Origin: Synechococcus sp. A18-25c
GTDB taxonomy: Bacteria; Cyanobacteriota; Cyanobacteriia; PCC-6307; Cyanobiaceae
NCBI RefSeq assembly: GCF_014280035.1
Contig: NZ_CP047957.1
Coordinates: forward strand, 682,001-746,000
Length of the DNA: 64,000 nt
Direction of reading: 5' to 3'
In this document: piece after piece, positions 1 through 64,000 of the stretch
Layout of the letters: every line of letters begins with the position of its first letter
Numbering within the stretch: the first letter of the stretch is position 1
Translations under genes and position numbers: made by a program
The notes under the pieces: model-generated
Told to the model about the DNA's origin: nothing
What the model saw: the letters and a program-made list of their open reading frames with translations, nothing else
Database searches by the model: none

Positions 1-2582
1 GAGATCAAGCGCTCGTCTTCGAGTGGAACACGATTCAGCAGTTGTCGATAAACAGCATCGACAACCTCACGGCGCTCTGATTCTGATGCCCCTCTAACGA
101 GCGATAGTTTCATTGGTAAGCCAGACCGCTTGAGATAGCCAGCAGCATCACCGACAGGGAGTGATGCCTCAAGACGCGCACTGGGCTTGTCTGCTACGCC
201 AGCACCACTAAGGCCGTTGCGGAAAGCACTTGGAGAGTTAAGTGAGCGACTCCAATCTTGAGCTGTCAGTGAGTCTTTGCCCCCCAATCTTGCGAGCGTT
301 CGATTGGGAATTCGCTTCATCATCACCGACCAAGGCTCGATAGGAGCCACTTCGCTAACCCCACTGATCCATTGGTTGATGTCACCAGTGTTCCGCTGCG
401 ATTGATTGCGGGGTGTTGTGTCACCACTGGATTTGAACGCATCTTTCAGCCTGGAATCTGGGCGGGGCCTCACGGTGAGATCGGCCACAGCTGTTGCTGT
501 GAAAGGCCTCCGCATGGATGGAGCTCGTCGAGTGGTCAGATCACCAGGGGTGATGAATCGCTCGTAAGGAACCGTGTCTTCGCCGAAGCAATCCTTGTAG
601 TCCTTGCTGTCGATCAGGGCGTCAACAACGCCGTAAAAGCCTCGGCGAGCCGCGGTGTCGAACAACGCGTCGATTTCCCATCGGCCGAAGGTGGGACGTC
701 CGAGCAAGCGGCGGTGCATTACCTCAATCGCTTTGGCGATGTAGAGGCCTTCCCAGTAACGACGTCGGAAGGCGTCGGAGCGCGCCACGCTGCGGATGAA
801 ATCCCTCAGGCTGATGTCGCCATTTTCCAGACGGGCTTCTTCGGATCCCAGGCGCTCACCGGCATAGCCGGCATTGCCGAGAACCTGGACGTAGACAGCC
901 TGAATCACCGCTTGGGTGGACGATTCGGTGTTGCGGATGCTGGGTTGTCCTGCCCTGCGGGGCATGGCTGCTCCGCCGGTGGCAATTTGCTGCAGCCTCA
1001 CCACACGGGGCCCCACCTTGCGTGGTCGACTACCGCGGAACTGAGGGCTGTCCATCTGTCCCGGTTGTGCCATGCCGTTGCTGACCAGCAGACGGCGCGT
1101 GTCGTAGCTGAACGGTGCCGGTCGGGTCGAGACGGACGCTGTGCCCGAGGGGAAGATGGCTCCGTACTGGTTGCCCACGGGATCGTTGCCGCCTCCGTAG
1201 ACGTGCTGATCAGCCAGTGGTTGGCGGTAGGACGCGTAGAGCGTCACGTACTGAGGTGCGCCCTCGAAGGGTGCGCTGAATTTGAACAGGCGTCGGTTGG
1301 AGCCCCACCCTGCGCTCTCCTGGGCCTCTTCTCCCAGATCACGCAGGTAAGGAACGGTCTCCTCTCCGAAGGTCTGCGCATATTCATTGCTGTTGACCAG
1401 CACGTCCACAAGGCCATTCAGGCCTTGTTCACTCACGATGGAAAACGACTTCCGGAATTCCTCCAGGGAGCTGATGCCACGACCAAGAAAGTGGCGATAA
1501 GCCAACTCCACGACGCGGCTGTTCACAAAACGGCCGTAAAACTGCGTTCTATATTCCTTGCTCTTCCCAAGGGCGCGGATGAATTCCCGCATGGAGATCT
1601 TGCCCTGCACGAGCTGACTGGCTTCCGAGCGGCAAGGGGTCTGTGAGTAGCCCTTGGCGATGTCGCGTTCAAACACTTGCCTGTAAGCCGCGCGAACGAT
1701 CTCAGCCTTTTCCGCGCCGGAAAGACCTGGCCGCATTTCAAAGCGCTGGGCCGATTCCGAAGCCAGGGCATAAATCGCAGGGAGCTGTAGGCCCTGACTC
1801 ACTGGACTGCCGGGTTTCTGGCGTGTTGAGGGAGTGGCGACGGCCAGTTCCTTCAACAAAACGTTGAAGCAATCGATGGCTAGCCGACGTGCTTCGGGGC
1901 GCTCCCTCAGCAGGTCCGCGCAGGCAGCGCGCATCTCTTGAAGGGCCACGTTGGTGGCACTCAGCGAGCAGTTTTTCTCAAGGACGTCGCGCAGTCCTCG
2001 GGTGTTCACCGCAAGGATGCTGGGGTCACCGGCAACAAGGGCATAGCCCACATAACGCAGGAACCATCCGAGGTCGCGCACGGATTTGCGCATGAAGGCT
2101 GGACCGTATTTGGCCACGCTGATCGCGTTGAATCCGGTGGGAAGCACCACGCGGACGTCGGCGTCTCCACCGGTTCCTTCGAGCAATCGCGTGAAAAAGT
2201 TGCCCCGTTTGGTGATGCCGCTGTCGCCGGTGAAGGTGCGCACGGACTGCTCGAATGCCACCTGGTCGGCCGCCAGTGGAGTGGCGTCGGACGACCGGGC
2301 CATCTCGCCTGTGCTGAGAGGGGCTTCGAGGAATGACAGCGGTGTGCCACCAACAAAAATGCGATTGGCGGCACGGGCGACGATCGCCTCGGCATTTGAC
2401 GCGATGATCCGCGACGCTTCCAGCCGGTCGTTGCCGCTGCGGAAGAAGGTGATCAGTGTGTCGAGCTCGCCGCCATCCGGAAAGCGGTCTTGCTGTTCTG
2501 CCTGGCGAACGCTGGAGAGCGGCAGGGTGTCGTACAGCTGAGGGGAAACCCTTGGGCTGCCGCTGCTGGCGGTCACGGTCAT
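1..2582 (-). CDS. apcE: Phycobilisome core-membrane linker ApcE (3' end cut by window)
   Basis: ApcE (L-CM) anchors the phycobilisome core to the thylakoid membrane and passes energy to the photosystems. The reverse strand starts with MTVTASSGSPRVSPQLYDTL, a characteristic ApcE N-terminus, followed by a phycobilin-binding-like domain. Linker repeats follow: motifs of the type FGE(D/E)TVPY are encoded near 1351-1370 and 568-590, and a further linker motif, YRQLLNRVPLEDERLI, lies at the window edge. About 860 codons are present and the frame is open to base 1; the family is usually over 900 residues, so the C-terminal linker part lies outside. Transcription runs leftward, divergent from the methyltransferase. 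The gene is read directly from the sequence although its stop is missing. Confidence 0.95.
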   Translation of the reverse strand, partial: MTVTASSGSPRVSPQLYDTLPLSSVRQAEQQDRFPDGGELDTLITFFRSGNDRLEASRIIASNAEAIVARAANRIFVGGTPLSFLEAPLSTGEMARSSDATPLAADQVAFEQSVRTFTGDSGITKRGNFFTRLLEGTGGDADVRVVLPTGFNAISVAKYGPAFMRKSVRDLGWFLRYVGYALVAGDPSILAVNTRGLRDVLEKNCSLSATNVALQEMRAACADLLRERPEARRLAIDCFNVLLKELAVATPSTRQKPGSPVSQGLQLPAIYALASESAQRFEMRPGLSGAEKAEIVRAAYRQVFERDIAKGYSQTPCRSEASQLVQGKISMREFIRALGKSKEYRTQFYGRFVNSRVVELAYRHFLGRGISSLEEFRKSFSIVSEQGLNGLVDVLVNSNEYAQTFGEETVPYLRDLGEEAQESAGWGSNRRLFKFSAPFEGAPQYVTLYASYRQPLADQHVYGGGNDPVGNQYGAIFPSGTASVSTRPAPFSYDTRRLLVSNGMAQPGQMDSPQFRGSRPRKVGPRVVRLQQIATGGAAMPRRAGQPSIRNTESSTQAVIQAVYVQVLGNAGYAGERLGSEEARLENGDISLRDFIRSVARSDAFRRRYWEGLYIAKAIEVMHRRLLGRPTFGRWEIDALFDTAARRGFYGVVDALIDSKDYKDCFGEDTVPYERFITPGDLTTRRAPSMRRPFTATAVADLTVRPRPDSRLKDAFKSSGDTTPRNQSQRNTGDINQWISGVSEVAPIEPWSVMMKRIPNRTLARLGGKDSLTAQDWSRSLNSPSAFRNGLSGAGVADKPSARLEASLPVGDAAGYLKRSGLPMKLSLVRGASESERREVVDAVYRQLLNRVPLEDERLI

Positions 2583-2654
2583 GAACGGGAGCAAGCAGGG
2601 TTTGGCCACGTTACGGCTCGTGCCGAGGCCTCCCGAGCCAGCATGAACAAATGT

Positions 2655-2672
2655 TTGCAGGGGTTGCTGCAA
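2655..2672. repeat. Inverted repeat TTGCAG-N6-CTGCAA between apcE and a methyltransferase gene
   Basis: A perfect 6-bp dyad with a 6-base spacer lies about 75 bases upstream of the apcE start codon and 70 bases upstream of the likely GTG start of the divergent gene. The geometry resembles a dimeric regulator site. No regulator can be named from the sequence. Confidence 0.3.
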
Positions 2673-2740
2673 TTGGCGTGCTGTGGGGGGCGCTCGTGAA
2701 ATGCTCCAAATCCATCCCACCTACTGGAGTTCGCCGCCCC

Positions 2741-3934
2741 GTGCAGTCCACGCCTTCGGATGCCGCCACACCCGTGGTGAGCGATTTCTATGACCGCTTT
2801 CCCTATCCAGGCGACCCACTTCAAGATGGTCCGCCACCTGGATACAACTGGCGTTGGTGCCATGACAGCGTCCTGGCCGCTGTTCTTGGAGCTGTGCCCC
2901 AGCGCTCCGATCGCTCCGTTCCGGTGCGGATCCTCGATGCGGGATGCGGGACCGGTGTCAGCACCGATTACCTCTGTCATCTGAATCCCGGCGCCCAGGT
3001 TCTTGCTGTCGACATCAGCGCCGGAGCGCTCGCCGTGGCCCGTGAGCGGCTGCGACGGTCTGGAGGCGCCAAGCAGGTCAATGTCCTGCGTCAGGAACAG
3101 CGCAGTCTTCTCGACCTTCAGGGAGAGGGACCGTTCGACTACATCAACTCTGTGGGAGTGCTTCATCACCTGCGCGATCCGTTGGCGGGGCTCAAGGCAC
3201 TGGCGTCGCTTCTGGCTGATGGGGGCCTGTTGCATCTGTTTCTTTACGCCAACGGCGGGCGTTGGGAGATCCACCGCACCCAGCGAGCTCTGACCCGTCT
3301 CGGAGCTGGCACGGGAGCCGAGGGACTGCGCCTGGGTCGGGACCTATTTCAGTCGCTGCCGGAGAGCAACCGCCTGCGGATCAATTACGAGCAGCGCTGG
3401 CGGATCGACACCGCAGCGGATGCCAATTTCGCGGATATGTATCTCCATCCCCAAGAGACCAGCTACGACCTCAGCAGCCTTTTCTCCCTGATCGAGACGG
3501 CGGGTCTTCAGTTCGCCGGGTTTTCCAATCCGGCGGTTTGGGATCCTTCCCGGCTGCTCGAGGGGGAGCTTTTGCAGAGAGCTCTTGCGCTTCCCGAGCG
3601 GGATCGGTGGCTGCTGGTGGAAGATCTCGACCCTGACATCAGCCATTTCGAATTCTTCGTGTCCCGCACGCCCATCCGTCCCCAGGCCTGGGATGACGAC
3701 TGCGAGCTGCTCAAGACCCGTGGTCGTCGACAACCCTGTCTCTGGGGGTGGCCGTCCGCCAACCTGCTTGGGCCTGATCTCGAGCCGATCAGCTTGAGCG
3801 CCGCCGAGTTTGCCTTGCTGGAAGCCATCGAGAATCAGCCCTCTCGCTCGCTCGGTGAGCTGGGTCTGAGCGATGAGACTGCTTCGGTGGCAAGGGAGCT
3901 GATGGCCCGGAAACTGCTGCTCCTCGAGGTCTGA
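2741..3934 (+). CDS. Class I SAM-dependent methyltransferase
   Basis: The protein of about 397 residues carries a class I methyltransferase core. Motif I is ILDAGCGTGVST, followed by an acidic motif (VLAVDIS) and a post-motif region with INSVGVLHHL. It begins with a segment containing SDFYDRFPYPGDP, typical of a family of bacterial methyltransferases whose substrates are mostly unknown. The frame is open upstream to an ATG at 2651, but GTG 2741 fits the conserved start better and leaves room for the apcE promoter. The C-terminal 100 residues have no motif I recognise. It is divergent from apcE and just upstream of the ATP synthase operon. The substrate is unknown. Confidence 0.8.
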   Translation: MQSTPSDAATPVVSDFYDRFPYPGDPLQDGPPPGYNWRWCHDSVLAAVLGAVPQRSDRSVPVRILDAGCGTGVSTDYLCHLNPGAQVLAVDISAGALAVARERLRRSGGAKQVNVLRQEQRSLLDLQGEGPFDYINSVGVLHHLRDPLAGLKALASLLADGGLLHLFLYANGGRWEIHRTQRALTRLGAGTGAEGLRLGRDLFQSLPESNRLRINYEQRWRIDTAADANFADMYLHPQETSYDLSSLFSLIETAGLQFAGFSNPAVWDPSRLLEGELLQRALALPERDRWLLVEDLDPDISHFEFFVSRTPIRPQAWDDDCELLKTRGRRQPCLWGWPSANLLGPDLEPISLSAAEFALLEAIENQPSRSLGELGLSDETASVARELMARKLLLLEV

Positions 3935-3957
3935 GCTGCTGGAGCTCGAGAAAACGC

Positions 3958-4383
3958 GTGATAGATTCCGCGCGCTTTCTCAGATGTTGTTTGCTGGCTA
4001 CCACCACCACCGAATCAACTGCGGCATCCGTTGCGACTGATTCCGGTATGGGCGAGTACGCGAAGCTCCAACGACGTCTGATGCTGGCCACCTTGGCGTT
4101 ATCTCTGGTCGCGGCTTTGATCGCGCTGGTTCGATTTGATGTCTTGGTGGCCCGCAGCCTGCTGGTGGGTTCCTGCGCTGGTCTTCTTTACCTGCGTCTA
4201 CTCGCCCGCAGCGTCGCCCGGCTCGGCGGAGGTTCCCGCCAGGTTGGACGGTTCCAGTTGATTGTGCCAATGCTTCTTGTCGTTGCAGCGGCCAAGCTCC
4301 CCCAACTGGAATTGCTTCCAGCCTTCCTCGGATTCCTTCTCTACAAGCCAGCTCTGATTCTTCAGACCGTCATCGACGGCTGA
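3958..4383 (+). CDS. atp1: ATP synthase protein I (Atp1)
   Basis: This is the small membrane protein that heads cyanobacterial atp operons and is thought to assist assembly of the c ring. Up to 141 residues are encoded, with four hydrophobic stretches, for example LMLATLALSLVAALIALV and the C-terminal FLGFLLYKPALILQTVIDG. The open frame starts at GTG 3958; an ATG at 4048 (MGEYAKLQRR) would also give a plausible shorter protein, so the start is uncertain. It lies 21 bases before the a-subunit gene. Position and the C-terminal LLYKPA motif support the call; sequence conservation in this family is weak. Confidence 0.8.
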   Translation: MIDSARFLRCCLLATTTTESTAASVATDSGMGEYAKLQRRLMLATLALSLVAALIALVRFDVLVARSLLVGSCAGLLYLRLLARSVARLGGGSRQVGRFQLIVPMLLVVAAAKLPQLELLPAFLGFLLYKPALILQTVIDG

Positions 4384-4404
4384 GTCCGCGCACTTCCCCA
4401 ACAC

Positions 4405-5133
4405 ATGGTTCCGTCGCTCCTCAACCTGCCGTTTGCCGAACTGGAGGTCGGTCAACACCTCTACTGGCAAATCGGCAACCTGAACCTCCATGGCCAGGTT
4501 TTTCTTAGCTCCTGGGTCGTGATCGGCCTGCTGCTGCTGCTCGTGGTGAGTGGCACCCGCAAAATGGAGCGCGATCCCAAAGGTGTGCAGAACCTCCTTG
4601 AGTTTCTCTGGGATTACCTCCGCGAACTCGCCCGGGAGCAGATCGGAGAAAAGGCTTATCGCGACTGGCTTCCCTTCGTAGGAACTCTGTTCCTTTTCAT
4701 CTTCGTCTGCAATTGGGGTGGTGCTCTCATCCCCTGGCGTCTGATCGAGCTCCCCAACGGAGAGCTGGGTGCCCCGACCGCAGATATCAACACCACGGTG
4801 GCCATGGCCCTGCTGGTGTCGCTCTCTTACTTCTATGCAGGTTTGAGCCGGAAGGGACTGCGCTACTTCGAGTACTACGTGGAGCCGACGCCGATCATGC
4901 TTCCGTTCAAGATCATCGAGGACTTCACCAAACCGCTGTCACTGTCCTTCCGTCTGTTTGGAAACATCCTGGCGGATGAGCTTGTGGTGGCCGTTCTGGC
5001 CTTCCTGGTGCCTGTTCTGGTTCCCCTGCCGGCGATGTTCCTCGGTTTGTTCACCAGCGCCATTCAGGCTCTGATTTTCGCGACGCTCGCCGCTAATTAC
5101 ATCGGCGAAGCCGTTCATGAAGAGGCTCACTAA
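4405..5133 (+). CDS. atpB: ATP synthase F0 subunit a
   Basis: Subunit a forms the proton half-channels next to the c ring of the thylakoid ATP synthase. The 242-residue length is usual for cyanobacteria. The functionally essential arginine is visible at residue 183 in the motif [12 protein letters not shown], and the C-terminal helix [18 protein letters not shown] is characteristic. Several hydrophobic helices are present. It is called atpI in the cyanobacterial/plastid naming. It follows atp1 and precedes the c-subunit gene by about 150 bases, which include a strong hairpin. Confidence 0.97.
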
Positions 5134-5173
5134 GCCTCGTCTCATCTTTCGCAGGTCCCCCGCGATCTGCTAA

Positions 5174-5536
<363 letters not shown>

Positions 5537-5616
5537 TCAGGTCATCGCACGGAAGGATCCTTGCTCCTTCCGTGGTCCTGATTCGTTCGATTTGATTCAC
5601 CCCATCGCACCCTTCC

Positions 5617-6081
5617 ATGCCCTGGCTTCTGCTTGCTGAAGCAGGTGTTCCGGAGGGAGGTCTCTTTGACCTCGATGCCACCTTGCCGCTGATGGCGGTT
5701 CAGGTGGTTCTCCTCACCTTCCTGCTCAATTCCCTGTTCTTCCGGCCGGTCGGCAAGGTCGTGGAGGATCGCGAGGGTTACATCGCGACCAGTCGTGCTG
5801 ATGCCAAGCAAAAGCTTGAGCAGATTCAGCGACTAGAAGCTGATCTCCAGGATCAACTCCGTGGAGCCCGTCAGGCTGCCCAAGCCGCCATCGTTGAGGC
5901 CGAACAAGAGGTGGACCGTCTTTACCGCGAGGCTCTCGCCGAAGCGGAGGCTGAAGCCAATCGCACACGCGAAAAGGCTCGGAGAGAGATCGAAGCTCAG
6001 CGTGAAACCGCTCAATCCCAGTTGATGGGTCAGGTGGATCAGCTCAGTGCCCAGATCATCAAACGACTTCTGGCTGCCTGA
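5617..6081 (+). CDS. atpF2: ATP synthase F0 subunit b' (second peripheral stalk subunit)
   Basis: Photosynthetic ATP synthases use a b/b' heterodimer as the peripheral stalk. The 154-residue protein has one N-terminal membrane helix ([17 protein letters not shown]), followed by the conserved [15 protein letters not shown] and a long charged coiled coil. The stop codon shares one base with the ATG of the b gene at 6081, so the two are probably translationally coupled. It is called atpG in cyanobacterial naming. Confidence 0.95.
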
Positions 6082-6602
6082 TGATGATGCTTCCCACACT
6101 CTTCGCCTCTGAAGGCGGCTTCGGTCTCAACCTCAACTTGTTTGAGACCAACCTCATCAACTTGGTCATCGTGATCGGGGTTTTGTATTGGTTCCTCAAG
6201 GGGTTCCTCGGTGGAATCCTCGAACGTCGTCGTCAGGCCATCCTCAAGGATCTTGAGGATTCCGAAGGTCGTCTGCGTCAGGCCACAGCCGAACTCGCGC
6301 GTGCCCAGGAAGACCTGGCCGCTGCGCAGCAGAAGGCGGAAAAAATCCGTGTTGACGGCAAGGCCCGTGCTGAAGCCATCCGCAAGGACGGTGAGCTCCG
6401 CACCATTCAGGCCATGGCAGCTCTCAAGCAGGATGCTTTGGCTGATTTGAACGCTGAAGGTGCACGCCTCACCGAGGAGCTTCGTCGCCAGGCCGCCCTT
6501 GCCGCCATCGACAAGGTGATGGCTGAACTCCCCGGACGTCTTGATGCAGCGGGCCAATCCCGTCTCATCGATTCCTCCATCAGCAATCTGGAGGACGCCT
6601 GA
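6081..6602 (+). CDS. atpF: ATP synthase F0 subunit b
   Basis: The 173-residue stalk subunit has a hydrophobic segment LINLVIVIGVLYWFLKGFLG near residues 25-45, then a long alanine/glutamate/arginine-rich helix expected to form a coiled coil with b'. It overlaps the b' gene by one base at its start and the delta gene by one base at its end (TGATG junctions), as is usual in this operon. Confidence 0.96.
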   Translation: MMMLPTLFASEGGFGLNLNLFETNLINLVIVIGVLYWFLKGFLGGILERRRQAILKDLEDSEGRLRQATAELARAQEDLAAAQQKAEKIRVDGKARAEAIRKDGELRTIQAMAALKQDALADLNAEGARLTEELRRQAALAAIDKVMAELPGRLDAAGQSRLIDSSISNLEDA

Positions 6603-7150
6603 TGCCCCTACTCAACACTCTGGCCACCCCTTACGCCGAAGCTCTGCTTCAGGTCACCGACGCCCGCAGCGAATCGGATGACGTGGCTGCCCAGTGCAAG
6701 GAGCTGCTTGCTCTCTGGGACTCCAGCGATTCGCTGCGTGAGGCCATGACCTCACCAGTGCTCGAGCCCGCTGCCAAGAAGAAGGCTCTCACTGAACTGC
6801 TCTCCGAGCAGGTCAAGCCTTCCCTGATGAATCTGCTCAAGGTTCTTGCTGACCGTCAACGTCTTGCGGCGTTCGATTCGGTGTTGCGCCGTTTCCTCGA
6901 GTTGTATCGGGACTCGCGCAACATCTCCTTGGCCCATGTGCGCTCGGCCCAGGCACTCACCGAAGCTCAGACAGCGTCGCTGACGGCCAAGGTGCAGTCC
7001 ATGGTCGGCACCGGCACGGTCGAAATCGATCTGACCATCGACCCAAGCCTCATCGGTGGCTTTGTCGTGAACATCGGTTCTCAGGTCATCGATGCCAGCC
7101 TGTCTGGCCAGGTCCGCCGTCTGGGTCTTGCTCTCGCCAAGGCGAGCTGA
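6602..7150 (+). CDS. atpH: ATP synthase F1 subunit delta
   Basis: Delta links the F1 head to the b/b' stalk. The protein is 182 residues, as expected. The N-terminus TLATPYAEALLQVT matches the family opening, and the C-terminal half contains the signature-like IDPSLIGGFVVNIGSQVIDASLSGQVRRL. The start overlaps the stop of the b gene (TGATG). It is named atpD in cyanobacteria. A 57-base gap separates it from the alpha gene. Confidence 0.96.
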   Translation: MPLLNTLATPYAEALLQVTDARSESDDVAAQCKELLALWDSSDSLREAMTSPVLEPAAKKKALTELLSEQVKPSLMNLLKVLADRQRLAAFDSVLRRFLELYRDSRNISLAHVRSAQALTEAQTASLTAKVQSMVGTGTVEIDLTIDPSLIGGFVVNIGSQVIDASLSGQVRRLGLALAKAS

Positions 7151-8728
<1,578 letters not shown>

Positions 8729-8738
8729 GGTCTGAGGC

Positions 8739-9689
8739 ATGGCAAATCTCAAAGAGATCCGAGACCGAATTAAATCGGTCAAGAACACCCGCAAGATCAC
8801 CGAGGCCATGCGCCTCGTGGCTGCGGCCAAGGTTCGCCGCGCTCAAGAGCAGGTGTTGCGCAGCCGTCCCTTTGCGGACCGGCTTGCCCGCCTGCTGGAA
8901 AATCTTCAGACGCGCATGCAGTTTGAAGACGCGGATGCTCCTTTGATGGAGCAGCGCAATGTCGAGTCGATCACCCTCGTCGCGGTCACCGGCGACCGGG
9001 GTCTCTGCGGCGGTTACAACACCAACATCATCAAGCGCACCGAAGTGCGTTTCGCTGAGCTTCAGAGCAAGGGTTACAAGGTTGATCTGGTGCTGATTGG
9101 TCGCAAAGCCATCAGCTATTTCACCAACCGCAACTACCCGATTCAGGCCACCTTCACAGGCCTGGAGCAGGTGCCCACTGCTGATGAAGCCGGTTCCATC
9201 GCCAATGAAGTGTTTGCGGAGTTCCTCTCCGAAACCACCGACCGCGTTGAGATCATTTACACCAAGTTCATCAACTTGGTGAGCTGCAAGCCTGTCGTTC
9301 AGACTCTGCTGCCTCTCGATCCTCAGGGCATCGCAGAAGCGGATGATGAAATCTTCCGTCTCACCACCAAAGATGGTGAGCTGCGGGTGGAGTCGGGTTC
9401 GGCTCCTGCCAACACCCAGCCGGAGCTTCCCTCCGACATCGTGTTTGAGCAGAGCCCTGAGCAGCTCTTGAATGCACTGCTTCCTCTGTATCTGCAGAAT
9501 CAGTTGCTGCGCTCTCTGCAGGAATCGGCAGCATCCGAACTGGCCAGCCGGATGACGGCGATGAACAACGCCAGCGACAATGCCAAGGCGCTCGCCAAGA
9601 CGCTCACCCTGGATTACAACAAGGCACGTCAGGCTGCGATTACGCAGGAGATTCTCGAGGTGGCAGGTGGTGCTGCTGCTGTTGGTTGA
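8739..9689 (+). CDS. atpG: ATP synthase F1 subunit gamma
   Basis: Gamma is the central rotor shaft. The 316-residue length includes the extra segment typical of photosynthetic gammas (about residues 195-235). As expected for cyanobacteria, this segment lacks the cysteine pair that gives thioredoxin control in chloroplasts. The N-terminus [20 protein letters not shown] and the C-terminal [20 protein letters not shown] are family signatures. It is atpC in cyanobacterial naming and the last gene before the operon terminator. Confidence 0.98.
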
Positions 9690-9712
9690 TCGCATCACAA
9701 CCGTTTTTCTTC

Positions 9713-9736
9713 GCCGGTCCCAGGGCCGGCTTTTTT
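9713..9736 (+). terminator. Rho-independent terminator of the main atp operon
   Basis: GCCGG and CCGGC arms (9713-9717 and 9726-9730) are followed directly by TTTTTTA. It lies 24 bases after the gamma stop codon, where the long ATP synthase operon would end. Confidence 0.8.
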
Positions 9737-9768
9737 ATTGCCGATCGCTTCAGTGGTCTTGAACGAGG

Positions 9769-10497
9769 ATGGGGAGGCGGTGTCATCGCCTGCCCGTGGA
9801 GCTGCACCATCTGTTCCCCACCGTTGTTGCAACGGATCGCCTTGTTCTTGACCCGCTGGATCTGGCGGCTCAACTGCAGACGCTCCTGGCGATGCGGGGT
9901 GACGCTTCCAGCAATCCCGATGAGGGCTGCGCCTGGACCGGTGATCTCAATGGTGTGTGGCAGTTGCATGAGCACCCTGATTTTCGTGACCTGGCGGATC
10001 AGGTGACGACTCGCGTCTGGCGCTACCTGACGATGACGGGATTCGATGCCGATGGCCTCGATCTTCATCTGCAGCGCTGCTGGCCTGTGCTCAGCGAGTG
10101 GGGGCAAGTGGTCGGGCGTCACCACCATCCCAATGCGCATCTCAGTGCTGTTCTCTATCTCAGCGGTGACGGCAGCGGTGTGGATGGGCCGTTGTGTCTG
10201 CACGCGCCGCAGCAGCTCAACGAACTGGTTCCGGGTTTGGCTGTCGGCCATGGCGGGCCCATCACCCATGACCATCCCTGCAATCAGCCGGAATGGATGC
10301 TGTCCTCGGAACCGGGTTTGCTGGTGTTGTTCACGTCGCGGTTGCACCACAGCGTGGCGGCCAACGAGACGGAGGATGCGTTGCGAGTCTCCGTCAGTTT
10401 TGATTTCGTGCTGACTGCGCGTGCTGCAGACCGTCCTTCGGAATACATGTCGCCCCATCCCCACCAATGGCAGCGCTGCAAACGGCCCGTGCCCTGA
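9769..10497 (+). CDS. Putative 2OG-Fe(II) oxygenase family protein
   Basis: Up to 242 residues. Visible features are GQVVGRHHHPNAHLSAVLYL, a His-rich N-terminal metal-site-like segment, and FTSRLHHSVAANETEDALRVSVSFDF, which supplies a distal His and an Arg in the pattern expected of 2-oxoglutarate/Fe(II) oxygenases. The layout resembles the TIGR02466-type family, whose substrates are unknown. The start may be ATG 9769 or GTG 9796, since the first nine residues are not family-like. It lies just after the atp terminator, so it probably has its own promoter. Confidence 0.65.
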   Translation: MGRRCHRLPVELHHLFPTVVATDRLVLDPLDLAAQLQTLLAMRGDASSNPDEGCAWTGDLNGVWQLHEHPDFRDLADQVTTRVWRYLTMTGFDADGLDLHLQRCWPVLSEWGQVVGRHHHPNAHLSAVLYLSGDGSGVDGPLCLHAPQQLNELVPGLAVGHGGPITHDHPCNQPEWMLSSEPGLLVLFTSRLHHSVAANETEDALRVSVSFDFVLTARAADRPSEYMSPHPHQWQRCKRPVP

Positions 10498-10529
10498 GAG
10501 GATGCCATGCCTGGAACGTTCCCTGAAGG

Positions 10530-10865
10530 ATGAGCGAATCAACGGTGGCCACCTACACAATCAGTGTTGAGTTGGATGGTCAGCAGCATCAGTTCCAGTG
10601 TCGTGCCGATCAGACCGTGCTCTCGGCGGCTGAGGCGGCTGGGGTGATGGTGCCCAGTTCCTGTTGTGCAGGGGTTTGCACCACCTGCGCCGCCCGCCTC
10701 AGTGAGGGTGAGGTGCATCAGCCGGATGCCATGGGAGTGAAGGAGGATCTGCGCAAGGACGGCTTCTCTCTCCTGTGTGTGGCCTATCCCCGTTCGGATC
10801 TGAAGGTGATCGCCGGTCAGGAAGATGCGCTCTATGAGGCCCAGTTCGGTCAGTACCAGAAGTGA
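10530..10865 (+). CDS. Plant-type [2Fe-2S] ferredoxin
   Basis: This 111-residue protein has the plant-type cluster pattern: C45-x4-C50-x2-C53 and C83. The cluster loop is SSCCAGVCTTC, with a cysteine where PetF-type proteins have arginine ([10 protein letters not shown]). It is more divergent than the canonical petF product encoded at 40.7 kb, so it is probably a specialised electron carrier rather than the main photosynthetic ferredoxin. Its stop overlaps the GTG start of the next small gene by four bases (GTGA), which suggests co-expression. Confidence 0.9.
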   Translation: MSESTVATYTISVELDGQQHQFQCRADQTVLSAAEAAGVMVPSSCCAGVCTTCAARLSEGEVHQPDAMGVKEDLRKDGFSLLCVAYPRSDLKVIAGQEDALYEAQFGQYQK

Positions 10866-11065
10866 AGCTGACGTCGCTCAGGCTTGATCTGATTCGGCCT
10901 GAGTACCAAGGGATCGTTGAGATGCGTCGCTGGGTGCATCAGCAGTTGCACCCCCACGGGCAGCCGCTGCGATGGGCGATCACAGGTCTTGCCGTCAATG
11001 CGGCTGGACAGCAGTGCGTACAGGTGGAGGCCGTTGTCCTCACACCAACGGTGGACACGCCGTGA
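10862..11065 (+). CDS. Small conserved-looking hypothetical protein in ferredoxin operon
   Basis: A 67-residue protein starting with GTG. It overlaps the ferredoxin stop by four bases, and its own stop overlaps the next GTG start by four bases. That double GTGA overlap is good evidence that it is a real gene. The sequence is a mix of charged and hydrophobic residues (EMRRWVHQQL, RWAITGLAV) with no motif I recognise, no signal peptide and no membrane segment. Function unknown; an accessory to the ferredoxin or the DUF3326 protein is only an inference from position. Confidence 0.65.
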   Translation: MKLTSLRLDLIRPEYQGIVEMRRWVHQQLHPHGQPLRWAITGLAVNAAGQQCVQVEAVVLTPTVDTP

Positions 11066-12117
11066 CACGACCACTTCCCACCCTGATGGTGGTTCCCACA
11101 GGGATCGGCTGTGAGATCGGCGGCTTTGCGGGCGATGCCTTGCCCAGTGCCCGCTGCCTGGCAGCAGCCAGCGGTTGTCTGATCACGCACCCGAACGTGA
11201 TGAACGGTGCGGCCCTCTACTGGCGTGATCCCCGCATTCACTACGTCGAGGGATATGCCCTTGACCGTTTCGCAGCAGGTGATCTGCGGCTGCGTCCCGT
11301 GCGGCGTCAACGCATCGGATTGCTCCTGGATGCCGGCATCGAGGCTGATCTGCGCCAGCGGCATCTGCAGGTGGCCGATGGCTGTCGGGCCACACTCGGC
11401 TTGGAGATCGGCCCTGTAGTCACCAGCGATGTGCCGTTGGGGGTGACGCTGGAGCAGGGTGAGAGCGGTGCGAGCTGGGGCACCATGCAGCGACCGGATG
11501 CGTTGCTGCGAGCCGGAGAACGGCTCAAGGCTGCCGGTGCGACAGCCATCGCTGTGGTCGCACGTTTTCCGGAGGATTCCGACGCCACCGCACTGGAGGC
11601 CTACCGCCATGGTTCTGGCGTGGATGCTTTGGCGGGTGCTGAAGCGGTGATCAGTCATCTACTGGTCCGGCATCTGCAGCTCCCCTGTGCGCATGCACCG
11701 GCCCTAGGGGCGCTTCCTCTCGATCCTGATCTGGATCCCCGAGCGGCTGGAGAGGAACTTGGACACACCTTTCTTGCCTGTGTGCTGGTGGGCCTGGCCC
11801 AGGCGCCGTCGCTGGTGGCCGCCTCCGGTTCAGTTCATGCCGAGGATCTGGCGGCGGAGCAGCTCGGTGCCATGGTCGTGCCGGATGGTGCCTTGGGCGG
11901 GGAAGCGGTCCTCGCCTGTCTTGAGCGCCGTATTCCCGTGATTGCCGTTCACAACCCTGGCGTGCTGTCGGTGACGGCCGAGGCCTTGGCGTTAGGCGAG
12001 CAGGTGCTGAAGGCCTCCTCCTACGCCGAGGCAGCCGGGTTGCTGATGGCGCTGCGCGAGGGCATCGCGCCGCAGGCCTTGATGCGCCCTCTGCCTGGCT
12101 TGCGGGAGCTGAGCTGA
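11062..12117 (+). CDS. DUF3326 family protein
   Basis: A protein of 351 residues, read from GTG 11062 because that start makes a GTGA overlap with the upstream gene; the frame is open further upstream but runs through that gene. It has MVVPTGIGCEIGGFAGDALP near the N-terminus and a glycine-rich later segment (VVPDGALGGEAVLACLERRIPVIAVHNPG). This matches the DUF3326 family as I know it, which is common in cyanobacteria and has no assigned reaction. The stop overlaps the start of the SEC-C gene by one base. Confidence 0.75.
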   Translation: MTRPLPTLMVVPTGIGCEIGGFAGDALPSARCLAAASGCLITHPNVMNGAALYWRDPRIHYVEGYALDRFAAGDLRLRPVRRQRIGLLLDAGIEADLRQRHLQVADGCRATLGLEIGPVVTSDVPLGVTLEQGESGASWGTMQRPDALLRAGERLKAAGATAIAVVARFPEDSDATALEAYRHGSGVDALAGAEAVISHLLVRHLQLPCAHAPALGALPLDPDLDPRAAGEELGHTFLACVLVGLAQAPSLVAASGSVHAEDLAAEQLGAMVVPDGALGGEAVLACLERRIPVIAVHNPGVLSVTAEALALGEQVLKASSYAEAAGLLMALREGIAPQALMRPLPGLRELS

Positions 12118-12551
12118 TGGCACGGGGGTTTGCTACGGCCGCTGCATCGTGTCCGTGTCCCTGCGGCAGCGGTGACACCCTCGACCATTGCTGCGGTCCT
12201 CTGCACCGTGGTGAACGCAAGGCTGCGACGGCGGAAGCGCTGATGCGCTCGCGTTACTCCGCCTATGCCCTTGGGAAGCTCGACTATCTGATCGCCACCC
12301 ATCCCATGCCCTCTGAAGCACCTGCTCAACGGCGTCGTGAGCTGAAACAGAGCTGTCGCGACAGTCGATGGCGCGGTCTCAAGGTTCTGTCCACCGAGGC
12401 CGGTACAGCCGATGATCTGGAGGGCACCGTGCGTTTCGAGGCGGTCTTCTCGGCCGGGGGCCAGCGCTTTGTGCACCGTGAGACGTCGCTGTTCCAACGC
12501 CGCAATGGAGACCCCGAGGGTGATTGGCTTTACATCCGCGCGTTGGATTGA
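12117..12551 (+). CDS. YchJ/UPF0225-like SEC-C motif protein
   Basis: A 144-residue protein. The N-terminal SEC-C zinc-binding motif is CPCGSGDTLDHCCGPL, followed by the family segment TAEALMRSRYSAYALGKLDYL and a cystatin/NTF2-like remainder ending in EGDWLYIRALD. Family members are soluble with unclear function; SEC-C motifs bind zinc. It is the last gene of the ferredoxin run (one-base overlap) and ends only four bases from the convergent alanine dehydrogenase stop, leaving no room for a separate terminator. Confidence 0.85.
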   Translation: MARGFATAAASCPCPCGSGDTLDHCCGPLHRGERKAATAEALMRSRYSAYALGKLDYLIATHPMPSEAPAQRRRELKQSCRDSRWRGLKVLSTEAGTADDLEGTVRFEAVFSAGGQRFVHRETSLFQRRNGDPEGDWLYIRALD

Positions 12552-12555
12552 CGCT

Positions 12556-13668
12556 TCAACGCAGGCAGGCCATCGGATGCCGTGGGGGGACGCCCAGGGC
12601 CTTGGCGACGCCGGGGTGACAGACCGCACCCTTGACGGTGTTCAGGCCTGAGAGCAACTCCGGCCGTTCGGTTACGGCTTCTTCCAGGCCGCGTCCGGCA
12701 ATGCCGAGGATGTAGGGCAGCGTCACGCTCACCAGGGCTTCCGTGGATGTGAAGGGCACAGCGCCGGGCATATTGCCGACGGCGTAATGCTGCACACCGT
12801 GAATGCAGACCGTTGGATTCGTGTGTGTGGTCTCCCGGCTGGTGGCGACACAGCCCCCCTGATCGACGGCCACATCCACAATCGCCGAGCCGGGCTGCAT
12901 CTGCCTGACCATCTCTTCATCCACCAGGGTGGGCGCCCGACCGCCGGGGGTCAGCACGGCACCGATCAGCAGGTCGGCTGTTGGCACCAGCCGCTCCAGC
13001 AAGCCGCGACTGCTCACCATGCTGATCAAGCGTCCACGGCGATCGACTTCCAGGCTGCGCAACCGCTCCGGCGATCGATCCAGCAGCAGCACTTCGGCAT
13101 CCATGGCGGCGGCGAGCCGGGCGGCATTCCAGCCCACCGTGCCGGCACCCAGCACCACCACCTTCGCTGGACGGACGCCGGTGCAGCCTCCAATCAACAC
13201 ACCGCGCCCACCGTTCGGACGTTCCAGCAGGCGTGCACCCACCTGGGCTGCCAAGCGTCCGGCGATTTCGCTCATCGGCGCCAGCAGCGGCAGGCTGCCG
13301 TTTTCCAATTGCACCGTCTCATAGGCCACGCCCGTGGTGCCTGCATCTAGCAGTGCCTGCCCCACCTTGCTGTAGGCCGCCAGATGCAAATAGGTGAACA
13401 GCACCATGTCGTCCCGCAGCAGGCCGAACTCCTCCGGCTGAGGCTCCTTCACTTTCACCACCAGGTGGGCGCCCCAGGCCTCCTCGCGATCCACCAGGCG
13501 AGCGCCTGCGGAGGCGAAAGCGTCATCGCTGATTCCGGCTCCCGCCCCAGCACCATGCTGGATGCGCACCTCCAGGCCGTGGGTCACCAGTTCACGCACT
13601 GCATCGGGGGTGAGCGCTACCCGCTGCTCATCAGCTTTGATTTCGGTGGGCACGCCGATGGTGGCCAT
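12556..13668 (-). CDS. ald: Alanine dehydrogenase
   Basis: This enzyme interconverts L-alanine and pyruvate with NAD and ammonia. The N-terminus MATIGVPTEIKADEQRVALT is the usual start; an in-frame ATG nine codons earlier (13695) is possible but less family-like. A Rossmann motif (VVVLGAGTVGWNAARLA), IVDVAVDQGG and the C-terminal SGLNTVKGAVCHPGVA region are all present. At about 370 residues it is full length. It is the last gene of a minus-strand run with nadE, 56 bases downstream of it. Confidence 0.96.
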   Translation of the reverse strand: MATIGVPTEIKADEQRVALTPDAVRELVTHGLEVRIQHGAGAGAGISDDAFASAGARLVDREEAWGAHLVVKVKEPQPEEFGLLRDDMVLFTYLHLAAYSKVGQALLDAGTTGVAYETVQLENGSLPLLAPMSEIAGRLAAQVGARLLERPNGGRGVLIGGCTGVRPAKVVVLGAGTVGWNAARLAAAMDAEVLLLDRSPERLRSLEVDRRGRLISMVSSRGLLERLVPTADLLIGAVLTPGGRAPTLVDEEMVRQMQPGSAIVDVAVDQGGCVATSRETTHTNPTVCIHGVQHYAVGNMPGAVPFTSTEALVSVTLPYILGIAGRGLEEAVTERPELLSGLNTVKGAVCHPGVAKALGVPPRHPMACLR

Positions 13669-13724
13669 CGGTGCCGTCAGGACGGAATGGGCCATGGAGG
13701 GCGGAATCGTCCCTTCAATCTGGC

Positions 13725-15470
13725 TCAGACGGCCGCGATCGGCAGCCGCCAGCCGCTACCGAAGGCCTGGCTGCTCATCTTCAGCAGAGGAGCGGCCTGT
13801 CGGCGTTTGAATTCCGCGCGTCGGAACAGGCGTTCGATCCGCTCCACATCCCTGGGATCATGACCGGCTGCGACCAGCTGATCCCCGCTGAGCCGATGTT
13901 CGATCAGATCGATCAGCAACGGATCCAGCCGGTCGTAGTCGGGCAGCGAGTCGCTGTCCTTCTGGTCTGGGCGTAGCTCGGCGCTGGGCGGTTTCTCGAG
14001 AATCGCTGTTCCGATCAGTGCGCCCTCAGCGGGCAGGCCGAGCTCGCTGCGGCAGGGGCCTGCGGCGTCGCTTTCCAGCCAGCGGCATAGGGCGAACACG
14101 GTCGACTTGTAGAGATCGCCAATCACTGCGAGACCACCATTCATGTCGCCGTAAAGGGTGCAATAGCCCACGGCCAGTTCGGATTTGTTGCCGGTGGTGA
14201 GCAGCAGTTGTCCCTGTTGGTTGGCGACGGCCATCAGCAGCGTGCCGCGGATGCGCGACTGCAGATTTTCTGCGGTGACACCGCTGGGCGCGGCCTGGAG
14301 GGTGGGGGTCAAGGTCGTCTCAAAGCCTTCCATCAGGGTTTCGATCGGAACGATGGAATGGGCCAATCCCAGACGCTCGCTGAGCGTGAGTGCATCGGTG
14401 ATCGATCCTGTGGAACTCCATGGCGATGGCATCAGCAGCGTCTGCACCTGCTCAGTGCCCAGCGCTGCGGCGGCAATCACCGCCACCAGCGCGGAGTCGA
14501 TGCCTCCGCTGAGGCCGAGCAGGGCTTTGCCGAATCCACACTTTCCGGCGTAGTCCCTCACCCCTGTCACCAGAGATCGGAACAGCAGCTCCAGCTCGTC
14601 ACTGGCTTTGTTTAGGCCTTCTTGGTCGGTAGCGCGTCCGGTGTTCAGGCTCTGGGCTGCTTGTGCCGCTCCCTCTGCATTCCAGGTTGCGGTGGTGGTC
14701 ACACAGCTCGGTAGCTGCAGCAGCGGCGTCTCGCTGTTGCTTCCCATCACGAAGCTGGCGCCATCAAACACCAGTTCGTCGTTCCCCCCCACCTGGTTCA
14801 CATAGACCACAGGGCAGCGCAGCCGCTGTGCAGCCCGGAAGGCCAGACGCTGCCGCAGTGCGGCCTTGCGACGTCCGAAGGGCGAGGCGGAGCAGTTGAT
14901 CAGTAGGTCAATGTGTTGGTCGATCAGGCCCCCCACAGGATCCGGTCCCACCAGTCGGCGATCGTGCAGTTCGTCCTCCACCCAGAGGTCTTCGCAGATG
15001 GTGAGGCCAATCCGCCAGTCCCGTCCCCCCTGGCGCAGCGTGACGTGTGCACCTCCCTGGCTGGGGCGGAAGTAGCGCGTTTCATCGAACACGTCGTAGC
15101 TGGGCAGCAGCTGTTTGCGGGCTGCCACACGCCATCCTCCGGCCTCCACCAGTGCGAGGGCATTGAACAGCGATGGATGGAGGGAATCGTCTGCTGCATC
15201 CGCGAAGCCCACCAGCAAGGCCATGGCCGAACCACGGCTGGCCAGGCCCTTGCAGAGCGCTTCAAGGGCTTCCGTCTGTTGCTGAAGGTGAGCAGAGCTG
15301 AACAGGAGATCTCGCGGTGGATAGCCCCATAGCGACAGCTCCGGCGTCACCATCAGGGCCGGAGGCGTCGCTTCGGTGTCGATCACCTTGTCGACGGCCT
15401 GCAGGATGCGGTCGGCGTTGCCAAGCAGATCGCCCACCACAGGATTGATCTGAGCCAGGGCGACATGCAT
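13725..15470 (-). CDS. nadE: Glutamine-dependent NAD+ synthetase
   Basis: The two-domain enzyme makes NAD from nicotinate adenine dinucleotide using glutamine. The N-terminal nitrilase-like glutaminase domain carries the Glu in MVTPELSLWGYPPRD and the nucleophile region GLTICEDLWVE. The C-terminal synthetase has the PP-loop LLGLSGGIDSALVAVIA and the TTGNKSELAVGYCTLYGDMNGG motif. At 581 residues it is the usual length. It lies six bases after nadD, so the last two NAD steps are encoded together. Confidence 0.97.
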   Translation of the reverse strand: MHVALAQINPVVGDLLGNADRILQAVDKVIDTEATPPALMVTPELSLWGYPPRDLLFSSAHLQQQTEALEALCKGLASRGSAMALLVGFADAADDSLHPSLFNALALVEAGGWRVAARKQLLPSYDVFDETRYFRPSQGGAHVTLRQGGRDWRIGLTICEDLWVEDELHDRRLVGPDPVGGLIDQHIDLLINCSASPFGRRKAALRQRLAFRAAQRLRCPVVYVNQVGGNDELVFDGASFVMGSNSETPLLQLPSCVTTTATWNAEGAAQAAQSLNTGRATDQEGLNKASDELELLFRSLVTGVRDYAGKCGFGKALLGLSGGIDSALVAVIAAAALGTEQVQTLLMPSPWSSTGSITDALTLSERLGLAHSIVPIETLMEGFETTLTPTLQAAPSGVTAENLQSRIRGTLLMAVANQQGQLLLTTGNKSELAVGYCTLYGDMNGGLAVIGDLYKSTVFALCRWLESDAAGPCRSELGLPAEGALIGTAILEKPPSAELRPDQKDSDSLPDYDRLDPLLIDLIEHRLSGDQLVAAGHDPRDVERIERLFRRAEFKRRQAAPLLKMSSQAFGSGWRLPIAAV

Positions 15471-15476
15471 CGGCAG

Positions 15477-16052
15477 TCAGGCGGTGGGAAGGCTGTATCC
15501 GTAGAGATTGTGCTTCAGCAGCAGCGGCGTGAGGCTTTCGGGCACCTGGTCCCGTTCACCGGCTTGACGCACCTTGGAGCTGGCCGTGCCAGGGATGCTG
15601 AGCGGCAACACCTGCAGTCGGGCTCCCAACGCGTTCAGAGCGTTGAGCGCACTGTCCGCAAGAGGCCAGCCGTCTCGCGGCACGATGCCCAGATCGCAGT
15701 GCGACAGCCAGTCCCGGCTGTTTTTCCAGCTGGGGATCTGGGCGGCCAGATCACTGCCCACCACGAAACAAAAGCGTTGACCTGGCCAGCGGTTCCGCGC
15801 ACGCTCCAGGGTGGTGATCGCATAGGGACTGCTGAGCTCCTGGGCCAGCTCCAGCCTTGGATCGGCGATGTGCTGCACCAGGGCTTGGAGCAAATCGCGT
15901 CGCATGCTCAGATCAGCCGAGTGCTGTTTCATCGGGTTGTCGCTGGCCCATGTGGCCACCCGGGGGTAGTGCTCCAGCAGGCCAGTCAACAGCGCCTGAT
16001 GGCCACGAGTGGGAGGGTCGGCACTGGTGCCGAACAGGGCGATGTCAGCCAT
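15477..16052 (-). CDS. nadD: Nicotinate-nucleotide adenylyltransferase
   Basis: NadD adenylylates nicotinate mononucleotide. The 191-residue protein starts at ATG 16052 with MADIALFGTSADPPTRGHQAL, where the nucleotidyltransferase T/HxGH-like motif appears as TRGH. It ends with the ISGT-like segment SIPGTASSKVRQ, which corresponds to the (S/I)SxT motif, though it is divergent. The upstream GTPase gene ends two bases before its start and nadE begins six bases after it, which supports an operon for NAD synthesis. Confidence 0.88.
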   Translation of the reverse strand: MADIALFGTSADPPTRGHQALLTGLLEHYPRVATWASDNPMKQHSADLSMRRDLLQALVQHIADPRLELAQELSSPYAITTLERARNRWPGQRFCFVVGSDLAAQIPSWKNSRDWLSHCDLGIVPRDGWPLADSALNALNALGARLQVLPLSIPGTASSKVRQAGERDQVPESLTPLLLKHNLYGYSLPTA

Positions 16053-16054
16053 GG

Positions 16055-17365
16055 TCAGGGCAGCAGCGACGGCAGCGGCGGCCGCGATGGCGGCTGGGGC
16101 CAGTCCCGCATCAGCTGAAAGATGCCGTGGTCTGATCGCGCCAGTCGACGCAGCAACGTGGCAGGACCAGGTGGTTGGCGGCGGCCCCGACCTCGCTCCT
16201 CGAGCAACCAACGCGCTGTTAGACGTCCTGTGCGACGGGTGGTGTGAACAGCGAGTGCAGCCTGGGCGACCGCCACGGGTGCAGCCGGAGCCAGGGTGAG
16301 TCCTGCGCTGAAGGGAGCCGCCAACAACAGCAATTGCCGCAAGGAGCCGAGGGCCACCTGCAGGCCCAGTTGAGCACCGCCCAGCAAGGCGTTCTGTCCG
16401 CTCAACTGGCGCAGCAACCGACGGGCTGCCGGGCCCCCCAGGGGCAGGTCGTAGAGCTCGCACAGATGGCGGACAAGGGCGGCATCACAGGCCATGCCCC
16501 CCGCCAGATCCAGCAATATCAGGGGATTGGCAGCCACACCGGTGGCCTTGAGGGCGGCGTAACGACCGATCAAGCCCTGGGCTTCCCGACGTCGGCGTTG
16601 CAGACGCCCAGTTTCGAGCTGCTGCTGAATTTTGGCGGCCTGGCGAAGGGTATTCAGCAGCAGCAGGCTGTGGCCGTGCTGCTCCAGAAGGGTGTCCAGA
16701 CAGATTTCCAGCGGCGCCACATCGGCGGGCTGCTGCCGGCTGCGGATGCGGCCATCGGGCCGCTGCTCAGCACGTCTTGGTGCGGCGGCGACGGCCAGGG
16801 GGGCAGGCAGCCCTGAGGGCAAACGACCGTGGATGCTGCGCAGCAGATCCGGCAGCTGATCGGTGGGCCAGCAGTCGCTGCGGTTGAGCACCGTGAGCAC
16901 CGGTTTGCCCATTGCCTGCAGCGTTTCCAGGGCATCCAGTTCCACCCGGGTGATATCTCCATCCAGCACCAGCAGCACGAGGTCGGCATGCAGCGCGACG
17001 CGGGCGGCCAGGCGTGCCCGGGCCGGTGCATCGACCTCATCGATTCCTGGGGTGTCAACCAGTTCGACGGTTTGCAATCCGGGAATCGGACGTGGCCATG
17101 ACACCGCCTGCTGATGGCGTGTGCAGCCATGGGCGACGTCAGTGGCCATCACGTCGCGACCCACCAGCGCATTAACCAGGCTGGACTTGCCAACACCCAC
17201 TCGGCCGAACACCGCGATGCGCAGCCTGTGGCTGTCGAGTCGTTGCAGCTGAAGGTCCAGCAGCCGCAGCGCCCCTGAGAGCAAGCCCTGTTCCCGGGGA
17301 GTAAGGTCAAGTTGTGCACGCCACCCCAGCAGGCGGTCGCGGCACTGATCTCCGATGCCGCTCAT
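16055..17365 (-). CDS. Era-like GTPase with a C-terminal membrane-associated region
   Basis: A protein of 436 residues from ATG 17365. G1 is GRVGVGKSS (residues 54-62), G3 is VDTPG and G4 is the variant NRSD. The C-terminal half has alanine/leucine-rich segments (LLLLAAPFSAGLTLAPAAPVAVAQAALAV) that resemble the DUF697-type region of membrane-linked GTPases. The start overlaps the stop of the upstream CNNM gene (ATGA), so the two are probably coupled. Substrate and partner are unknown; a role in membrane or transporter control is only an inference. Confidence 0.8.
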   Translation of the reverse strand: MSGIGDQCRDRLLGWRAQLDLTPREQGLLSGALRLLDLQLQRLDSHRLRIAVFGRVGVGKSSLVNALVGRDVMATDVAHGCTRHQQAVSWPRPIPGLQTVELVDTPGIDEVDAPARARLAARVALHADLVLLVLDGDITRVELDALETLQAMGKPVLTVLNRSDCWPTDQLPDLLRSIHGRLPSGLPAPLAVAAAPRRAEQRPDGRIRSRQQPADVAPLEICLDTLLEQHGHSLLLLNTLRQAAKIQQQLETGRLQRRRREAQGLIGRYAALKATGVAANPLILLDLAGGMACDAALVRHLCELYDLPLGGPAARRLLRQLSGQNALLGGAQLGLQVALGSLRQLLLLAAPFSAGLTLAPAAPVAVAQAALAVHTTRRTGRLTARWLLEERGRGRRQPPGPATLLRRLARSDHGIFQLMRDWPQPPSRPPLPSLLP

Positions 17366-18375
17366 GGCGCAACACCCGCGGCCGTTTTGCGCCACCACCC
17401 CGCCAGCACTGCCAGCACCGCCTCCGGGCCGATCACACCAACAAACCCACCGAACTCATCCACCACGACGCGAACACCGCTGTTGTCCCGTCGGAAGGCG
17501 GTGAGCAGGCGGTCGGCTCGGATCATTTCGGGGACGAACTCAGCCGGCTCACTCAGATCAGCCGGTGTGAGTTGTCCCTGACTGCGCACAAGGGCAGTGA
17601 GTAGGCGATCACGGCTGGCCACGCCCAGCACTTTGTCGACGGCGTCGCCCAGCACAACCCACCACTGGGCCTCATTGTCGAGCAGCTCAGCGCGCAGTTG
17701 TTCCAGACGGGTGGCCCCATCGAGGGTGGGCGCTGCCACACGGGGCGTCATCAGATCCCTTGCCGTGAGGTCATTAAGGAGAAACACCTTGGAAATCATC
17801 GCGGCCTCATCGGCCTCGATCTGCCCCTTCTGCGATCCAAGTTTTGCCAGCAGCCGGATCTCCTCCTCATCGGTGCTGATCTCGTTTTCCTCGGTAATGG
17901 CTGGAAGCAGTCGTTCCAGCAGCAGCACGATTGGGCGCATCATGACGCCAAGCCAGTGCAGCACTGGAGCACTCGCCAGGGAAACAGGCAGGGCCAGGCG
18001 GCTGCCAATCGCCTTAGGCAGGATCTCGCCCAGCAGAATCACCAACACCGTGAGGCTCACGGAGAAGAGCGGCAGCGCGATGCTGCCCGCACCCATTCGT
18101 TCGCTAAAGACAACGGAGGCATAGCCACCCAGCATCAAGCTTCCAAAGATGTTGAAGCCGTTGTTGGCGATTACCAATACGGAGAGCGTCCGTCCCAGTC
18201 GCTGGCGAAGCTGAGCCAGTCGGCGGGCGCCGGTGACCGGACGGGGGCGGGCCGCGAGTTCATGCACGCGCACGGGATTCACCGTGAGCAACGCCGCTTC
18301 AACGCCAGAGCACAGCGCCGATCCGGTCAGCACCACCACCACGAGCAGCAGAAGGATGAGCAGGTCGGAGGTCAT
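17362..18375 (-). CDS. CNNM/CorC-type transporter-like protein (DUF21 plus CBS)
   Basis: A 337-residue protein. The N-terminal DUF21 membrane domain starts with LLILLLLVVVVLTGSALCSGVEAALL and includes the conserved LVIANNGFNIFGSLMLG and ILLGEILPKAIG. A CBS pair follows (ARDLMTPRVAAPTLDG; VRVVVDEFGGFVGVIG). It lacks the usual C-terminal CorC_HlyC domain, which gives a shorter protein. Relatives export or sense Mg2+ or Co2+. It heads a minus-strand run with the GTPase and nadD-nadE, with a four-base overlap at its end. Confidence 0.85.
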   Translation of the reverse strand: MTSDLLILLLLVVVVLTGSALCSGVEAALLTVNPVRVHELAARPRPVTGARRLAQLRQRLGRTLSVLVIANNGFNIFGSLMLGGYASVVFSERMGAGSIALPLFSVSLTVLVILLGEILPKAIGSRLALPVSLASAPVLHWLGVMMRPIVLLLERLLPAITEENEISTDEEEIRLLAKLGSQKGQIEADEAAMISKVFLLNDLTARDLMTPRVAAPTLDGATRLEQLRAELLDNEAQWWVVLGDAVDKVLGVASRDRLLTALVRSQGQLTPADLSEPAEFVPEMIRADRLLTAFRRDNSGVRVVVDEFGGFVGVIGPEAVLAVLAGWWRKTAAGVAP

Positions 18376-18428
18376 GCCAAGACGCTTTCCCTGCCATCCT
18401 GACGTTTCTCCGGTGACCTGTCTCTGCC

Positions 18429-19781
18429 GTGGCTGTACTCGCTCCTGTTTTTGATGCTCAGGTCTTCGCAGACCGCCGCAGGCGGTTCATGGCCGAACTC
18501 GGTGGGGCTGCTGCGGTTATTCCCGCTTCAACGTTGGTCACCCACCATGCCGACACCGAGTGGCCGTTCCGCCAGAACAGTGATTTCTGGTACCTCACGG
18601 GTCTGGATGAGCCTGATGCGGTGGCACTGTTTCTGCCCCACCGTCCCGAGGGTGAACGGTTCGTTTTGTTCGTGAATCCCAGGGAGCCCTCCGCTGAGGT
18701 CTGGACCGGGCGCCGCTGGGGTTGTGAAGGTGCCGTCGACCGTTTCGGTGCCGATTGTGCGCATCCCCGCATCGAGCTGGATGCCTTACTGCCGCAGTAC
18801 CTGGAGGGCGCTGAGGGGATTGCCTACCGCATCGGCAGTCATCCGCTGGTGGAGCCGCTGGTGCTACGCGCCTGGGCGACGCAGCTGGACCGGGCACCGC
18901 GCACCGGCCGTGCGGCGTTGGCGTTGGTGGCGCCTTGTCCGCTGCTGCATCGCATGCGTCTGCGTAAGGAGCCCTCGGAGCTGGAGAGGATGCGCGAGGC
19001 CTGCAAAATCGCCGCCTCTGCCCATGAGCTGGCCAGAGCTGCCGTTCGACCGGGCATGACGGAGCGTCAGGTGCAGGCTTTGATTGAACAGCACTTCCTC
19101 GAGCATGGAGCCCGTGGTGCTGCTTATAGCTCCATCGTTGCGGGCGGAGACAACGCTTGCGTTCTGCATTACATCGACAACCGAGACACGCTCCAGGAGG
19201 GAGACCTGCTGTTGATCGATGCCGGTTGTTCGCTGCCGGATTATTACAACAGCGACATCACGCGCACCTTCCCCGTCGGTGGTCGTTTCACCGGTGAGCA
19301 GCGTGAGCTCTATTCGCTGGTGCTCGCTGCGCAGGAAGCGGCAATCGCCAGCGTCCATCCAGGCCAGACGGCCGAAGATGTGCACGCCACAGCCGTTCGG
19401 GTGATGGTGGAAGGGCTCGTGGACCTAGGCCTGCTCCTCGGGGATGTGGATGGCTTGATCGAACAGGGGGCTTATCGCCATCTCTATATGCACCGCACTG
19501 GTCACTGGTTGGGTCTCGATGTGCACGATGTGGGCGCTTACCGCCTCGGTGAGCATCACGTTGAGCTGGAGCCCGGCATGGTGCTCACGGTGGAGCCCGG
19601 CCTCTACGTGAGTGATCGTCTGGCGGTCCCCGAAGGACAGCCGCCTATCGACGATCGCTGGAAGGGCATCGGCATCCGCATTGAGGACGATGTGGCGGTC
19701 CGTGATCGTGAGGATGTGGCCTGTGGCCATGAAGTGCTCAGTGTGGAGGCTTTGAAGGCAGTGCAGGCCATGGAGCGCTAA
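18429..19781 (+). CDS. pepP: Xaa-Pro aminopeptidase (M24 family)
   Basis: It removes N-terminal residues preceding proline. The 450-residue protein starts with GTG and has the aminopeptidase P N-terminal domain (AAVIPASTLVTHHADTEWPF). The catalytic M24 domain has its metal ligands in LLIDAGCSLPDYYNSDITR, HRTGHWLGLDVHDVG, LTVEPGLY and IRIEDDV. All the expected ligands appear to be intact. It is divergent from the CNNM gene with only 53 bases between them. Confidence 0.96.
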   Translation: MAVLAPVFDAQVFADRRRRFMAELGGAAAVIPASTLVTHHADTEWPFRQNSDFWYLTGLDEPDAVALFLPHRPEGERFVLFVNPREPSAEVWTGRRWGCEGAVDRFGADCAHPRIELDALLPQYLEGAEGIAYRIGSHPLVEPLVLRAWATQLDRAPRTGRAALALVAPCPLLHRMRLRKEPSELERMREACKIAASAHELARAAVRPGMTERQVQALIEQHFLEHGARGAAYSSIVAGGDNACVLHYIDNRDTLQEGDLLLIDAGCSLPDYYNSDITRTFPVGGRFTGEQRELYSLVLAAQEAAIASVHPGQTAEDVHATAVRVMVEGLVDLGLLLGDVDGLIEQGAYRHLYMHRTGHWLGLDVHDVGAYRLGEHHVELEPGMVLTVEPGLYVSDRLAVPEGQPPIDDRWKGIGIRIEDDVAVRDREDVACGHEVLSVEALKAVQAMER

Positions 19782-19968
19782 CGCATGCCAGGTCAAGCGT
19801 GAGCCAGCCCAGGCACACCTCCGGCTGCATCAGCTCGCTGCTCATCACCACCGGCGCCGATACGCAGAGCGAGTATCAAAAGCCCTGTTCGCATGTCCTG
19901 GACATCCTGAGACCAGTGCGGTGTGCTGGTCGTGGAATCCGGAGGTTCCTCTCCCGTTGGCCCGATCC

Positions 19969-20724
19969 TCAGCGTCCTGTCTGCCGTTCCAGCCATTGCG
20001 TGGCTGAGCGGGTGTCAGGAAGGATTTGGTCGGCTCCGGCATCGCGCAGTTGCTGCTCGTAGGCCCTGCGTTCAGGACTGCCTGGCCGAAGATGAGGGGG
20101 CGCGACCGCGAGGCTGATCCAGCGGCGCTCAGTACAGGCGCTGCGTGCGTTGACCACGGTTTGCACATCAGCAACTGTGTCGCCCAGGTAGGCGACGGTC
20201 CCGCCGGATTCGTCACTCAACAGGTTGTTGCTGAGCTGAATCAAGCCGCGCGGATCCGGCTTATCGGGTGCATCACCCATGGCGATCAGCGGCGGTGTTG
20301 CCAGCCTGAGACGCTGCTCCAGCACGAAGCGGGCTGATGGCGGTTCGGCACCGCTGACGAAGCCCCAGGTCCATCCCAGGTTGTGGATCGCGCTGAAGAA
20401 ATCAGCGCTTACCAGCAGCGGTTCATCGCGGATGAAACCCTTCCAACCGCTGGGATCACCATCGGGATCACCACCAAAATAGAAGTTGCTGAAGATCTCG
20501 ATCAGCGCCTGGCGTTTGGGGAGAGGGGCCCCATGTCTGCGCAGGAGTTCAAGACTGGCATCCCAGTCGTTGTTCCAGCATCCTTCTCCCTTGAGGGCAT
20601 CTATGGCCGAGGGGCTCGGCCTCCAGCCGCTGTAGTGCTCCACGGTGGACTGAAGTGCTTTGCGGTAGCTGCCAGCCACATCGCGGATCACTCCGTCGAT
20701 GTCAAACAGCAGCAGTTGACTCAT
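19969..20724 (-). CDS. HAD-superfamily IA hydrolase (TIGR01548-like)
   Basis: A protein of 251 residues starting MSQLLLFDIDGVIRDVAGSYR, which gives HAD motif I (DIDGV, Asp nucleophile plus the second Asp). Motif II lies near WGFVSGAE, and the acidic motif IV is GTVAYLGDTVADVQTV. The size and the DIDGVIRD opening match a cyanobacterial subfamily IA group of unknown phosphate-ester substrate. An in-frame ATG 120 bases upstream is less family-like. It is convergent with pepP, with 187 non-coding bases between them in which I see no gene. Confidence 0.82.
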   Translation of the reverse strand: MSQLLLFDIDGVIRDVAGSYRKALQSTVEHYSGWRPSPSAIDALKGEGCWNNDWDASLELLRRHGAPLPKRQALIEIFSNFYFGGDPDGDPSGWKGFIRDEPLLVSADFFSAIHNLGWTWGFVSGAEPPSARFVLEQRLRLATPPLIAMGDAPDKPDPRGLIQLSNNLLSDESGGTVAYLGDTVADVQTVVNARSACTERRWISLAVAPPHLRPGSPERRAYEQQLRDAGADQILPDTRSATQWLERQTGR

Positions 20725-20785
20725 GACTGGTCGCCGAATCAGGAACAGGGTTATGGCGGCTGGTAGGTTAGTTGTTTGTCCTTGA

Positions 20786-21313
<528 letters not shown>

Positions 21314-21338
21314 TTTGTTGGTTCAGGGTCTTTCCGCC

Positions 21339-21368
21339 ACGACCTGCATCAGCAGGTCGTTTTTTTTT
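21339..21368 (+). terminator. Rho-independent terminator after PSRP-3
   Basis: A 9-bp perfect stem (ACGACCTGC at 21339-21347, GCAGGTCGT at 21352-21360, loop ATCA) is followed by nine or more T residues. Confidence 0.93.
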
Positions 21369-21415
21369 GTCTGGTGGTTCAGAGTTGAGCACGAACCGTC
21401 TGAAATCATGCGCTG

Positions 21416-22060
21416 ATGGAGAACGATGATCCAGTCATTACGCGCACGAACTGGACTCCGCTTGCCTTGCGTGGACACAGTTGGCCGACGCATCGCCTGG
21501 TTATTGATGAGGCTGGGGGTTGGGCGGAGTTGCGACCCAATGTTCCGCTGAACAGGCCGCTGTTGATCCTGAGTGAGGTCAGTGGACTGGTGTTATTGAT
21601 CTGGCAATTCATCACGGATGGGCAGGGATCAGCCTTCGCGTTGCTAACGATTCTGTTGATTGCCACGCCTATTTTTGGCTTCACCCTGCGCACAGTGGTC
21701 TTTGATTTTCGATCAGGCTGGTTTTGGGAACAACGACTGGTTGCACCTTCGAAGCGCTTAGTGGAGGGTCGTCTTTCAAGCATCCATGCCGTTCAAGTGA
21801 TTCCTGAACGGGTTTTTACTGGCGATACCTACGGGATGACTTATCGGCGCACATTTTTTATGAGTTATGAACTGAATCTGGTCAATCATCGTGGCGGGCG
21901 ACTGAATCTGATTGATCACGCCATCTTGAGTTGGCTGCGGCAGGATGCGCACAGGCTGGCGCAGTTCCTAGATGTTCCGGTGTGGGACATCACCTGGGAT
22001 TCGGACAATGCTCAGACCATGAACGAACTCAAAAAGCAGGTGTTGGACAATATCCGCTAA
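21416..22060 (+). CDS. Hypothetical membrane protein
   Basis: A 214-residue protein with a pair of hydrophobic segments at about residues 49-64 (LLILSEVSGLVLLIWQFI) and 72-92 (SAFALLTILLIATPIFGFTL). A soluble region then resembles a PH-like beta fold (LRTVVFDFRSGWFWEQ, ELNLVNHRGGRLNLIDH). The layout looks like small membrane proteins that show a cytoplasmic domain, but I do not recognise the family. Codon use is less G/C-biased than in the neighbours. It is convergent with the ATP synthase epsilon gene. Confidence 0.7.
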   Translation: MENDDPVITRTNWTPLALRGHSWPTHRLVIDEAGGWAELRPNVPLNRPLLILSEVSGLVLLIWQFITDGQGSAFALLTILLIATPIFGFTLRTVVFDFRSGWFWEQRLVAPSKRLVEGRLSSIHAVQVIPERVFTGDTYGMTYRRTFFMSYELNLVNHRGGRLNLIDHAILSWLRQDAHRLAQFLDVPVWDITWDSDNAQTMNELKKQVLDNIR

Positions 22061-22072
22061 TTAATTCAAGTC

Positions 22073-22102
22073 AAAAAAAATCCGGGAACTGGCGTTCCCG
22101 GA
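22073..22102 (-). terminator. Terminator of the beta-epsilon operon
   Basis: On the minus strand a 9-bp perfect stem (22081-22089 with 22094-22102, loop of four) is followed by a run of eight U, which are the A residues at 22073-22080. It lies 30 bases after the epsilon stop codon. Confidence 0.9.
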
Positions 22103-22131
22103 AGTGAACCAAGGGTTTTCAATCCAATGAT

Positions 22132-22542
22132 TCAGTCTTGATTCTTGGCGGCCTGGGCTCGAGCACGGGCGCGATCGAGACTCTGTTGAGCTTTGACTTT
22201 CTCTGCGGACGCAGGTTGACCTTCCATCTTGCTCACAGCACTGCGCGCGGCCTGGAGCTCACTGTCTGCAGTGCTGCTGTCGATGGATGTGCCCAGCTCC
22301 GCTGAGTTCACCAGGATGGTGACATCATCAGCTTCAACTTCGGCAAACCCGCCCATCAAGGCAATGCATTGCCAGGTGCCTTGATCGCGGACGCGCAGCA
22401 CACCCACGTCAAGCGCTGCCAGAAGGGAGACGTGACCTGGAAGGATGCCGAGTTGGCCGGTGGTGCTGGGCAGGATCACCTCATCGGCAGGGCCGTCGAA
22501 CACGCTCTGGTTGGGTGCCAGCACGCGGAGGGTGAGGGACAT
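22132..22542 (-). CDS. atpC: ATP synthase F1 subunit epsilon
   Basis: A 136-residue regulatory subunit of the rotor. The N-terminus MSLTLRVLAPNQSVFDGPADEVILPSTTGQ, read in parts, has the family signatures LTLRVLAP and LPSTTGQLGILPGHVSLLAALD. The C-terminal helix hairpin (SAVSKMEGQPASAEKVKAQQSLDRARARAQ) is present. As is usual in cyanobacteria, it pairs with the beta gene in a separate operon; the gap between them is 77 bases. It is atpE in cyanobacterial naming. Confidence 0.97.
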   Translation of the reverse strand: MSLTLRVLAPNQSVFDGPADEVILPSTTGQLGILPGHVSLLAALDVGVLRVRDQGTWQCIALMGGFAEVEADDVTILVNSAELGTSIDSSTADSELQAARSAVSKMEGQPASAEKVKAQQSLDRARARAQAAKNQD

Positions 22543-22619
22543 GGGGAAGGAGAGCTTGGTGGAGGAGCGGTGGCGCTGAGTGGAACAACGGGGAGCATAA
22601 ACTCATGCTCCCCGGATGA

Positions 22620-24176
<1,557 letters not shown>

Positions 24177-24224
24177 TCACCCGCACGCCTGGCGCATGGT
24201 CGGAAGGCGAAGCCCGGTCATAGG

Positions 24225-24251
24225 TTGGCAATCGTCGACCTTGAGTGCCAG
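24225..24251 (+). promoter_or_regulatory. CIRCE-like operator upstream of groES
   Basis: TTGGCAATC, nine spacer bases, then GAGTGCCAG. The CIRCE consensus bound by the heat-shock repressor HrcA is TTAGCACTC-N9-GAGTGCTAA. The match is 7/9 in each arm, with exactly the right spacing, 52 bases upstream of the groES ATG. This suggests HrcA-type control of groESL. No promoter hexamers are obvious. Confidence 0.65.
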
Positions 24252-24302
24252 CTCGAGTCGAATTGGCGCCAATGCGCCTTGTCCCTGCTCCTGCAAGAAC
24301 CC

Positions 24303-24614
24303 ATGGCTGCTGTTTCCCTCAGCGTCTCCACCGTTAAGCCCCTCGGCGATCGCGTATTCGTCAAGGTCTCTGAATCTGAAGAGAAGACCGCCGGTGGCAT
24401 CCTTCTTCCCGACACCGCCAAAGAAAAGCCCCAGGTGGGTGAGGTGGTTCAGGTCGGACCCGGCAAGCGCAACGACGACGGATCCCGTCAGGCTCCCGAA
24501 GTTGGCGTGGGCGACAAGGTCCTCTACAGCAAGTACGCCGGTACCGACATCAAGCTCGGCAGCGATGAGTACGTGTTGCTATCCGAGAAGGACATCCTCG
24601 CCGTCGTCAACTGA
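24303..24614 (+). CDS. groES: Co-chaperonin GroES
   Basis: A 103-residue protein that caps the GroEL barrel. It starts at ATG 24303 ([20 protein letters not shown]) and contains the mobile loop region [18 protein letters not shown] and the C-terminal [14 protein letters not shown]. The frame is open further upstream but is not family-like. It precedes groEL by 71 bases in the same direction, forming the standard operon. Confidence 0.98.
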
Positions 24615-24640
24615 TCGGTTTGCGTCTGTCCGTTCCATGA

Positions 24641-26320
<1,680 letters not shown>

Positions 26321-26360
26321 TCCCAACGCCTGTGGCCGCCAAGCATTGGGCGGACAGTTC

Positions 26361-26386
26361 AGCCCCCGTGTCAACGGGGGCTTTTT
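26361..26386 (+). terminator. Terminator of groESL
   Basis: A 9-bp perfect stem (AGCCCCCGT at 26361-26369, ACGGGGGCT at 26374-26382, loop GTCA) is followed by TTTT, about 40 bases after the groEL stop. Confidence 0.9.
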
Positions 26387-26401
26387 CATGCTTGTGTTGC
26401 A

Positions 26402-26429
26402 ATGGAAGGCCTTTTCTTTGGCCTTCCAT
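26402..26429 (+). other. Perfect 10-bp hairpin containing the mscL start codon
   Basis: ATGGAAGGCC (26402-26411) is the exact reverse complement of GGCCTTCCAT (26420-26429), with an 8-base loop TTTTCTTT. The A and T of the proposed mscL ATG (26428-26430) are the last two bases of the stem. In RNA this would cover both the ribosome-binding region and the start codon. Confidence 0.6.
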
Positions 26430-26790
26430 GTTTTACCGGCGCTGGATTCGTGAATTCACGGAATTCTTCTTTCAGAAGGGCAACGCCTTGAATCTGGCCA
26501 TCGCGGTGGTGGTTGGCAGACAGTTTCAGCAGATCGTCGATGCGCTCACCAAGGATTTGCTGATGCCCCTGCTCAATCCCTTGATCCGTCAAGGTGATTG
26601 GGAGACCTGGGGTATCCCCTTCGGAGGCGGCGAGCTGTTGATCGGCCACGCCCTGAATGTGGTCTTGAATTCCATCCTGGTGGGCTGGGCGCTGTTCATG
26701 ATCGTCAAGGCGATCAATCGCTCCCAGCGCCTGGCAGAAGAAGGAATCAACAAGGTTCGCCCTCGGCCGTCAACCGAATCCGATCTTTGA
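26428..26790 (+). CDS. mscL: Large-conductance mechanosensitive channel (MscL family)
   Basis: A 120-residue channel that releases solutes under osmotic down-shock. The N-terminus FYRRWIREFTEFFFQKGNAL fits the MscL N-terminal helix, followed by TM1 (NLAIAVVVGRQFQQIVDAL, with the pore-lining hydrophobic pattern), a short loop and TM2 (LNVVLNSILVGWALFMIVKAIN). The protein is slightly short for the family (usually 130-150) because the loop and tail are reduced. The start codon lies in a 10-bp hairpin. It is convergent with secG. Confidence 0.85.
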   Translation: MFYRRWIREFTEFFFQKGNALNLAIAVVVGRQFQQIVDALTKDLLMPLLNPLIRQGDWETWGIPFGGGELLIGHALNVVLNSILVGWALFMIVKAINRSQRLAEEGINKVRPRPSTESDL

Positions 26791-26858
26791 TTCACACCCA
26801 CGGGGCTGTGGCCAATGCAGCCCCCTTGCAAGCTGTGGGCTCGGCTTGACTCTCCCGC

Positions 26859-27089
26859 TTAGCTCAACCAGCCTGCGCTCAGGATCACGGCGAGTGTCAG
26901 GAAGATGGCCAGTGTGGTCCAGGTGAAGCGGTTGAGCGTCGCCTCAGCACTGCTCGCGCTGGTGAACGATGAACTGCCACTGGCGGCAAGGCCTCCCATG
27001 CCGTCCCCCTTCGGGCTATGGAGGAGCACAAACAGAATCAGAAGCAGCCCGCTGCCGATCCAAATCCAGGAGAGGACGGTAGTAATCAT
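26859..27089 (-). CDS. secG: Preprotein translocase subunit SecG
   Basis: A 76-residue protein with two membrane helices (VLSWIWIGSGLLLILFVLLH and WTTLAIFLTLAVILSAGWLS). Between them is the cytoplasmic loop SPKGDGMGGLAASGSSSFTS, whose HSPKGDG(M)GG pattern is typical of SecG. It helps SecYE move proteins across the membrane. It lies 24 bases after gpmI on the same strand, a pairing known in cyanobacteria as I recall. Confidence 0.93.
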   Translation of the reverse strand: MITTVLSWIWIGSGLLLILFVLLHSPKGDGMGGLAASGSSSFTSASSAEATLNRFTWTTLAIFLTLAVILSAGWLS

Positions 27090-27113
27090 TCCCTAATTTT
27101 ATGCGGAGGTGGC

Positions 27114-28745
27114 TCAGGCCGGCTGAGGCAGGCGAGCCGTTGAGGGCACAGCCGTGTCGATCGGTTCAATCAGGGTGCTTCCGGTCATCGCCGCAGGTTT
27201 GTCGAGATCCAGGAGCTGAAGCAGGGTCGGGGCGATGTCCGCCAGACCACCGTTCTCTCTCAGTCGGATGGCATTTCCCATACCAGGCACCTTGCGGCGC
27301 TCTCCCTCAACAAGGATCAACGGCACGGGGTTGGTGGTGTGCGCCGTCCAGGCCTGACCGTCGTCACCTTGCATCCGCTCGGCATTGCCGTGGTCGGCGG
27401 TGATCATCAGTGTTCCTCCCATGCGGCCGACCGCATCCAGGAGTCTGCCGATGCAGTGATCCACCGTTTGAATAGCCTCGGTGGCCGCTTCCATGACGCC
27501 GGTGTGCCCCACCATGTCTGGATTTGCGTAGTTAATCACCACCAGTGAATACACCCCTTGTTCAATCGCGTCGATGCAGCTGTCGGTGAGGGTGTTCGCA
27601 GCCATGGCCGGAGCCTGGTCGTAGGTGGCCACACGAGGGGAGGGCACGAGATGGCGGTCTTCTCCCTTGAGAGGTTGCTCCACTCCGCCATTCATGAAGT
27701 AGGTGACGTGCGGGTACTTTTCGGTTTCGGCCGTGCGGTACTGACGTAAACCTTGAGCGGACACCACATGTCCCAACAGGTCGTCGAGCGATTCGGGTGG
27801 GAAGGCGACCTCCACGGGCAGGGTCGCTTCGTATTGGGTGAAAGTCACCACATCCAGCTCAGGCCGTTGGGGACGCTCAAACCCATCGAAGGTCTCGCGA
27901 ACGAGGGACTGAACGATTTGGCGCGCCCGATCGGGTCTGAAGTTGAACATCAGCAGCGCGTCTCCATCCTTGAGGTAGCTGTCGGCCAGCCGGATGGGTT
28001 CCACAAACTCATCGGTGATTTCGCTGGCATAGCTGGCCTCCAGGGCCTCGGTGGCCGAGAGCGGATTCACCGGCACCTCTGGGTTGGTCAGCAGGTCATA
28101 GGCCTTTTCTGTGCGCTCCCAGCGCTGATCTCGGTCCATCGCCCAGTAGCGGCCGCACAAGCTCACGATGCGGCCGACGCCGCTCGAGGCGATGGCGTTC
28201 TCAATCTGTTTCAGGTACCCCGGCCCGCTCTGGGTGGGCGTATCGCGTCCATCGGTGACCGCATGAATGGCGACATTGTTGAGGCCTTGGTCAGCGGCCC
28301 AGTGGAGCAACCCGCAGAGGTGATCCACATGGCTGTGAACGCCGCCATCGGAGCAGAGTCCGAGCAGGTGCAGCGTCCCACCATTGGTGCGCAGACGTCC
28401 TGCTAGAGCCTGCAGGCTGGGGACGGCGTCCAGTTGCTTCTCGCGGACCGTATCGCCGATCCGAACCAACTCCTGGCGAATGATCCGACCAGCGCCGATG
28501 GTGAGGTGACCGACTTCGGAGTTGCCCATTTGGCCATCGGGTAAGCCCACATGGGAGCCGCTGGCCTGAATCAATGTCTGGGGATATGCGTGCCGCAGCG
28601 CATCCATCACGGGTGTCTCTGCTGAACGGATCGCGTTGTGATCGGTGTCGCTGCGCTCGCCCCATCCATCAAGAATGGCCAGCACAACGGGTGCCACGGC
28701 CCGATCCTTGAGTGGACTTCGCTTATCACTCTCAGCAACGGTCAA
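27114..28745 (-). CDS. gpmI: 2,3-bisphosphoglycerate-independent phosphoglycerate mutase
   Basis: It interconverts 3- and 2-phosphoglycerate using two Mn2+ ions. At 543 residues it is standard for iPGM. The catalytic serine lies in [15 protein letters not shown]. Metal-binding segments include [27 protein letters not shown] and [12 protein letters not shown]. It is followed by secG on the same strand and is divergent from pyrR, with about 150 bases between them for promoters. Confidence 0.98.
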
Positions 28746-28894
28746 AACGCTCTATCCGTTCTTAAGGCCTTCTCCAGAATCCAAAGCTACCTCCGGACCC
28801 CTCTCTCAGGGAATGCTTGTGCGCCGAACAGTCAGCTTTTGCATATCTGAAGGCCAAAAATCGGCATAAAGTCTCTTCTTCCATCGCTTCGGTC

Positions 28895-29455
28895 ATGGTG
28901 TCACCCGGGAATGGTGAGCGAATCGAGATTCTTTCCGCCGATGACGTCAGGAGAACTCTGTCCAGGCTGGCCTCACAGGTTCTCGAATGTGTTGGCGGAG
29001 TTGAGCAGCTTGTACTGCTGGGAATTCCCACCCGTGGGGTTCAGCTTTCGGCGGTGCTTGCGCAGTGTCTGGAGGAGCAGAGCGGTCATCCGGTGGCGCA
29101 AGGAAGTTTGGATCCCACCTTTCACCGCGATGATCTAGAGCGGGTAGCGATGCGTCCCGTGCAGGCCACCGATCTTCCTGTCAGCGTCGAAGGACGCGAT
29201 GTGCTTCTGGTCGACGATGTGATTTTCACAGGCCGGACAATCCGTGCCGCCCTTGAAGCGATTCAGGCCTGGGGGCGACCAAGACGAGTTCTGTTGCTTG
29301 TCATGGTCGACCGTGGCCATCGCGAACTGCCGATTCAGCCAGACTTCTGCGGACGTTCAGTCCCCACGCGGCGCACGGAAAGCATCGAGCTGCGTTTGCT
29401 GGATGTGGATGGGGAGGAAGGCGTTTTCCTCCGCAGCCTTCAGGAAGCGGACTGA
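28895..29455 (+). CDS. pyrR: PyrR-type phosphoribosyltransferase
   Basis: A 186-residue protein of the PyrR family (uracil phosphoribosyltransferase and, in Gram-positives, pyrimidine attenuation regulator). The PRPP-binding loop is DVLLVDDVIFTGRTIRAAL. Other features are VLLGIPTRGVQLS and MVDRGHRELPIQPDFCGR, both typical of PyrR. The start is ATG 28895 (MVSPGNGER). I see no pyr attenuator near it. Its last 16 bases overlap the convergent ftrV stop region. Confidence 0.92.
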   Translation: MVSPGNGERIEILSADDVRRTLSRLASQVLECVGGVEQLVLLGIPTRGVQLSAVLAQCLEEQSGHPVAQGSLDPTFHRDDLERVAMRPVQATDLPVSVEGRDVLLVDDVIFTGRTIRAALEAIQAWGRPRRVLLLVMVDRGHRELPIQPDFCGRSVPTRRTESIELRLLDVDGEEGVFLRSLQEAD

Positions 29456-29661
29456 AGTTCGTCGTCACGGAAGTGGGCTTTGTAGCGACCGAAGGCCACG
29501 ATCACAGGGAGCGTCGGGCTGATCGGACGACCCTTCCATTCCGAAAGCACGTTGACGACGTCACCCTCGCTCCCTTTCATATCGAAAGCCTCGCCCCGAT
29601 GCTGAGGGTGGTTGTAGACGATCACTGATGAGGTCACCACGACCTTGTCACCCGGCTGCAT
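29440..29661 (-). CDS. ftrV: Ferredoxin-thioredoxin reductase variable chain
   Basis: A 73-residue SH3-like subunit that supports the catalytic FtrC chain in passing electrons from ferredoxin to thioredoxin. The start MQPGDKVVVTSSVIVYNHP and the later GRPISPTLPVIVAFG are characteristic. ATG 29661 is preferred over an ATG eight codons upstream. It overlaps the pyrR 3' end by 16 bases in convergent orientation. Its partner ftrC is not in this window. Confidence 0.92.
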   Translation of the reverse strand: MQPGDKVVVTSSVIVYNHPQHRGEAFDMKGSEGDVVNVLSEWKGRPISPTLPVIVAFGRYKAHFRDDELQSAS

Positions 29662-29691
29662 GCGCGATTGATCCCAATGCGGCACATCCTG

Positions 29692-29751
29692 TCACGGCTG
29701 CTTCGCTCATGGCGGCTTCGCTCACGGCTGCTTTGCTCACGGCTGCTCCGC
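29692..29751. repeat. Four-copy 15-bp tandem repeat
   Basis: Units of the form TCACGGCTGCTTCGC start at 29692, 29707, 29722 and 29737. They differ by one to three bases each. The last unit supplies the TGA stop of the minus-strand gene ending at 29737. Because each unit starts with TCA or a variant of it, the repeat sits just downstream of that reading frame rather than within it. Confidence 0.85.
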
Positions 29752-30633
29752 CCTGCAGAGGCTCTCGGGACCTTCTTCCACCAGAACGCCGCCCAGATCG
29801 GAGCAACCTGCAACGAACGCACTCCAGGGATCCATCCCACTGGCCAGACGATCTTCGACGGCTGCATTCAGGCGCGCTCCATCGACGGTATGGGCAGGGA
29901 GGCTTCCATGGCTGTGGTGTTCCTGCAGGTCCCGGAGACTCTGAATCGCCAGCTCCACCTCCTGGCGCAGGGGCAGCGCATGGGTCTGCCACCAGGGATG
30001 ATCCAGCTGATTGAGCACGCTGAGCGCTTCCCACCACTGCTGCCGCTCCACCTTGCTCTTCAGACGCTCATGGTCGATGCGATTGCGGTTCCAGGTTTCG
30101 CGCAGACTGTCGCTGAGTTGGCTGCCGGGTCGCTGACCTTTGAGTTCAAGCGGCTGGAGCGTGGCCAGCGCTGCGTCGAGATCGCCGGCTCGGAACTGTT
30201 CCAAGGCACGAGACTGCAACCGTTTGCGCCATTGGCTCAAGCGCTCACGATCCCTGTTGCGTTCTGTCTCCGAGCCAACCTCTGAAATCACTAGCTGCGA
30301 CTGCAGCTGAAGCGCCTTGGCGCTTTCTCCGGCTTCCCAGGCCAGTTCCGCTTGGCGGCGTCGACACACCGCCTGTTCCGTCGGGGCATCCTGCGCCAGC
30401 CAGCGCAGGGCCGCCAGCTGCTCTCCGTAGCGCAGACACGCTTCGAAATCACTGCGGGAGGCCGCGTCTCGTAGGCGCTCCGGCAGTTGCTGTTCCCACC
30501 AGTACGCAACCCCGCACAAACCTGCCACACCACTCAATGTGGCGAACAACCAGAGACGTGGCAGGTGGCGGCGAAGCGCCAAGGCTGGACGGCAAATATC
30601 AACCTTTCTATGGATGACGCTTTGAGCGCACAC
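29737..30633 (-). CDS. Membrane-anchored helical protein next to Hsp70
   Basis: A 298-residue protein starting with GTG. It has a basic N-terminus, one membrane segment (LWLFATLSGVAGLCGVAYWW, about residues 27-46), then a long, mostly helical region rich in Glu, Arg, Leu and Trp. Repeat-like stretches (FEACLRYGEQLAALRWLAQD, ALEQFRAGDLDAALATLQPL) suggest TPR-like helices, though I cannot confirm this. It lies 19 bases downstream of a divergent hsp70 on the same strand, so the two are probably co-expressed. No family is recognised; a membrane receptor or co-factor for the Hsp70 is an inference. Confidence 0.65.
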   Translation of the reverse strand: MCAQSVIHRKVDICRPALALRRHLPRLWLFATLSGVAGLCGVAYWWEQQLPERLRDAASRSDFEACLRYGEQLAALRWLAQDAPTEQAVCRRRQAELAWEAGESAKALQLQSQLVISEVGSETERNRDRERLSQWRKRLQSRALEQFRAGDLDAALATLQPLELKGQRPGSQLSDSLRETWNRNRIDHERLKSKVERQQWWEALSVLNQLDHPWWQTHALPLRQEVELAIQSLRDLQEHHSHGSLPAHTVDGARLNAAVEDRLASGMDPWSAFVAGCSDLGGVLVEEGPESLCRAEQP

Positions 30634-30652
30634 GCCTCTGTGGACGGCCCGC

Positions 30653-32290
30653 TCACCGCACGGTGCCGAGAACCTGCCGCTCCAATGGGGCTCCTGTGCG
30701 CAGATCGTCTCCCTCCAGGATCAGCTCGGCCTTGTCATTCAGGTGAAAACGCAGTTTCAGGCAGTCTTCACCGGGTTGCCCAGGAGGCACCAGTGGCAGC
30801 TCACAGGTGATGCCGTCACGGCGGTTGACGTTGGTCCAGCTTTCGCTGGTTTCCAGCACCTGCGGCAGACCGTCGACCATCACCACTTCGTGGCGCATGT
30901 GTGGTTGCGCTTCCCCCAGAACCAGTTCAACAATTGTCTGGTCAGGGTTGCTGGCGCTCAGAACGAGCTCCAGCGGCTGGCTCGAAGGCCAGGGCTGGCC
31001 ACGCATAAACAAGGGGTGCCAGTGATGGGCATGGCTGCGTCGGTTCCAGCAGCGCAATGAAATTCCTTTCTGGAGCAGATCTTGCAGGCGCACTCCAGGC
31101 GTGAGGCTCAGGGCCCCTTTGGCAACGGCCGCCATGGGTGGTGGGGTGAGCATCGGTGTCGAGGGCAGGGCCTGCTCCAGCCACTGCTTCAGCTGGGGTA
31201 GGTGGGCCCCGCCGCCCACCAGTACGACAGCATCCAGATCCTCACGGCGGCAGCCCTTGAGTTCGGCCTCCTTCAGGGTTTGCTCCAGCAGCCCTTCGAG
31301 TGCTGTGAATAATCCCCGATCGCTCAGCAGCTGACTGAAGGTCTGTCGGTCCATGCGCAGCTGCACAGGGTGTTCTAAATCCCTGCTGCTCGCTAGTTCG
31401 ATGAGTGTTTCACGCTCGGATCGATCGCTGTCGCTCAGCCGACACTTCAGGCGTTCCGCTGCATTGAGCAGTGCGATTAGCCCATCGCCCTCACCAGGCA
31501 GTCCTTCCGGTTGCAATGCATCGAGGATCCAGCGGTCGAAATCCCGACCTCCGAGGTTGATTCCTGCTTTCCCCAGCACTGTTGCCTGTCGCAGGGTCTG
31601 ACGGCTGTCCCTCAGGTCTTTTCCGCGAAAGCGAAGAAGCTGAGCCAAGGGCGCCGCACGGCCTTCTCCCCCCTCGAGGGCCACCAACGACAGGTCAAGG
31701 GTGCCCCCCCCAAGATCCACCACCAAGAGCTTGGATCCCGCCGCAAGGCCTGCACCCAGAGCCGCGGCTGTGGGCTCATCCACGAGCGCAACCTCACCCA
31801 CATCCATGGGGGCACAGGCTTGAACAAGCCAGTCGCAATAGGCAGCTCCCTGGTCCACAGGGGCGGTGAGCACCAGGCGTTCGATGGTGAGTTCAGGAGG
31901 CATGCGCTTCCAGATCTCAAGAAGCAGTCGAGCACCAGCCTGCTCAGGACTCAAACGATGCGACGTCGTCTCGGCGATTGCGGCTTGACCGATCTGTCGT
32001 TTGAAGTCGCGATGCAACTGGGGGGCATCGCGCTCATTCAGGCCCCCTTCGAGCACCTGACGACCCACCAGAACCGCTCCGTCACCAGCATGTTCGGCCC
32101 AGATCAGAGATGGGACCGACCCTTGTTCGCGCGAGATGGCGGGCAGCTCGAGCAGTTCGATCTGCGCCTGGTTGGCGCGTTGGAAGGCCACCACCGTGGT
32201 GGAGCTGCCAAGGTCGATGGCCAGGGTTCCGATGCAAGCGGGTGGATCGGAAAGATGAAGGTTTTGTTCGCCAGCAGGGGTCTTGACCAC
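30653..32290 (-). CDS. Divergent Hsp70 (DnaK-like) protein
   Basis: A 545-residue protein with an Hsp70/actin-type ATPase domain: phosphate-1 motif LAIDLGSSTTVVAFQ, VDEPTAAALGAGLA, phosphate-2 motif LLVVDLGGGTLDLSLV, and the adenosine motif VVLVGGGAHLPQLKQWLE. The C-terminal part (from about residue 400) is a shortened substrate-binding-like beta domain without the usual alpha lid, about 90 residues shorter than DnaK. It is therefore not the housekeeping DnaK. It is linked to a membrane-anchored partner gene 19 bases downstream. Confidence 0.88.
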   Translation of the reverse strand: MVKTPAGEQNLHLSDPPACIGTLAIDLGSSTTVVAFQRANQAQIELLELPAISREQGSVPSLIWAEHAGDGAVLVGRQVLEGGLNERDAPQLHRDFKRQIGQAAIAETTSHRLSPEQAGARLLLEIWKRMPPELTIERLVLTAPVDQGAAYCDWLVQACAPMDVGEVALVDEPTAAALGAGLAAGSKLLVVDLGGGTLDLSLVALEGGEGRAAPLAQLLRFRGKDLRDSRQTLRQATVLGKAGINLGGRDFDRWILDALQPEGLPGEGDGLIALLNAAERLKCRLSDSDRSERETLIELASSRDLEHPVQLRMDRQTFSQLLSDRGLFTALEGLLEQTLKEAELKGCRREDLDAVVLVGGGAHLPQLKQWLEQALPSTPMLTPPPMAAVAKGALSLTPGVRLQDLLQKGISLRCWNRRSHAHHWHPLFMRGQPWPSSQPLELVLSASNPDQTIVELVLGEAQPHMRHEVVMVDGLPQVLETSESWTNVNRRDGITCELPLVPPGQPGEDCLKLRFHLNDKAELILEGDDLRTGAPLERQVLGTVR

Positions 32291-32335
32291 CGCTATGGGC
32301 AGGTTGGGGACAGGTCGAGGCTACGGGGACCAACG

Positions 32336-32620
32336 ATGGATCGGTTAAGACGGCTGGTGTTTTCCTTTTATCGGGAAGACCCCGAGATCGAAGCGGAGCT
32401 GGAACCGCTGCGGGATTGCCGCATGTCTCGAAGTTGGGGCACCATTCGTGTCGAGTGCGTCGATGCCCAGCATCTCGAGGAGGTCAGTGCACTGCTCAGT
32501 CACCTGCGCCGTCCCCTGGTTGCGATGGGGCTGGGTCGACAGATCATTCTGCGGGTGCCAGGACGGCCTCAACGCTGCTACCCAATGCGCATTCCCTTTC
32601 ACAGCGATCTCTTCTCGTAG
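32336..32620 (+). CDS. Conserved-looking hypothetical protein upstream of rpoZ
   Basis: A 94-residue protein from ATG 32336 (MDRLRRLVFSFYREDPEIEA). It has a charged N-terminal half and a basic C-terminal half (RQIILRVPGRPQRCYPMRI). No membrane segment or catalytic motif is visible. It starts 45 bases after the divergent hsp70 start and ends 24 bases before rpoZ, so it may be co-transcribed with rpoZ. I do not recognise the family. Confidence 0.65.
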   Translation: MDRLRRLVFSFYREDPEIEAELEPLRDCRMSRSWGTIRVECVDAQHLEEVSALLSHLRRPLVAMGLGRQIILRVPGRPQRCYPMRIPFHSDLFS

Positions 32621-32644
32621 AATTAAGAATTACTGGGTTTGGGC

Positions 32645-32872
32645 ATGCTCACTGCCGGAGTGGATCATCAGGACCTCGCCAAGCGCGGAGAAAGCCTGAT
32701 CCGTCAGTCCAGCAACCGCTATCTGACGACAGTGCGGATTGCCTTTCGCGCCAAGCAGCGTCGCTTTGATGACTTCGACGGGCTCTTGGAAGAGTCCAGT
32801 GTCAAGCCGGTGCAACGCGCCATTGTTGAACTCAGCGATGAGCAAGACCAGCCTGACCTTCTGCCTGGATGA
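32645..32872 (+). CDS. rpoZ: RNA polymerase omega subunit
   Basis: A 75-residue cyanobacterial omega subunit. The segments [40 protein letters not shown] and [19 protein letters not shown] are characteristic. The start ATG 32645 gives the usual length; a TTG two codons earlier is possible. Its stop overlaps the next ATG by four bases (ATGA), so it is translationally coupled to the DUF1818 gene. Confidence 0.97.
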
Positions 32873-33249
32873 TTCAGCAGGAGGGGCCGGGCTGGAGGTT
32901 GGCCCGTGATCCGCAGCGTTCAGGCTTCCCCGTGCTGATTGGAGGGGAAACCTGGGCTCTGGAACTTACCGAGACGGAAGCCTGCGCGTTGGCTTCCGTT
33001 TTGCGAAAACTTGTCGATCAGCACAGGTGCATCAGGGATCAGTTGATGCCGGATGAGGCGATCACGCTTGAGTTGGAGAACTCAGAGTGGTGGGCATGCC
33101 TGGATGGAGACTGCTCCACTTGGTCTTTGAGGGTGATTTTGAGTGCTGGCTCCTCCGGAGTCCGTGGCTTGGAAGTGCGCTGGCCGGCGCCCGCCGCTCA
33201 GGCGATGGCCGCGGCGATGAGAACCATGTGGGACAGCTGTCATGATTAG
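32869..33249 (+). CDS. DUF1818 family protein
   Basis: A 126-residue protein. The N-terminal [31 protein letters not shown], read in parts, and the later [21 protein letters not shown] fit the cyanobacterial DUF1818 family, which is structurally whirly-like as I recall and of unknown role. It overlaps the rpoZ stop by four bases. That constant link with rpoZ hints at a transcription-related function, but this is inference. Confidence 0.8.
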
Positions 33250-33600
33250 GGCAGCTAATGAATCGTCTCTGATTGATTTTCCCCGGAGATTCCCCATGAC
33301 TCTGGGATGGTTTTCCACAGGCTTGGTACTTAGTTGGTCCATTCGATGGGGCTCTGTGGAAAACCCGCTTTGCGGTTGGTTGGTTGGTTGACGAATGTTC
33401 GACCTGCCTCTTCTGGCTTGACTCGTGAAAATCGCAGGCTGGAAACAGTTCCAGCTGCTGAAGTCTTGATGTGAGACGGCTTGAGAAGAGGCTTTTTCGG
33501 CGCCTTGACTCCGGCGCCGGGATGTGGAGAACTAGTGCTCACTTGAGCGATACGAATGCAAGGAATTGGGCGGTTCCAAGGTTCACAGGCCAAAACGTCC
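33250..33600. other. Non-coding interval with inverted repeat, GGTT repeats and hairpin
   Basis: No convincing gene. It holds the 12-bp inverted repeat with DnaA-box-like arms (33309-33365), a (GGTT)4 run (33374-33389) and a 7-bp GC hairpin (33498-33504 with 33513-33519) that has no U-run after it. The concentration of structure is unusual for this compact genome. A non-coding RNA cannot be excluded. Confidence 0.5.
33309..33365. repeat. Perfect 12-bp inverted repeat carrying two DnaA-box-like motifs
   Basis: GGTTTTCCACAG (33309-33320) and CTGTGGAAAACC (33354-33365) are exact reverse complements separated by 33 bases. Each arm contains TTTTCCACA, the form of DnaA box known from cyanobacterial origins. 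No dnaA or dnaN gene is in the window, so this is not shown to be an origin. Confidence 0.6.
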
Positions 33601-33870
33601 ATGTCGGCGCAGGCGCAGCAGCTCCGCCTGTCGTCCACGGAGGCCGGCCTGCCAGAGAATTCAGCAGTGAGCTTTCACTCCGAACTCCCTCAGCCCCTTC
33701 AGCAAGCGATGGTGAGTTTCATTGAGCGCTGCCCCAACTGGGATCAATACCGCCTCGTGCAAGCGGCTCTCGCCGGCTTCCTGATTCAAAATGGAGTGGA
33801 ATCCCGTGAGATCACCCGCCTTTATGTGGGCAACATGTTTTGCCGTGATTCCCTCACCCACGGCGTCTGA
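33601..33870 (+). CDS. DUF2811 family protein
   Basis: An 89-residue protein from ATG 33601; another ATG lies 15 codons upstream. The core VSFHSELPQPLQQAMVSFIE, CPNWDQYRLVQAALAGFLIQ and REITRLYVGNMFCRDSL matches DUF2811, a small cyanobacterial family without known function. Its 3' end overlaps the convergent membrane-protein gene by 49 bases. Confidence 0.82.
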   Translation: MSAQAQQLRLSSTEAGLPENSAVSFHSELPQPLQQAMVSFIERCPNWDQYRLVQAALAGFLIQNGVESREITRLYVGNMFCRDSLTHGV

Positions 33871-34628
33871 GTGCGGCAGCTGGCCATCAGCAACAGGGCG
33901 CTGATCGGGAGACTGAGAAGAAGGCCGAGACAAGCACCCATTAAGCCGAGCAGATTGATCCCGAGGAGAAGTCCCAGCAGCGCCAAAACCTTCAGCCGAT
34001 TGGTCTGAACCAATCGGCGGCTGTGTTCCATTGCTGCCAGCGGGCGGTGGCCGTGATGCACCAGCAGGGGCAGCGCCAGAGATTGCCCCAAGGTCCAGAT
34101 GGCCAAGGCCGTACCTCCTAGGAACAGAATCAAGTTGGAGAAAACGCCGCTGTGGCCAGCCACCACAGCGCTGGCCACCCGAATCAGATTCATCGCTCCG
34201 ATCAGAATCACGCCTTCGAGCAGTGCCAGGGCAGCGGTCTGTTTGAACACCCAAAGCAGCTGCCGGTTTGATGGCGGATCTGCGCCAGATTCGTTCGACG
34301 ACCCAGGAGGAAGAAGCCTGTCCGCAAGACGCAGAAGGGCGACGAGCGGAATCAGGGCTGTTGGAATGCTGATCACCAACAGCAAATCCCCGAGCGTGGC
34401 GAGCCTCCAGTGGCTGCTCTGCTGAAGATCCCTGGCGATCACCCCAAAGCCCGTCAAGATCACCAGCATCAGCGCGGTCAGACCGACAAACCGCCAGGGG
34501 GCCTGACTGAAACCGATCCAGGCCCGAGGAATGATTGTGGTGATGGGGAGTCGCTCGATCGGCTGACGCCCCGCGTTGTCAACGGAGTTCGCCAAGGCGT
34601 TCGAGCAGATCGCGGGCGATCGTTTCAT
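33822..34628 (-). CDS. Polytopic membrane protein, unknown family
   Basis: A 268-residue protein with about six hydrophobic segments, for example VGLTALMLVILTGFGVIA, LLLVISIPTALIPLVALL, NLILFLGGTALAIWTLG and LLGLLLGINLLGLMGACLGLLLSLPISALLLMA. The overall pattern recalls DUF975-type proteins, but I am not certain. The only good start codon is ATG 34628, which overlaps the upstream EVE gene by 50 bases. At its other end it overlaps the convergent DUF2811 gene by 49 bases. Confidence 0.7.
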   Translation of the reverse strand: MKRSPAICSNALANSVDNAGRQPIERLPITTIIPRAWIGFSQAPWRFVGLTALMLVILTGFGVIARDLQQSSHWRLATLGDLLLVISIPTALIPLVALLRLADRLLPPGSSNESGADPPSNRQLLWVFKQTAALALLEGVILIGAMNLIRVASAVVAGHSGVFSNLILFLGGTALAIWTLGQSLALPLLVHHGHRPLAAMEHSRRLVQTNRLKVLALLGLLLGINLLGLMGACLGLLLSLPISALLLMASCRTQTPWVRESRQNMLPT

Positions 34629-35040
34629 CCACGGGAAGGATGGATAGCCGGTTGCCGCGACGCACCACAGCGAGTTGATCAGGCTCGTAGGCCTGGCGGA
34701 GATCCTCGAGGCTCAGCATTGTCTGGAATCGGCCGCGATAAGCAAGGCGCACACAGTCCCAACGTGGTGCCTCGGGTTTCGAGGCGGCGTCGTGGTATTT
34801 CGATGAAGGATCGAATTGGGTGGGATCCACCAGGCCTGTTTCCACCACGTCCATGAGGCCAACAATCCCCGGCGGCTTGCAGTTGGAGTGATAGAAAAAT
34901 GCCTGGTCACCCACTGCCATTGTGCGCATGAAGTTGCGCGCCTGATAGTTGCGGATGCCGTCCCAAAGCGTGGTCTGTTCCTTCTGAAGATGATCGATCC
35001 CGTAGACGTCGGGTTCGCTTTTCATCAGCCAGTAGGCCAC
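34579..35040 (-). CDS. EVE-domain protein
   Basis: A 153-residue protein, almost entirely an EVE domain (PUA-like fold, thymocyte nuclear protein 1 family), which binds modified bases in DNA or RNA. The motifs AYWLMKSEPDVYGIDHL, LWDGIRNYQARNFMR, FYHSNCKPPGIVGLMDVVE and SKYHDAASKPEAPRWDCV are clear. It lies 24 bases after murD on the same strand. The role in bacteria is not settled. Confidence 0.93.
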   Translation of the reverse strand: MAYWLMKSEPDVYGIDHLQKEQTTLWDGIRNYQARNFMRTMAVGDQAFFYHSNCKPPGIVGLMDVVETGLVDPTQFDPSSKYHDAASKPEAPRWDCVRLAYRGRFQTMLSLEDLRQAYEPDQLAVVRRGNRLSILPVDETIARDLLERLGELR

Positions 35041-35064
35041 AGGATCCGGGAGGCTTCGCTCAGC

Positions 35065-36444
35065 CTAGGCCGCTTGTCTGGAAGCAATCAGCGATCGGAA
35101 ATGATCTCCGCGTGCTTCGAAATCCACGTACTGATCGAAGCTGGCACAGGCGGGTGACAGCAACAGGCTTGCTGCCTTCTGCTCTTCAGCCAGCGTCAAC
35201 CCATGGTCAAGGGACGCCTCCAGACCCTCGAACATCGCCACAGCGCCTGAAAACGAGCTGCTTGCAATCAGTGCGCGCAGTTCTTCGGCGCCAGCTCCAA
35301 ACAACACCACAGCACTGCAGCGCTGATTGATGAGCTGCAGCCAGTCCCGAGCGTCGCCTTGCTTGGTTTGTCCGCCGGCCAAGAGCACCACGGGAGCCGT
35401 CACGGAGCGCAGGCCGACGGCTGCGGCGTCGTAATTGGTGGCTTTGCTGTCGTTGAAGACTGCCACGTCGTGCACGCAACCGAGCGGTTCGAGCCGGTGA
35501 GGCACGCCAGGGAAACTGCGCAGGGCCGCTTCAATGCAGTCCGGCAACAGTCCGGCCTCCAGTGCAGCCGCTGTGACCAGAAGCATGTTCTGACGGTTGT
35601 GCGCTCCCGGCATCGGCAGAGCGTCAGCGCTGAAAAGTCGCTCCTTGCCGCGACACACCCAGTCGTCCGAGCTGATCCTCAGGTCGCTGTTCTTGCTCTC
35701 GGCCTGAGTGCTGATCCAGCGAACCTGGGGATGCTGCCACTGGTTTCGGTTGCTGCTGATGTCGGGATCATCTCCGTTGAGCAGCGCCAGCTCGGAGCGT
35801 TCCAGCAGCCCACGCTTAATCGAGCGGTAAACCTCCAGCGTTCCATGCCGTTCCAGATGGTCAGGAGTCAGCGTTGTCCAGATGCCGATCCGGGGCGCTA
35901 CCTCGGGGGCTGCTTCGATCTGGTAGCTGCTCATCTCCATCACCACCCAATCGGGTGAGGGTGTTGATCCGTCCTGGCAGGCCAGGGCGAGTTCCGCTGC
36001 TGAGAAGCCAACATTGCCTGCCATCGGTGCCTCGAGGCCTGCCTGGGTGAGCACGTGGTGCAGCAGGTGGGTGACGGTGGTCTTGCCGTTGGTGCCTGTG
36101 ATGCCGATCCAGGGGCAATGGCCAAGCGCCTGCCAGGCGATCGCCATCTCTCCTCGGATGGTCACACCCTGTGCACGCAGGGCTTCGAGGGTTGGATGGG
36201 TCCAGGAAATCCCAGGGCTGATCACAACTTGCTCGATCGCGGCGAGCCAGGGCTCGAATTGGGCGAGTTCCAGCGCTTGCCCGAGCTTGACCTCGATCCC
36301 TTGCTCGTTCAGGGCCTTGGCTTTGCGCTGGGCCGCTGCGTCATCGGCATGCTCCAGCACGATGACCTCAGCACCCTGCGCCTTGAGCAGCCGTGCGGCA
36401 CCGACTCCCGAGCGTCCGAGCCCGACGACGATGGTGCAGCTCAT
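35065..36444 (-). CDS. murD: UDP-N-acetylmuramoyl-L-alanine:D-glutamate ligase
   Basis: The cytoplasmic peptidoglycan precursor ligase, 459 residues. It has an N-terminal Rossmann-like domain (IVVGLGRSGVGAARLL), the Mur ligase P-loop WIGITGTNGKTTVTHLL, and the C-terminal motifs FNDSKATNYDA and LLAGGQTKQGD. All expected blocks are present. It is followed by the EVE gene, and the tRNA-Val gene lies 28 bases upstream on the same strand. Confidence 0.98.
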   Translation of the reverse strand: MSCTIVVGLGRSGVGAARLLKAQGAEVIVLEHADDAAAQRKAKALNEQGIEVKLGQALELAQFEPWLAAIEQVVISPGISWTHPTLEALRAQGVTIRGEMAIAWQALGHCPWIGITGTNGKTTVTHLLHHVLTQAGLEAPMAGNVGFSAAELALACQDGSTPSPDWVVMEMSSYQIEAAPEVAPRIGIWTTLTPDHLERHGTLEVYRSIKRGLLERSELALLNGDDPDISSNRNQWQHPQVRWISTQAESKNSDLRISSDDWVCRGKERLFSADALPMPGAHNRQNMLLVTAAALEAGLLPDCIEAALRSFPGVPHRLEPLGCVHDVAVFNDSKATNYDAAAVGLRSVTAPVVLLAGGQTKQGDARDWLQLINQRCSAVVLFGAGAEELRALIASSSFSGAVAMFEGLEASLDHGLTLAEEQKAASLLLSPACASFDQYVDFEARGDHFRSLIASRQAA

Positions 36445-36472
36445 GGCCTGACTCCTGTTCCCACAAGGGAAA

Positions 36473-36544
36473 TGGGCGATACTGGAATCGAACCAGTGAC
36501 TCCTACCGTGTCAAGGTAGTGCTCTACCTCTGAGCTAATCGCCC
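36473..36544 (-). tRNA. tRNA-Val (anticodon GAC)
   Basis: Read on the minus strand, the acceptor stem GGGCGAT pairs with ATCGCCC. The D arm contains TAGCTCAGAGGTAGAGCA. The anticodon stem CTACC/GGTAG holds the loop TTGACAC with anticodon GAC, and the T arm is CTGGTTCGATTCCAG. It is 72 bases including discriminator A; the CCA end is not encoded. Confidence 0.97.
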
Positions 36545-36617
36545 GAAAGTTCACCCTTGAAGTGAATTCCCAATTCGGCTGAGATTCCCTCAACCGGACT
36601 CGACTGAAGTTAGCAGC

Positions 36618-37397
36618 TCACCGGCGCAGCATTTCCACCCGCCAGCGATCACGTTTGGTCAGCTGCAGGCTCAAGACCTCCACGCTGCCTCGGTCCTGAA
36701 GTTGGAGACAATCACCCACTTTCAGATCGCGGCTGGCCTGTCGCACGGGTTGCCAGTTCAGCCGAAGCCGGCCCTCGCGAATCTGCCGAGTCACTTTGGC
36801 CCGTGACAGGCCGAATCCAGCCGATGCAATGGCATCCAGCCGGCAGGAGGCTTCCACGCTATGGAACTTTTTCGAAGCTCTCTGGGCTGGCCACTGCAGC
36901 TGCTCGATCGTCACAGCTTCCACCAAGAGGGGAACGTCACGGACTTGCCCGGTTCGACCGTCTAGCTGTGATGCCGCTTCCGGTGTGCAGACCGCTTGAG
37001 CCCCACGGTCACCCCGCAGCCAGAGATCGCCGATGGACTCTGCTGTCGCCCCCAGTTCGATCAGGGCCTTTCGCATGTCGTCAGGCTCGGCTCGGTCGAA
37101 CAGAAAGTTGCCTTCGAGGCGCAGACCTGCCATGGGAGCCGGCGACGGAGAGGACTCCTGATCGCTACGGCTCAATTGCAGACGGCAGCGCTCTGCGTCA
37201 GCACGCCCTCCATCCCGCACAAGCCGCAGTTCGCTGAGGGTCTCCAAACGCCGTGCTTCCTCCAGCTCAGGTCCGCTTAGGAAGGGGCTCCAGCAGGGTT
37301 GCCAGGTGCGCAAGGTCTCCTCGGCCTGGTCAAGCAGTTGCGCCATCGTTTCGGGATGGAGGGCGCCGTCGAGCAGTTGATCGCGGGGGAGACTCAT
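36618..37397 (-). CDS. Photosystem II S4-domain protein (YlmH-like)
   Basis: A 259-residue RNA-binding protein. The C-terminal S4 domain is visible in RLDAIASAGFGLSRAKVTRQ and GRLRLNWQPVRQASRDLKVGD. The upstream part matches the YlmH-type N-terminal region (LEGNFLFDRAEPDDMRKALI and IGDLWLRGDRGAQAV). The cyanobacterial family is annotated as a photosystem II S4 protein (TIGR03069), but the direct target is not known to me. It overlaps the next upstream gene by four bases (ATGA). Confidence 0.88.
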   Translation of the reverse strand: MSLPRDQLLDGALHPETMAQLLDQAEETLRTWQPCWSPFLSGPELEEARRLETLSELRLVRDGGRADAERCRLQLSRSDQESSPSPAPMAGLRLEGNFLFDRAEPDDMRKALIELGATAESIGDLWLRGDRGAQAVCTPEAASQLDGRTGQVRDVPLLVEAVTIEQLQWPAQRASKKFHSVEASCRLDAIASAGFGLSRAKVTRQIREGRLRLNWQPVRQASRDLKVGDCLQLQDRGSVEVLSLQLTKRDRWRVEMLRR

Positions 37398-37948
37398 AGC
37401 TCGCTGAGGCGCACCACTTGCTGGGGGCGTGTCTTCTGGACCAATTGCCAGGGCACTTCTCGTCCAGCGGGTGTTTCCAGCAACAGCAACCAGAGTTGTT
37501 CTTGGTGACGGTTGCGGAGGATGCGCACGCCGTCTTCGTTTTCCGATGGAACGCTGGCTGCGGCGGCGTAGCTACCCATCAGGCCCGACCCCATGCCCAG
37601 CAGTCCGCCGATCAGGGCTTCTCCGATCGGCCCGAATTGGGAGAAGGTGTCGAGAGTGGTGATCTGCGTGAAGGTGAGACCGGCCATGAACCCGAACGGC
37701 AGCAGCCAGCGCGACATCGACTTCTGACGTCGGTTCCTAGCAATGCTTGGGTTCAGCAGTTCAACTTGCTCCATGGGTTCAGGAGTGAGCACTCCCTGGC
37801 CAGGATCCCCTTGGTCGGGTGCTACCAGGGCCACACGGGTTAAAGGGACGCCAGCGTCCTGCAGCGATTCATAGAGAGTCTCGGCGGAGGCGCGTTCCTT
37901 GAGCACCAGGACGCAGGCAGGCATGAGCGAATCGGTGCGGGCCGCCAT
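37394..37948 (-). CDS. Hypothetical protein with glycine-rich membrane segment
   Basis: A 184-residue protein. The N-terminal third looks like a small alpha/beta domain (ACVLVLKERASAETLYESLQ). A hydrophobic central part follows: WLLPFGFMAGLTFTQI, then the glycine-rich GEALIGGLLGMGSGLMGSYAAAA, about residues 108-130, which could form a glycine-zipper-type helix. The C-terminal part is soluble. Its stop overlaps the S4-protein start by four bases. I do not recognise the family. Confidence 0.7.
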   Translation of the reverse strand: MAARTDSLMPACVLVLKERASAETLYESLQDAGVPLTRVALVAPDQGDPGQGVLTPEPMEQVELLNPSIARNRRQKSMSRWLLPFGFMAGLTFTQITTLDTFSQFGPIGEALIGGLLGMGSGLMGSYAAAASVPSENEDGVRILRNRHQEQLWLLLLETPAGREVPWQLVQKTRPQQVVRLSEL

Positions 37949-38065
37949 TCTCCATGGTGGAGCTGATCGTTGGTGGGTTTTTGGAGCCTTGCAAGGGCAT
38001 TCCGGCGCTGGGGTGCTGATCGGGCCGATCTCTAAAGTGAATGACGGCTTTTTCCCCGCCGCTGG

Positions 38066-39652
38066 ATGACCAAAGTTCTTGTTTCAGACCCCATCGATCA
38101 GGCGGGTTTAGACATCCTGGGGCAGGTGGCCCAGGTGGATCAACGGACCGGCCTCTCCGCTGAGGAACTCAAGGCGATCATCGGCGAGTACGACGCCCTG
38201 ATGATCCGTTCCGGAACGCAGGTCACCGCCGATGTGATCGAGGCGGCTGATCGTTTGCGGATTATTGGGCGAGCCGGTGTGGGTGTCGACAACGTGGACG
38301 TGCCGGCGGCCACGCAGCGAGGTGTGCTGGTGGTGAATTCCCCTGAGGGCAACACCATCGCTGCCGCCGAGCATGCTCTGGCGCTGTTGCTCTCGCTCTC
38401 ACGCCATGTGCCCCAGGCCCACGGTTCGATGCGCGCCGGCGCGTGGGACCGTAAGAAATACGTTGGAAACGAGCTCTATAAAAAGGTGCTCGGCGTGGTG
38501 GGTCTGGGCAAGATCGGCTCCCACGTAACCAAGGTTGCCAAGGCGATGGGCATGAATGTGATCGCCTTCGATCCTTTCGTGTCAGCCGAGCGTGCTCAGC
38601 AGATGCAGGTGCGATTGACAACGCTTGAGGATCTGTTCCGGCAGGCTGACTACATCACCTTGCATATCCCTCGCACTCCGGACACCGAAAATCTCGTGAA
38701 CGCCGAGTTGCTGCGCACGATGAAGCCTACGGCGCGGATCGTGAACTGCGCCCGCGGCGGCATTGTGGATGAGGCAGCCATCGCGGAAGCAATCGAGACT
38801 GGTGTGATCGCTGGAGCCGGCCTCGATGTGTTCGCGTCGGAGCCTCTCGCTCAGGATTCGCCGCTGCGTGGCGTGGAGCGCGGTCTGGTGCTGACGCCCC
38901 ACCTGGGTGCCTCTACCGAAGAAGCGCAGGAGAATGTTGCCATTGACGTTGCAGAGCAGATCCGAGATGTGTTGCTTGGGTTGCCGGCACGCAGTGCCGT
39001 CAATATTCCTGGGCTGAGTGCCGAGATCATGGAGCGGCTCAAGCCGCATCTTCAGCTGGCCGAGACCCTCGGACTGCTGGTGAGTCAGTTCAGTGGTGGT
39101 CAGCTTCAGGAGCTGGAGGTCCGTCTCCAGGGTGAATTTGCGAGCCATCCGTCACAGCCTCTGGTGGTGGCTGCCTTGAAGGGGCTTCTCACGAGTGCCC
39201 TCGGTGACCGCATTAATTACGTCAATGCCTCCTTAGAGGCCAAGGGGCGCGGCATCAACGTCTTGGAAGTCAAGGATGACGCCAGTCGTGATTTCGCGGG
39301 TGGTTCCCTGCAGCTCACCACCCGTGGCTCTCAGGGGGGGCACAGCGTCACCGGCGCCGTGTTTGCGGATGGGGAACTGCGAGTCACCACGATCGATGAA
39401 TTTCCGGTGAATGTGCCGCCAAGCCGCCACATGTTGTTCACCCGTCACCGGGATATGCCTGGGATCATTGGCCACCTCGGCTCTCTGCTCGGAGAACACA
39501 ATGTGAACATTGCTTCGATGCAGGTGGGCCGTCGCATCGTCCGGGGTGATGCCGTGATGGTGTTGAGCATCGACGATCCGATCCCGCCGGCTTTGCTGGC
39601 CACGATCAACAGCATTAATGGCATCCAGGAAGCTCATCCTGTGACGCTGTGA
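38066..39652 (+). CDS. serA: D-3-phosphoglycerate dehydrogenase
   Basis: The first enzyme of serine synthesis, oxidising 3-phosphoglycerate with NAD. The 528-residue protein is the long type: catalytic/nucleotide domains with VLGVVGLGKIGSHVTKVAKA, the substrate and catalytic segments NCARGGIVDEAAI and LTPHLGASTEEAQ, then an intervening domain and a C-terminal ACT domain (MPGIIGHLGSLLGEHNVNIA) expected to bind serine. It is followed directly by prmA, with which it shares one base. Confidence 0.98.
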   Translation: MTKVLVSDPIDQAGLDILGQVAQVDQRTGLSAEELKAIIGEYDALMIRSGTQVTADVIEAADRLRIIGRAGVGVDNVDVPAATQRGVLVVNSPEGNTIAAAEHALALLLSLSRHVPQAHGSMRAGAWDRKKYVGNELYKKVLGVVGLGKIGSHVTKVAKAMGMNVIAFDPFVSAERAQQMQVRLTTLEDLFRQADYITLHIPRTPDTENLVNAELLRTMKPTARIVNCARGGIVDEAAIAEAIETGVIAGAGLDVFASEPLAQDSPLRGVERGLVLTPHLGASTEEAQENVAIDVAEQIRDVLLGLPARSAVNIPGLSAEIMERLKPHLQLAETLGLLVSQFSGGQLQELEVRLQGEFASHPSQPLVVAALKGLLTSALGDRINYVNASLEAKGRGINVLEVKDDASRDFAGGSLQLTTRGSQGGHSVTGAVFADGELRVTTIDEFPVNVPPSRHMLFTRHRDMPGIIGHLGSLLGEHNVNIASMQVGRRIVRGDAVMVLSIDDPIPPALLATINSINGIQEAHPVTL

Positions 39653-40542
39653 TGTGGTGGCGGCTGTCTCTTCCGATTCAGCCCGAGCTTGAAGAATCGC
39701 TTCTCTGGAAGCTGAATGAGCTCGGCCTGCATCGGGTTGCTGTGCAACACGCACCGGAAACACCGGATCAGTGCACCTTGCTGGCATGGTTGCCGGCCCA
39801 TGAGTGGCCGGTGGACCAGCGCCATGAGCTGCTTGGCAGCCTTGAGCCCCTCGCGCACACCTTTGGACTGGCTCTCGCGGCGCCTCGATGGGATGAGCTG
39901 GCTGATGAGGATTGGAGCCGGAGCTGGAAGCAGCACTGGCAACCGGATCCCGTTGGCCGCGGCATGCTCATCCTGCCGGCCTGGTTGGAGGTGCCTGAGG
40001 AGCATGCCGGTCGCCTCGTGTTGAAGATGGACCCCGGCAGTGCCTTCGGGACGGGCAGTCATCCCACGACACGGCTCTGCCTCGAAGCGCTTGAAGCAAC
40101 GCCGCCAAAAGGATTGAGGGTGGCTGATCTGGGCTGTGGCAGCGGCGTTCTCGGACTGGCAGCCCTGGGGCTAGGTGCCCGTCAAGTGCTGGCTGCCGAT
40201 ACGGACTCCCTGGCGGTGCGAGCGACGAACGACAATGCTGCGATCAATGCGCTGGCGCCTGATGCCTTGAGGGTGCGTCAAGGCTCGGTAGAGGTGCTTC
40301 AGGAGTTGCTGTCAGGGGAGCCAGCGGACCTGTTGCTCTGCAACATCCTGGCCCCGGTGATCGAGGCGCTGGCACCCAAGTTTCAAGGGGTTCTGAGTGC
40401 CGGTGGGCGGGGCTTGCTGAGTGGATTGCTGGTGGAACAGGCTCCCCGGCTTACTGAGGTGCTGGAGGGACTTGGATGGTCGGTGCAGCCCCTGGCTGAG
40501 CAGGGGCGCTGGGGTCTGCTGGAGATTCAGCGCCATGCTTGA
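39652..40542 (+). CDS. prmA: Ribosomal protein L11 methyltransferase
   Basis: A 296-residue SAM-dependent enzyme that trimethylates L11. The PrmA block DPGSAFGTGSHPTTRLCLEA precedes motif I (VADLGCGSGVLGLAAL). The catalytic-type motif LLCNILAPVIEAL appears as NIL-AP. The start is ATG 39652, which shares its A with the serA stop (TGATG), or GTG one codon earlier. The serA-prmA pairing may be no more than a shared transcript. Confidence 0.96.
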   Translation: MWWRLSLPIQPELEESLLWKLNELGLHRVAVQHAPETPDQCTLLAWLPAHEWPVDQRHELLGSLEPLAHTFGLALAAPRWDELADEDWSRSWKQHWQPDPVGRGMLILPAWLEVPEEHAGRLVLKMDPGSAFGTGSHPTTRLCLEALEATPPKGLRVADLGCGSGVLGLAALGLGARQVLAADTDSLAVRATNDNAAINALAPDALRVRQGSVEVLQELLSGEPADLLLCNILAPVIEALAPKFQGVLSAGGRGLLSGLLVEQAPRLTEVLEGLGWSVQPLAEQGRWGLLEIQRHA

Positions 40543-40686
40543 TAAGCGGGCCTTATGGGTGTTTCCGCTTTGATTGGCCTTGCCTGCAAACGGGCCGTTA
40601 AGTCACTGTCTGGAGGCTTGGAGGATGTAGAAAGATGCCGTCCTGCAGGTTCGTTTGATACGAGCCGCTGCAAATTCTCACCACTC

Positions 40687-40986
40687 ATGGCTTCTTACAA
40701 GGTCACCCTGGTCGCCGAAAGCGAAGGTCTCAACAAGACCATCGAAGTGCCCGACGATCAGTACATCCTCGATGCCGCTGAAGAGCAGGGCATTGACCTC
40801 CCCTACTCCTGTCGTGCCGGTGCCTGCTCCACCTGTGCAGGCAAGCTCACTGCGGGCACCGTGGATCAGTCTGACCAGAGCTTCCTGGATGACGACCAGA
40901 TCGAAGCTGGTTTCGTGCTGACGTGCGTGGCCTACCCCACCTCTGACTGCACCATCAAGACTCACGCAGAAGAAGAGCTTTACTGA
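40687..40986 (+). CDS. petF: Photosynthetic ferredoxin PetF
   Basis: A 99-residue soluble [2Fe-2S] ferredoxin that accepts electrons from photosystem I. The cluster ligands are C42, C47, C50 and C80, in [16 protein letters not shown] and FVLTCVAYP. It starts at ATG 40687 ([14 protein letters not shown]) and ends in EEELY, both typical of PetF. It has a long 5' region after prmA (144 bases) and its own terminator, so it is probably a strong monocistronic gene. Confidence 0.98.
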
Positions 40987-41027
40987 GCTTCCGGCTGCGC
41001 TCCGGTCGATTCATCTCTTGAAACTTC

Positions 41028-41055
41028 AGCCACCCCTCCACAGGGGTGGCTTTTT
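41028..41055 (+). terminator. Terminator of petF
   Basis: A 9-bp perfect stem (AGCCACCCC at 41028-41036, GGGGTGGCT at 41043-41051, loop TCCACA) is followed by TTTT, 42 bases after the petF stop codon. Confidence 0.9.
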
Positions 41056-41089
41056 GCTGTCAGGGTGGTGCGGCATCGATCGTTCGCCG

Positions 41090-41476
41090 ATGTCGGCTGT
41101 TCCTGCTGCATCCCTGGGCACTGACATGGTCACTCTGCTGGATCACGGCACGGTTCACACCAGTCCGGGGGGGCAATACAGCTTTCGTGTGATCGGCCCC
41201 TGTTGCCGCCTGTTTGATCGGGAGGACCTGCCTTGGCCCTGTTGTCGTCTCGCCTGGCGCAGCAAAGAGCCCAGCTGGCGCCGTGTGGGTCGCCGTTTTG
41301 TGCCGGATCTGGCGTCGCGCCGCTGCCCGTCGTACGCCGTTGAGCTGCTCCAGCCCGGGTCCCGGCCCACGCAGACAGTCTTAACGCTCTTTCCGCAGCG
41401 ATTCACCCCTGAGATGCAGGAGTGGTGGTACAGCCGCCGCCCCAGCTCGATGGAGGCCAGCAATCTCGCCCCCTAG
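41090..41476 (+). CDS. Hypothetical protein
   Basis: A protein of up to 128 residues from ATG 41090; ATG 41126 (MVTLLDHGTVHTSPGG) is another candidate start. It contains YSFRVIGPCCRLFDREDLPW and a basic, Trp/Arg-rich C-terminal half (QRFTPEMQEWWYSRRPSSM). Two CC pairs are noticeable, but there is no known motif, signal peptide or membrane helix. It lies after the petF terminator and is convergent with psbV. Coding bias looks normal for the genome; the family is not recognised. Confidence 0.6.
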   Translation: MSAVPAASLGTDMVTLLDHGTVHTSPGGQYSFRVIGPCCRLFDREDLPWPCCRLAWRSKEPSWRRVGRRFVPDLASRRCPSYAVELLQPGSRPTQTVLTLFPQRFTPEMQEWWYSRRPSSMEASNLAP

Positions 41477-41500
41477 CGCGGTGAATGCTGCGGAGAACCC

Positions 41501-41530
41501 AAAAAAAAGCCTGCCCGAACGGGCAGGCTT
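41501..41530 (-). terminator. Terminator of psbV (possibly bidirectional)
   Basis: A 10-bp stem (41507-41516 with 41521-41530, loop GAAC) is flanked on the plus strand by eight A residues (41501-41508), which give a U-run on the minus strand 42 bases after the psbV stop. Only three T follow it on the plus strand. Confidence 0.88.
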
Positions 41531-41571
41531 TGATTGGATCGCGCTGATCGATGGATTGGCTGGGCTGCAAA

Positions 41572-42084
41572 TCAGAAGTAGATCTTGCCGCCACCCCACT
41601 CGGGACCCAGAACTTTGGGGGCCACGAGGATGTAAGCCGACATCAACTCCAGATCTTCGTCGGTGAGATCACGCATGGCCGGATAGAGGTCGCGGCTGCG
41701 CATGCTGGGATGCAAGTCGGCGATGCTGTATTCGCCGTCGTAGGACGTGGGGTCCTGCAGGTAGTCCACCAAGGCGGCGATGTTGTCGCGGGCCGGGGTG
41801 GCTAGGGCCAACGTCTCAGGATCGAGTCCAACGTTGTGGTTGGTCTTGGTGATGCCACCGGCATGGCAAGTGCCGCAGCTGGTGTTGAACACCTTGCGTC
41901 CTGCTTTCACCTGCTGCTCACTGAAGGTGACCAGGCTTCCGTCTGGATCGGACGGAACCGTGAGTGTTTCGGCATCCCACTGGGCGGCCTGGGCGGGGGC
42001 GCTGATCAGGAGGCTGGCCAGCACTGGCAGCACGATCAGCAGTCGACTCAGCGACTGACGCAGGTTGGAAAAAAGAGAGGCCAT
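41572..42084 (-). CDS. psbV: Photosystem II cytochrome c-550
   Basis: A lumenal extrinsic subunit that stabilises the oxygen-evolving complex. The 170-residue precursor starts at ATG 42084 and has a signal peptide (LLIVLPVLASLLISAPAQA, cut after about residue 33). Haem is held by C70-x-x-C73-H74 (CGTCH). The second axial histidine is expected in ADLHPSMRSRDLYPAMRDL. The C-terminus PEWGGGKIYF is typical. An ATG 30 codons upstream would spoil the signal peptide, so it is rejected. Confidence 0.97.
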   Translation of the reverse strand: MASLFSNLRQSLSRLLIVLPVLASLLISAPAQAAQWDAETLTVPSDPDGSLVTFSEQQVKAGRKVFNTSCGTCHAGGITKTNHNVGLDPETLALATPARDNIAALVDYLQDPTSYDGEYSIADLHPSMRSRDLYPAMRDLTDEDLELMSAYILVAPKVLGPEWGGGKIYF

Positions 42085-42170
42085 GAAGGATGCCAGAAAC
42101 TGACGAATACAGCGCACACGTTCTTGTATCACGGAGTGGGAACCACGCGTGGGGGATTCCGCTCCGGCGA

Positions 42171-43142
42171 TCACGAACTGTTGCAGCAGGAGTCCTGGAT
42201 GCTGGGGGTCACGTCCAGGGAGAGGAAGTCCTTGGCCAAGATCGTGTTGGGGAAGATGGCTTGCGCTTCGGCGAGAAGATCGTCTGCTGTCACTGCGTTT
42301 CCAGGGGCATAGCGGGGGCTGAGATGGGTCAGCACCAGCTGGCCAACGCCGGCTTCGCTGGCCGTCTGAGCCGCCATGGTGCTGGTGGAGTGCTGTTTCT
42401 GAAACGCCATGTCGGCTTCTGCGTGGGAGAAGGTCGATTCATGAATCAAGAGATCCGCCCCTTCAGCGAGCTGCACGGCTGCTTCGCAGAACACCGTGTC
42501 GGTGCAGTACATGAGGCTGGCTCCTAAACGTTCCGGTCCGCAAAGCTCCTGTCCATCAATGCGGCGTCCGTCCTCCAGCGTCACGGTCTCTCCGCGTTTC
42601 AGGGCGGCGTAAACCGGCCCGGGCGGGATGTTGAGCTCCTGGGCTTTTTGCACATCAAACCGGCCAGGACGCGGTTTCTGATCGATGCGGTACGCGTAGG
42701 CCGGCACCCGATGGTGAAGTGGCGTCGTGCGCACACGGAGGTCGTCGTCTTCGAAGACGACCCGATCGGTTTCGGCGGCCTCGCGCACCCGATGCACCGT
42801 CAGGGGGTAGCCGATCCGCGTGGAGCTCGTGCGCAGCACCCCCTGTAGATAGTTGTCGAGCGGATCAGGCCCATAGAGATCCACGCCGTTGCTGCTGCCG
42901 CTGAGCCCGAGGCTGGCCAGCAGCCCAGGCAGTCCGAACACGTGATCCCCATGCATGTGGGTGACGAAGATCCTGCGCAGTTGCGACAGGCGCAGATCAC
43001 TGCGCATGAACTGGTGCTGGGTGCCTTCTCCGCAGTCGAACAACCACAGCTCAGCGCGCTGAGGCAGTCGGACCGCCACCGCTGAAACGTTGCGCGTGCG
43101 CGTTGGAACTCCGGAACTGGTGCCGAGAAAGGTGACCTGCAC
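42171..43142 (-). CDS. rnz: Ribonuclease Z
   Basis: The tRNA 3' end-processing zinc endonuclease, 323 residues. It begins [20 protein letters not shown], has the metal-binding HMHGDH at residues 62-67, [12 protein letters not shown], and later metal ligands in the HESTF and LTHLSPRY segments. All the standard motifs are present. It is the gene upstream of psbV on the same strand, with 86 bases between them. Confidence 0.97.
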
Positions 43143-43232
43143 GATCGGGCGGGCTCAATGGTCAATCTGCCATGCAGGCCTGGCTGTATCGCTTCAGGCG
43201 GGGCACACTGAGTCCCCCTCGCCCTCACTGGA

Positions 43233-44609
43233 GTGCTCCTGCCCCTCTCCATGGCCCTGGTGGTGCTGGCGGCTGAACCGCGGGCTGCGATCACCCTCCA
43301 GGAGCCCCAGATGCGGGTGCTGGTGGCGGAGGACTCGCAGCTGCTGCTGCGGGCCGATGCTGATGAGCCGTTGCGGGTGCGCGGTCTGGGGCATCAGGAG
43401 CGGCGTCTTAAGCGTTTAAAGGTTCAGCTGCGTGGCGGTCGACTGCATCTTGCCGGAGGCGGGGTGGCGACCTCACTCCGGATCAGCAGCGATGATCCCC
43501 GGGGCATCTGGCTGGGCACACGGCGTTACCGCGGTGACCTGCGACTGCTCGTGCGTGACGGCAGGATTCTGGCCATCAATCAGCTGGGCATTGAGACCTA
43601 TTTGTCCAGCGTTGTCGGCAGTGAAATGCCGTCAAAGTGGCCCCTGGCCGCTCTCCAGGCCCAGGCTGTGGCGGCTCGCACCTATGCCCTGCGCCAACGG
43701 GGGAGCAAAGGGGATTTCGACGTGCGGGCCACTGTGAGCAGCCAGGTTTATAAGGGCATCGAATCGGAGACCCCCAGCACCCTCGAGGCGGTGGCCACAA
43801 CCCGCTCCCTTGTGTTGGTGCATGGCGGACGCTTAATCAACGCTGTGTTTCACAGCAGTTCCGGTGGGGCCACTGAGCCCAGTGGTGAGGTCTGGAGAAT
43901 CCAGCATCCTTACTTGGTGAGCGTTGCGGACCACGATGACCACAGTCCGGTGCATCGTTGGAATCAACGGTTCGATGCCCTTGAGTTGCGTCGTCGTTTT
44001 CAGGAAACTGGAGGCGTCAACCAGCTGAGTGTTCTCGCCACAAGTTCCACGGGGCGGGTGCGTTCAGCCCGGATTCAGGGGCCGCGTGGATCGCTGGTGC
44101 TGACAGGGCGTGAGCTGCGTCAACGGCTTGGTTTGAAAAGCACCATGGTGCAGTTTTCAATGTTGCAGGGTGCTGGGGCCAGCGAAGGGTCGGAACCTCG
44201 CATGGAGCCAGATAGGGCTGAGCCCGCGCCGCAGTTGATTGGTCTTTGGCGTGACTCCGTTAGTGGTCTCAAGGTGTCGCCATCACCATCGCCCGCGCCA
44301 GTGCAGCCCTTGCGGGTGGGGTCGCTCGCGCCTCCTCCCACGCCACCACCGCTGCCAGAGCTGCCTACCTCGGCGCCTGCTAGAGCTACCGCTCCCATCG
44401 AGGCGCCAGTGCTCGAGGCGAGGGGGCGAGGTTTCGGCCATGGTGTCGGCATGAGCCAGTGGGGAGCGCACGGCCTGGCACTCAAGGGGGCCGATTTTCG
44501 CGAGATTCTCCGTCACTACTACCGCGGTGCCCTGATCAGGCCCTATCGCCCAGGTGATGACCCCTCGGTGGCAGCGAGCCCCCCATCCGAGCCAGTGTGG
44601 AGGAGTTGA
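43233..44609 (+). CDS. SpoIID/LytB-domain protein
   Basis: A 458-residue protein starting with GTG. The N-terminus LLPLSMALVVLAAEPRAAIT may be a signal peptide. The SpoIID domain is shown by YRGDLRLLVRDGRILAINQL, LSSVVGSEMPSKWPLAALQA, QAVAARTYAL and FHSSSGGATEPS. A proline-rich spacer (about residues 345-385) separates it from the conserved GRGFGHGVGMSQWGAHGLAL. SpoIID proteins are glycan-strand-cutting enzymes in spore formers; cyanobacterial members are presumed to act on peptidoglycan. It lies 16 bases before the nagB-like gene. Confidence 0.88.
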   Translation: MLLPLSMALVVLAAEPRAAITLQEPQMRVLVAEDSQLLLRADADEPLRVRGLGHQERRLKRLKVQLRGGRLHLAGGGVATSLRISSDDPRGIWLGTRRYRGDLRLLVRDGRILAINQLGIETYLSSVVGSEMPSKWPLAALQAQAVAARTYALRQRGSKGDFDVRATVSSQVYKGIESETPSTLEAVATTRSLVLVHGGRLINAVFHSSSGGATEPSGEVWRIQHPYLVSVADHDDHSPVHRWNQRFDALELRRRFQETGGVNQLSVLATSSTGRVRSARIQGPRGSLVLTGRELRQRLGLKSTMVQFSMLQGAGASEGSEPRMEPDRAEPAPQLIGLWRDSVSGLKVSPSPSPAPVQPLRVGSLAPPPTPPPLPELPTSAPARATAPIEAPVLEARGRGFGHGVGMSQWGAHGLALKGADFREILRHYYRGALIRPYRPGDDPSVAASPPSEPVWRS

Positions 44610-44625
44610 GCTCTCCTGACGCTGC

Positions 44626-45411
44626 GTGCCTCTGCTTTCCACCCGCCTCGTGGTGCAACGCCGGCCAGAGCCGGTGGCCTTGATGCAGGCAGTAACGGAT
44701 CACCTTGAGATGCATCTCGCTGCAGCTCTGAATCAGCACTCGTTCAAACCACTGGGACTGGCGACCGGGCGCACCATGGAGCCTTTGTATCGGGAGTTGG
44801 TGCACCGTCTGATGCGGTGGCCTGAGCAGCGCCTTGCGCACTTGAGACGTCGTTGGAGCAGTTTCAACCTCGATGAATATGTGGGGTTACCCAGCAGTGA
44901 TCCGAGAAGTTTTGCCTTCTACATGCAGTCGCAGCTTGGTGATCCTCTGCAGCTGCCTGCTTCTCACTTGCGGCTGCCGGATGGCATGGCGGCGGACCCT
45001 GCCATTGAGGCGCTTCGTTATCGCGCTGATTTGCGCCAGGCCGGGGGCATTGGGCTGCAGTTACTGGGCCTCGGAGGGAATGGACATGTGGGATTCAACG
45101 AACCGCCTTCCGCCGCCGATGCGGCTTGCCGTGTGGTGACGTTGCAGCCGGCCACGCGGCTGCAGAATGCCGGAGCCTTTGGGGGCGATCCCGCCGCCGT
45201 TCCCTCGCAGGCGATCACCCTTGGCCTCGACGACATCCTCTCGGCCGACGAAATCCATTTGATCGTGACCGGTGCCGCCAAGGCGGAGATTCTGCGCAAG
45301 GCCTTGCTGGAGCCCTGCCAGGATGCGGTCCCGGCCAGCTGGCTGCAGCGCCATCCCAGCGTGCATCTGTGGGTGGATGATGCTGCCAGTGCACACCTCC
45401 CCAGCTCTTGA
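44626..45411 (+). CDS. nagB: Glucosamine-6-phosphate deaminase-like protein
   Basis: A 261-residue protein starting with GTG. The NagB blocks are LGLATGRTMEPLYREL, SFNLDEYVGL, LGLGGNGHVGFNEPPS, and the C-terminal VTGAAKAEILRKAL. It would convert glucosamine-6-phosphate to fructose-6-phosphate and ammonia. A 6-phosphogluconolactonase role is less likely because the FNLDEY and GNGHVGFNEP motifs are those of deaminases. Its stop overlaps the TTG start of the next gene by four bases. Confidence 0.87.
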   Translation: MPLLSTRLVVQRRPEPVALMQAVTDHLEMHLAAALNQHSFKPLGLATGRTMEPLYRELVHRLMRWPEQRLAHLRRRWSSFNLDEYVGLPSSDPRSFAFYMQSQLGDPLQLPASHLRLPDGMAADPAIEALRYRADLRQAGGIGLQLLGLGGNGHVGFNEPPSAADAACRVVTLQPATRLQNAGAFGGDPAAVPSQAITLGLDDILSADEIHLIVTGAAKAEILRKALLEPCQDAVPASWLQRHPSVHLWVDDAASAHLPSS

Positions 45412-48400
45412 GCGGTTGGCAGTTCTGGATTGACCGCGGCGGCACCTTCACCGACCTGGTGGGTCGGAAACCCGACGGGCAGCTCGTGGTGCGCAAGGTG
45501 CTGTCCGTCCAACCAGGTGTTCTTGGAGACCCCGCTGTTGCGGCGATCCGCGCGCTCCTGGGTCTGCGTCCTAGCCAGCCCATCGCTCCCGGTTTGATTG
45601 ATGAATTTCGGCTGGGCACCACCGTGGCCACCAACGCCTTGCTGGAGGGGGCCGGTGATCCCGTGCTACTTCTCACCAACAGGGGGCTGGCGGATCTGCT
45701 GCGCATCGGTGATCAGCATCGACAGGATCTGTTTGCCTTGGCGATCCCCGAGCCGCCATCCCTGATTACGGCTGTGGAAGAGGTGGATGGCCGTCTGGAT
45801 GCGGAGGGCCATGAGATCGCTCCATTGCAGCTCGGAGCCGGGCTGCGCCAGCGATTGAGTCGTCACCATCAGGCCGGAATCCGCTGCTGCGCCATTGCGC
45901 TGATGCATGCCTGGCGTGATCCGGTGCATGAACAGTCGCTAGCGGAGCTGGTGCTTGCGCTTGGTTTTGAGACGGTGGTGTGTTCGCACCAGGCCAGCCC
46001 GATGCCGCGTCTGGTCCCGCGCGGTCAAACCACGCTGGTGGAGGCCGCGGTGCGGCCGGTGCTCTCCGCATATCTGAAACAGGTGCAACGGGCCCTCGGG
46101 GACCGCACCCGCCTGCAAGTGATGACCTCAAGCGGGGCGCTGCAGTCCTCCGGAACCTTGCTGGCCAAGGACACGATCCTGTCGGGGCCCGCCGGCGGCA
46201 TGGTCGGCGCGGTTGCTGCCGCCCAGCGGGCGGGCCTGGGGGCGAAGGCGCTAGTGGGGGTTGATATGGGCGGCACCAGCACGGATGTGTTCTGCCTGCC
46301 GGCCGGTGCGGCAGATCGCGACTGGGAACGCAGTGCCGAGACCGAGATCGCCGGGTTGCTGTTGACGGCCTCGCGCCTGCCGATTCACACCGTTGCGGCC
46401 GGAGGTGGCTCGATCATCGAGCCGGATGCCGGACGACTATTGGTGGGGCCTCGGTCCGCCGGAGCCGATCCAGGACCGGCCTGCTATCGCAATGGCGGTC
46501 CGCTTACCCTCACCGATGCCCACCTGCTGCTCGGCCGGCTCCAGGCAGGGGCATTTCCTGCTGTGTTCGGTCCGGCGAGGGATCAGCGCCCGGATCTGGA
46601 GGCCACCCGTGCAGGCTTTCACAGGCTTTCCTCGGAGCTGGGTCAGACCCCGGAACAACTGGCGGAAGGCGCTCTCGATCTGGCGGTCGATGCCATGGCT
46701 GCGGCCATTCGTCAGGTGTCGTTGTTTCGCGGGCATGACATCCGCGGAGGCGTCTTGATCGCTTACGGCGGCGCCGCCGGTCAGCTGGCCTGTCGATTGG
46801 CGGAAGCCCTGGGATTGCAAGAGGTGCTGCTGCATCCGCTGGCGGGTGTGCTGTCGGCCTATGGCATCGGCCAGGCGCGGCAGCGGCAGCTGCATCAACG
46901 GGCCATCCGCCGACCTTTGGACGCTGACTTGCTGAAGCGGTTGCCGTCGATGGTCCGTGCCGATTTGGGTAGCGCCACGGACGCCCTGCGCCGGGAAGGC
47001 AGCGGCAGTACTGGCGCCTTGGACCATCAAATCCGGCTCGAGCTTCGTGATGCATCATCCGAGCAGGGCCTGATGCTCAGCCTGGAGCCCAACCCAGAAG
47101 CTCTATCGCTCCATTGGATGGAGGACCAGTTCGATCGCGCCCATCGGCTGCGCTTCGGTTACGTCGCCTCCCGCACGGCTCCGCTGATGGCCGAGCGCCT
47201 GGAGGTGGAGGTGTTGGAGACGCACCGGCTGGATGACGCCTCTGTTCTGGCTGCAGAGGCTGAGGGAGGGACCCCCTCGCCAGCAGCCCTGCGGCGTGCG
47301 CGCGTGCATTGGCGAGAGGCTGGATGGTGCGATGTGCCGGTGCTGCAGCGTTGGCAGCTGCCTCTGGATCAGCCCCTGGAAGGTCCGGCTCTGATCCTGG
47401 ATCCCACCGCTGGCATTGTGCTGGAACCGGCCTGGACGGCTTGCCGTTCGAGCGATGGCAGCGTGTTGCTGCAACACCATCCGCTGACGCCGTCCCGCAG
47501 GACACCCAGCAGTAACGACGCGGTGATCACGCCCGGTGAGGTGGACGCCCGGCCGGATCCTGTGGATCTGAGCCTCTTTCATCACCGGTTCATGCAGATC
47601 GCCGAGCGCATGGGCGAGCGCCTGCGCCAGACCAGTCGCTCCGTGAATATCCGCGAGCGGCTGGACTTCTCCTGTGCGCTGTTTGATGCCCGTGGGGCGT
47701 TGGTGGCTAACGCGCCGCACATTCCCGTGCATCTGGGTTCGATGGGGGATGCGGTCGCTGATCTTCTGGCGCAGATCCAGCGCGGTGAGCGTCCGGCTCT
47801 GGTGGCTGGGGACACCGTGATCAGCAACGATCCCTTTCACGGTGGCACCCATCTTCCCGACATCACCGCCATCACGCCGGTGTTTGCGCCGGGAGCACCC
47901 CACCCCTTTGCCTTTGTGGCTTGCCGTGGTCACCACGCTGATGTGGGTGGGCTCACCCCTGGGTCGATGCCTCCTTTCAGCCAGACCATTGATCAGGAGG
48001 GTTGGCTGGTGCGCAATCACTGGCTCATCCGCGCGGGTGAGCTGTGCCATGCGTCATGGGTCGCCTGTCTGCAGGAGGCGGCCATCCCGCCACGGGATCT
48101 TGCGCTGCTGTGGGCTGATCTGCAGGCCCAGTCGGCCGCCAATCATCTGGGGGTGGATCTGTTGCAGGAGTTGCTGCAGATCGAGGGTGAGGCCCGTCTG
48201 CTCGGCTATCTGCAGCATGTTCAGGATCACGCGGCTGCCACCGTTCGTCGGCTGCTCGATGGCTTTCAGGATCGGGCGTTCCAGGTGGAGCTGGATAACG
48301 GCGCGTGCCTGACGCTCGCCGTGCGCATGGATCGGGAGCAACGAAGTGCCACGCTCGATTTCAGTGGCACCAGCGCCCAGGGGTATCACAACTTCCATGC

Positions 48401-49121
48401 CCCTCTGGCGGTGACCAAGGCCGCGGTGCTTTACGTCCTGCGTTGTCTTGTGGATGAGCCCATTCCACTGAACGCAGGCTGCTTCCTGCCGCTCACGCTG
48501 CTGGTTCCTGAGGGGTCTCTGCTGAATCCCAGGCCGCCAGCCGCGGTGGTGGCGGGCAATGTGGAGACCTCTCAAGCGGTCTGCAATCTGCTGTTTGCCT
48601 GTTTCGGCGTGATGGCTGCCGCTCAGGGAACGATGAACAACCTCACCTTCGGTGACGGTCGACGCCAGTACTACGAAACCATCGCCGGCGGCGGGGGGGC
48701 GGGAGAGGGGTTCAGCGGCTCCAGCGGTGTGCAGACCCACATGACCAACTCCAGGCTCACCGACCCTGAAATCCTTGAGCAGCGTTTTCCGGTGCAACTT
48801 GAACAGTTTGGTTTCCGCCGCGGCAGCGGTGGCGCCGGGCGTTGGAGGGGCGGTGATGGTTTGCTGCGTGAGATTCGTTTTTTGCAGCCGATGACGGCTG
48901 CGTTGCTGTCGGGGTCAAGAACAGTGGCACCGTTCGGATTGGCCGGCGGTGATCCTGGGGCCCCAGGAAGTGCTCAGCTCACCCGCGCCGACGGCACGGT
49001 CGAATCGCTTGCCGGTTGCGTGCAGCTTGCTGTCAGCCCTGGCGATCGCTTGTTGATTGCCACGCCGGGTGGCGGTGGATGGGGATCCCCTTCTTCAATG
49101 GTCGAGCGGCGGGACGCCTGA
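45408..49121 (+). CDS. 5-oxoprolinase / hydantoinase A-B fusion protein
   Basis: A 1,237-residue protein with an N-terminal HyuA-type ATPase (WIDRGGTFTDLVGRKPDG; LVGVDMGGTSTDVFCL; AGGGSIIEPDAGRLLVGPRS) and a C-terminal HyuB-type half from about residue 715 (HHRFMQIAERMGERLRQTSR, GDTVISNDPFHGGTHLPD, NLLFACFGVMAAAQGTMNN). The length and fused order match ATP-hydrolysing 5-oxoprolinase, which opens 5-oxo-L-proline to glutamate. Hydantoin hydrolysis is the alternative. It uses TTG and overlaps the nagB-like stop (TTGA). Confidence 0.9.
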   Translation: MSGWQFWIDRGGTFTDLVGRKPDGQLVVRKVLSVQPGVLGDPAVAAIRALLGLRPSQPIAPGLIDEFRLGTTVATNALLEGAGDPVLLLTNRGLADLLRIGDQHRQDLFALAIPEPPSLITAVEEVDGRLDAEGHEIAPLQLGAGLRQRLSRHHQAGIRCCAIALMHAWRDPVHEQSLAELVLALGFETVVCSHQASPMPRLVPRGQTTLVEAAVRPVLSAYLKQVQRALGDRTRLQVMTSSGALQSSGTLLAKDTILSGPAGGMVGAVAAAQRAGLGAKALVGVDMGGTSTDVFCLPAGAADRDWERSAETEIAGLLLTASRLPIHTVAAGGGSIIEPDAGRLLVGPRSAGADPGPACYRNGGPLTLTDAHLLLGRLQAGAFPAVFGPARDQRPDLEATRAGFHRLSSELGQTPEQLAEGALDLAVDAMAAAIRQVSLFRGHDIRGGVLIAYGGAAGQLACRLAEALGLQEVLLHPLAGVLSAYGIGQARQRQLHQRAIRRPLDADLLKRLPSMVRADLGSATDALRREGSGSTGALDHQIRLELRDASSEQGLMLSLEPNPEALSLHWMEDQFDRAHRLRFGYVASRTAPLMAERLEVEVLETHRLDDASVLAAEAEGGTPSPAALRRARVHWREAGWCDVPVLQRWQLPLDQPLEGPALILDPTAGIVLEPAWTACRSSDGSVLLQHHPLTPSRRTPSSNDAVITPGEVDARPDPVDLSLFHHRFMQIAERMGERLRQTSRSVNIRERLDFSCALFDARGALVANAPHIPVHLGSMGDAVADLLAQIQRGERPALVAGDTVISNDPFHGGTHLPDITAITPVFAPGAPHPFAFVACRGHHADVGGLTPGSMPPFSQTIDQEGWLVRNHWLIRAGELCHASWVACLQEAAIPPRDLALLWADLQAQSAANHLGVDLLQELLQIEGEARLLGYLQHVQDHAAATVRRLLDGFQDRAFQVELDNGACLTLAVRMDREQRSATLDFSGTSAQGYHNFHAPLAVTKAAVLYVLRCLVDEPIPLNAGCFLPLTLLVPEGSLLNPRPPAAVVAGNVETSQAVCNLLFACFGVMAAAQGTMNNLTFGDGRRQYYETIAGGGGAGEGFSGSSGVQTHMTNSRLTDPEILEQRFPVQLEQFGFRRGSGGAGRWRGGDGLLREIRFLQPMTAALLSGSRTVAPFGLAGGDPGAPGSAQLTRADGTVESLAGCVQLAVSPGDRLLIATPGGGGWGSPSSMVERRDA

Positions 49122-49516
49122 TGGTGAGCTCGTCAGGGGCAGACTCTGCCGGTGGTAGTCACGCCAGGACTCCGACTGCGATGGCTTTTGTCTTTCTGGT
49201 GAACAGAAAATCATTCGCTTAAGGGAGGTTGACTTTGTTGACGATGTCAAAACCCACACGGCTCGCTGCCAGCAACGACTAGGCCTGACCTGGAAGGGAA
49301 ATGGTGAATGCTTGGCAATCGATCGTGAAAACTTGATGCGGTTGCTCTGCGACGTTCATCAGCTGCCAAGCCAATTCACAATGACCGTTGATGGAACTTT
49401 CGACCACTGCTCATTCAGGCCATGAACGCCCTTCAGGCCAGGTGTGATTGCTTCATTGCATCAGCGTGTGGACTAGGCAAAGGCTTCAGAATTTGCTTGG
49501 GCAACTACTCGGTGGC
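49122..49516. other. Interval after the oxoprolinase gene with a gene fragment
   Basis: No intact gene. The plus-strand frame 49159-49425 is open for 88 codons and reads protein-like in its later part (see the separate entry), but has no good start. The rest shows no motif or repeat I could identify. Confidence 0.4.
49159..49425 (+). pseudogene. Protein-like open stretch without a start codon (possible remnant)
   Basis: The frame runs from just after a TAG at 49156-49158 to TGA 49423-49425. It reads with balanced, protein-like composition (REVDFVDDVKTHTARCQQRL, DRENLMRLLCDVHQLPSQF). The first usable start is TTG 49312, which leaves only 37 codons. It may be a decayed gene or chance. No family is recognised. 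Confidence 0.25.
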
Positions 49517-49675
49517 TCAATAGCCGACAACCCTTAGGCAGATTTCAAGTGCTCCGAGACCAATCAGAAACGTACTGCCGAGCAGTAAGAGCTCTTTTCG
49601 ATTCTGTGCCATGAGCAGTAGGGATGAGCCCACCAGCAACGCGCCAAAGAATCTAAAGGGAATCAGCAGCTCCAA
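49517..49675 (-). CDS. Small two-helix membrane protein (TTG start)
   Basis: A 52-residue reading frame starting TTG 49675 and ending TGA 49517. It encodes two hydrophobic segments, ELLIPFRFFGALLVGSSLLL and ELLLLGSTFLIGLGALEICL, separated by the polar turn MAQNRK. A stop lies five codons upstream of the TTG, so there is no longer form. This clean two-helix design argues for a real gene despite the weak start. Picocyanobacteria carry many such small membrane proteins. Function unknown. Confidence 0.5.
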   Translation of the reverse strand: MELLIPFRFFGALLVGSSLLLMAQNRKELLLLGSTFLIGLGALEICLRVVGY

Positions 49676-50065
49676 TGTTTCGGAAGATTGCTATTTGATT
49701 CAGGCTACAGCGTCTCGTTACCTGGCTTCATGAATTTGCTGTGATAAAAGCCAAAAAGTGGTCAATCGCTTCAGGGAAGTTAATGCTTGAACGATGAAAA
49801 AAGCTGCCTTGGTTGCCTGCGACCGGAGCTGATGGTTGATCTGTTTGTGTGGCCTTTGTCTGCGTTTTTGCTGCTCTCAATGCGCTGATGCTGGGTTGAG
49901 CGATGGGCAGGAGTGGGTGTTCCCGTCCATCGGGATCAAGTTTTGGCTCCGGTTCAGCTGGTGCTTTTTGCTCTCAGGGGCCCTCTGACCCCTTGCGTGC
50001 TGATTTCGGCCGCATTGGCTGCGTTGCGGGCCTGTGCGTTGTCCTCAGCGGTCAGGCTGCTGCGC
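49676..50065. other. Interval with no supported gene
   Basis: Only very short frames are present, for example ATG 49794 (12 codons) and ATG 49832 (18 codons, hydrophobic MVDLFVWPLSAFLLLSMR). They are joined by a TGATG overlap, which might be chance. The open frame that leads into the DUF1651 gene has no family-like sequence here. Confidence 0.4.
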
Positions 50066-50341
50066 ATGCAGGATCGTTCTGACCGCGCCGCCGATGCTTC
50101 CCTTCACCCGCACGGTGGTGAAGGCTGGTTAGTGAATGGTGAGCAGGAGCTGATCGTGCAGTTCAGGCCCCTCGGCGCAGCCCCTCAGACCCAATGGGTG
50201 GAATTGAGGACGTTCCGGTGGGTGCGCCCTCATCCACCGGTGCCTCAAAGTCAGCGCCGCATGCTTCGCTCCAGCGCCATCGATGCCTGGCAGCACATGC
50301 TCAAGGTGGGTTGGCGGCGTTGTGCGGCGCCTGTTCGCTGA
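50066..50341 (+). CDS. DUF1651 family protein
   Basis: A 91-residue protein from ATG 50066 (MQDRSDRAADASLH). The pattern GEGWLVNGEQELIVQFRP, RTFRWVRPHPPVPQS-RRMLR and IDAWQHMLKVGWRRCAAPVR matches DUF1651, a small family of marine Synechococcus and Prochlorococcus that often occurs in many copies per genome. Function unknown. The frame is open upstream to 49913, but that part does not look like the family. Confidence 0.75.
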   Translation: MQDRSDRAADASLHPHGGEGWLVNGEQELIVQFRPLGAAPQTQWVELRTFRWVRPHPPVPQSQRRMLRSSAIDAWQHMLKVGWRRCAAPVR

Positions 50342-50717
50342 CCGGTGTCGTTTCTGCTTGCTGTTGCGTTCCGTCGAGGCTGCGTGATGGGTTGCTGATT
50401 GAAGCGTGAGTGCTTCGACCAGCGGCTGGCTGGAGAGGTTGTTTTGTCAGCGCTCGACATCACCGTGGCGGATGTCCGGGCCATCGATCTGGACGTTGGC
50501 TCCTTCGCGGTGCAAAAGGCTGAGCTGCGGACGTGACGGATGGATTGCCGCACTGGCGGGCGAGAGCGCAGGCCTGAAACGGATGCGTTGTTCTTGCCGA
50601 TCCTTCGGACCGTTCGACTGAAGGCTGTTTGGCCTGCCGCTCCGCATGGTCCCGAAGCTGCAGCACCTCTCTAGACGGTTTTGCAGCAGCTCAACCCTTG
50701 TTGTTGCAAGCACTTCT
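50342..50717. other. Interval with one weak small ORF
   Basis: A TTG-initiated 45-codon frame at 50399-50536 reads protein-like (AGEVVLSALDITVADVRAID) and might be a small gene or a remnant. Otherwise I see nothing supported. The interval ends at the CRP-type palindrome. Confidence 0.35.
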
Positions 50718-50745
50718 GGCCCTTGTGACCAGGATCACAAGGGCC
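50718..50745 (+). promoter_or_regulatory. CRP-type palindromic operator upstream of the RTX gene
   Basis: GGCCCTTGTGA (50718-50728), six bases, then TCACAAGGGCC (50735-50745) is an 11-bp perfect dyad. Its centre is TGTGA-N6-TCACA, the exact CRP/SyCRP1 consensus core. A second perfect palindrome, ATGACC-CA-GGTCAT, lies next to it at 50747-50760. There is no U-run, so it is not a simple terminator. It is 98 bases upstream of the likely start of the RTX-type gene. Confidence 0.6.
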
Positions 50746-50842
50746 CATGACCCAGGTCATCGGGTGGACCGGTGATTGCGGAGATGGTGTGTGCATCGGC
50801 GGGGGAGACCCCAACGAAGCAAATCTCCAACCACTCAAAACA

Positions 50843-51754
50843 ATGACCAAATTCGATTTCAATCAACTCCAGAAGTTTTTCCCCAAGCAAGAGATCAAAC
50901 TGAATAACGTTGTTGACCCTAAAAAACTTGAAGGGATCAAAGATCTCGAGCTGGTTAGTGAACTGCTGCAGGATTGGTGGCAATTCGGAACTGACGCAGA
51001 TGATCTTCTCTTTACGGCTGATGCTGTGATGCAGTCAGGCCAGTTCGCTCATGTGGATGCCGGTGTGGGCGCCACGATCACAGCCGCTGGTTACGGTAAT
51101 GATCGCATCGTCGGTGATGCCAGGAACAATGTGATTTACGGCAACAATGCGTATGCAGGTGCTGCACAGGCCTACGTTGAAGATATTTATTCCTTCACAG
51201 ACTTTTCACGGGCTTTTGACCAAGGGATCGCTGATGATGACAACCTGGCAGGCGGTTTTGGTGATGATGTCCTTTACGGCTGCAGCGGTGATGATGTGCT
51301 GACGGGTGGATTTGGCAATGATCGACTGTTTGGAGGCACGGGCAATGACTTCCTCGACGCCGGTTATGGCTCAGATCTCCTCAAGGGAGGTGACGGCATC
51401 GACATCTTCAAGCTCAATCAAAGCTTTGATGGTGCTGGACAGCGGACCGCATTTCAGCACGTCACTGATATGAAGGATCAGTTTGACCGCATCAAGTTTG
51501 GTGGCGAGATCAAAGAAGCCGTTCTCGCGAATGGTGTTGGTTTTGAAGTGCTTGATGTCAGTGGCGCTGCTAGCCATGTTGTGGCCATGGCCGGAGATGA
51601 GATTCTGTTCTCTTTTGCGGCTCAGAACGGCACAACCCTCGGCTTTGATGCCAATGGTGTTTGGGTTTCTGAGAACACGGGCGATCTGAATGCAACGGCG
51701 ATGTTTCAAGAAGCCGTGACAAACAACGAGTTCTGGGCTGAGCCTGGAATGTGA
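50843..51754 (+). CDS. RTX-type calcium-binding repeat protein
   Basis: A 303-residue protein from ATG 50843 (MTKFDFNQLQKFFPKQ); an ATG 32 codons upstream lies at the palindromic operator and is not favoured. The middle (about residues 130-190) has glycine/aspartate nonapeptides of the GGxGxDxLx type (GGFGDDVLYG, GGFGNDRLFGG, GTGNDFLDAG, GGDGIDIFKL) that bind Ca2+ as a beta-roll. There is no N-terminal signal peptide, as expected for type I secretion. Its role on the cell surface or outside is unknown, and no exporter genes are nearby. Confidence 0.85.
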   Translation: MTKFDFNQLQKFFPKQEIKLNNVVDPKKLEGIKDLELVSELLQDWWQFGTDADDLLFTADAVMQSGQFAHVDAGVGATITAAGYGNDRIVGDARNNVIYGNNAYAGAAQAYVEDIYSFTDFSRAFDQGIADDDNLAGGFGDDVLYGCSGDDVLTGGFGNDRLFGGTGNDFLDAGYGSDLLKGGDGIDIFKLNQSFDGAGQRTAFQHVTDMKDQFDRIKFGGEIKEAVLANGVGFEVLDVSGAASHVVAMAGDEILFSFAAQNGTTLGFDANGVWVSENTGDLNATAMFQEAVTNNEFWAEPGM

Positions 51755-51880
51755 GCAGCCTTTCGGGGAGCCTGATGTTCAACCCATGAACTGAAAGCCA
51801 TACAAGACCCTAAAAAGGAAAAGCAGGGCAGGTCGAGTGGTCTCCTGATCCATCCCCCGGAAGACCCCTTTGAGTGATCT

Positions 51881-51906
51881 GCTCCGCCTTGTGCGGAGCT
51901 TTTTTC
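51881..51906 (+). terminator. Terminator downstream of the RTX gene
   Basis: A 7-bp stem (GCTCCGC 51881-51887, GCGGAGC 51893-51899) is followed by TTTTTT. It lies 127 bases after the RTX stop codon. Confidence 0.85.
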
Positions 51907-51923
51907 ATGGGTATGAAGTCATC

Positions 51924-52205
51924 TCAAAGCGGTCCAAAGTTTTCACGGGCAACAAGCTCCAGCGTCTTGAGTGCTTCGAGTTGTGCGAGTCGCTTCTGGG
52001 CCTGTGTGAGCATCGTTCGTCCATGAGGGGCGCAGGCATCAACCAGAGCAGCGCCTTCGGAGGCTTCGGCTTTGGTGCGTTCGATGCAGCGATCGATCTC
52101 ACTGCTGACGGTCTCAGCCCCAGTGGCGTCAGAAAAGCCAGGGCCAGCGGCGAGTGCTAACAGTTTCAGCAGGGCCTGACGCGTTGCTTCCGAGGTTGGC
52201 TGCAT
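51924..52205 (-). CDS. Hypothetical small helical protein
   Basis: A 93-residue protein from ATG 52205 (MQPTSEATRQALLKLLALAA); an ATG seven codons upstream is also possible. The composition is alanine-rich and helical (ASEGAALVDACAPHGRTMLTQ, AQKRLAQLEALKTLELVARE). No membrane segment or motif is visible. It is convergent with the RTX gene across the terminator. The family is not recognised. Confidence 0.5.
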   Translation of the reverse strand: MQPTSEATRQALLKLLALAAGPGFSDATGAETVSSEIDRCIERTKAEASEGAALVDACAPHGRTMLTQAQKRLAQLEALKTLELVARENFGPL

Positions 52206-52226
52206 AGGTCTTGCTGCAATCTCCAC

Positions 52227-52691
52227 AGTCTGGCGACATCGTCATGGCTCTCTGGGCTGGCGCGACCTGGAGGCCAGGGCAATCAGTAAGCGGCTTCGGA
52301 AGGGAGGTGATCCCTCGAAAGGGGGATGAGAAGAGGGTTCGGTTTCACTCGAATGAGGGATGACCATTCAGGCTTGAGGCGAGATGGTGTGAATGAGGGA
52401 TTGGATTTTGAACAATCGTTCCCTCAGTCAGTTCTCATTGGATTCACTTTTAATGTCAGTTTATTTTCAAAGGTGTTTGGCGCATCATGATTGCAGGGTA
52501 AGAGCCCTGCCTACCTGAAAAAGCGAACGAGCGAAACGTCAGGGGCTGATCAATGAGGCTGACTCTTCAACACTGCGTCAGAAAGAATTGGCAATCGACG
52601 TGGGGCGTTCACTTTGGAGTTCTGACAGCGTTGGGCTGAAAGCCAGGCGGGAATCTTCCGACAAACCATCGATCAAATCACGCTGAACATT
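52227..52691. other. Non-coding interval with direct repeats and a small hairpin
   Basis: No supported gene. GAATGAGGGAT occurs at 52351-52361 and again at 52391-52401, exactly 40 bases apart. A 6-bp hairpin GCAGGG/CCCTGC lies at 52493-52510, followed by a purine-rich stretch. The region could hold promoter sites or a small RNA, but nothing can be named. Confidence 0.4.
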
Positions 52692-52886
52692 ATGCGACAA
52701 ACGAATTTATGCATGACTGGAACAACTGCGAAAGCGCAGCTCGTTGAGATGCTGGTTGAACCACTCAAAGGATGCAAAGGGCTTTACAGCTACAGGCAAG
52801 ATCTCATGAAAAAGGTGATGGCCATGCCTGATGTTCAAGTGAGAGAGTATTTGGATTATCAACGACGCATTCATCACCCAGCATGA
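52692..52886 (+). CDS. Small hypothetical protein, possibly truncated by an in-frame TGA
   Basis: A 64-residue frame from ATG 52692 or ATG 52713 (MTGTTAKAQLVEMLVEPLKG). It is rich in charged residues (YSYRQDLMKKVMAMPDVQVR, EYLDYQRRIHHPA). After its TGA the same frame stays open for 38 more codons, ending at TGA 53001, and still reads protein-like. This may be a short real gene or the front part of a gene with a nonsense mutation. The family is not recognised. Confidence 0.45.
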   Translation: MRQTNLCMTGTTAKAQLVEMLVEPLKGCKGLYSYRQDLMKKVMAMPDVQVREYLDYQRRIHHPA

Positions 52887-53003
52887 GGGCATAGGCCCCG
52901 CCATTGGAATTTGCAATTCAAGCCCGATGGAAGCGCTGAACTCGTTGCGGTGATCACGGGCTGCAACCCAAAAGTTCTCGAATGGTTCCAGAGGCCGTGG
53001 TGA
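52887..53003 (+). pseudogene. In-frame continuation beyond the stop of the 52.7-kb ORF
   Basis: Thirty-eight codons directly follow TGA 52884-52886 in the same frame and read WNLQFKPDGSAELVAVITGC and NPKVLEWFQRPW before the next TGA. There is no start codon except an internal TTG and GTG. It is either a remnant separated by a nonsense mutation or chance. Confidence 0.25.
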
Positions 53004-53306
53004 TTAATTCACTCCGGCGGCGATGTAAAGGCAGCTCACCGCCGAAAAAATCAGAATCTGAATCAAGGCACTCACCCGCAGCCAGAGGCGGTCCCACTTG
53101 TAGGGAGCTTTGAGGATGGCTCCTATCAGCCAACTCATCGCAAACCCAAATCGGGTCAAGCTCACGACCTCATGATGCTTGGCGACGTGCAAGGTATCCA
53201 AGAGCAGCATCACTAAGGACACATAGGAGATGATTGCCCCGAGGTTGTAGAGAACAGCTCCCTGGCGATCCGTCAGACGCATCTCTTTTCGGATCAACTG
53301 CCTCAT
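53004..53306 (-). CDS. Small membrane protein, three helices
   Basis: A 100-residue protein with a charged N-terminus (MRQLIRKEMRLTDRQGAVLY) and three hydrophobic stretches: NLGAIISYVSLVMLLLDTL, RFGFAMSWLIGAILKAPY and SALIQILIFSAVSCLYIAAG. A second methionine lies at residue 9. No family is recognised. It ends one base past the TGA of the short plus-strand frame. Codon use is moderately less GC-rich than the core genes. Confidence 0.65.
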   Translation of the reverse strand: MRQLIRKEMRLTDRQGAVLYNLGAIISYVSLVMLLLDTLHVAKHHEVVSLTRFGFAMSWLIGAILKAPYKWDRLWLRVSALIQILIFSAVSCLYIAAGVN

Positions 53307-53424
53307 CCATAGCCAGGCAGCGATCGCGCGGCCTGCGTTGGCAGCGTCGATTGAAATTCAGGTCTCGTGATCAGCTCCACTGCTTCAACTGATTGAAGCC
53401 ATGCAAGGGCAAAAGCCAGCGGTG

Positions 53425-54171
53425 TCAGTCAATCTCCAGGTCTGAAGTCAGCTCGAGATTGGAGCTGACGCAGCTCACGTCATCGAGATCTTCTAGGGCC
53501 TGCAGCAATTTGAGGCTTTCCTGCGCTGTGGGCTGATCACTGGGTGTGACCTGGGTCAGGGGATGCCAGCAGTGTTCCCACTCTTCGACGTCAAAGCCCC
53601 ATGTCCGCAGGCCGATCTGCAGGGCTTCGAGTGCTTCGTAGGGACCGTGCACTATCGCCTGGTCAGCCTGGGTGAGCTCATAGCCGTCGGCATCCAGTTC
53701 CATCAGCGCGTCCAGCAGAGTGTCCTCATCCAGGTCGTTGGCTTTGATCCGAACTTCGCTTCGATGCTGGAAGAGGTAGCTGACGCAACCGGTCTCGCCC
53801 AGGTTGCCGCCGTGCTTGCTGAAGGCCAGACGCAGTTCCGCCGCCGTTCGGTTGCGGTTGTCGCTCAGGACTTCCACCAGTACCGCCATGCCACCAGGGC
53901 CGTAGCCCTCGTAGCGCATCGCTTCCAGGTGCACGCCGTCGCCGCCCTGTCCGGATCCCTTGGCGATGGCGCGTTCGATGTTCCCCGCCGGCACGCCGGC
54001 GGCTTTGGCCTTGGCAATGGCGGTGCGCAGCTGAAAGTTGCCCTCCGGATCACTGCCCTGGCGTGCGGCCACCGTGATTTCGCGACCGATACGGGTGAAC
54101 ACAGCCCCTCGCTTGGCATCGACCACAGCTTTGGTTCGCTTGATTTGGGACCATTTGCTGTGGCCTGCCAT
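53425..54171 (-). CDS. YebC/PmpR family protein
   Basis: A 248-residue protein of the TACO1/YebC family, seen as a transcriptional regulator or as a translation factor that relieves stalling at proline runs. The start [20 protein letters not shown] is diagnostic, followed by [39 protein letters not shown] and [18 protein letters not shown]. It is full length. It lies 50 bases downstream of truB on the same strand. Confidence 0.97.
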
Positions 54172-54221
54172 CGGCGGCTTCGATGTCTGTCTTTGCCTGA
54201 AACCTACCCAGGCTTCTGGCT

Positions 54222-55118
54222 TCAGCCCCGCGCTTCGAACACCACCTTGGGTTTCAGCCCACCCTCGCCGTCCAGCAGTCCAAGTCCGAGCATCCGCCCC
54301 CCTTCGCTGATCACAACGACTGCATCGGCTGGTGGCGTTCCATGGGGGTCAGGTCCGAGCCTGCGCCCACAGCTCCAGTCCTCCTGCTCGCTGGCAGTCA
54401 GCATTCGTTGCGGGAGATGCGGCAGCGCCAGTTCCGGGCGCAGCAGTGTCAAGCTTCCAGCCCCCACCTGCTCGGGTGCTTCAGGAAGGGGGACGGCCTG
54501 ATCAGCGCGGAAACCCAGGGCCTCGATGCGCCGCAGCTCGGCGAGGGCTCCACCGCAGCCGAGCGCTTCGCCCAGGTCCCTTGCCAGCGATCGGATGTAA
54601 GTGCCCGCTGTGCAGTGGACCTCCACCTCCAGTTGAGCCTGCGCCGGGTCCCAGTTCAGCAGTTCCAGCCGATGCAGGGTCACCGTGCGGGCCGGTAAGT
54701 CCATCACTTCACCGCGTCGGGCCCGGGCGTGGGCCCGTTCTCCATCAACGTGCACGGCGGAGACCTGGGGAGGACGTTGACTGATGCTGCCGCGGAACAC
54801 CGACAGAGCCTGCTCCAGGCTGATGCGGTTCAGCTCCGGCGGCGGCTTGCGGCTCAGCACCGCTCCCTGCAGGTCATCGGTGCCGGTGGTCACCCCGAGC
54901 TGGATCACGCCGCGGTAGGTCTTGTCGCCAGGCAGATAGGGCAGCAGCCGAGTGGCCTGGCCCACAGCGATGGGCAGCACGCCGGTCACGGCAGGATCGA
55001 GGGTGCCGCCATGGCCGACGCGGCGGGTCCCCAGCACCCTGCGGATGCGAGCCACACAGGCATGGGAGGTGAGGCCCGCCGGCTTGTCGATCACTGTGAA
55101 GCCGATGGGCGCTGTCAA
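54222..55118 (-). CDS. truB: tRNA pseudouridine-55 synthase TruB
   Basis: It makes pseudouridine 55 in the T loop of tRNAs. The motif [20 protein letters not shown] is followed by the catalytic aspartate region [20 protein letters not shown], and later [20 protein letters not shown] prefer the TTG start at 55118 ([15 protein letters not shown]), giving about 298 residues. The ATG at 55226 adds an unconserved 36 residues and would overlap the divergent methyltransferase start. Confidence 0.93.
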
Positions 55119-55211
55119 CGTGCAAAGGGGGTTTGGACTTCTGACTGTGGCACCCGGCCCTCGGTCGTTTCCGGCTCGCGCGTAGGTTTGCCAAACCGCC
55201 TCTGATGCCCC

Positions 55212-55976
55212 ATGCCGCCTGTTCATGCTTCAGCTCCTGTGGGCGTCCAGGAGTTTTTGGCCAGCGGATTTGCGGTGAAGGAGCATCTGGCCTCCTACCT
55301 GGGTCTGACCGCTGAGGAGGTTGCAGAGCGCCTTCCGCAAAGCAAAGAGGATCTTGCTGCGATGCATCCGGGTGCCTTTGACCCAGACCGGGCGGCAGAT
55401 TTCTATGAAGACACGGTCGGCACCGCTCACCTGTTTGAGCTAGCGGCCTGGCACCTCAGCAGTGCGGATTACATCGCCGACACCCTGCGACTGCAGCAGC
55501 AGTTCGCCCGTGGGGATGTGCTCGACTTCGGCGGTGGCATTGGCACCCATGCGCTAGCAGCAGCCGGTCTGGAGAGTGTGCGTCATGTGTGGTTCGTGGA
55601 TCTCAATCCGCAGAACCGGGCGTTTGTGCAGGATCGTGCTGCGCGTCTCGGTCTGTCCGATCGCGTGTCGGTGCACCGCGATCTTGCCAGCGTTCCCGAT
55701 CAGTCATTCGACACCGTGGTGTGCCTTGATGTGTTGGAGCATCTTCCCGAGCCTTCGGAGCAACTAATGGAGTTTCACCGGCGTCTGACACCGGACGGCC
55801 GAGCCTTGCTGAACTGGTTTTTCTTCAAGGGCCACGACGGCGAGTACCCGTTTCATTTCGATGACCCGCAGCTGGTGGACAGCTTCTTCCTCACCCTTCA
55901 GCGTCAATTCCTCGAGGTGTTCCATCCTCTGTTGATCACAACCCGGGTCTACCGACCACTCGAGAGTGGCCTTTGA
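55212..55976 (+). CDS. Class I SAM-dependent methyltransferase
   Basis: A 254-residue protein. The methyltransferase core is seen in DVLDFGGGIGTHALAAAGLE (motif I, glycine-rich), VWFVDLNPQNRAFV and VVCLDVLEHLPEPSEQLMEF. The N-terminal 80 residues (GLTAEEVAERLPQSKEDLAA, FYEDTVGTAHLFELAAWHLS) are unlike the common families. The substrate is unknown. It is divergent from truB, and the next gene overlaps or directly follows its stop. Confidence 0.85.
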   Translation: MPPVHASAPVGVQEFLASGFAVKEHLASYLGLTAEEVAERLPQSKEDLAAMHPGAFDPDRAADFYEDTVGTAHLFELAAWHLSSADYIADTLRLQQQFARGDVLDFGGGIGTHALAAAGLESVRHVWFVDLNPQNRAFVQDRAARLGLSDRVSVHRDLASVPDQSFDTVVCLDVLEHLPEPSEQLMEFHRRLTPDGRALLNWFFFKGHDGEYPFHFDDPQLVDSFFLTLQRQFLEVFHPLLITTRVYRPLESGL

Positions 55977-55983
55977 AGACTCG

Positions 55984-56445
55984 ATGACCCAATCCGCTGG
56001 CCAAGGACGCTGGCTGATCCGCTTGATTGTGATCAAGAAAGTGCTTCTGGCGGTCGTGCTGTTGTTAATCAGCTTGGCGGCCTTGTTCGGCGATGTGCAC
56101 TACGCGCAGCTTTCAGATTTTGCCGCCAGTTGGGGGAAGGCCGACCGCCAGCTCCTCTCCGCGATGGCGCAGAGGGGAACTGTGCTGGGGCCAACCCGCC
56201 TGATGCGACTGGCGATGGTGTCGGGTTTCTATGCGGTATTGATCATTGTGGCGGCCTGGGCCACCTGGATCGGCCGCCGGTGGGGGGTGTGGTTGTTGGT
56301 GGGGATTTTGGCCTTGGCTCTCCCCCTGGAAATCATGCACGCCCTGCATGAACAAAGCCCCAGAACGCTGGTCGTTCTGGGGCTCACTGTTCTTGGCTTG
56401 GTGGTCACCACACGTCAGGCCCTGCGTTCGATGCGTGGCGATTAA
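55984..56445 (+). CDS. DUF2127-type membrane protein
   Basis: A 153-residue protein from ATG 55984 with four hydrophobic segments: VLLAVVLLLISLAALFG, LAMVSGFYAVLIIVAAWATW, VWLLVGILALALPLEIMHAL and LVVLGLTVLGLVVTTRQALR. The order and the LIRLIVIKKVLLA start with LPLEIMHAL fit DUF2127. Function unknown. It begins seven bases after the methyltransferase stop, so the two are probably co-transcribed. It is convergent with rpmA. Confidence 0.75.
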   Translation: MTQSAGQGRWLIRLIVIKKVLLAVVLLLISLAALFGDVHYAQLSDFAASWGKADRQLLSAMAQRGTVLGPTRLMRLAMVSGFYAVLIIVAAWATWIGRRWGVWLLVGILALALPLEIMHALHEQSPRTLVVLGLTVLGLVVTTRQALRSMRGD

Positions 56446-56479
56446 CCCCAACGCACCATGGGGCTGATCAGGCAACGCA

Positions 56480-56746
56480 TCAGATCGATGCTGTGATGTT
56501 GATGCGCTTGCGGTTGCGTAGTCCACGGCGAATGGTCTCGAACTTGACCACGCCATCGGTGAGGGCAAACAGAGTGTCGTCTTTGCCTTGTCCGACGTTG
56601 ATGCCGGGGAGCACGGCGGTGCCGCGCTGACGGATCAGGATGGAACCGGCGGTGACGGTCTCCCCGCCGTAGGCCTTGACGCCCAGGCGCTTGGAATTGG
56701 AATCGCGACCGTTGCGTGTTGAGCCTGTGCCTTTCTTATGAGCCAT
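56480..56746 (-). CDS. rpmA: 50S ribosomal protein L27
   Basis: An 88-residue ribosomal protein near the peptidyl transferase centre. It begins [20 protein letters not shown], followed by [20 protein letters not shown] and [20 protein letters not shown], a typical L27. It is transcribed after rplU with a 48-base gap, the standard L21-L27 order. Confidence 0.98.
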
Positions 56747-56794
56747 GAGTAGGAACGGAGTGGAGAGGTAGGTAGCGAGCTGAAACCGGGTTGA

Positions 56795-57169
56795 TCAGCT
56801 GATGGCCTTGCCGCCGACAGAGATGGACTGAACCATGACGCGGGTCAGTTCTTGACGATGACCATTCTTGCGACGGGTCTTCTTCTTGGGGCGCATCTTG
56901 TAGACAATCACCTTGGGACCGCGGCGGTGGGCCATCACCTTCAGTTCGACACTGGCGTTTTTCACATAGGGCTTGCCCAGTGTGGTGCCCTTAGCGTCCT
57001 TCACGAGCAAAACATTGTCGAGCGTCACCGTGGCGTCGACATCGGCCTGGAGGCGGTCGAGATCGTAATAACGGTTGGGTTGCAGCCAGAACTGTTGGCC
57101 AGAGGCTTCAACGATGGCGTAGCTGCCCGTCTCAGGGGCTGCGGAGGTGGTGGTACTGGTTTCGGCCAT
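56795..57169 (-). CDS. rplU: 50S ribosomal protein L21
   Basis: A 124-residue protein. The L21 core is SYAIVEASGQQFWLQPNRYY, DLDRLQADVDATVTLDNVLL and VIVYKMRPKKKTRRKNGHRQ. It carries a short Thr/Ala-rich N-terminal extension (MAETSTTTSAAPETG), seen in some cyanobacteria. It is divergent from kaiA; the 128-base spacer contains an 11-base palindrome (57201-57211) that may form a leader hairpin. Confidence 0.97.
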   Translation of the reverse strand: MAETSTTTSAAPETGSYAIVEASGQQFWLQPNRYYDLDRLQADVDATVTLDNVLLVKDAKGTTLGKPYVKNASVELKVMAHRRGPKVIVYKMRPKKKTRRKNGHRQELTRVMVQSISVGGKAIS

Positions 57170-57297
57170 GAAACGAAAAGACGCGGTCAGGCTCGGACAA
57201 GCCGATTCGGCCTGAGCCGCAATCGAAAGACAAACAAAGATCTTCGTTCTTCGCTCTGCCTTTCGTCAAGATTCACCTCAGGACCCAGTCGCGGTGG

Positions 57298-58188
57298 ATG
57301 GCCCGTCCGGCACTCACGATCGCTTTGCTGTTGCGCACTCGAGCACTGGTTGATGTGTGTTGTCAGTGGTTGCCGGTGAATCGTTACGCCCCGGTGGATC
57401 TGGGGGAGGTGGAGTCGGGTCAGCAGGTGTTGGAGCTGCTGTCGCATCAGCGCGAGGCGGTGGATGCGGTGGTCATTGAGCAGTCCTTGCTGGATGGCAC
57501 AACCCGTGAATCCCTCGGCCAAGAGGGTCTGCTGTTTCCAGCCGTTGTTGTGGGCGACTTGATGGGGCGGGTGGATTACCACCCGGAGGAAGTGCATCTC
57601 CCTGGAGATCAGCTTGAGCAGCTGGGTTACAACGTGGATGCCGCCATCTCACGCTTTCTGCGTCAAGGCCAGAAAGAGGTGATGCCAGAGGATGGCGCTG
57701 AGCAAAATGCCAGGCCCTCGATTGATGGCAGCGCCTGGAGGATGTCCAGCCGCCTTCAAGAACGGCTCGGTTACCTCGGCGTTTTTTACAAGCGCGATCC
57801 GTCACGGTTTCTCGCCAATCTTCCACTGGATGAACAGCGCGATCTGGTGCAGTCATTGCAGCGCACCTATCGCGATCTGCTCATCAGCTACTTCCGGGAT
57901 CCAGCTGCTGCCAACCAGGCCTTGGAAAGCTTCGTGAACACGGCCTTTTTCGGTGACCTGCCCATCACCCGCGCTGTGGAGATCCATATGAATCTGATTG
58001 ACGAGTTCTGGAAGCAACTCAGACTTGAAGGACATAAGAACGATTTCCTTCAGGACTATCGCCTCGCGTTGCTCGATGTCATGGCTCATCTCTGCGAGAT
58101 GTACCGACGTTCGATTCCTGCTGAGGTCCCCTTGATGCCCTCTGCCGGGGAACGTCGCATTCTCAACGAACCGGAGGTGTCCCCATGA
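57298..58188 (+). CDS. kaiA: Circadian clock protein KaiA
   Basis: KaiA stimulates KaiC autophosphorylation. The 296-residue protein has an N-terminal pseudo-receiver-like half (about 1-135) and the C-terminal KaiC-binding helical domain, with [36 protein letters not shown], INxxVN-type [20 protein letters not shown] and [20 protein letters not shown]. It is about 12 residues longer than the S. elongatus protein. Its stop overlaps the kaiB ATG by four bases. It is divergent from rplU, a gene order shared by marine Synechococcus. Confidence 0.97.
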
Positions 58189-58544
58189 GCCCACGCAAGA
58201 CCTACATCCTGAAGCTCTATGTCGCAGGGAACACGCCCAACTCCATGCGGGCGCTCAAAACCCTGCGCAACATCCTCGAAACGGAGTTCAAGGGGGTCTA
58301 CGCCCTGAAGGTGATCGACGTGCTTAAAAATCCCCAGCTGGCGGAAGAGGACAAGATTCTGGCAACGCCTACCCTGTCCAAGATTTTGCCGCCTCCAGTG
58401 CGGCGCATCATCGGCGATCTCTCGGATCGGGAACGGGTGTTGATCGGTCTTGATCTGCTCTACGACGAGCTCACCGACAACAGCCTCACGTCTTCTCTGA
58501 TGGAGTCTCTTGAGGGTGTCGACACAGTCGAGTCAGATTCTTAA
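58185..58544 (+). CDS. kaiB: Circadian clock protein KaiB
   Basis: A 119-residue fold-switching clock protein that binds phosphorylated KaiC and sequesters KaiA. It has the signatures [60 protein letters not shown] and [17 protein letters not shown]. The acidic C-terminal tail ([14 protein letters not shown]) is longer than in S. elongatus (102 residues). It overlaps kaiA (ATGA) and precedes kaiC by 66 bases. Confidence 0.99.
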
Positions 58545-58610
58545 GCCCGACGGTGCACCCGAAGATCAGCACATCTTTTCTCTTTAGCTTGGCTCCATAA
58601 GGTTGCCGCT

Positions 58611-60146
58611 ATGCAGATTTCCAGCTCCAGTGGTTCCCCACAGATGCAGGTTCAGAAGCTCCCAACAGGGATTGAGGGCTTTGATGATGTCTGCCAAGGA
58701 GGCCTGCCAATCGGTCGCAGCACCCTGATCAGCGGCACGTCTGGTACAGGTAAAACGGTTTTTTCGCTCCACTTCCTGCACAACGGCATCGCTCACTTCG
58801 ACGAACCGGGCATCTTCGTCACATTTGAGGAGTCACCGCTCGACATCCTGCGCAATGCCGCCAGCTTCGGCTGGAACCTGCAGGAGATGGTTGAGCAGGA
58901 CAAGCTCTTTATTTTGGATGCATCCCCCGATCCGGATGGCCAGGATGTGGCCGGCAGCTTTGACCTCTCCGGGCTAATTGAGCGGATTAACTACGCCATC
59001 CGCAAATACAAGGCAAAACGGGTAGCAATCGATTCGATCACGGCGGTCTTCCAGCAGTACGACGCCGTCTTCGTGGTACGCCGAGAGATCTTCCGCCTGA
59101 TTGCTCGTCTCAAGGAGATCGGCGTCACCACGGTGATGACCACCGAACGGATCGATGAATACGGTCCGATCGCGCGTTACGGCGTAGAGGAGTTCGTCTC
59201 CGACAACGTGGTGATTCTGCGCAACGTTCTCGAAGGAGAACGTCGCCGTCGGACGGTGGAAATTCTCAAGCTGCGCGGCACCACACACATGAAAGGGGAG
59301 TTCCCCTTCACCATGGGCGCCCATGGCATCAGCATCTTCCCGCTGGGAGCGATGCGTCTTACGCAGCGTTCGTCGAATGTGCGGGTGAGCTCCGGTGTGC
59401 CTCGTCTCGATGAGATGTGTGGCGGTGGATTCTTCAAAGACTCGATCATCCTGGCCACCGGTGCAACGGGCACCGGCAAGACGTTGCTGGTGTCCAAATT
59501 CATCGAGGACGCCTGCCGTAACAAGGAACGCGCGATCTTGTTCGCCTATGAGGAATCCAGGGCGCAACTGCTGCGTAACGCCACCAGCTGGGGCATTGAC
59601 TTCGAGCAGCTGGAGCAGGATGGCTTGCTCAAGATCATTTGTGCCTATCCGGAATCCACTGGATTGGAAGACCACCTGCAGATCATCAAGACCGAGATCA
59701 GTCAGTTCAAGCCGTCGCGGATGGCGATCGACTCCCTCTCTGCCCTCGCGCGGGGTGTGAGTCATAACGCCTTCCGTCAGTTCGTGATCGGCGTCACGGG
59801 TTACGCCAAGCAGGAGGAAATCGCAGGCTTCTTTACGAACACCTCCGAGGAGTTCATGGGATCGCACTCCATTACCGACTCCCACATCTCCACAATTACC
59901 GACACCATCCTGCTGCTCCAATATGTGGAGATTCGCGGTGAAATGGCCCGTGCCGTGAACGTGTTCAAGATGCGTGGCTCCTGGCATGACAAAGGCATCC
60001 GCGAATTCGTGATCACAGGCAATGGTCCACAGATCAAGGACTCCTTCTCCAACTTCGAGCGGATCATCTCCGGTGTTCCCCACCGGGTCACCACCGATGA
60101 ACGCAGCGAGCTGTCGCGCATCGCCCGCGGCGTTGCGACTGACTGA
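58611..60146 (+). CDS. kaiC: Circadian clock protein KaiC
   Basis: The 511-residue double-RecA ATPase/kinase at the heart of the clock. The first P-loop is GTSGTGKT (residues 42-49), with E73-E74 at the CI catalytic position. The second is GATGTGKT (284-291). The phosphorylation sites equivalent to S431/T432 of S. elongatus are S427 and T428, in SHISTITDTILLL. Both domains are intact. It uses a 66-base gap after kaiB, which could hold a separate promoter. It is convergent with the nblS-type gene. Confidence 0.99.
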   Translation: MQISSSSGSPQMQVQKLPTGIEGFDDVCQGGLPIGRSTLISGTSGTGKTVFSLHFLHNGIAHFDEPGIFVTFEESPLDILRNAASFGWNLQEMVEQDKLFILDASPDPDGQDVAGSFDLSGLIERINYAIRKYKAKRVAIDSITAVFQQYDAVFVVRREIFRLIARLKEIGVTTVMTTERIDEYGPIARYGVEEFVSDNVVILRNVLEGERRRRTVEILKLRGTTHMKGEFPFTMGAHGISIFPLGAMRLTQRSSNVRVSSGVPRLDEMCGGGFFKDSIILATGATGTGKTLLVSKFIEDACRNKERAILFAYEESRAQLLRNATSWGIDFEQLEQDGLLKIICAYPESTGLEDHLQIIKTEISQFKPSRMAIDSLSALARGVSHNAFRQFVIGVTGYAKQEEIAGFFTNTSEEFMGSHSITDSHISTITDTILLLQYVEIRGEMARAVNVFKMRGSWHDKGIREFVITGNGPQIKDSFSNFERIISGVPHRVTTDERSELSRIARGVATD

Positions 60147-60149
60147 CGC

Positions 60150-60173
60150 CTGATTCGTCCATGGTCGAATCAG
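60150..60173. other. Palindromic hairpin between kaiC and the nblS-type gene
   Basis: CTGATTCG (60150-60157) pairs with CGAATCAG (60166-60173), with an 8-base loop. It spans the 23-base space between the two convergent stop codons and includes the last bases of the histidine kinase gene. There is no U-run on either strand, so termination by the standard mechanism is uncertain. Confidence 0.5.
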
Positions 60174-62284
60174 TCCGTGAAGTTCCTGGAGGCGCTCAGC
60201 GGTCGGCGCTCCTCGGGGCTCTGGCGTTCAGCTCGCCACTTCAGTTCATCTGGATCTTCAAGGGTGAGGGGTAGATCGAACCAGAAGGTGGTGCCGACAT
60301 CCAGTTCGCTCACCATGCTGATCTGGGTGCCGTGCTTTTCGAGGATGCCACGCACGATCGACAGGCCCAGGCCAGTTCCTACCTCGGTGTGCACAGCATT
60401 TTCAACACGATAGAAGCGCTCGAAGATGCGCTGTTGGTTGGCTTCGCTGATGCCGTATCCCGTGTCGCACACCTCGATGCGGATTTTCGGCAGCGGTGAA
60501 CTCAGCGTGCAGGTCGGTCCGTCTTCCCCCACGCTGTTGGTGGCTGGTGACATCATCAGACAGCTGTCGGGCCAGGTGTAAGCCCGGATGACCAAGCGTC
60601 CACCACTGCGGCTGAACTTCAAGGCATTGCCGACGAGGTTGTCGAGCACCTGTAGAAGCAGATCCCAGTTGCCGAGCACTTCAGGCAGGTCGGGATCGGC
60701 TTCCAGGCTTAGTTCCACCTCCTTGTCGTTGGCGTTCAGTTTGTAACTGCGCAGAGTCTGTTCCAGGCCGGGGCGCAGATCGATCGGTGCGAATTCGACC
60801 GACCGGTTGGATTCCAGGCGCGACAGGTCGAGCACATCGTTGACGAGTCGCGTGAGCCGGTCGGTTTCGGAATTGGCGACCCCCAGAAACTCCTTGCGGT
60901 CGTCTTCGCTGAGCTGGTCGCCCATGTCGTGGAGTGTCTCCACGTAACTCTTGATGTTGAACAGTGGCGTGCGCAACTCGTGGGAGACGTTGCTGATGAA
61001 ACGGCTTTGAGCTGCGTTGAGCTCCACCTCACGGGTGAGATCCTGAATGGTCACGGCAATGCCCTTGAGGACGTCACTGCTGGGTTCGCGTACGGCCTGC
61101 AACACGAAGCGCAGCGTTCGCGGCGGATCCCCGACGCTGCTGCGCAATTCGTTGGTGTCGGTCTGGTTCTCGAACACGGCTCCGAGCGGTTCGTAGAGCT
61201 CGACCGCCAGCAGTTCAGGCAGTTCGCTGAGGAACTCCTGTCCCTCGAGGTTGCGCCCCTCCCAGCGGAACAGACGCCGCGCCGTGGGATTGGCCAGCAC
61301 GATGCGGCCGTCCCCATCGAGCAGCAGGGCGCCATCAGCCATGGTGGCGATCAGTGATGACTGCTTCACCTGCGCGGCTTGCAGTTCTTCGATGTTGGCT
61401 GCGTCGTAGGCCTGCAGCTGGGAGGCCATTGCATTGAATCCCTCCAGCAATTCGCCCAGCTCTCCTCCCATTGGCAGGCCGATGCGGGCCCGGAAATCTC
61501 CATCACCAATCGAACGCACACCGCGCAATAGTTCTTTCACAGGACGGGTGATGGTGAGCGCGTTGAAGACGGCCCCCAGGATCACCAGAACCCAGATGGA
61601 GATGAACACAGCCACCGTCACTTCACGGGTGAGGGCGGCGCTGGCTAGTGCGGTCTCGTTTGGATTGACCCCTAGAGCCAGAACGCCGAGATAGTTCTTG
61701 TTGTCCACCAGGGGCACGAACACATCCGTGACCTGGCCCTGAGGTGTGATGTGCTGACGCACAAGGGGGTTTTGGGGGCGGCTGCGCAACTCATCCGGCA
61801 GTTCGAGGCGGCGGTTCAGGCGCATGTCAGCGCTGCTGCCGGCGTCGCTACCGCTGATGGGAATGCCCAGGTAGACGATGCCGTCGGGGTCGGCGAAAAA
61901 GATGTAGCGGAGGCTGCGGCTGGAGCGCCAGAACGTTTCGGTGACGTTGGCTAGCTCGCGATCGCGACCCTCCGCCACCAGCTCCGTCACGTTGCCCGCC
62001 AGCAATAGACCGAGATCCCGCGCATAGCGGGTGTCGTTCATCGCTGTATCGCGCTGGATGCCGTTGAGTGCGAAGAAGGTGATGCCTGTCATCATCAGGC
62101 TCACCACCAGGGTGGCAACGGCCAGCAGCTTGGTCTGAAGACTGAACTCAGCCCACCACGACAACGTCCTTTGCCACAGGCTGCTGTCATCGGTCGGATT
62201 CGACCCTGAAATTGAAGCAGCCCAATCCGCCGGAGCGTTGTTTAGAGCCGATTCAGGATCGCTGGTCATGCTGCCCGCGTGCAT
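60170..62284 (-). CDS. nblS: Membrane sensor histidine kinase, NblS/Hik33 type
   Basis: A 704-residue kinase. TM1 is at about 52-74, a periplasmic/lumenal sensor region follows, and TM2 is at about 222-245. A HAMP linker (247-298, ITRPVKELLRGVRSIGDGDF), a PAS domain (about 305-415), HisKA with H435 in SNVSHELRTPLFNIKSYVE, and HATPase motifs (NLVGNALKFS; CDTGYGISEANQQRIFERFY; GTGLGLSIV) complete it. The domain order matches NblS/Hik33 (DspA), the conserved high-light/stress kinase of cyanobacteria. It is next to purD on the same strand, nine bases apart. Confidence 0.9.
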   Translation of the reverse strand: MHAGSMTSDPESALNNAPADWAASISGSNPTDDSSLWQRTLSWWAEFSLQTKLLAVATLVVSLMMTGITFFALNGIQRDTAMNDTRYARDLGLLLAGNVTELVAEGRDRELANVTETFWRSSRSLRYIFFADPDGIVYLGIPISGSDAGSSADMRLNRRLELPDELRSRPQNPLVRQHITPQGQVTDVFVPLVDNKNYLGVLALGVNPNETALASAALTREVTVAVFISIWVLVILGAVFNALTITRPVKELLRGVRSIGDGDFRARIGLPMGGELGELLEGFNAMASQLQAYDAANIEELQAAQVKQSSLIATMADGALLLDGDGRIVLANPTARRLFRWEGRNLEGQEFLSELPELLAVELYEPLGAVFENQTDTNELRSSVGDPPRTLRFVLQAVREPSSDVLKGIAVTIQDLTREVELNAAQSRFISNVSHELRTPLFNIKSYVETLHDMGDQLSEDDRKEFLGVANSETDRLTRLVNDVLDLSRLESNRSVEFAPIDLRPGLEQTLRSYKLNANDKEVELSLEADPDLPEVLGNWDLLLQVLDNLVGNALKFSRSGGRLVIRAYTWPDSCLMMSPATNSVGEDGPTCTLSSPLPKIRIEVCDTGYGISEANQQRIFERFYRVENAVHTEVGTGLGLSIVRGILEKHGTQISMVSELDVGTTFWFDLPLTLEDPDELKWRAERQSPEERRPLSASRNFTD

Positions 62285-62293
62285 GGGTAAAGC

Positions 62294-63610
62294 CTAGGCC
62301 CGGCGGACCTGATGCCCGATATCCCGGCGAAATTGCATGCCATCAAATTGCACCAGTTCCAGGCCCGCGTAGGCACGGGCAAACGCCTGGTCGAAGTTCT
62401 CGGCCTGGGCCACCTGGGTCAGCACTCGACCCCCTGCTGTCACCAGCGCGCCGTTCTCCTGGAGGCGCGTGCCGGCATGGAACAGCTGCCTACTGGCATC
62501 AGCATCGCTCTGCAGCTGAATGGGATCGCCCTTGCGTGGTGCATCCGGGTAGCCCTCAGCAGCGGCCACGATGCAGGCACTGCAGGCCTGGGTGATCGAC
62601 AGGCTGGGAGCTAGGTCGAGACAACCCAAGGCGCAGGCCTGCAGGACCTGAGCCAGTTCAGGGCCGAGCAGCGGCATCAGGGTCTGGCACTCGGGGTCGC
62701 CGAAGCGGCAGTTGAATTCGATCACCTGGGGGCCGTCTGCCGTGAGCATCAGACCGGCGTAAATCACACCTCTGTACTGAATCCCCTTGGCTTGCAAAGC
62801 CTTCAGCGTGGGATCCAGCACCAGTGCACGGACCTCTTCCAGTCCGGCAGGGTCGAGCAGTGGGGCGGGGGCATAAGCACCCATCCCACCGGTGTTGGGG
62901 CCGCGGTCCCCTTCTAGCAATCGCTTGTGGTCCTGGGCGGGAGGCAGCAGCACCATCCGCTCCCCATCGCAGAGGGCGAACACCGACACTTCCGGACCCT
63001 GTAACCGCTCCTCCAGCACCACCCGCTCACCGGCGGCACCGAAACGGCCTGCAAAGGCCTCACGGATGGCGGTTGCGGATTCCTCGATGCTGTCTGCCAC
63101 GGTCACGCCTTTGCCGGCGGCCAGGCCGTCGGCCTTCACCACCAGCGGCCGTTGGATGCGATCAAGCACCGCCAAGCCTGCGTCGGCATCGGCCACTGCC
63201 CAGTGGCCTGCGGTAGGGATGCCCGCTTCTGCCATCAAGGCCTTCGCCCAGGCTTTGCTTGCTTCCAGCTGCGCGCCATCGGCTGAGGGCCCGAAGACTG
63301 TCAGGCCGGCTGCGCGCAGATGATCGGCTACCCCAGCCGCGAGGGGCGCTTCAGGTCCGATCACTACCAGATCAATCGCTTGCTCGCGGCAGGCGGCAAT
63401 TAAACCGTCGGAGTCGCATTCACCAATGCTCAACTGCCCGCAGTCACCCAGCGCAGCAGTGCCGCCATTGCCGGGAGTCACCCAGACCGCCTCCACTCCT
63501 GGGCAGCGGCGCAGGGCCCACGCCAAGGCCTGTTCGCGGCCGCCGCCGCCCACCACCAGCAGATGTCGCAGGGGAGGCAGGGCTTGGGGACGGGAACTTG
63601 AATGGGCCAT
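62294..63610 (-). CDS. purD: Phosphoribosylamine-glycine ligase
   Basis: The second step of purine synthesis, an ATP-grasp ligase of 438 residues. It has the N-terminal HLLVVGGGGREQALAWALRR, the ATP-grasp region RPLVVKADGLAAGKGVTVAD, NTGGMGAYAPAPLLDP, and VIEFNCRFGDPECQTLMPLL with the metal-binding Glu and Asn. It begins 115 bases from the divergent secreted-protein gene and is followed closely by the nblS-type gene, which may be co-transcribed. Confidence 0.98.
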   Translation of the reverse strand: MAHSSSRPQALPPLRHLLVVGGGGREQALAWALRRCPGVEAVWVTPGNGGTAALGDCGQLSIGECDSDGLIAACREQAIDLVVIGPEAPLAAGVADHLRAAGLTVFGPSADGAQLEASKAWAKALMAEAGIPTAGHWAVADADAGLAVLDRIQRPLVVKADGLAAGKGVTVADSIEESATAIREAFAGRFGAAGERVVLEERLQGPEVSVFALCDGERMVLLPPAQDHKRLLEGDRGPNTGGMGAYAPAPLLDPAGLEEVRALVLDPTLKALQAKGIQYRGVIYAGLMLTADGPQVIEFNCRFGDPECQTLMPLLGPELAQVLQACALGCLDLAPSLSITQACSACIVAAAEGYPDAPRKGDPIQLQSDADASRQLFHAGTRLQENGALVTAGGRVLTQVAQAENFDQAFARAYAGLELVQFDGMQFRRDIGHQVRRA

Positions 63611-63724
63611 GGGAGCAGGCGTGACGGGCGAAGACCCTTAGGTTTGAGCGTCGCTCCCTCGCTTTCAGCACTGGCTGTCGACGATGCGGAGACTCGTCCA
63701 TCTTTGTTGAGCGCCTGCCAGCCC

Positions 63725-64000
63725 ATGGGATTGCTCCCCCTGCCCTTGTCATTGCTGCTGGCGGCGGCCCCTGTGGTGACCCCGCTGGGATCCGCTCCTG
63801 CTCCCGCCTCGCTACCAATGGCTCAGGAGACCTTTGATGCGTTGCTGCTGGAGGGTGACCTGTCAGAACTGCAGGAGGCCTGCGTGGAGTCAGCTGGCTT
63901 CGGCGCCAATGATCGGCTGCAACAGCTGCGGGATCGGCTCCTGCAGGTGGCGCCGGCTCCCCAGCCTTTCTCTGTGGTGATGGCAAACGCCAGGGCTCTG
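63725..64000 (+). CDS. Secreted or lipoprotein-like hypothetical protein (3' end cut)
   Basis: Ninety-two codons of a gene that runs off the window. It starts at ATG 63725 with a signal peptide-like MGLLPLPLSLLLAAAPVVTP, followed by a Ser/Pro/Ala-rich linker and a helical part (ETFDALLLEGDLSELQEACV, RLQQLRDRLLQVAPAPQPF). No motif identifies the function. It is divergent from purD. Exported location is an inference from the N-terminus. Confidence 0.7.
   Translation, partial: MGLLPLPLSLLLAAAPVVTPLGSAPAPASLPMAQETFDALLLEGDLSELQEACVESAGFGANDRLQQLRDRLLQVAPAPQPFSVVMANARAL

Follow-up and report, generated by a model that had tools for sequence, protein, structure and literature searches.

Both DnaA boxes and promoters under DnaA control have been described before, and several known systems come close to the locus reported here. 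In cyanobacteria, the 9-mer TTTTCCACA is the species-typical DnaA box, and DnaA domain IV binds it in EMSA, according to the accessible part of PMC4674748. In Escherichia coli, DARS1, DARS2, and datA combine several DnaA boxes at conserved spacing away from oriC (PMC4585315, sections available), and for Bacillus subtilis the accessible text of PMC7198777 cites eight intergenic DnaA-box regions. The same text records that some cyanobacteria have lost dnaA.

The locus compared here lies in a 64,000-nucleotide stretch (the window), positions 682001 to 746000 of a 2,511,360-bp genome. As far as the accessible part of PMC4674748 goes, it resembles the cyanobacterial oriC in using the same 9-mer, clustered and intergenic, but differs in that its boxes lie away from dnaN, are tied to a DUF2811 gene, and form either a fixed inverted pair or a phased direct array. 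The box core with conserved spacing and orientation that characterizes DARS and datA is also found in the pair and in the arrays; however, the boxes here go with a gene family, paralogs included, and the likeness to those sites, as they appear in the available sections of PMC4585315, is one of box layout. DnaA-regulated promoters of B. subtilis share a box cluster upstream of a gene with a candidate promoter downstream, whereas a cyanobacterial DUF2811 target, a class-wide array phased at ∼10.7 bp, and a gene mostly lost together with dnaA set the present case apart from the regions covered in the accessible text of PMC7198777. In the open-access papers searched, we found no description of this site, of a class-wide phased array tied to DUF2811, or of its co-loss with dnaA.

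Results

The box pair sits in the gap between a DUF1818 gene (32869-33249, plus strand; Pfam E value, 2.5e-35), the upstream neighbor in part of the family, and a DUF2811 gene (PF10929; 33556-33870, plus strand; E value, 1.1e-26; start codon uncertain), which is the likely controlled gene. An rpoZ-like gene encoding RNA polymerase omega (32639-32872, plus strand; PF01192, E value, 4.8e-08) is a further upstream neighbor. The perfect 12-bp inverted repeat with two DnaA-box motifs described in the original prediction was recovered exactly: arm 1, GGTTTTCCACAG (33309-33320, plus strand), carries box 1 at 33311-33319, and arm 2, CTGTGGAAAACC (33354-33365, minus strand), carries the inverted box 2 at 33355-33363, the arms matching over all 12 bp. 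Both boxes are exact copies of TTTTCCACA, the published cyanobacterial 9-mer (PMC4674748, accessible part), which bears out the identity that the motifs had been given. Two weak box-like sequences on the plus strand, TTTTCCCCG (33277-33285) and, 11 bp farther on, GATTCCCCA (33288-33296), are putative counterparts of the weak boxes that lie in phase in the class array described below; the assignment of TTTTCCCCG is based on a TTCCCC element conserved in the family profile and on the weak boxes of the class loci. The (GGTT)4 run is present as described (33374-33389, plus strand), but it occurs in only 1 of 9 loci of the genus, and the G-quadruplex proposed for it found no support. By eye, a GC-rich hairpin-like stretch at 33490-33520 (TCGGCGCC...GGCGCCG) was seen 3′ of a T run, in the interval between the boxes and DUF2811. 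Elsewhere in the window, at 5148-5238 (plus strand), an Rfam ATPC RNA motif scored 73.6 bits, above its gathering score of 45.

The feature of the pair that goes beyond chance is its conserved arrangement, hardly the repeat or the motif count. The window holds two copies of TTTTCCACA, both in the pair, against a mean of 0.44 in shuffled sequences; since 8 of 100 shuffles reach two, this count alone is weak evidence. Bare 12-bp inverted repeats are not rare either, with six matches in a window scan at loops of up to 60 nucleotides, two of them overlapping. Genome-wide, no enrichment of TTTTCCACA was found (8 + 11 matches versus 7 + 9 for the reversed control). The random genome-wide distribution that was to count against the prediction thus holds for the total (19 versus 16) but not for the placement: 4 of the 19 copies fall into the three 600-bp stretches upstream of the DUF2811 genes, where ∼0.01 would be expected under an even spread. 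The pair TTTTCCACA-N20..50-TGTGGAAAA is present in 170 of 400 genomes of the family, nearly always once each, and in 29 of 31 rows from the genus of the window, with one row seen for the control pattern in the same 400 genomes (table read by eye). DNA similarity to the 306-bp gap region was detected in 9 of 60 genomes, our own included, and all nine loci have two opposed boxes measuring exactly 53 bp from end to end. Most family loci have pairs of 53 to 54 bp; those of genera g6 and g68 measure 66 to 67 bp and have DUF2811 as the common neighbor. The spacers of the family pair loci have no fixed sequence in common, and this combination of a fixed distance with a drifting spacer indicates that two protein-sized sites are kept, not a stem. 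Loci L001, L010-L039, and L070-L089 were fetched by boxes or gap DNA, so that box presence in them is partly by construction; L090-L119 came from 29 genomes chosen mostly for missing the exact inverted pair.

The assignment of the pair to the downstream gene, DUF2811, is well supported by sequence comparison. A DUF2811 gene was found at 33 of the 39 pair loci (L001-L039, themselves fetched by their boxes). Two others are cut by a contig end with DUF1818 and rpoZ still visible (L012 and L039), one that is also cut (L037) resembles L036, and three (L023, L028, and L029) lie in something other than a DUF2811 neighborhood. In L028 and L029 (genus g47), an opposed box pair of 65 bp and a third box (1460-1606) occur without DUF2811 near an ORF that by eye looks like KaiB. 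Our genome has three DUF2811 genes, near 147,848, 715,670, and 1,205,872, and each is preceded by TTTTCCACA (147,560; 715,311 and 715,355; 1,205,522). The original prediction had looked for conservation downstream of rpoZ-DUF1818; the pair is indeed conserved in relatives, but rpoZ-DUF1818 is only its local neighborhood, and the constant partner is DUF2811. We dropped rpoZ-DUF1818 as the partner, both genes being missing in the g6 and g68 loci and in many paralog loci. Of the 145 cyanobacterial genomes sampled, 143 have a DUF2811 gene.

To a large extent, the boxes accompany DUF2811 across the class. In the best 30 loci of a DUF2811 search, picked by protein score regardless of boxes, TTTTCCACA occurs within 600 bp before the domain in 29, with 62 copies in the 18 kb upstream versus 7 in the other 77 kb; 200 permuted words averaged 0.18 upstream copies and never exceeded 3. 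A separate collection of 80 named loci gave the same picture, with TTTTCCACA upstream in 73 and 170 copies in 47 kb versus 9 in 157 kb, the permuted words averaging 0.49 and the worst of them reaching 15. DUF2811 loci that lack an exact box number 7 of 30 in the family, 1 of 30 in the class, and 7 of 80 in the named collection. In the named loci, adjacent direct boxes are spaced by 21 or 22 bp in 74 of 94 cases, and weaker boxes (up to two mismatches) before the last box peak at −21, −32, −42/43, −53/54, and −64/65, a period of ∼10.7 bp, i.e., one box per helical turn. In the class profile, an inverted weak box resembling TGGGGATTT is likewise conserved ∼45 bp past the last direct box, where it corresponds to box 2 of the window. 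Upstream of the array, 29 class loci have genes of 20 unrelated groups, and homologous arrays outside the family consist mainly of direct repeats. In g41 and several others, box 1 is still preceded, at 11 bp, by a weaker direct box. Given the class-wide array and its TGGGGATTT-like element, the pair in the window appears to be an ancient array in reduced form.

Downstream of the pair, TTGACG (33388-33393, plus strand) is a candidate −35 element of a DUF2811 promoter, proposed from the position of TTGAC in family loci. Of 53 family loci, 39 have TTGAC 74 to 78 nucleotides beyond the first position of box 1, and 5.3% of background 40-nucleotide bins hold one; it is missing from that position in all 10 g41 loci and in 4 others (14 of 53). 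In g6 and g68, box 2 is shifted by 12 to 14 bp and the distance from box 1 to TTGAC stays at 78 nucleotides. A TATA-like −10 element was recognized by eye in six of the TTGAC loci (L010, L019, L020, L022, L024, and L025); in our own genome, no clear −10 was seen near the candidate TTGACG. Box 2 lies upstream of the candidate −35, a position that fits activation better than blocking. With the boxes tied to DUF2811 and a candidate promoter just downstream, the DnaA regulatory site that the original prediction had listed among its options appears the favored one.

We compared DUF2811 and box retention between genomes with and without dnaA. A dnaA screen covered 388 genomes of one order, from which 32 negatives (17 genera, 10 families) and 18 positives were picked by eye, favoring completeness and shared genera. 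Because only four candidates were scored per genome, a few genomes may have been scored dnaA-negative in error; the label of G529 was confirmed with 10 candidates, and 19 genomes without a dnaA match do not appear among those scored. All 18 positives have DUF2811 (G785 by a partial match), whereas among the 32 negatives it is absent in 26, broken by stops in 2, and intact in 4 (G538, G636, G547, and G711). Within genera that include both dnaA states (g149, g183, and g215), all 6 positives have DUF2811, and 5 of 6 negatives have lost it or carry a broken copy. In the positives, DUF2811 is preceded by TTTTCCACA in 15 of 18 genomes and by TTATCCACA in one more, leaving 2 of 18 with no box; in the four negatives with an intact gene, a box is left in one. 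Retention of phased arrays likewise went with dnaA, with 13 of 18 positives having them versus 2 of 32 negatives. Fisher tests gave 4e-10 for DUF2811 and 2e-6 for the arrays, values that ignore shared descent. G547 (95% complete) keeps DUF2811 and has a phased box pair elsewhere in its genome, and its assembly may simply miss dnaA; G424 has dnaA and no DUF2811 match. The DUF2811 copies L225 (G825) and L227 (G701), from genomes scored dnaA-negative, carry in-frame stops and appear to be in recent decay. The usual loss of DUF2811 where DnaA is lost indicates that the two probably work together.

Direct box pairs in the 21/22-bp register are not confined to DUF2811; they occur in 103 of 145 class genomes, against 0 for the control in the rows inspected. 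Twenty further sites fetched from class genomes comprised seven at dnaN (L151, L152, L157, L158, L162, L165, and L167), one adjoining dnaA (L154), two at DUF2811 (L161 and L168), three others (L150, L163, and L164), and seven 3′ of a guaA-like gene, identified by Pfam in L153 and by eye in L155, L156, L159, L160, L166, and L169. The guaA-side cluster is conserved and consists of three direct DnaA boxes, mostly 20 to 22 bp apart. In some genomes its neighbor, a cation efflux or DUF3318 gene, is convergent, so that the cluster is not an obvious promoter; it is a candidate non-promoter DnaA control site. Picocyanobacterial dnaN regions (L040, L203, and L184-L202) have mostly one-mismatch boxes (TTTTCCACG, TTTTCCCCA, and ATTTCCACA), and in our genome no exact TTWTNCACA box was found within 12 kb after or 11 kb before the start of the record.

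AlphaFold2 models of DUF2811 show three helices at modest confidence (pLDDT, 68 and 65). Foldseek searches with these models returned no match below 1e-3; weak rows for the first model include NikR, ParD, SegB, and Reg576, which we take to be ribbon-helix-helix proteins, and such a fold for DUF2811 is a lead from modeling. A PDB sequence search gave one match at an E value of 0.25, and no paper naming DUF2811 was found among the open-access papers searched.

Discussion

We interpret the element as a DnaA-controlled regulatory region of DUF2811, with DUF2811 belonging to the DnaA pathway, and put the probability of this whole reading at roughly 0.7. Its parts differ in strength. DnaA very probably binds this locus, judging from published binding of the 9-mer in other cyanobacteria, and it probably controls DUF2811; that DUF2811 acts back on DnaA or on initiation is an even bet. 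In the mechanism that we envisage, DnaA would bind the perfect boxes and, in the ancestral form, would oligomerize from a strong box along weaker boxes of the same helical phase until bounded by the inverted box. The complex, just upstream of the promoter, could then make DUF2811 expression depend on free or ATP-bound DnaA. In picocyanobacteria, the array would have been reduced to two strong boxes, one direct and one inverted, at fixed spacing. Because few genomes keep DUF2811 without DnaA, we infer that the DUF2811 product works in the DnaA pathway; a small feedback regulator that closes the loop is the simplest guess and, given the joint loss, would be its most likely role.

The alternative that survives best is a DnaA titration or nucleotide-state site resembling datA or DARS, in which the DNA itself would be functional and DUF2811 merely its usual neighbor. 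Two perfect boxes far from oriC, at 0.165 to 0.366 of the genome from dnaN in the 16 genomes computed, would suit such a site, as would the mostly degenerate boxes beside dnaN in picocyanobacteria, the guaA-side cluster of other cyanobacteria, which lies partly between convergent genes, and the fact that DARS1 and DARS2 have three-box cores whose spacing is conserved (PMC4585315, sections available). However, the boxes go with the DUF2811 paralogs of our genome, which are unlinked and lie at three positions, their upstream neighbor varies, and DUF2811 itself is mostly lost with dnaA. Titration, named in the original prediction alongside regulation, is possible but unlikely, and ranks second to regulation of DUF2811.

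That the site belongs to another regulator and resembles a DnaA box by chance is improbable. The DnaA assignment at the window pair does derive from the match to TTTTCCACA, but this word is the published DnaA box, it is also clustered at dnaN, and few of the arrays persist in genomes lacking dnaA. Folding of the 12-bp arms into a structured RNA, a terminator, or a DNA cruciform is more improbable still. The sequence can fold (−30.3 kcal/mol), but its z-score is only −1.48, facing positions outside the 9-mers pair about as in shuffles (the 9-mers being invariant by search construction), homologous arrays are mainly direct repeats, and no Rfam family scored above its gathering threshold at the pair. 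We found no covarying stem, and the cruciform and small RNA of the original prediction were set aside as unsupported, along with the G-quadruplex. A replication origin, which DnaA boxes in an intergenic gap might suggest, is excluded for practical purposes by the position of dnaN (174 kb, versus 715 kb for the pair) and by GC skew over 20 sampled stretches plus the window, which changes sign near dnaN and at ∼1.3 to 1.5 Mb and not at the pair, in keeping with the earlier decision to make no oriC claim where dnaN is absent nearby.

A DnaA-controlled DUF2811 would have functional parallels. SirA, YabA, Hda, and DiaA are small regulators of DnaA, accessory proteins that matter only where DnaA is present. 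DUF2811 is likewise small and mostly occurs together with DnaA; no sequence or fold link to them emerged in the searches made here. More tentatively, and at slightly less than even odds, DUF2811 might be a cyanobacterium-specific DnaA regulator expressed from a DnaA-sensing phased-array promoter, in a loop kept even where the DnaA-oriC system is dispensable and perhaps constituting the main job remaining to DnaA.

These findings provide a first functional lead for the DUF2811 family and draw attention to the guaA side as another candidate DnaA site. With one conserved target gene, mostly lost together with dnaA, a cheap, direct test becomes available wherever dnaA can be deleted, and the unexplained role of DnaA in cyanobacteria that replicate without DnaA-oriC would thereby become testable.
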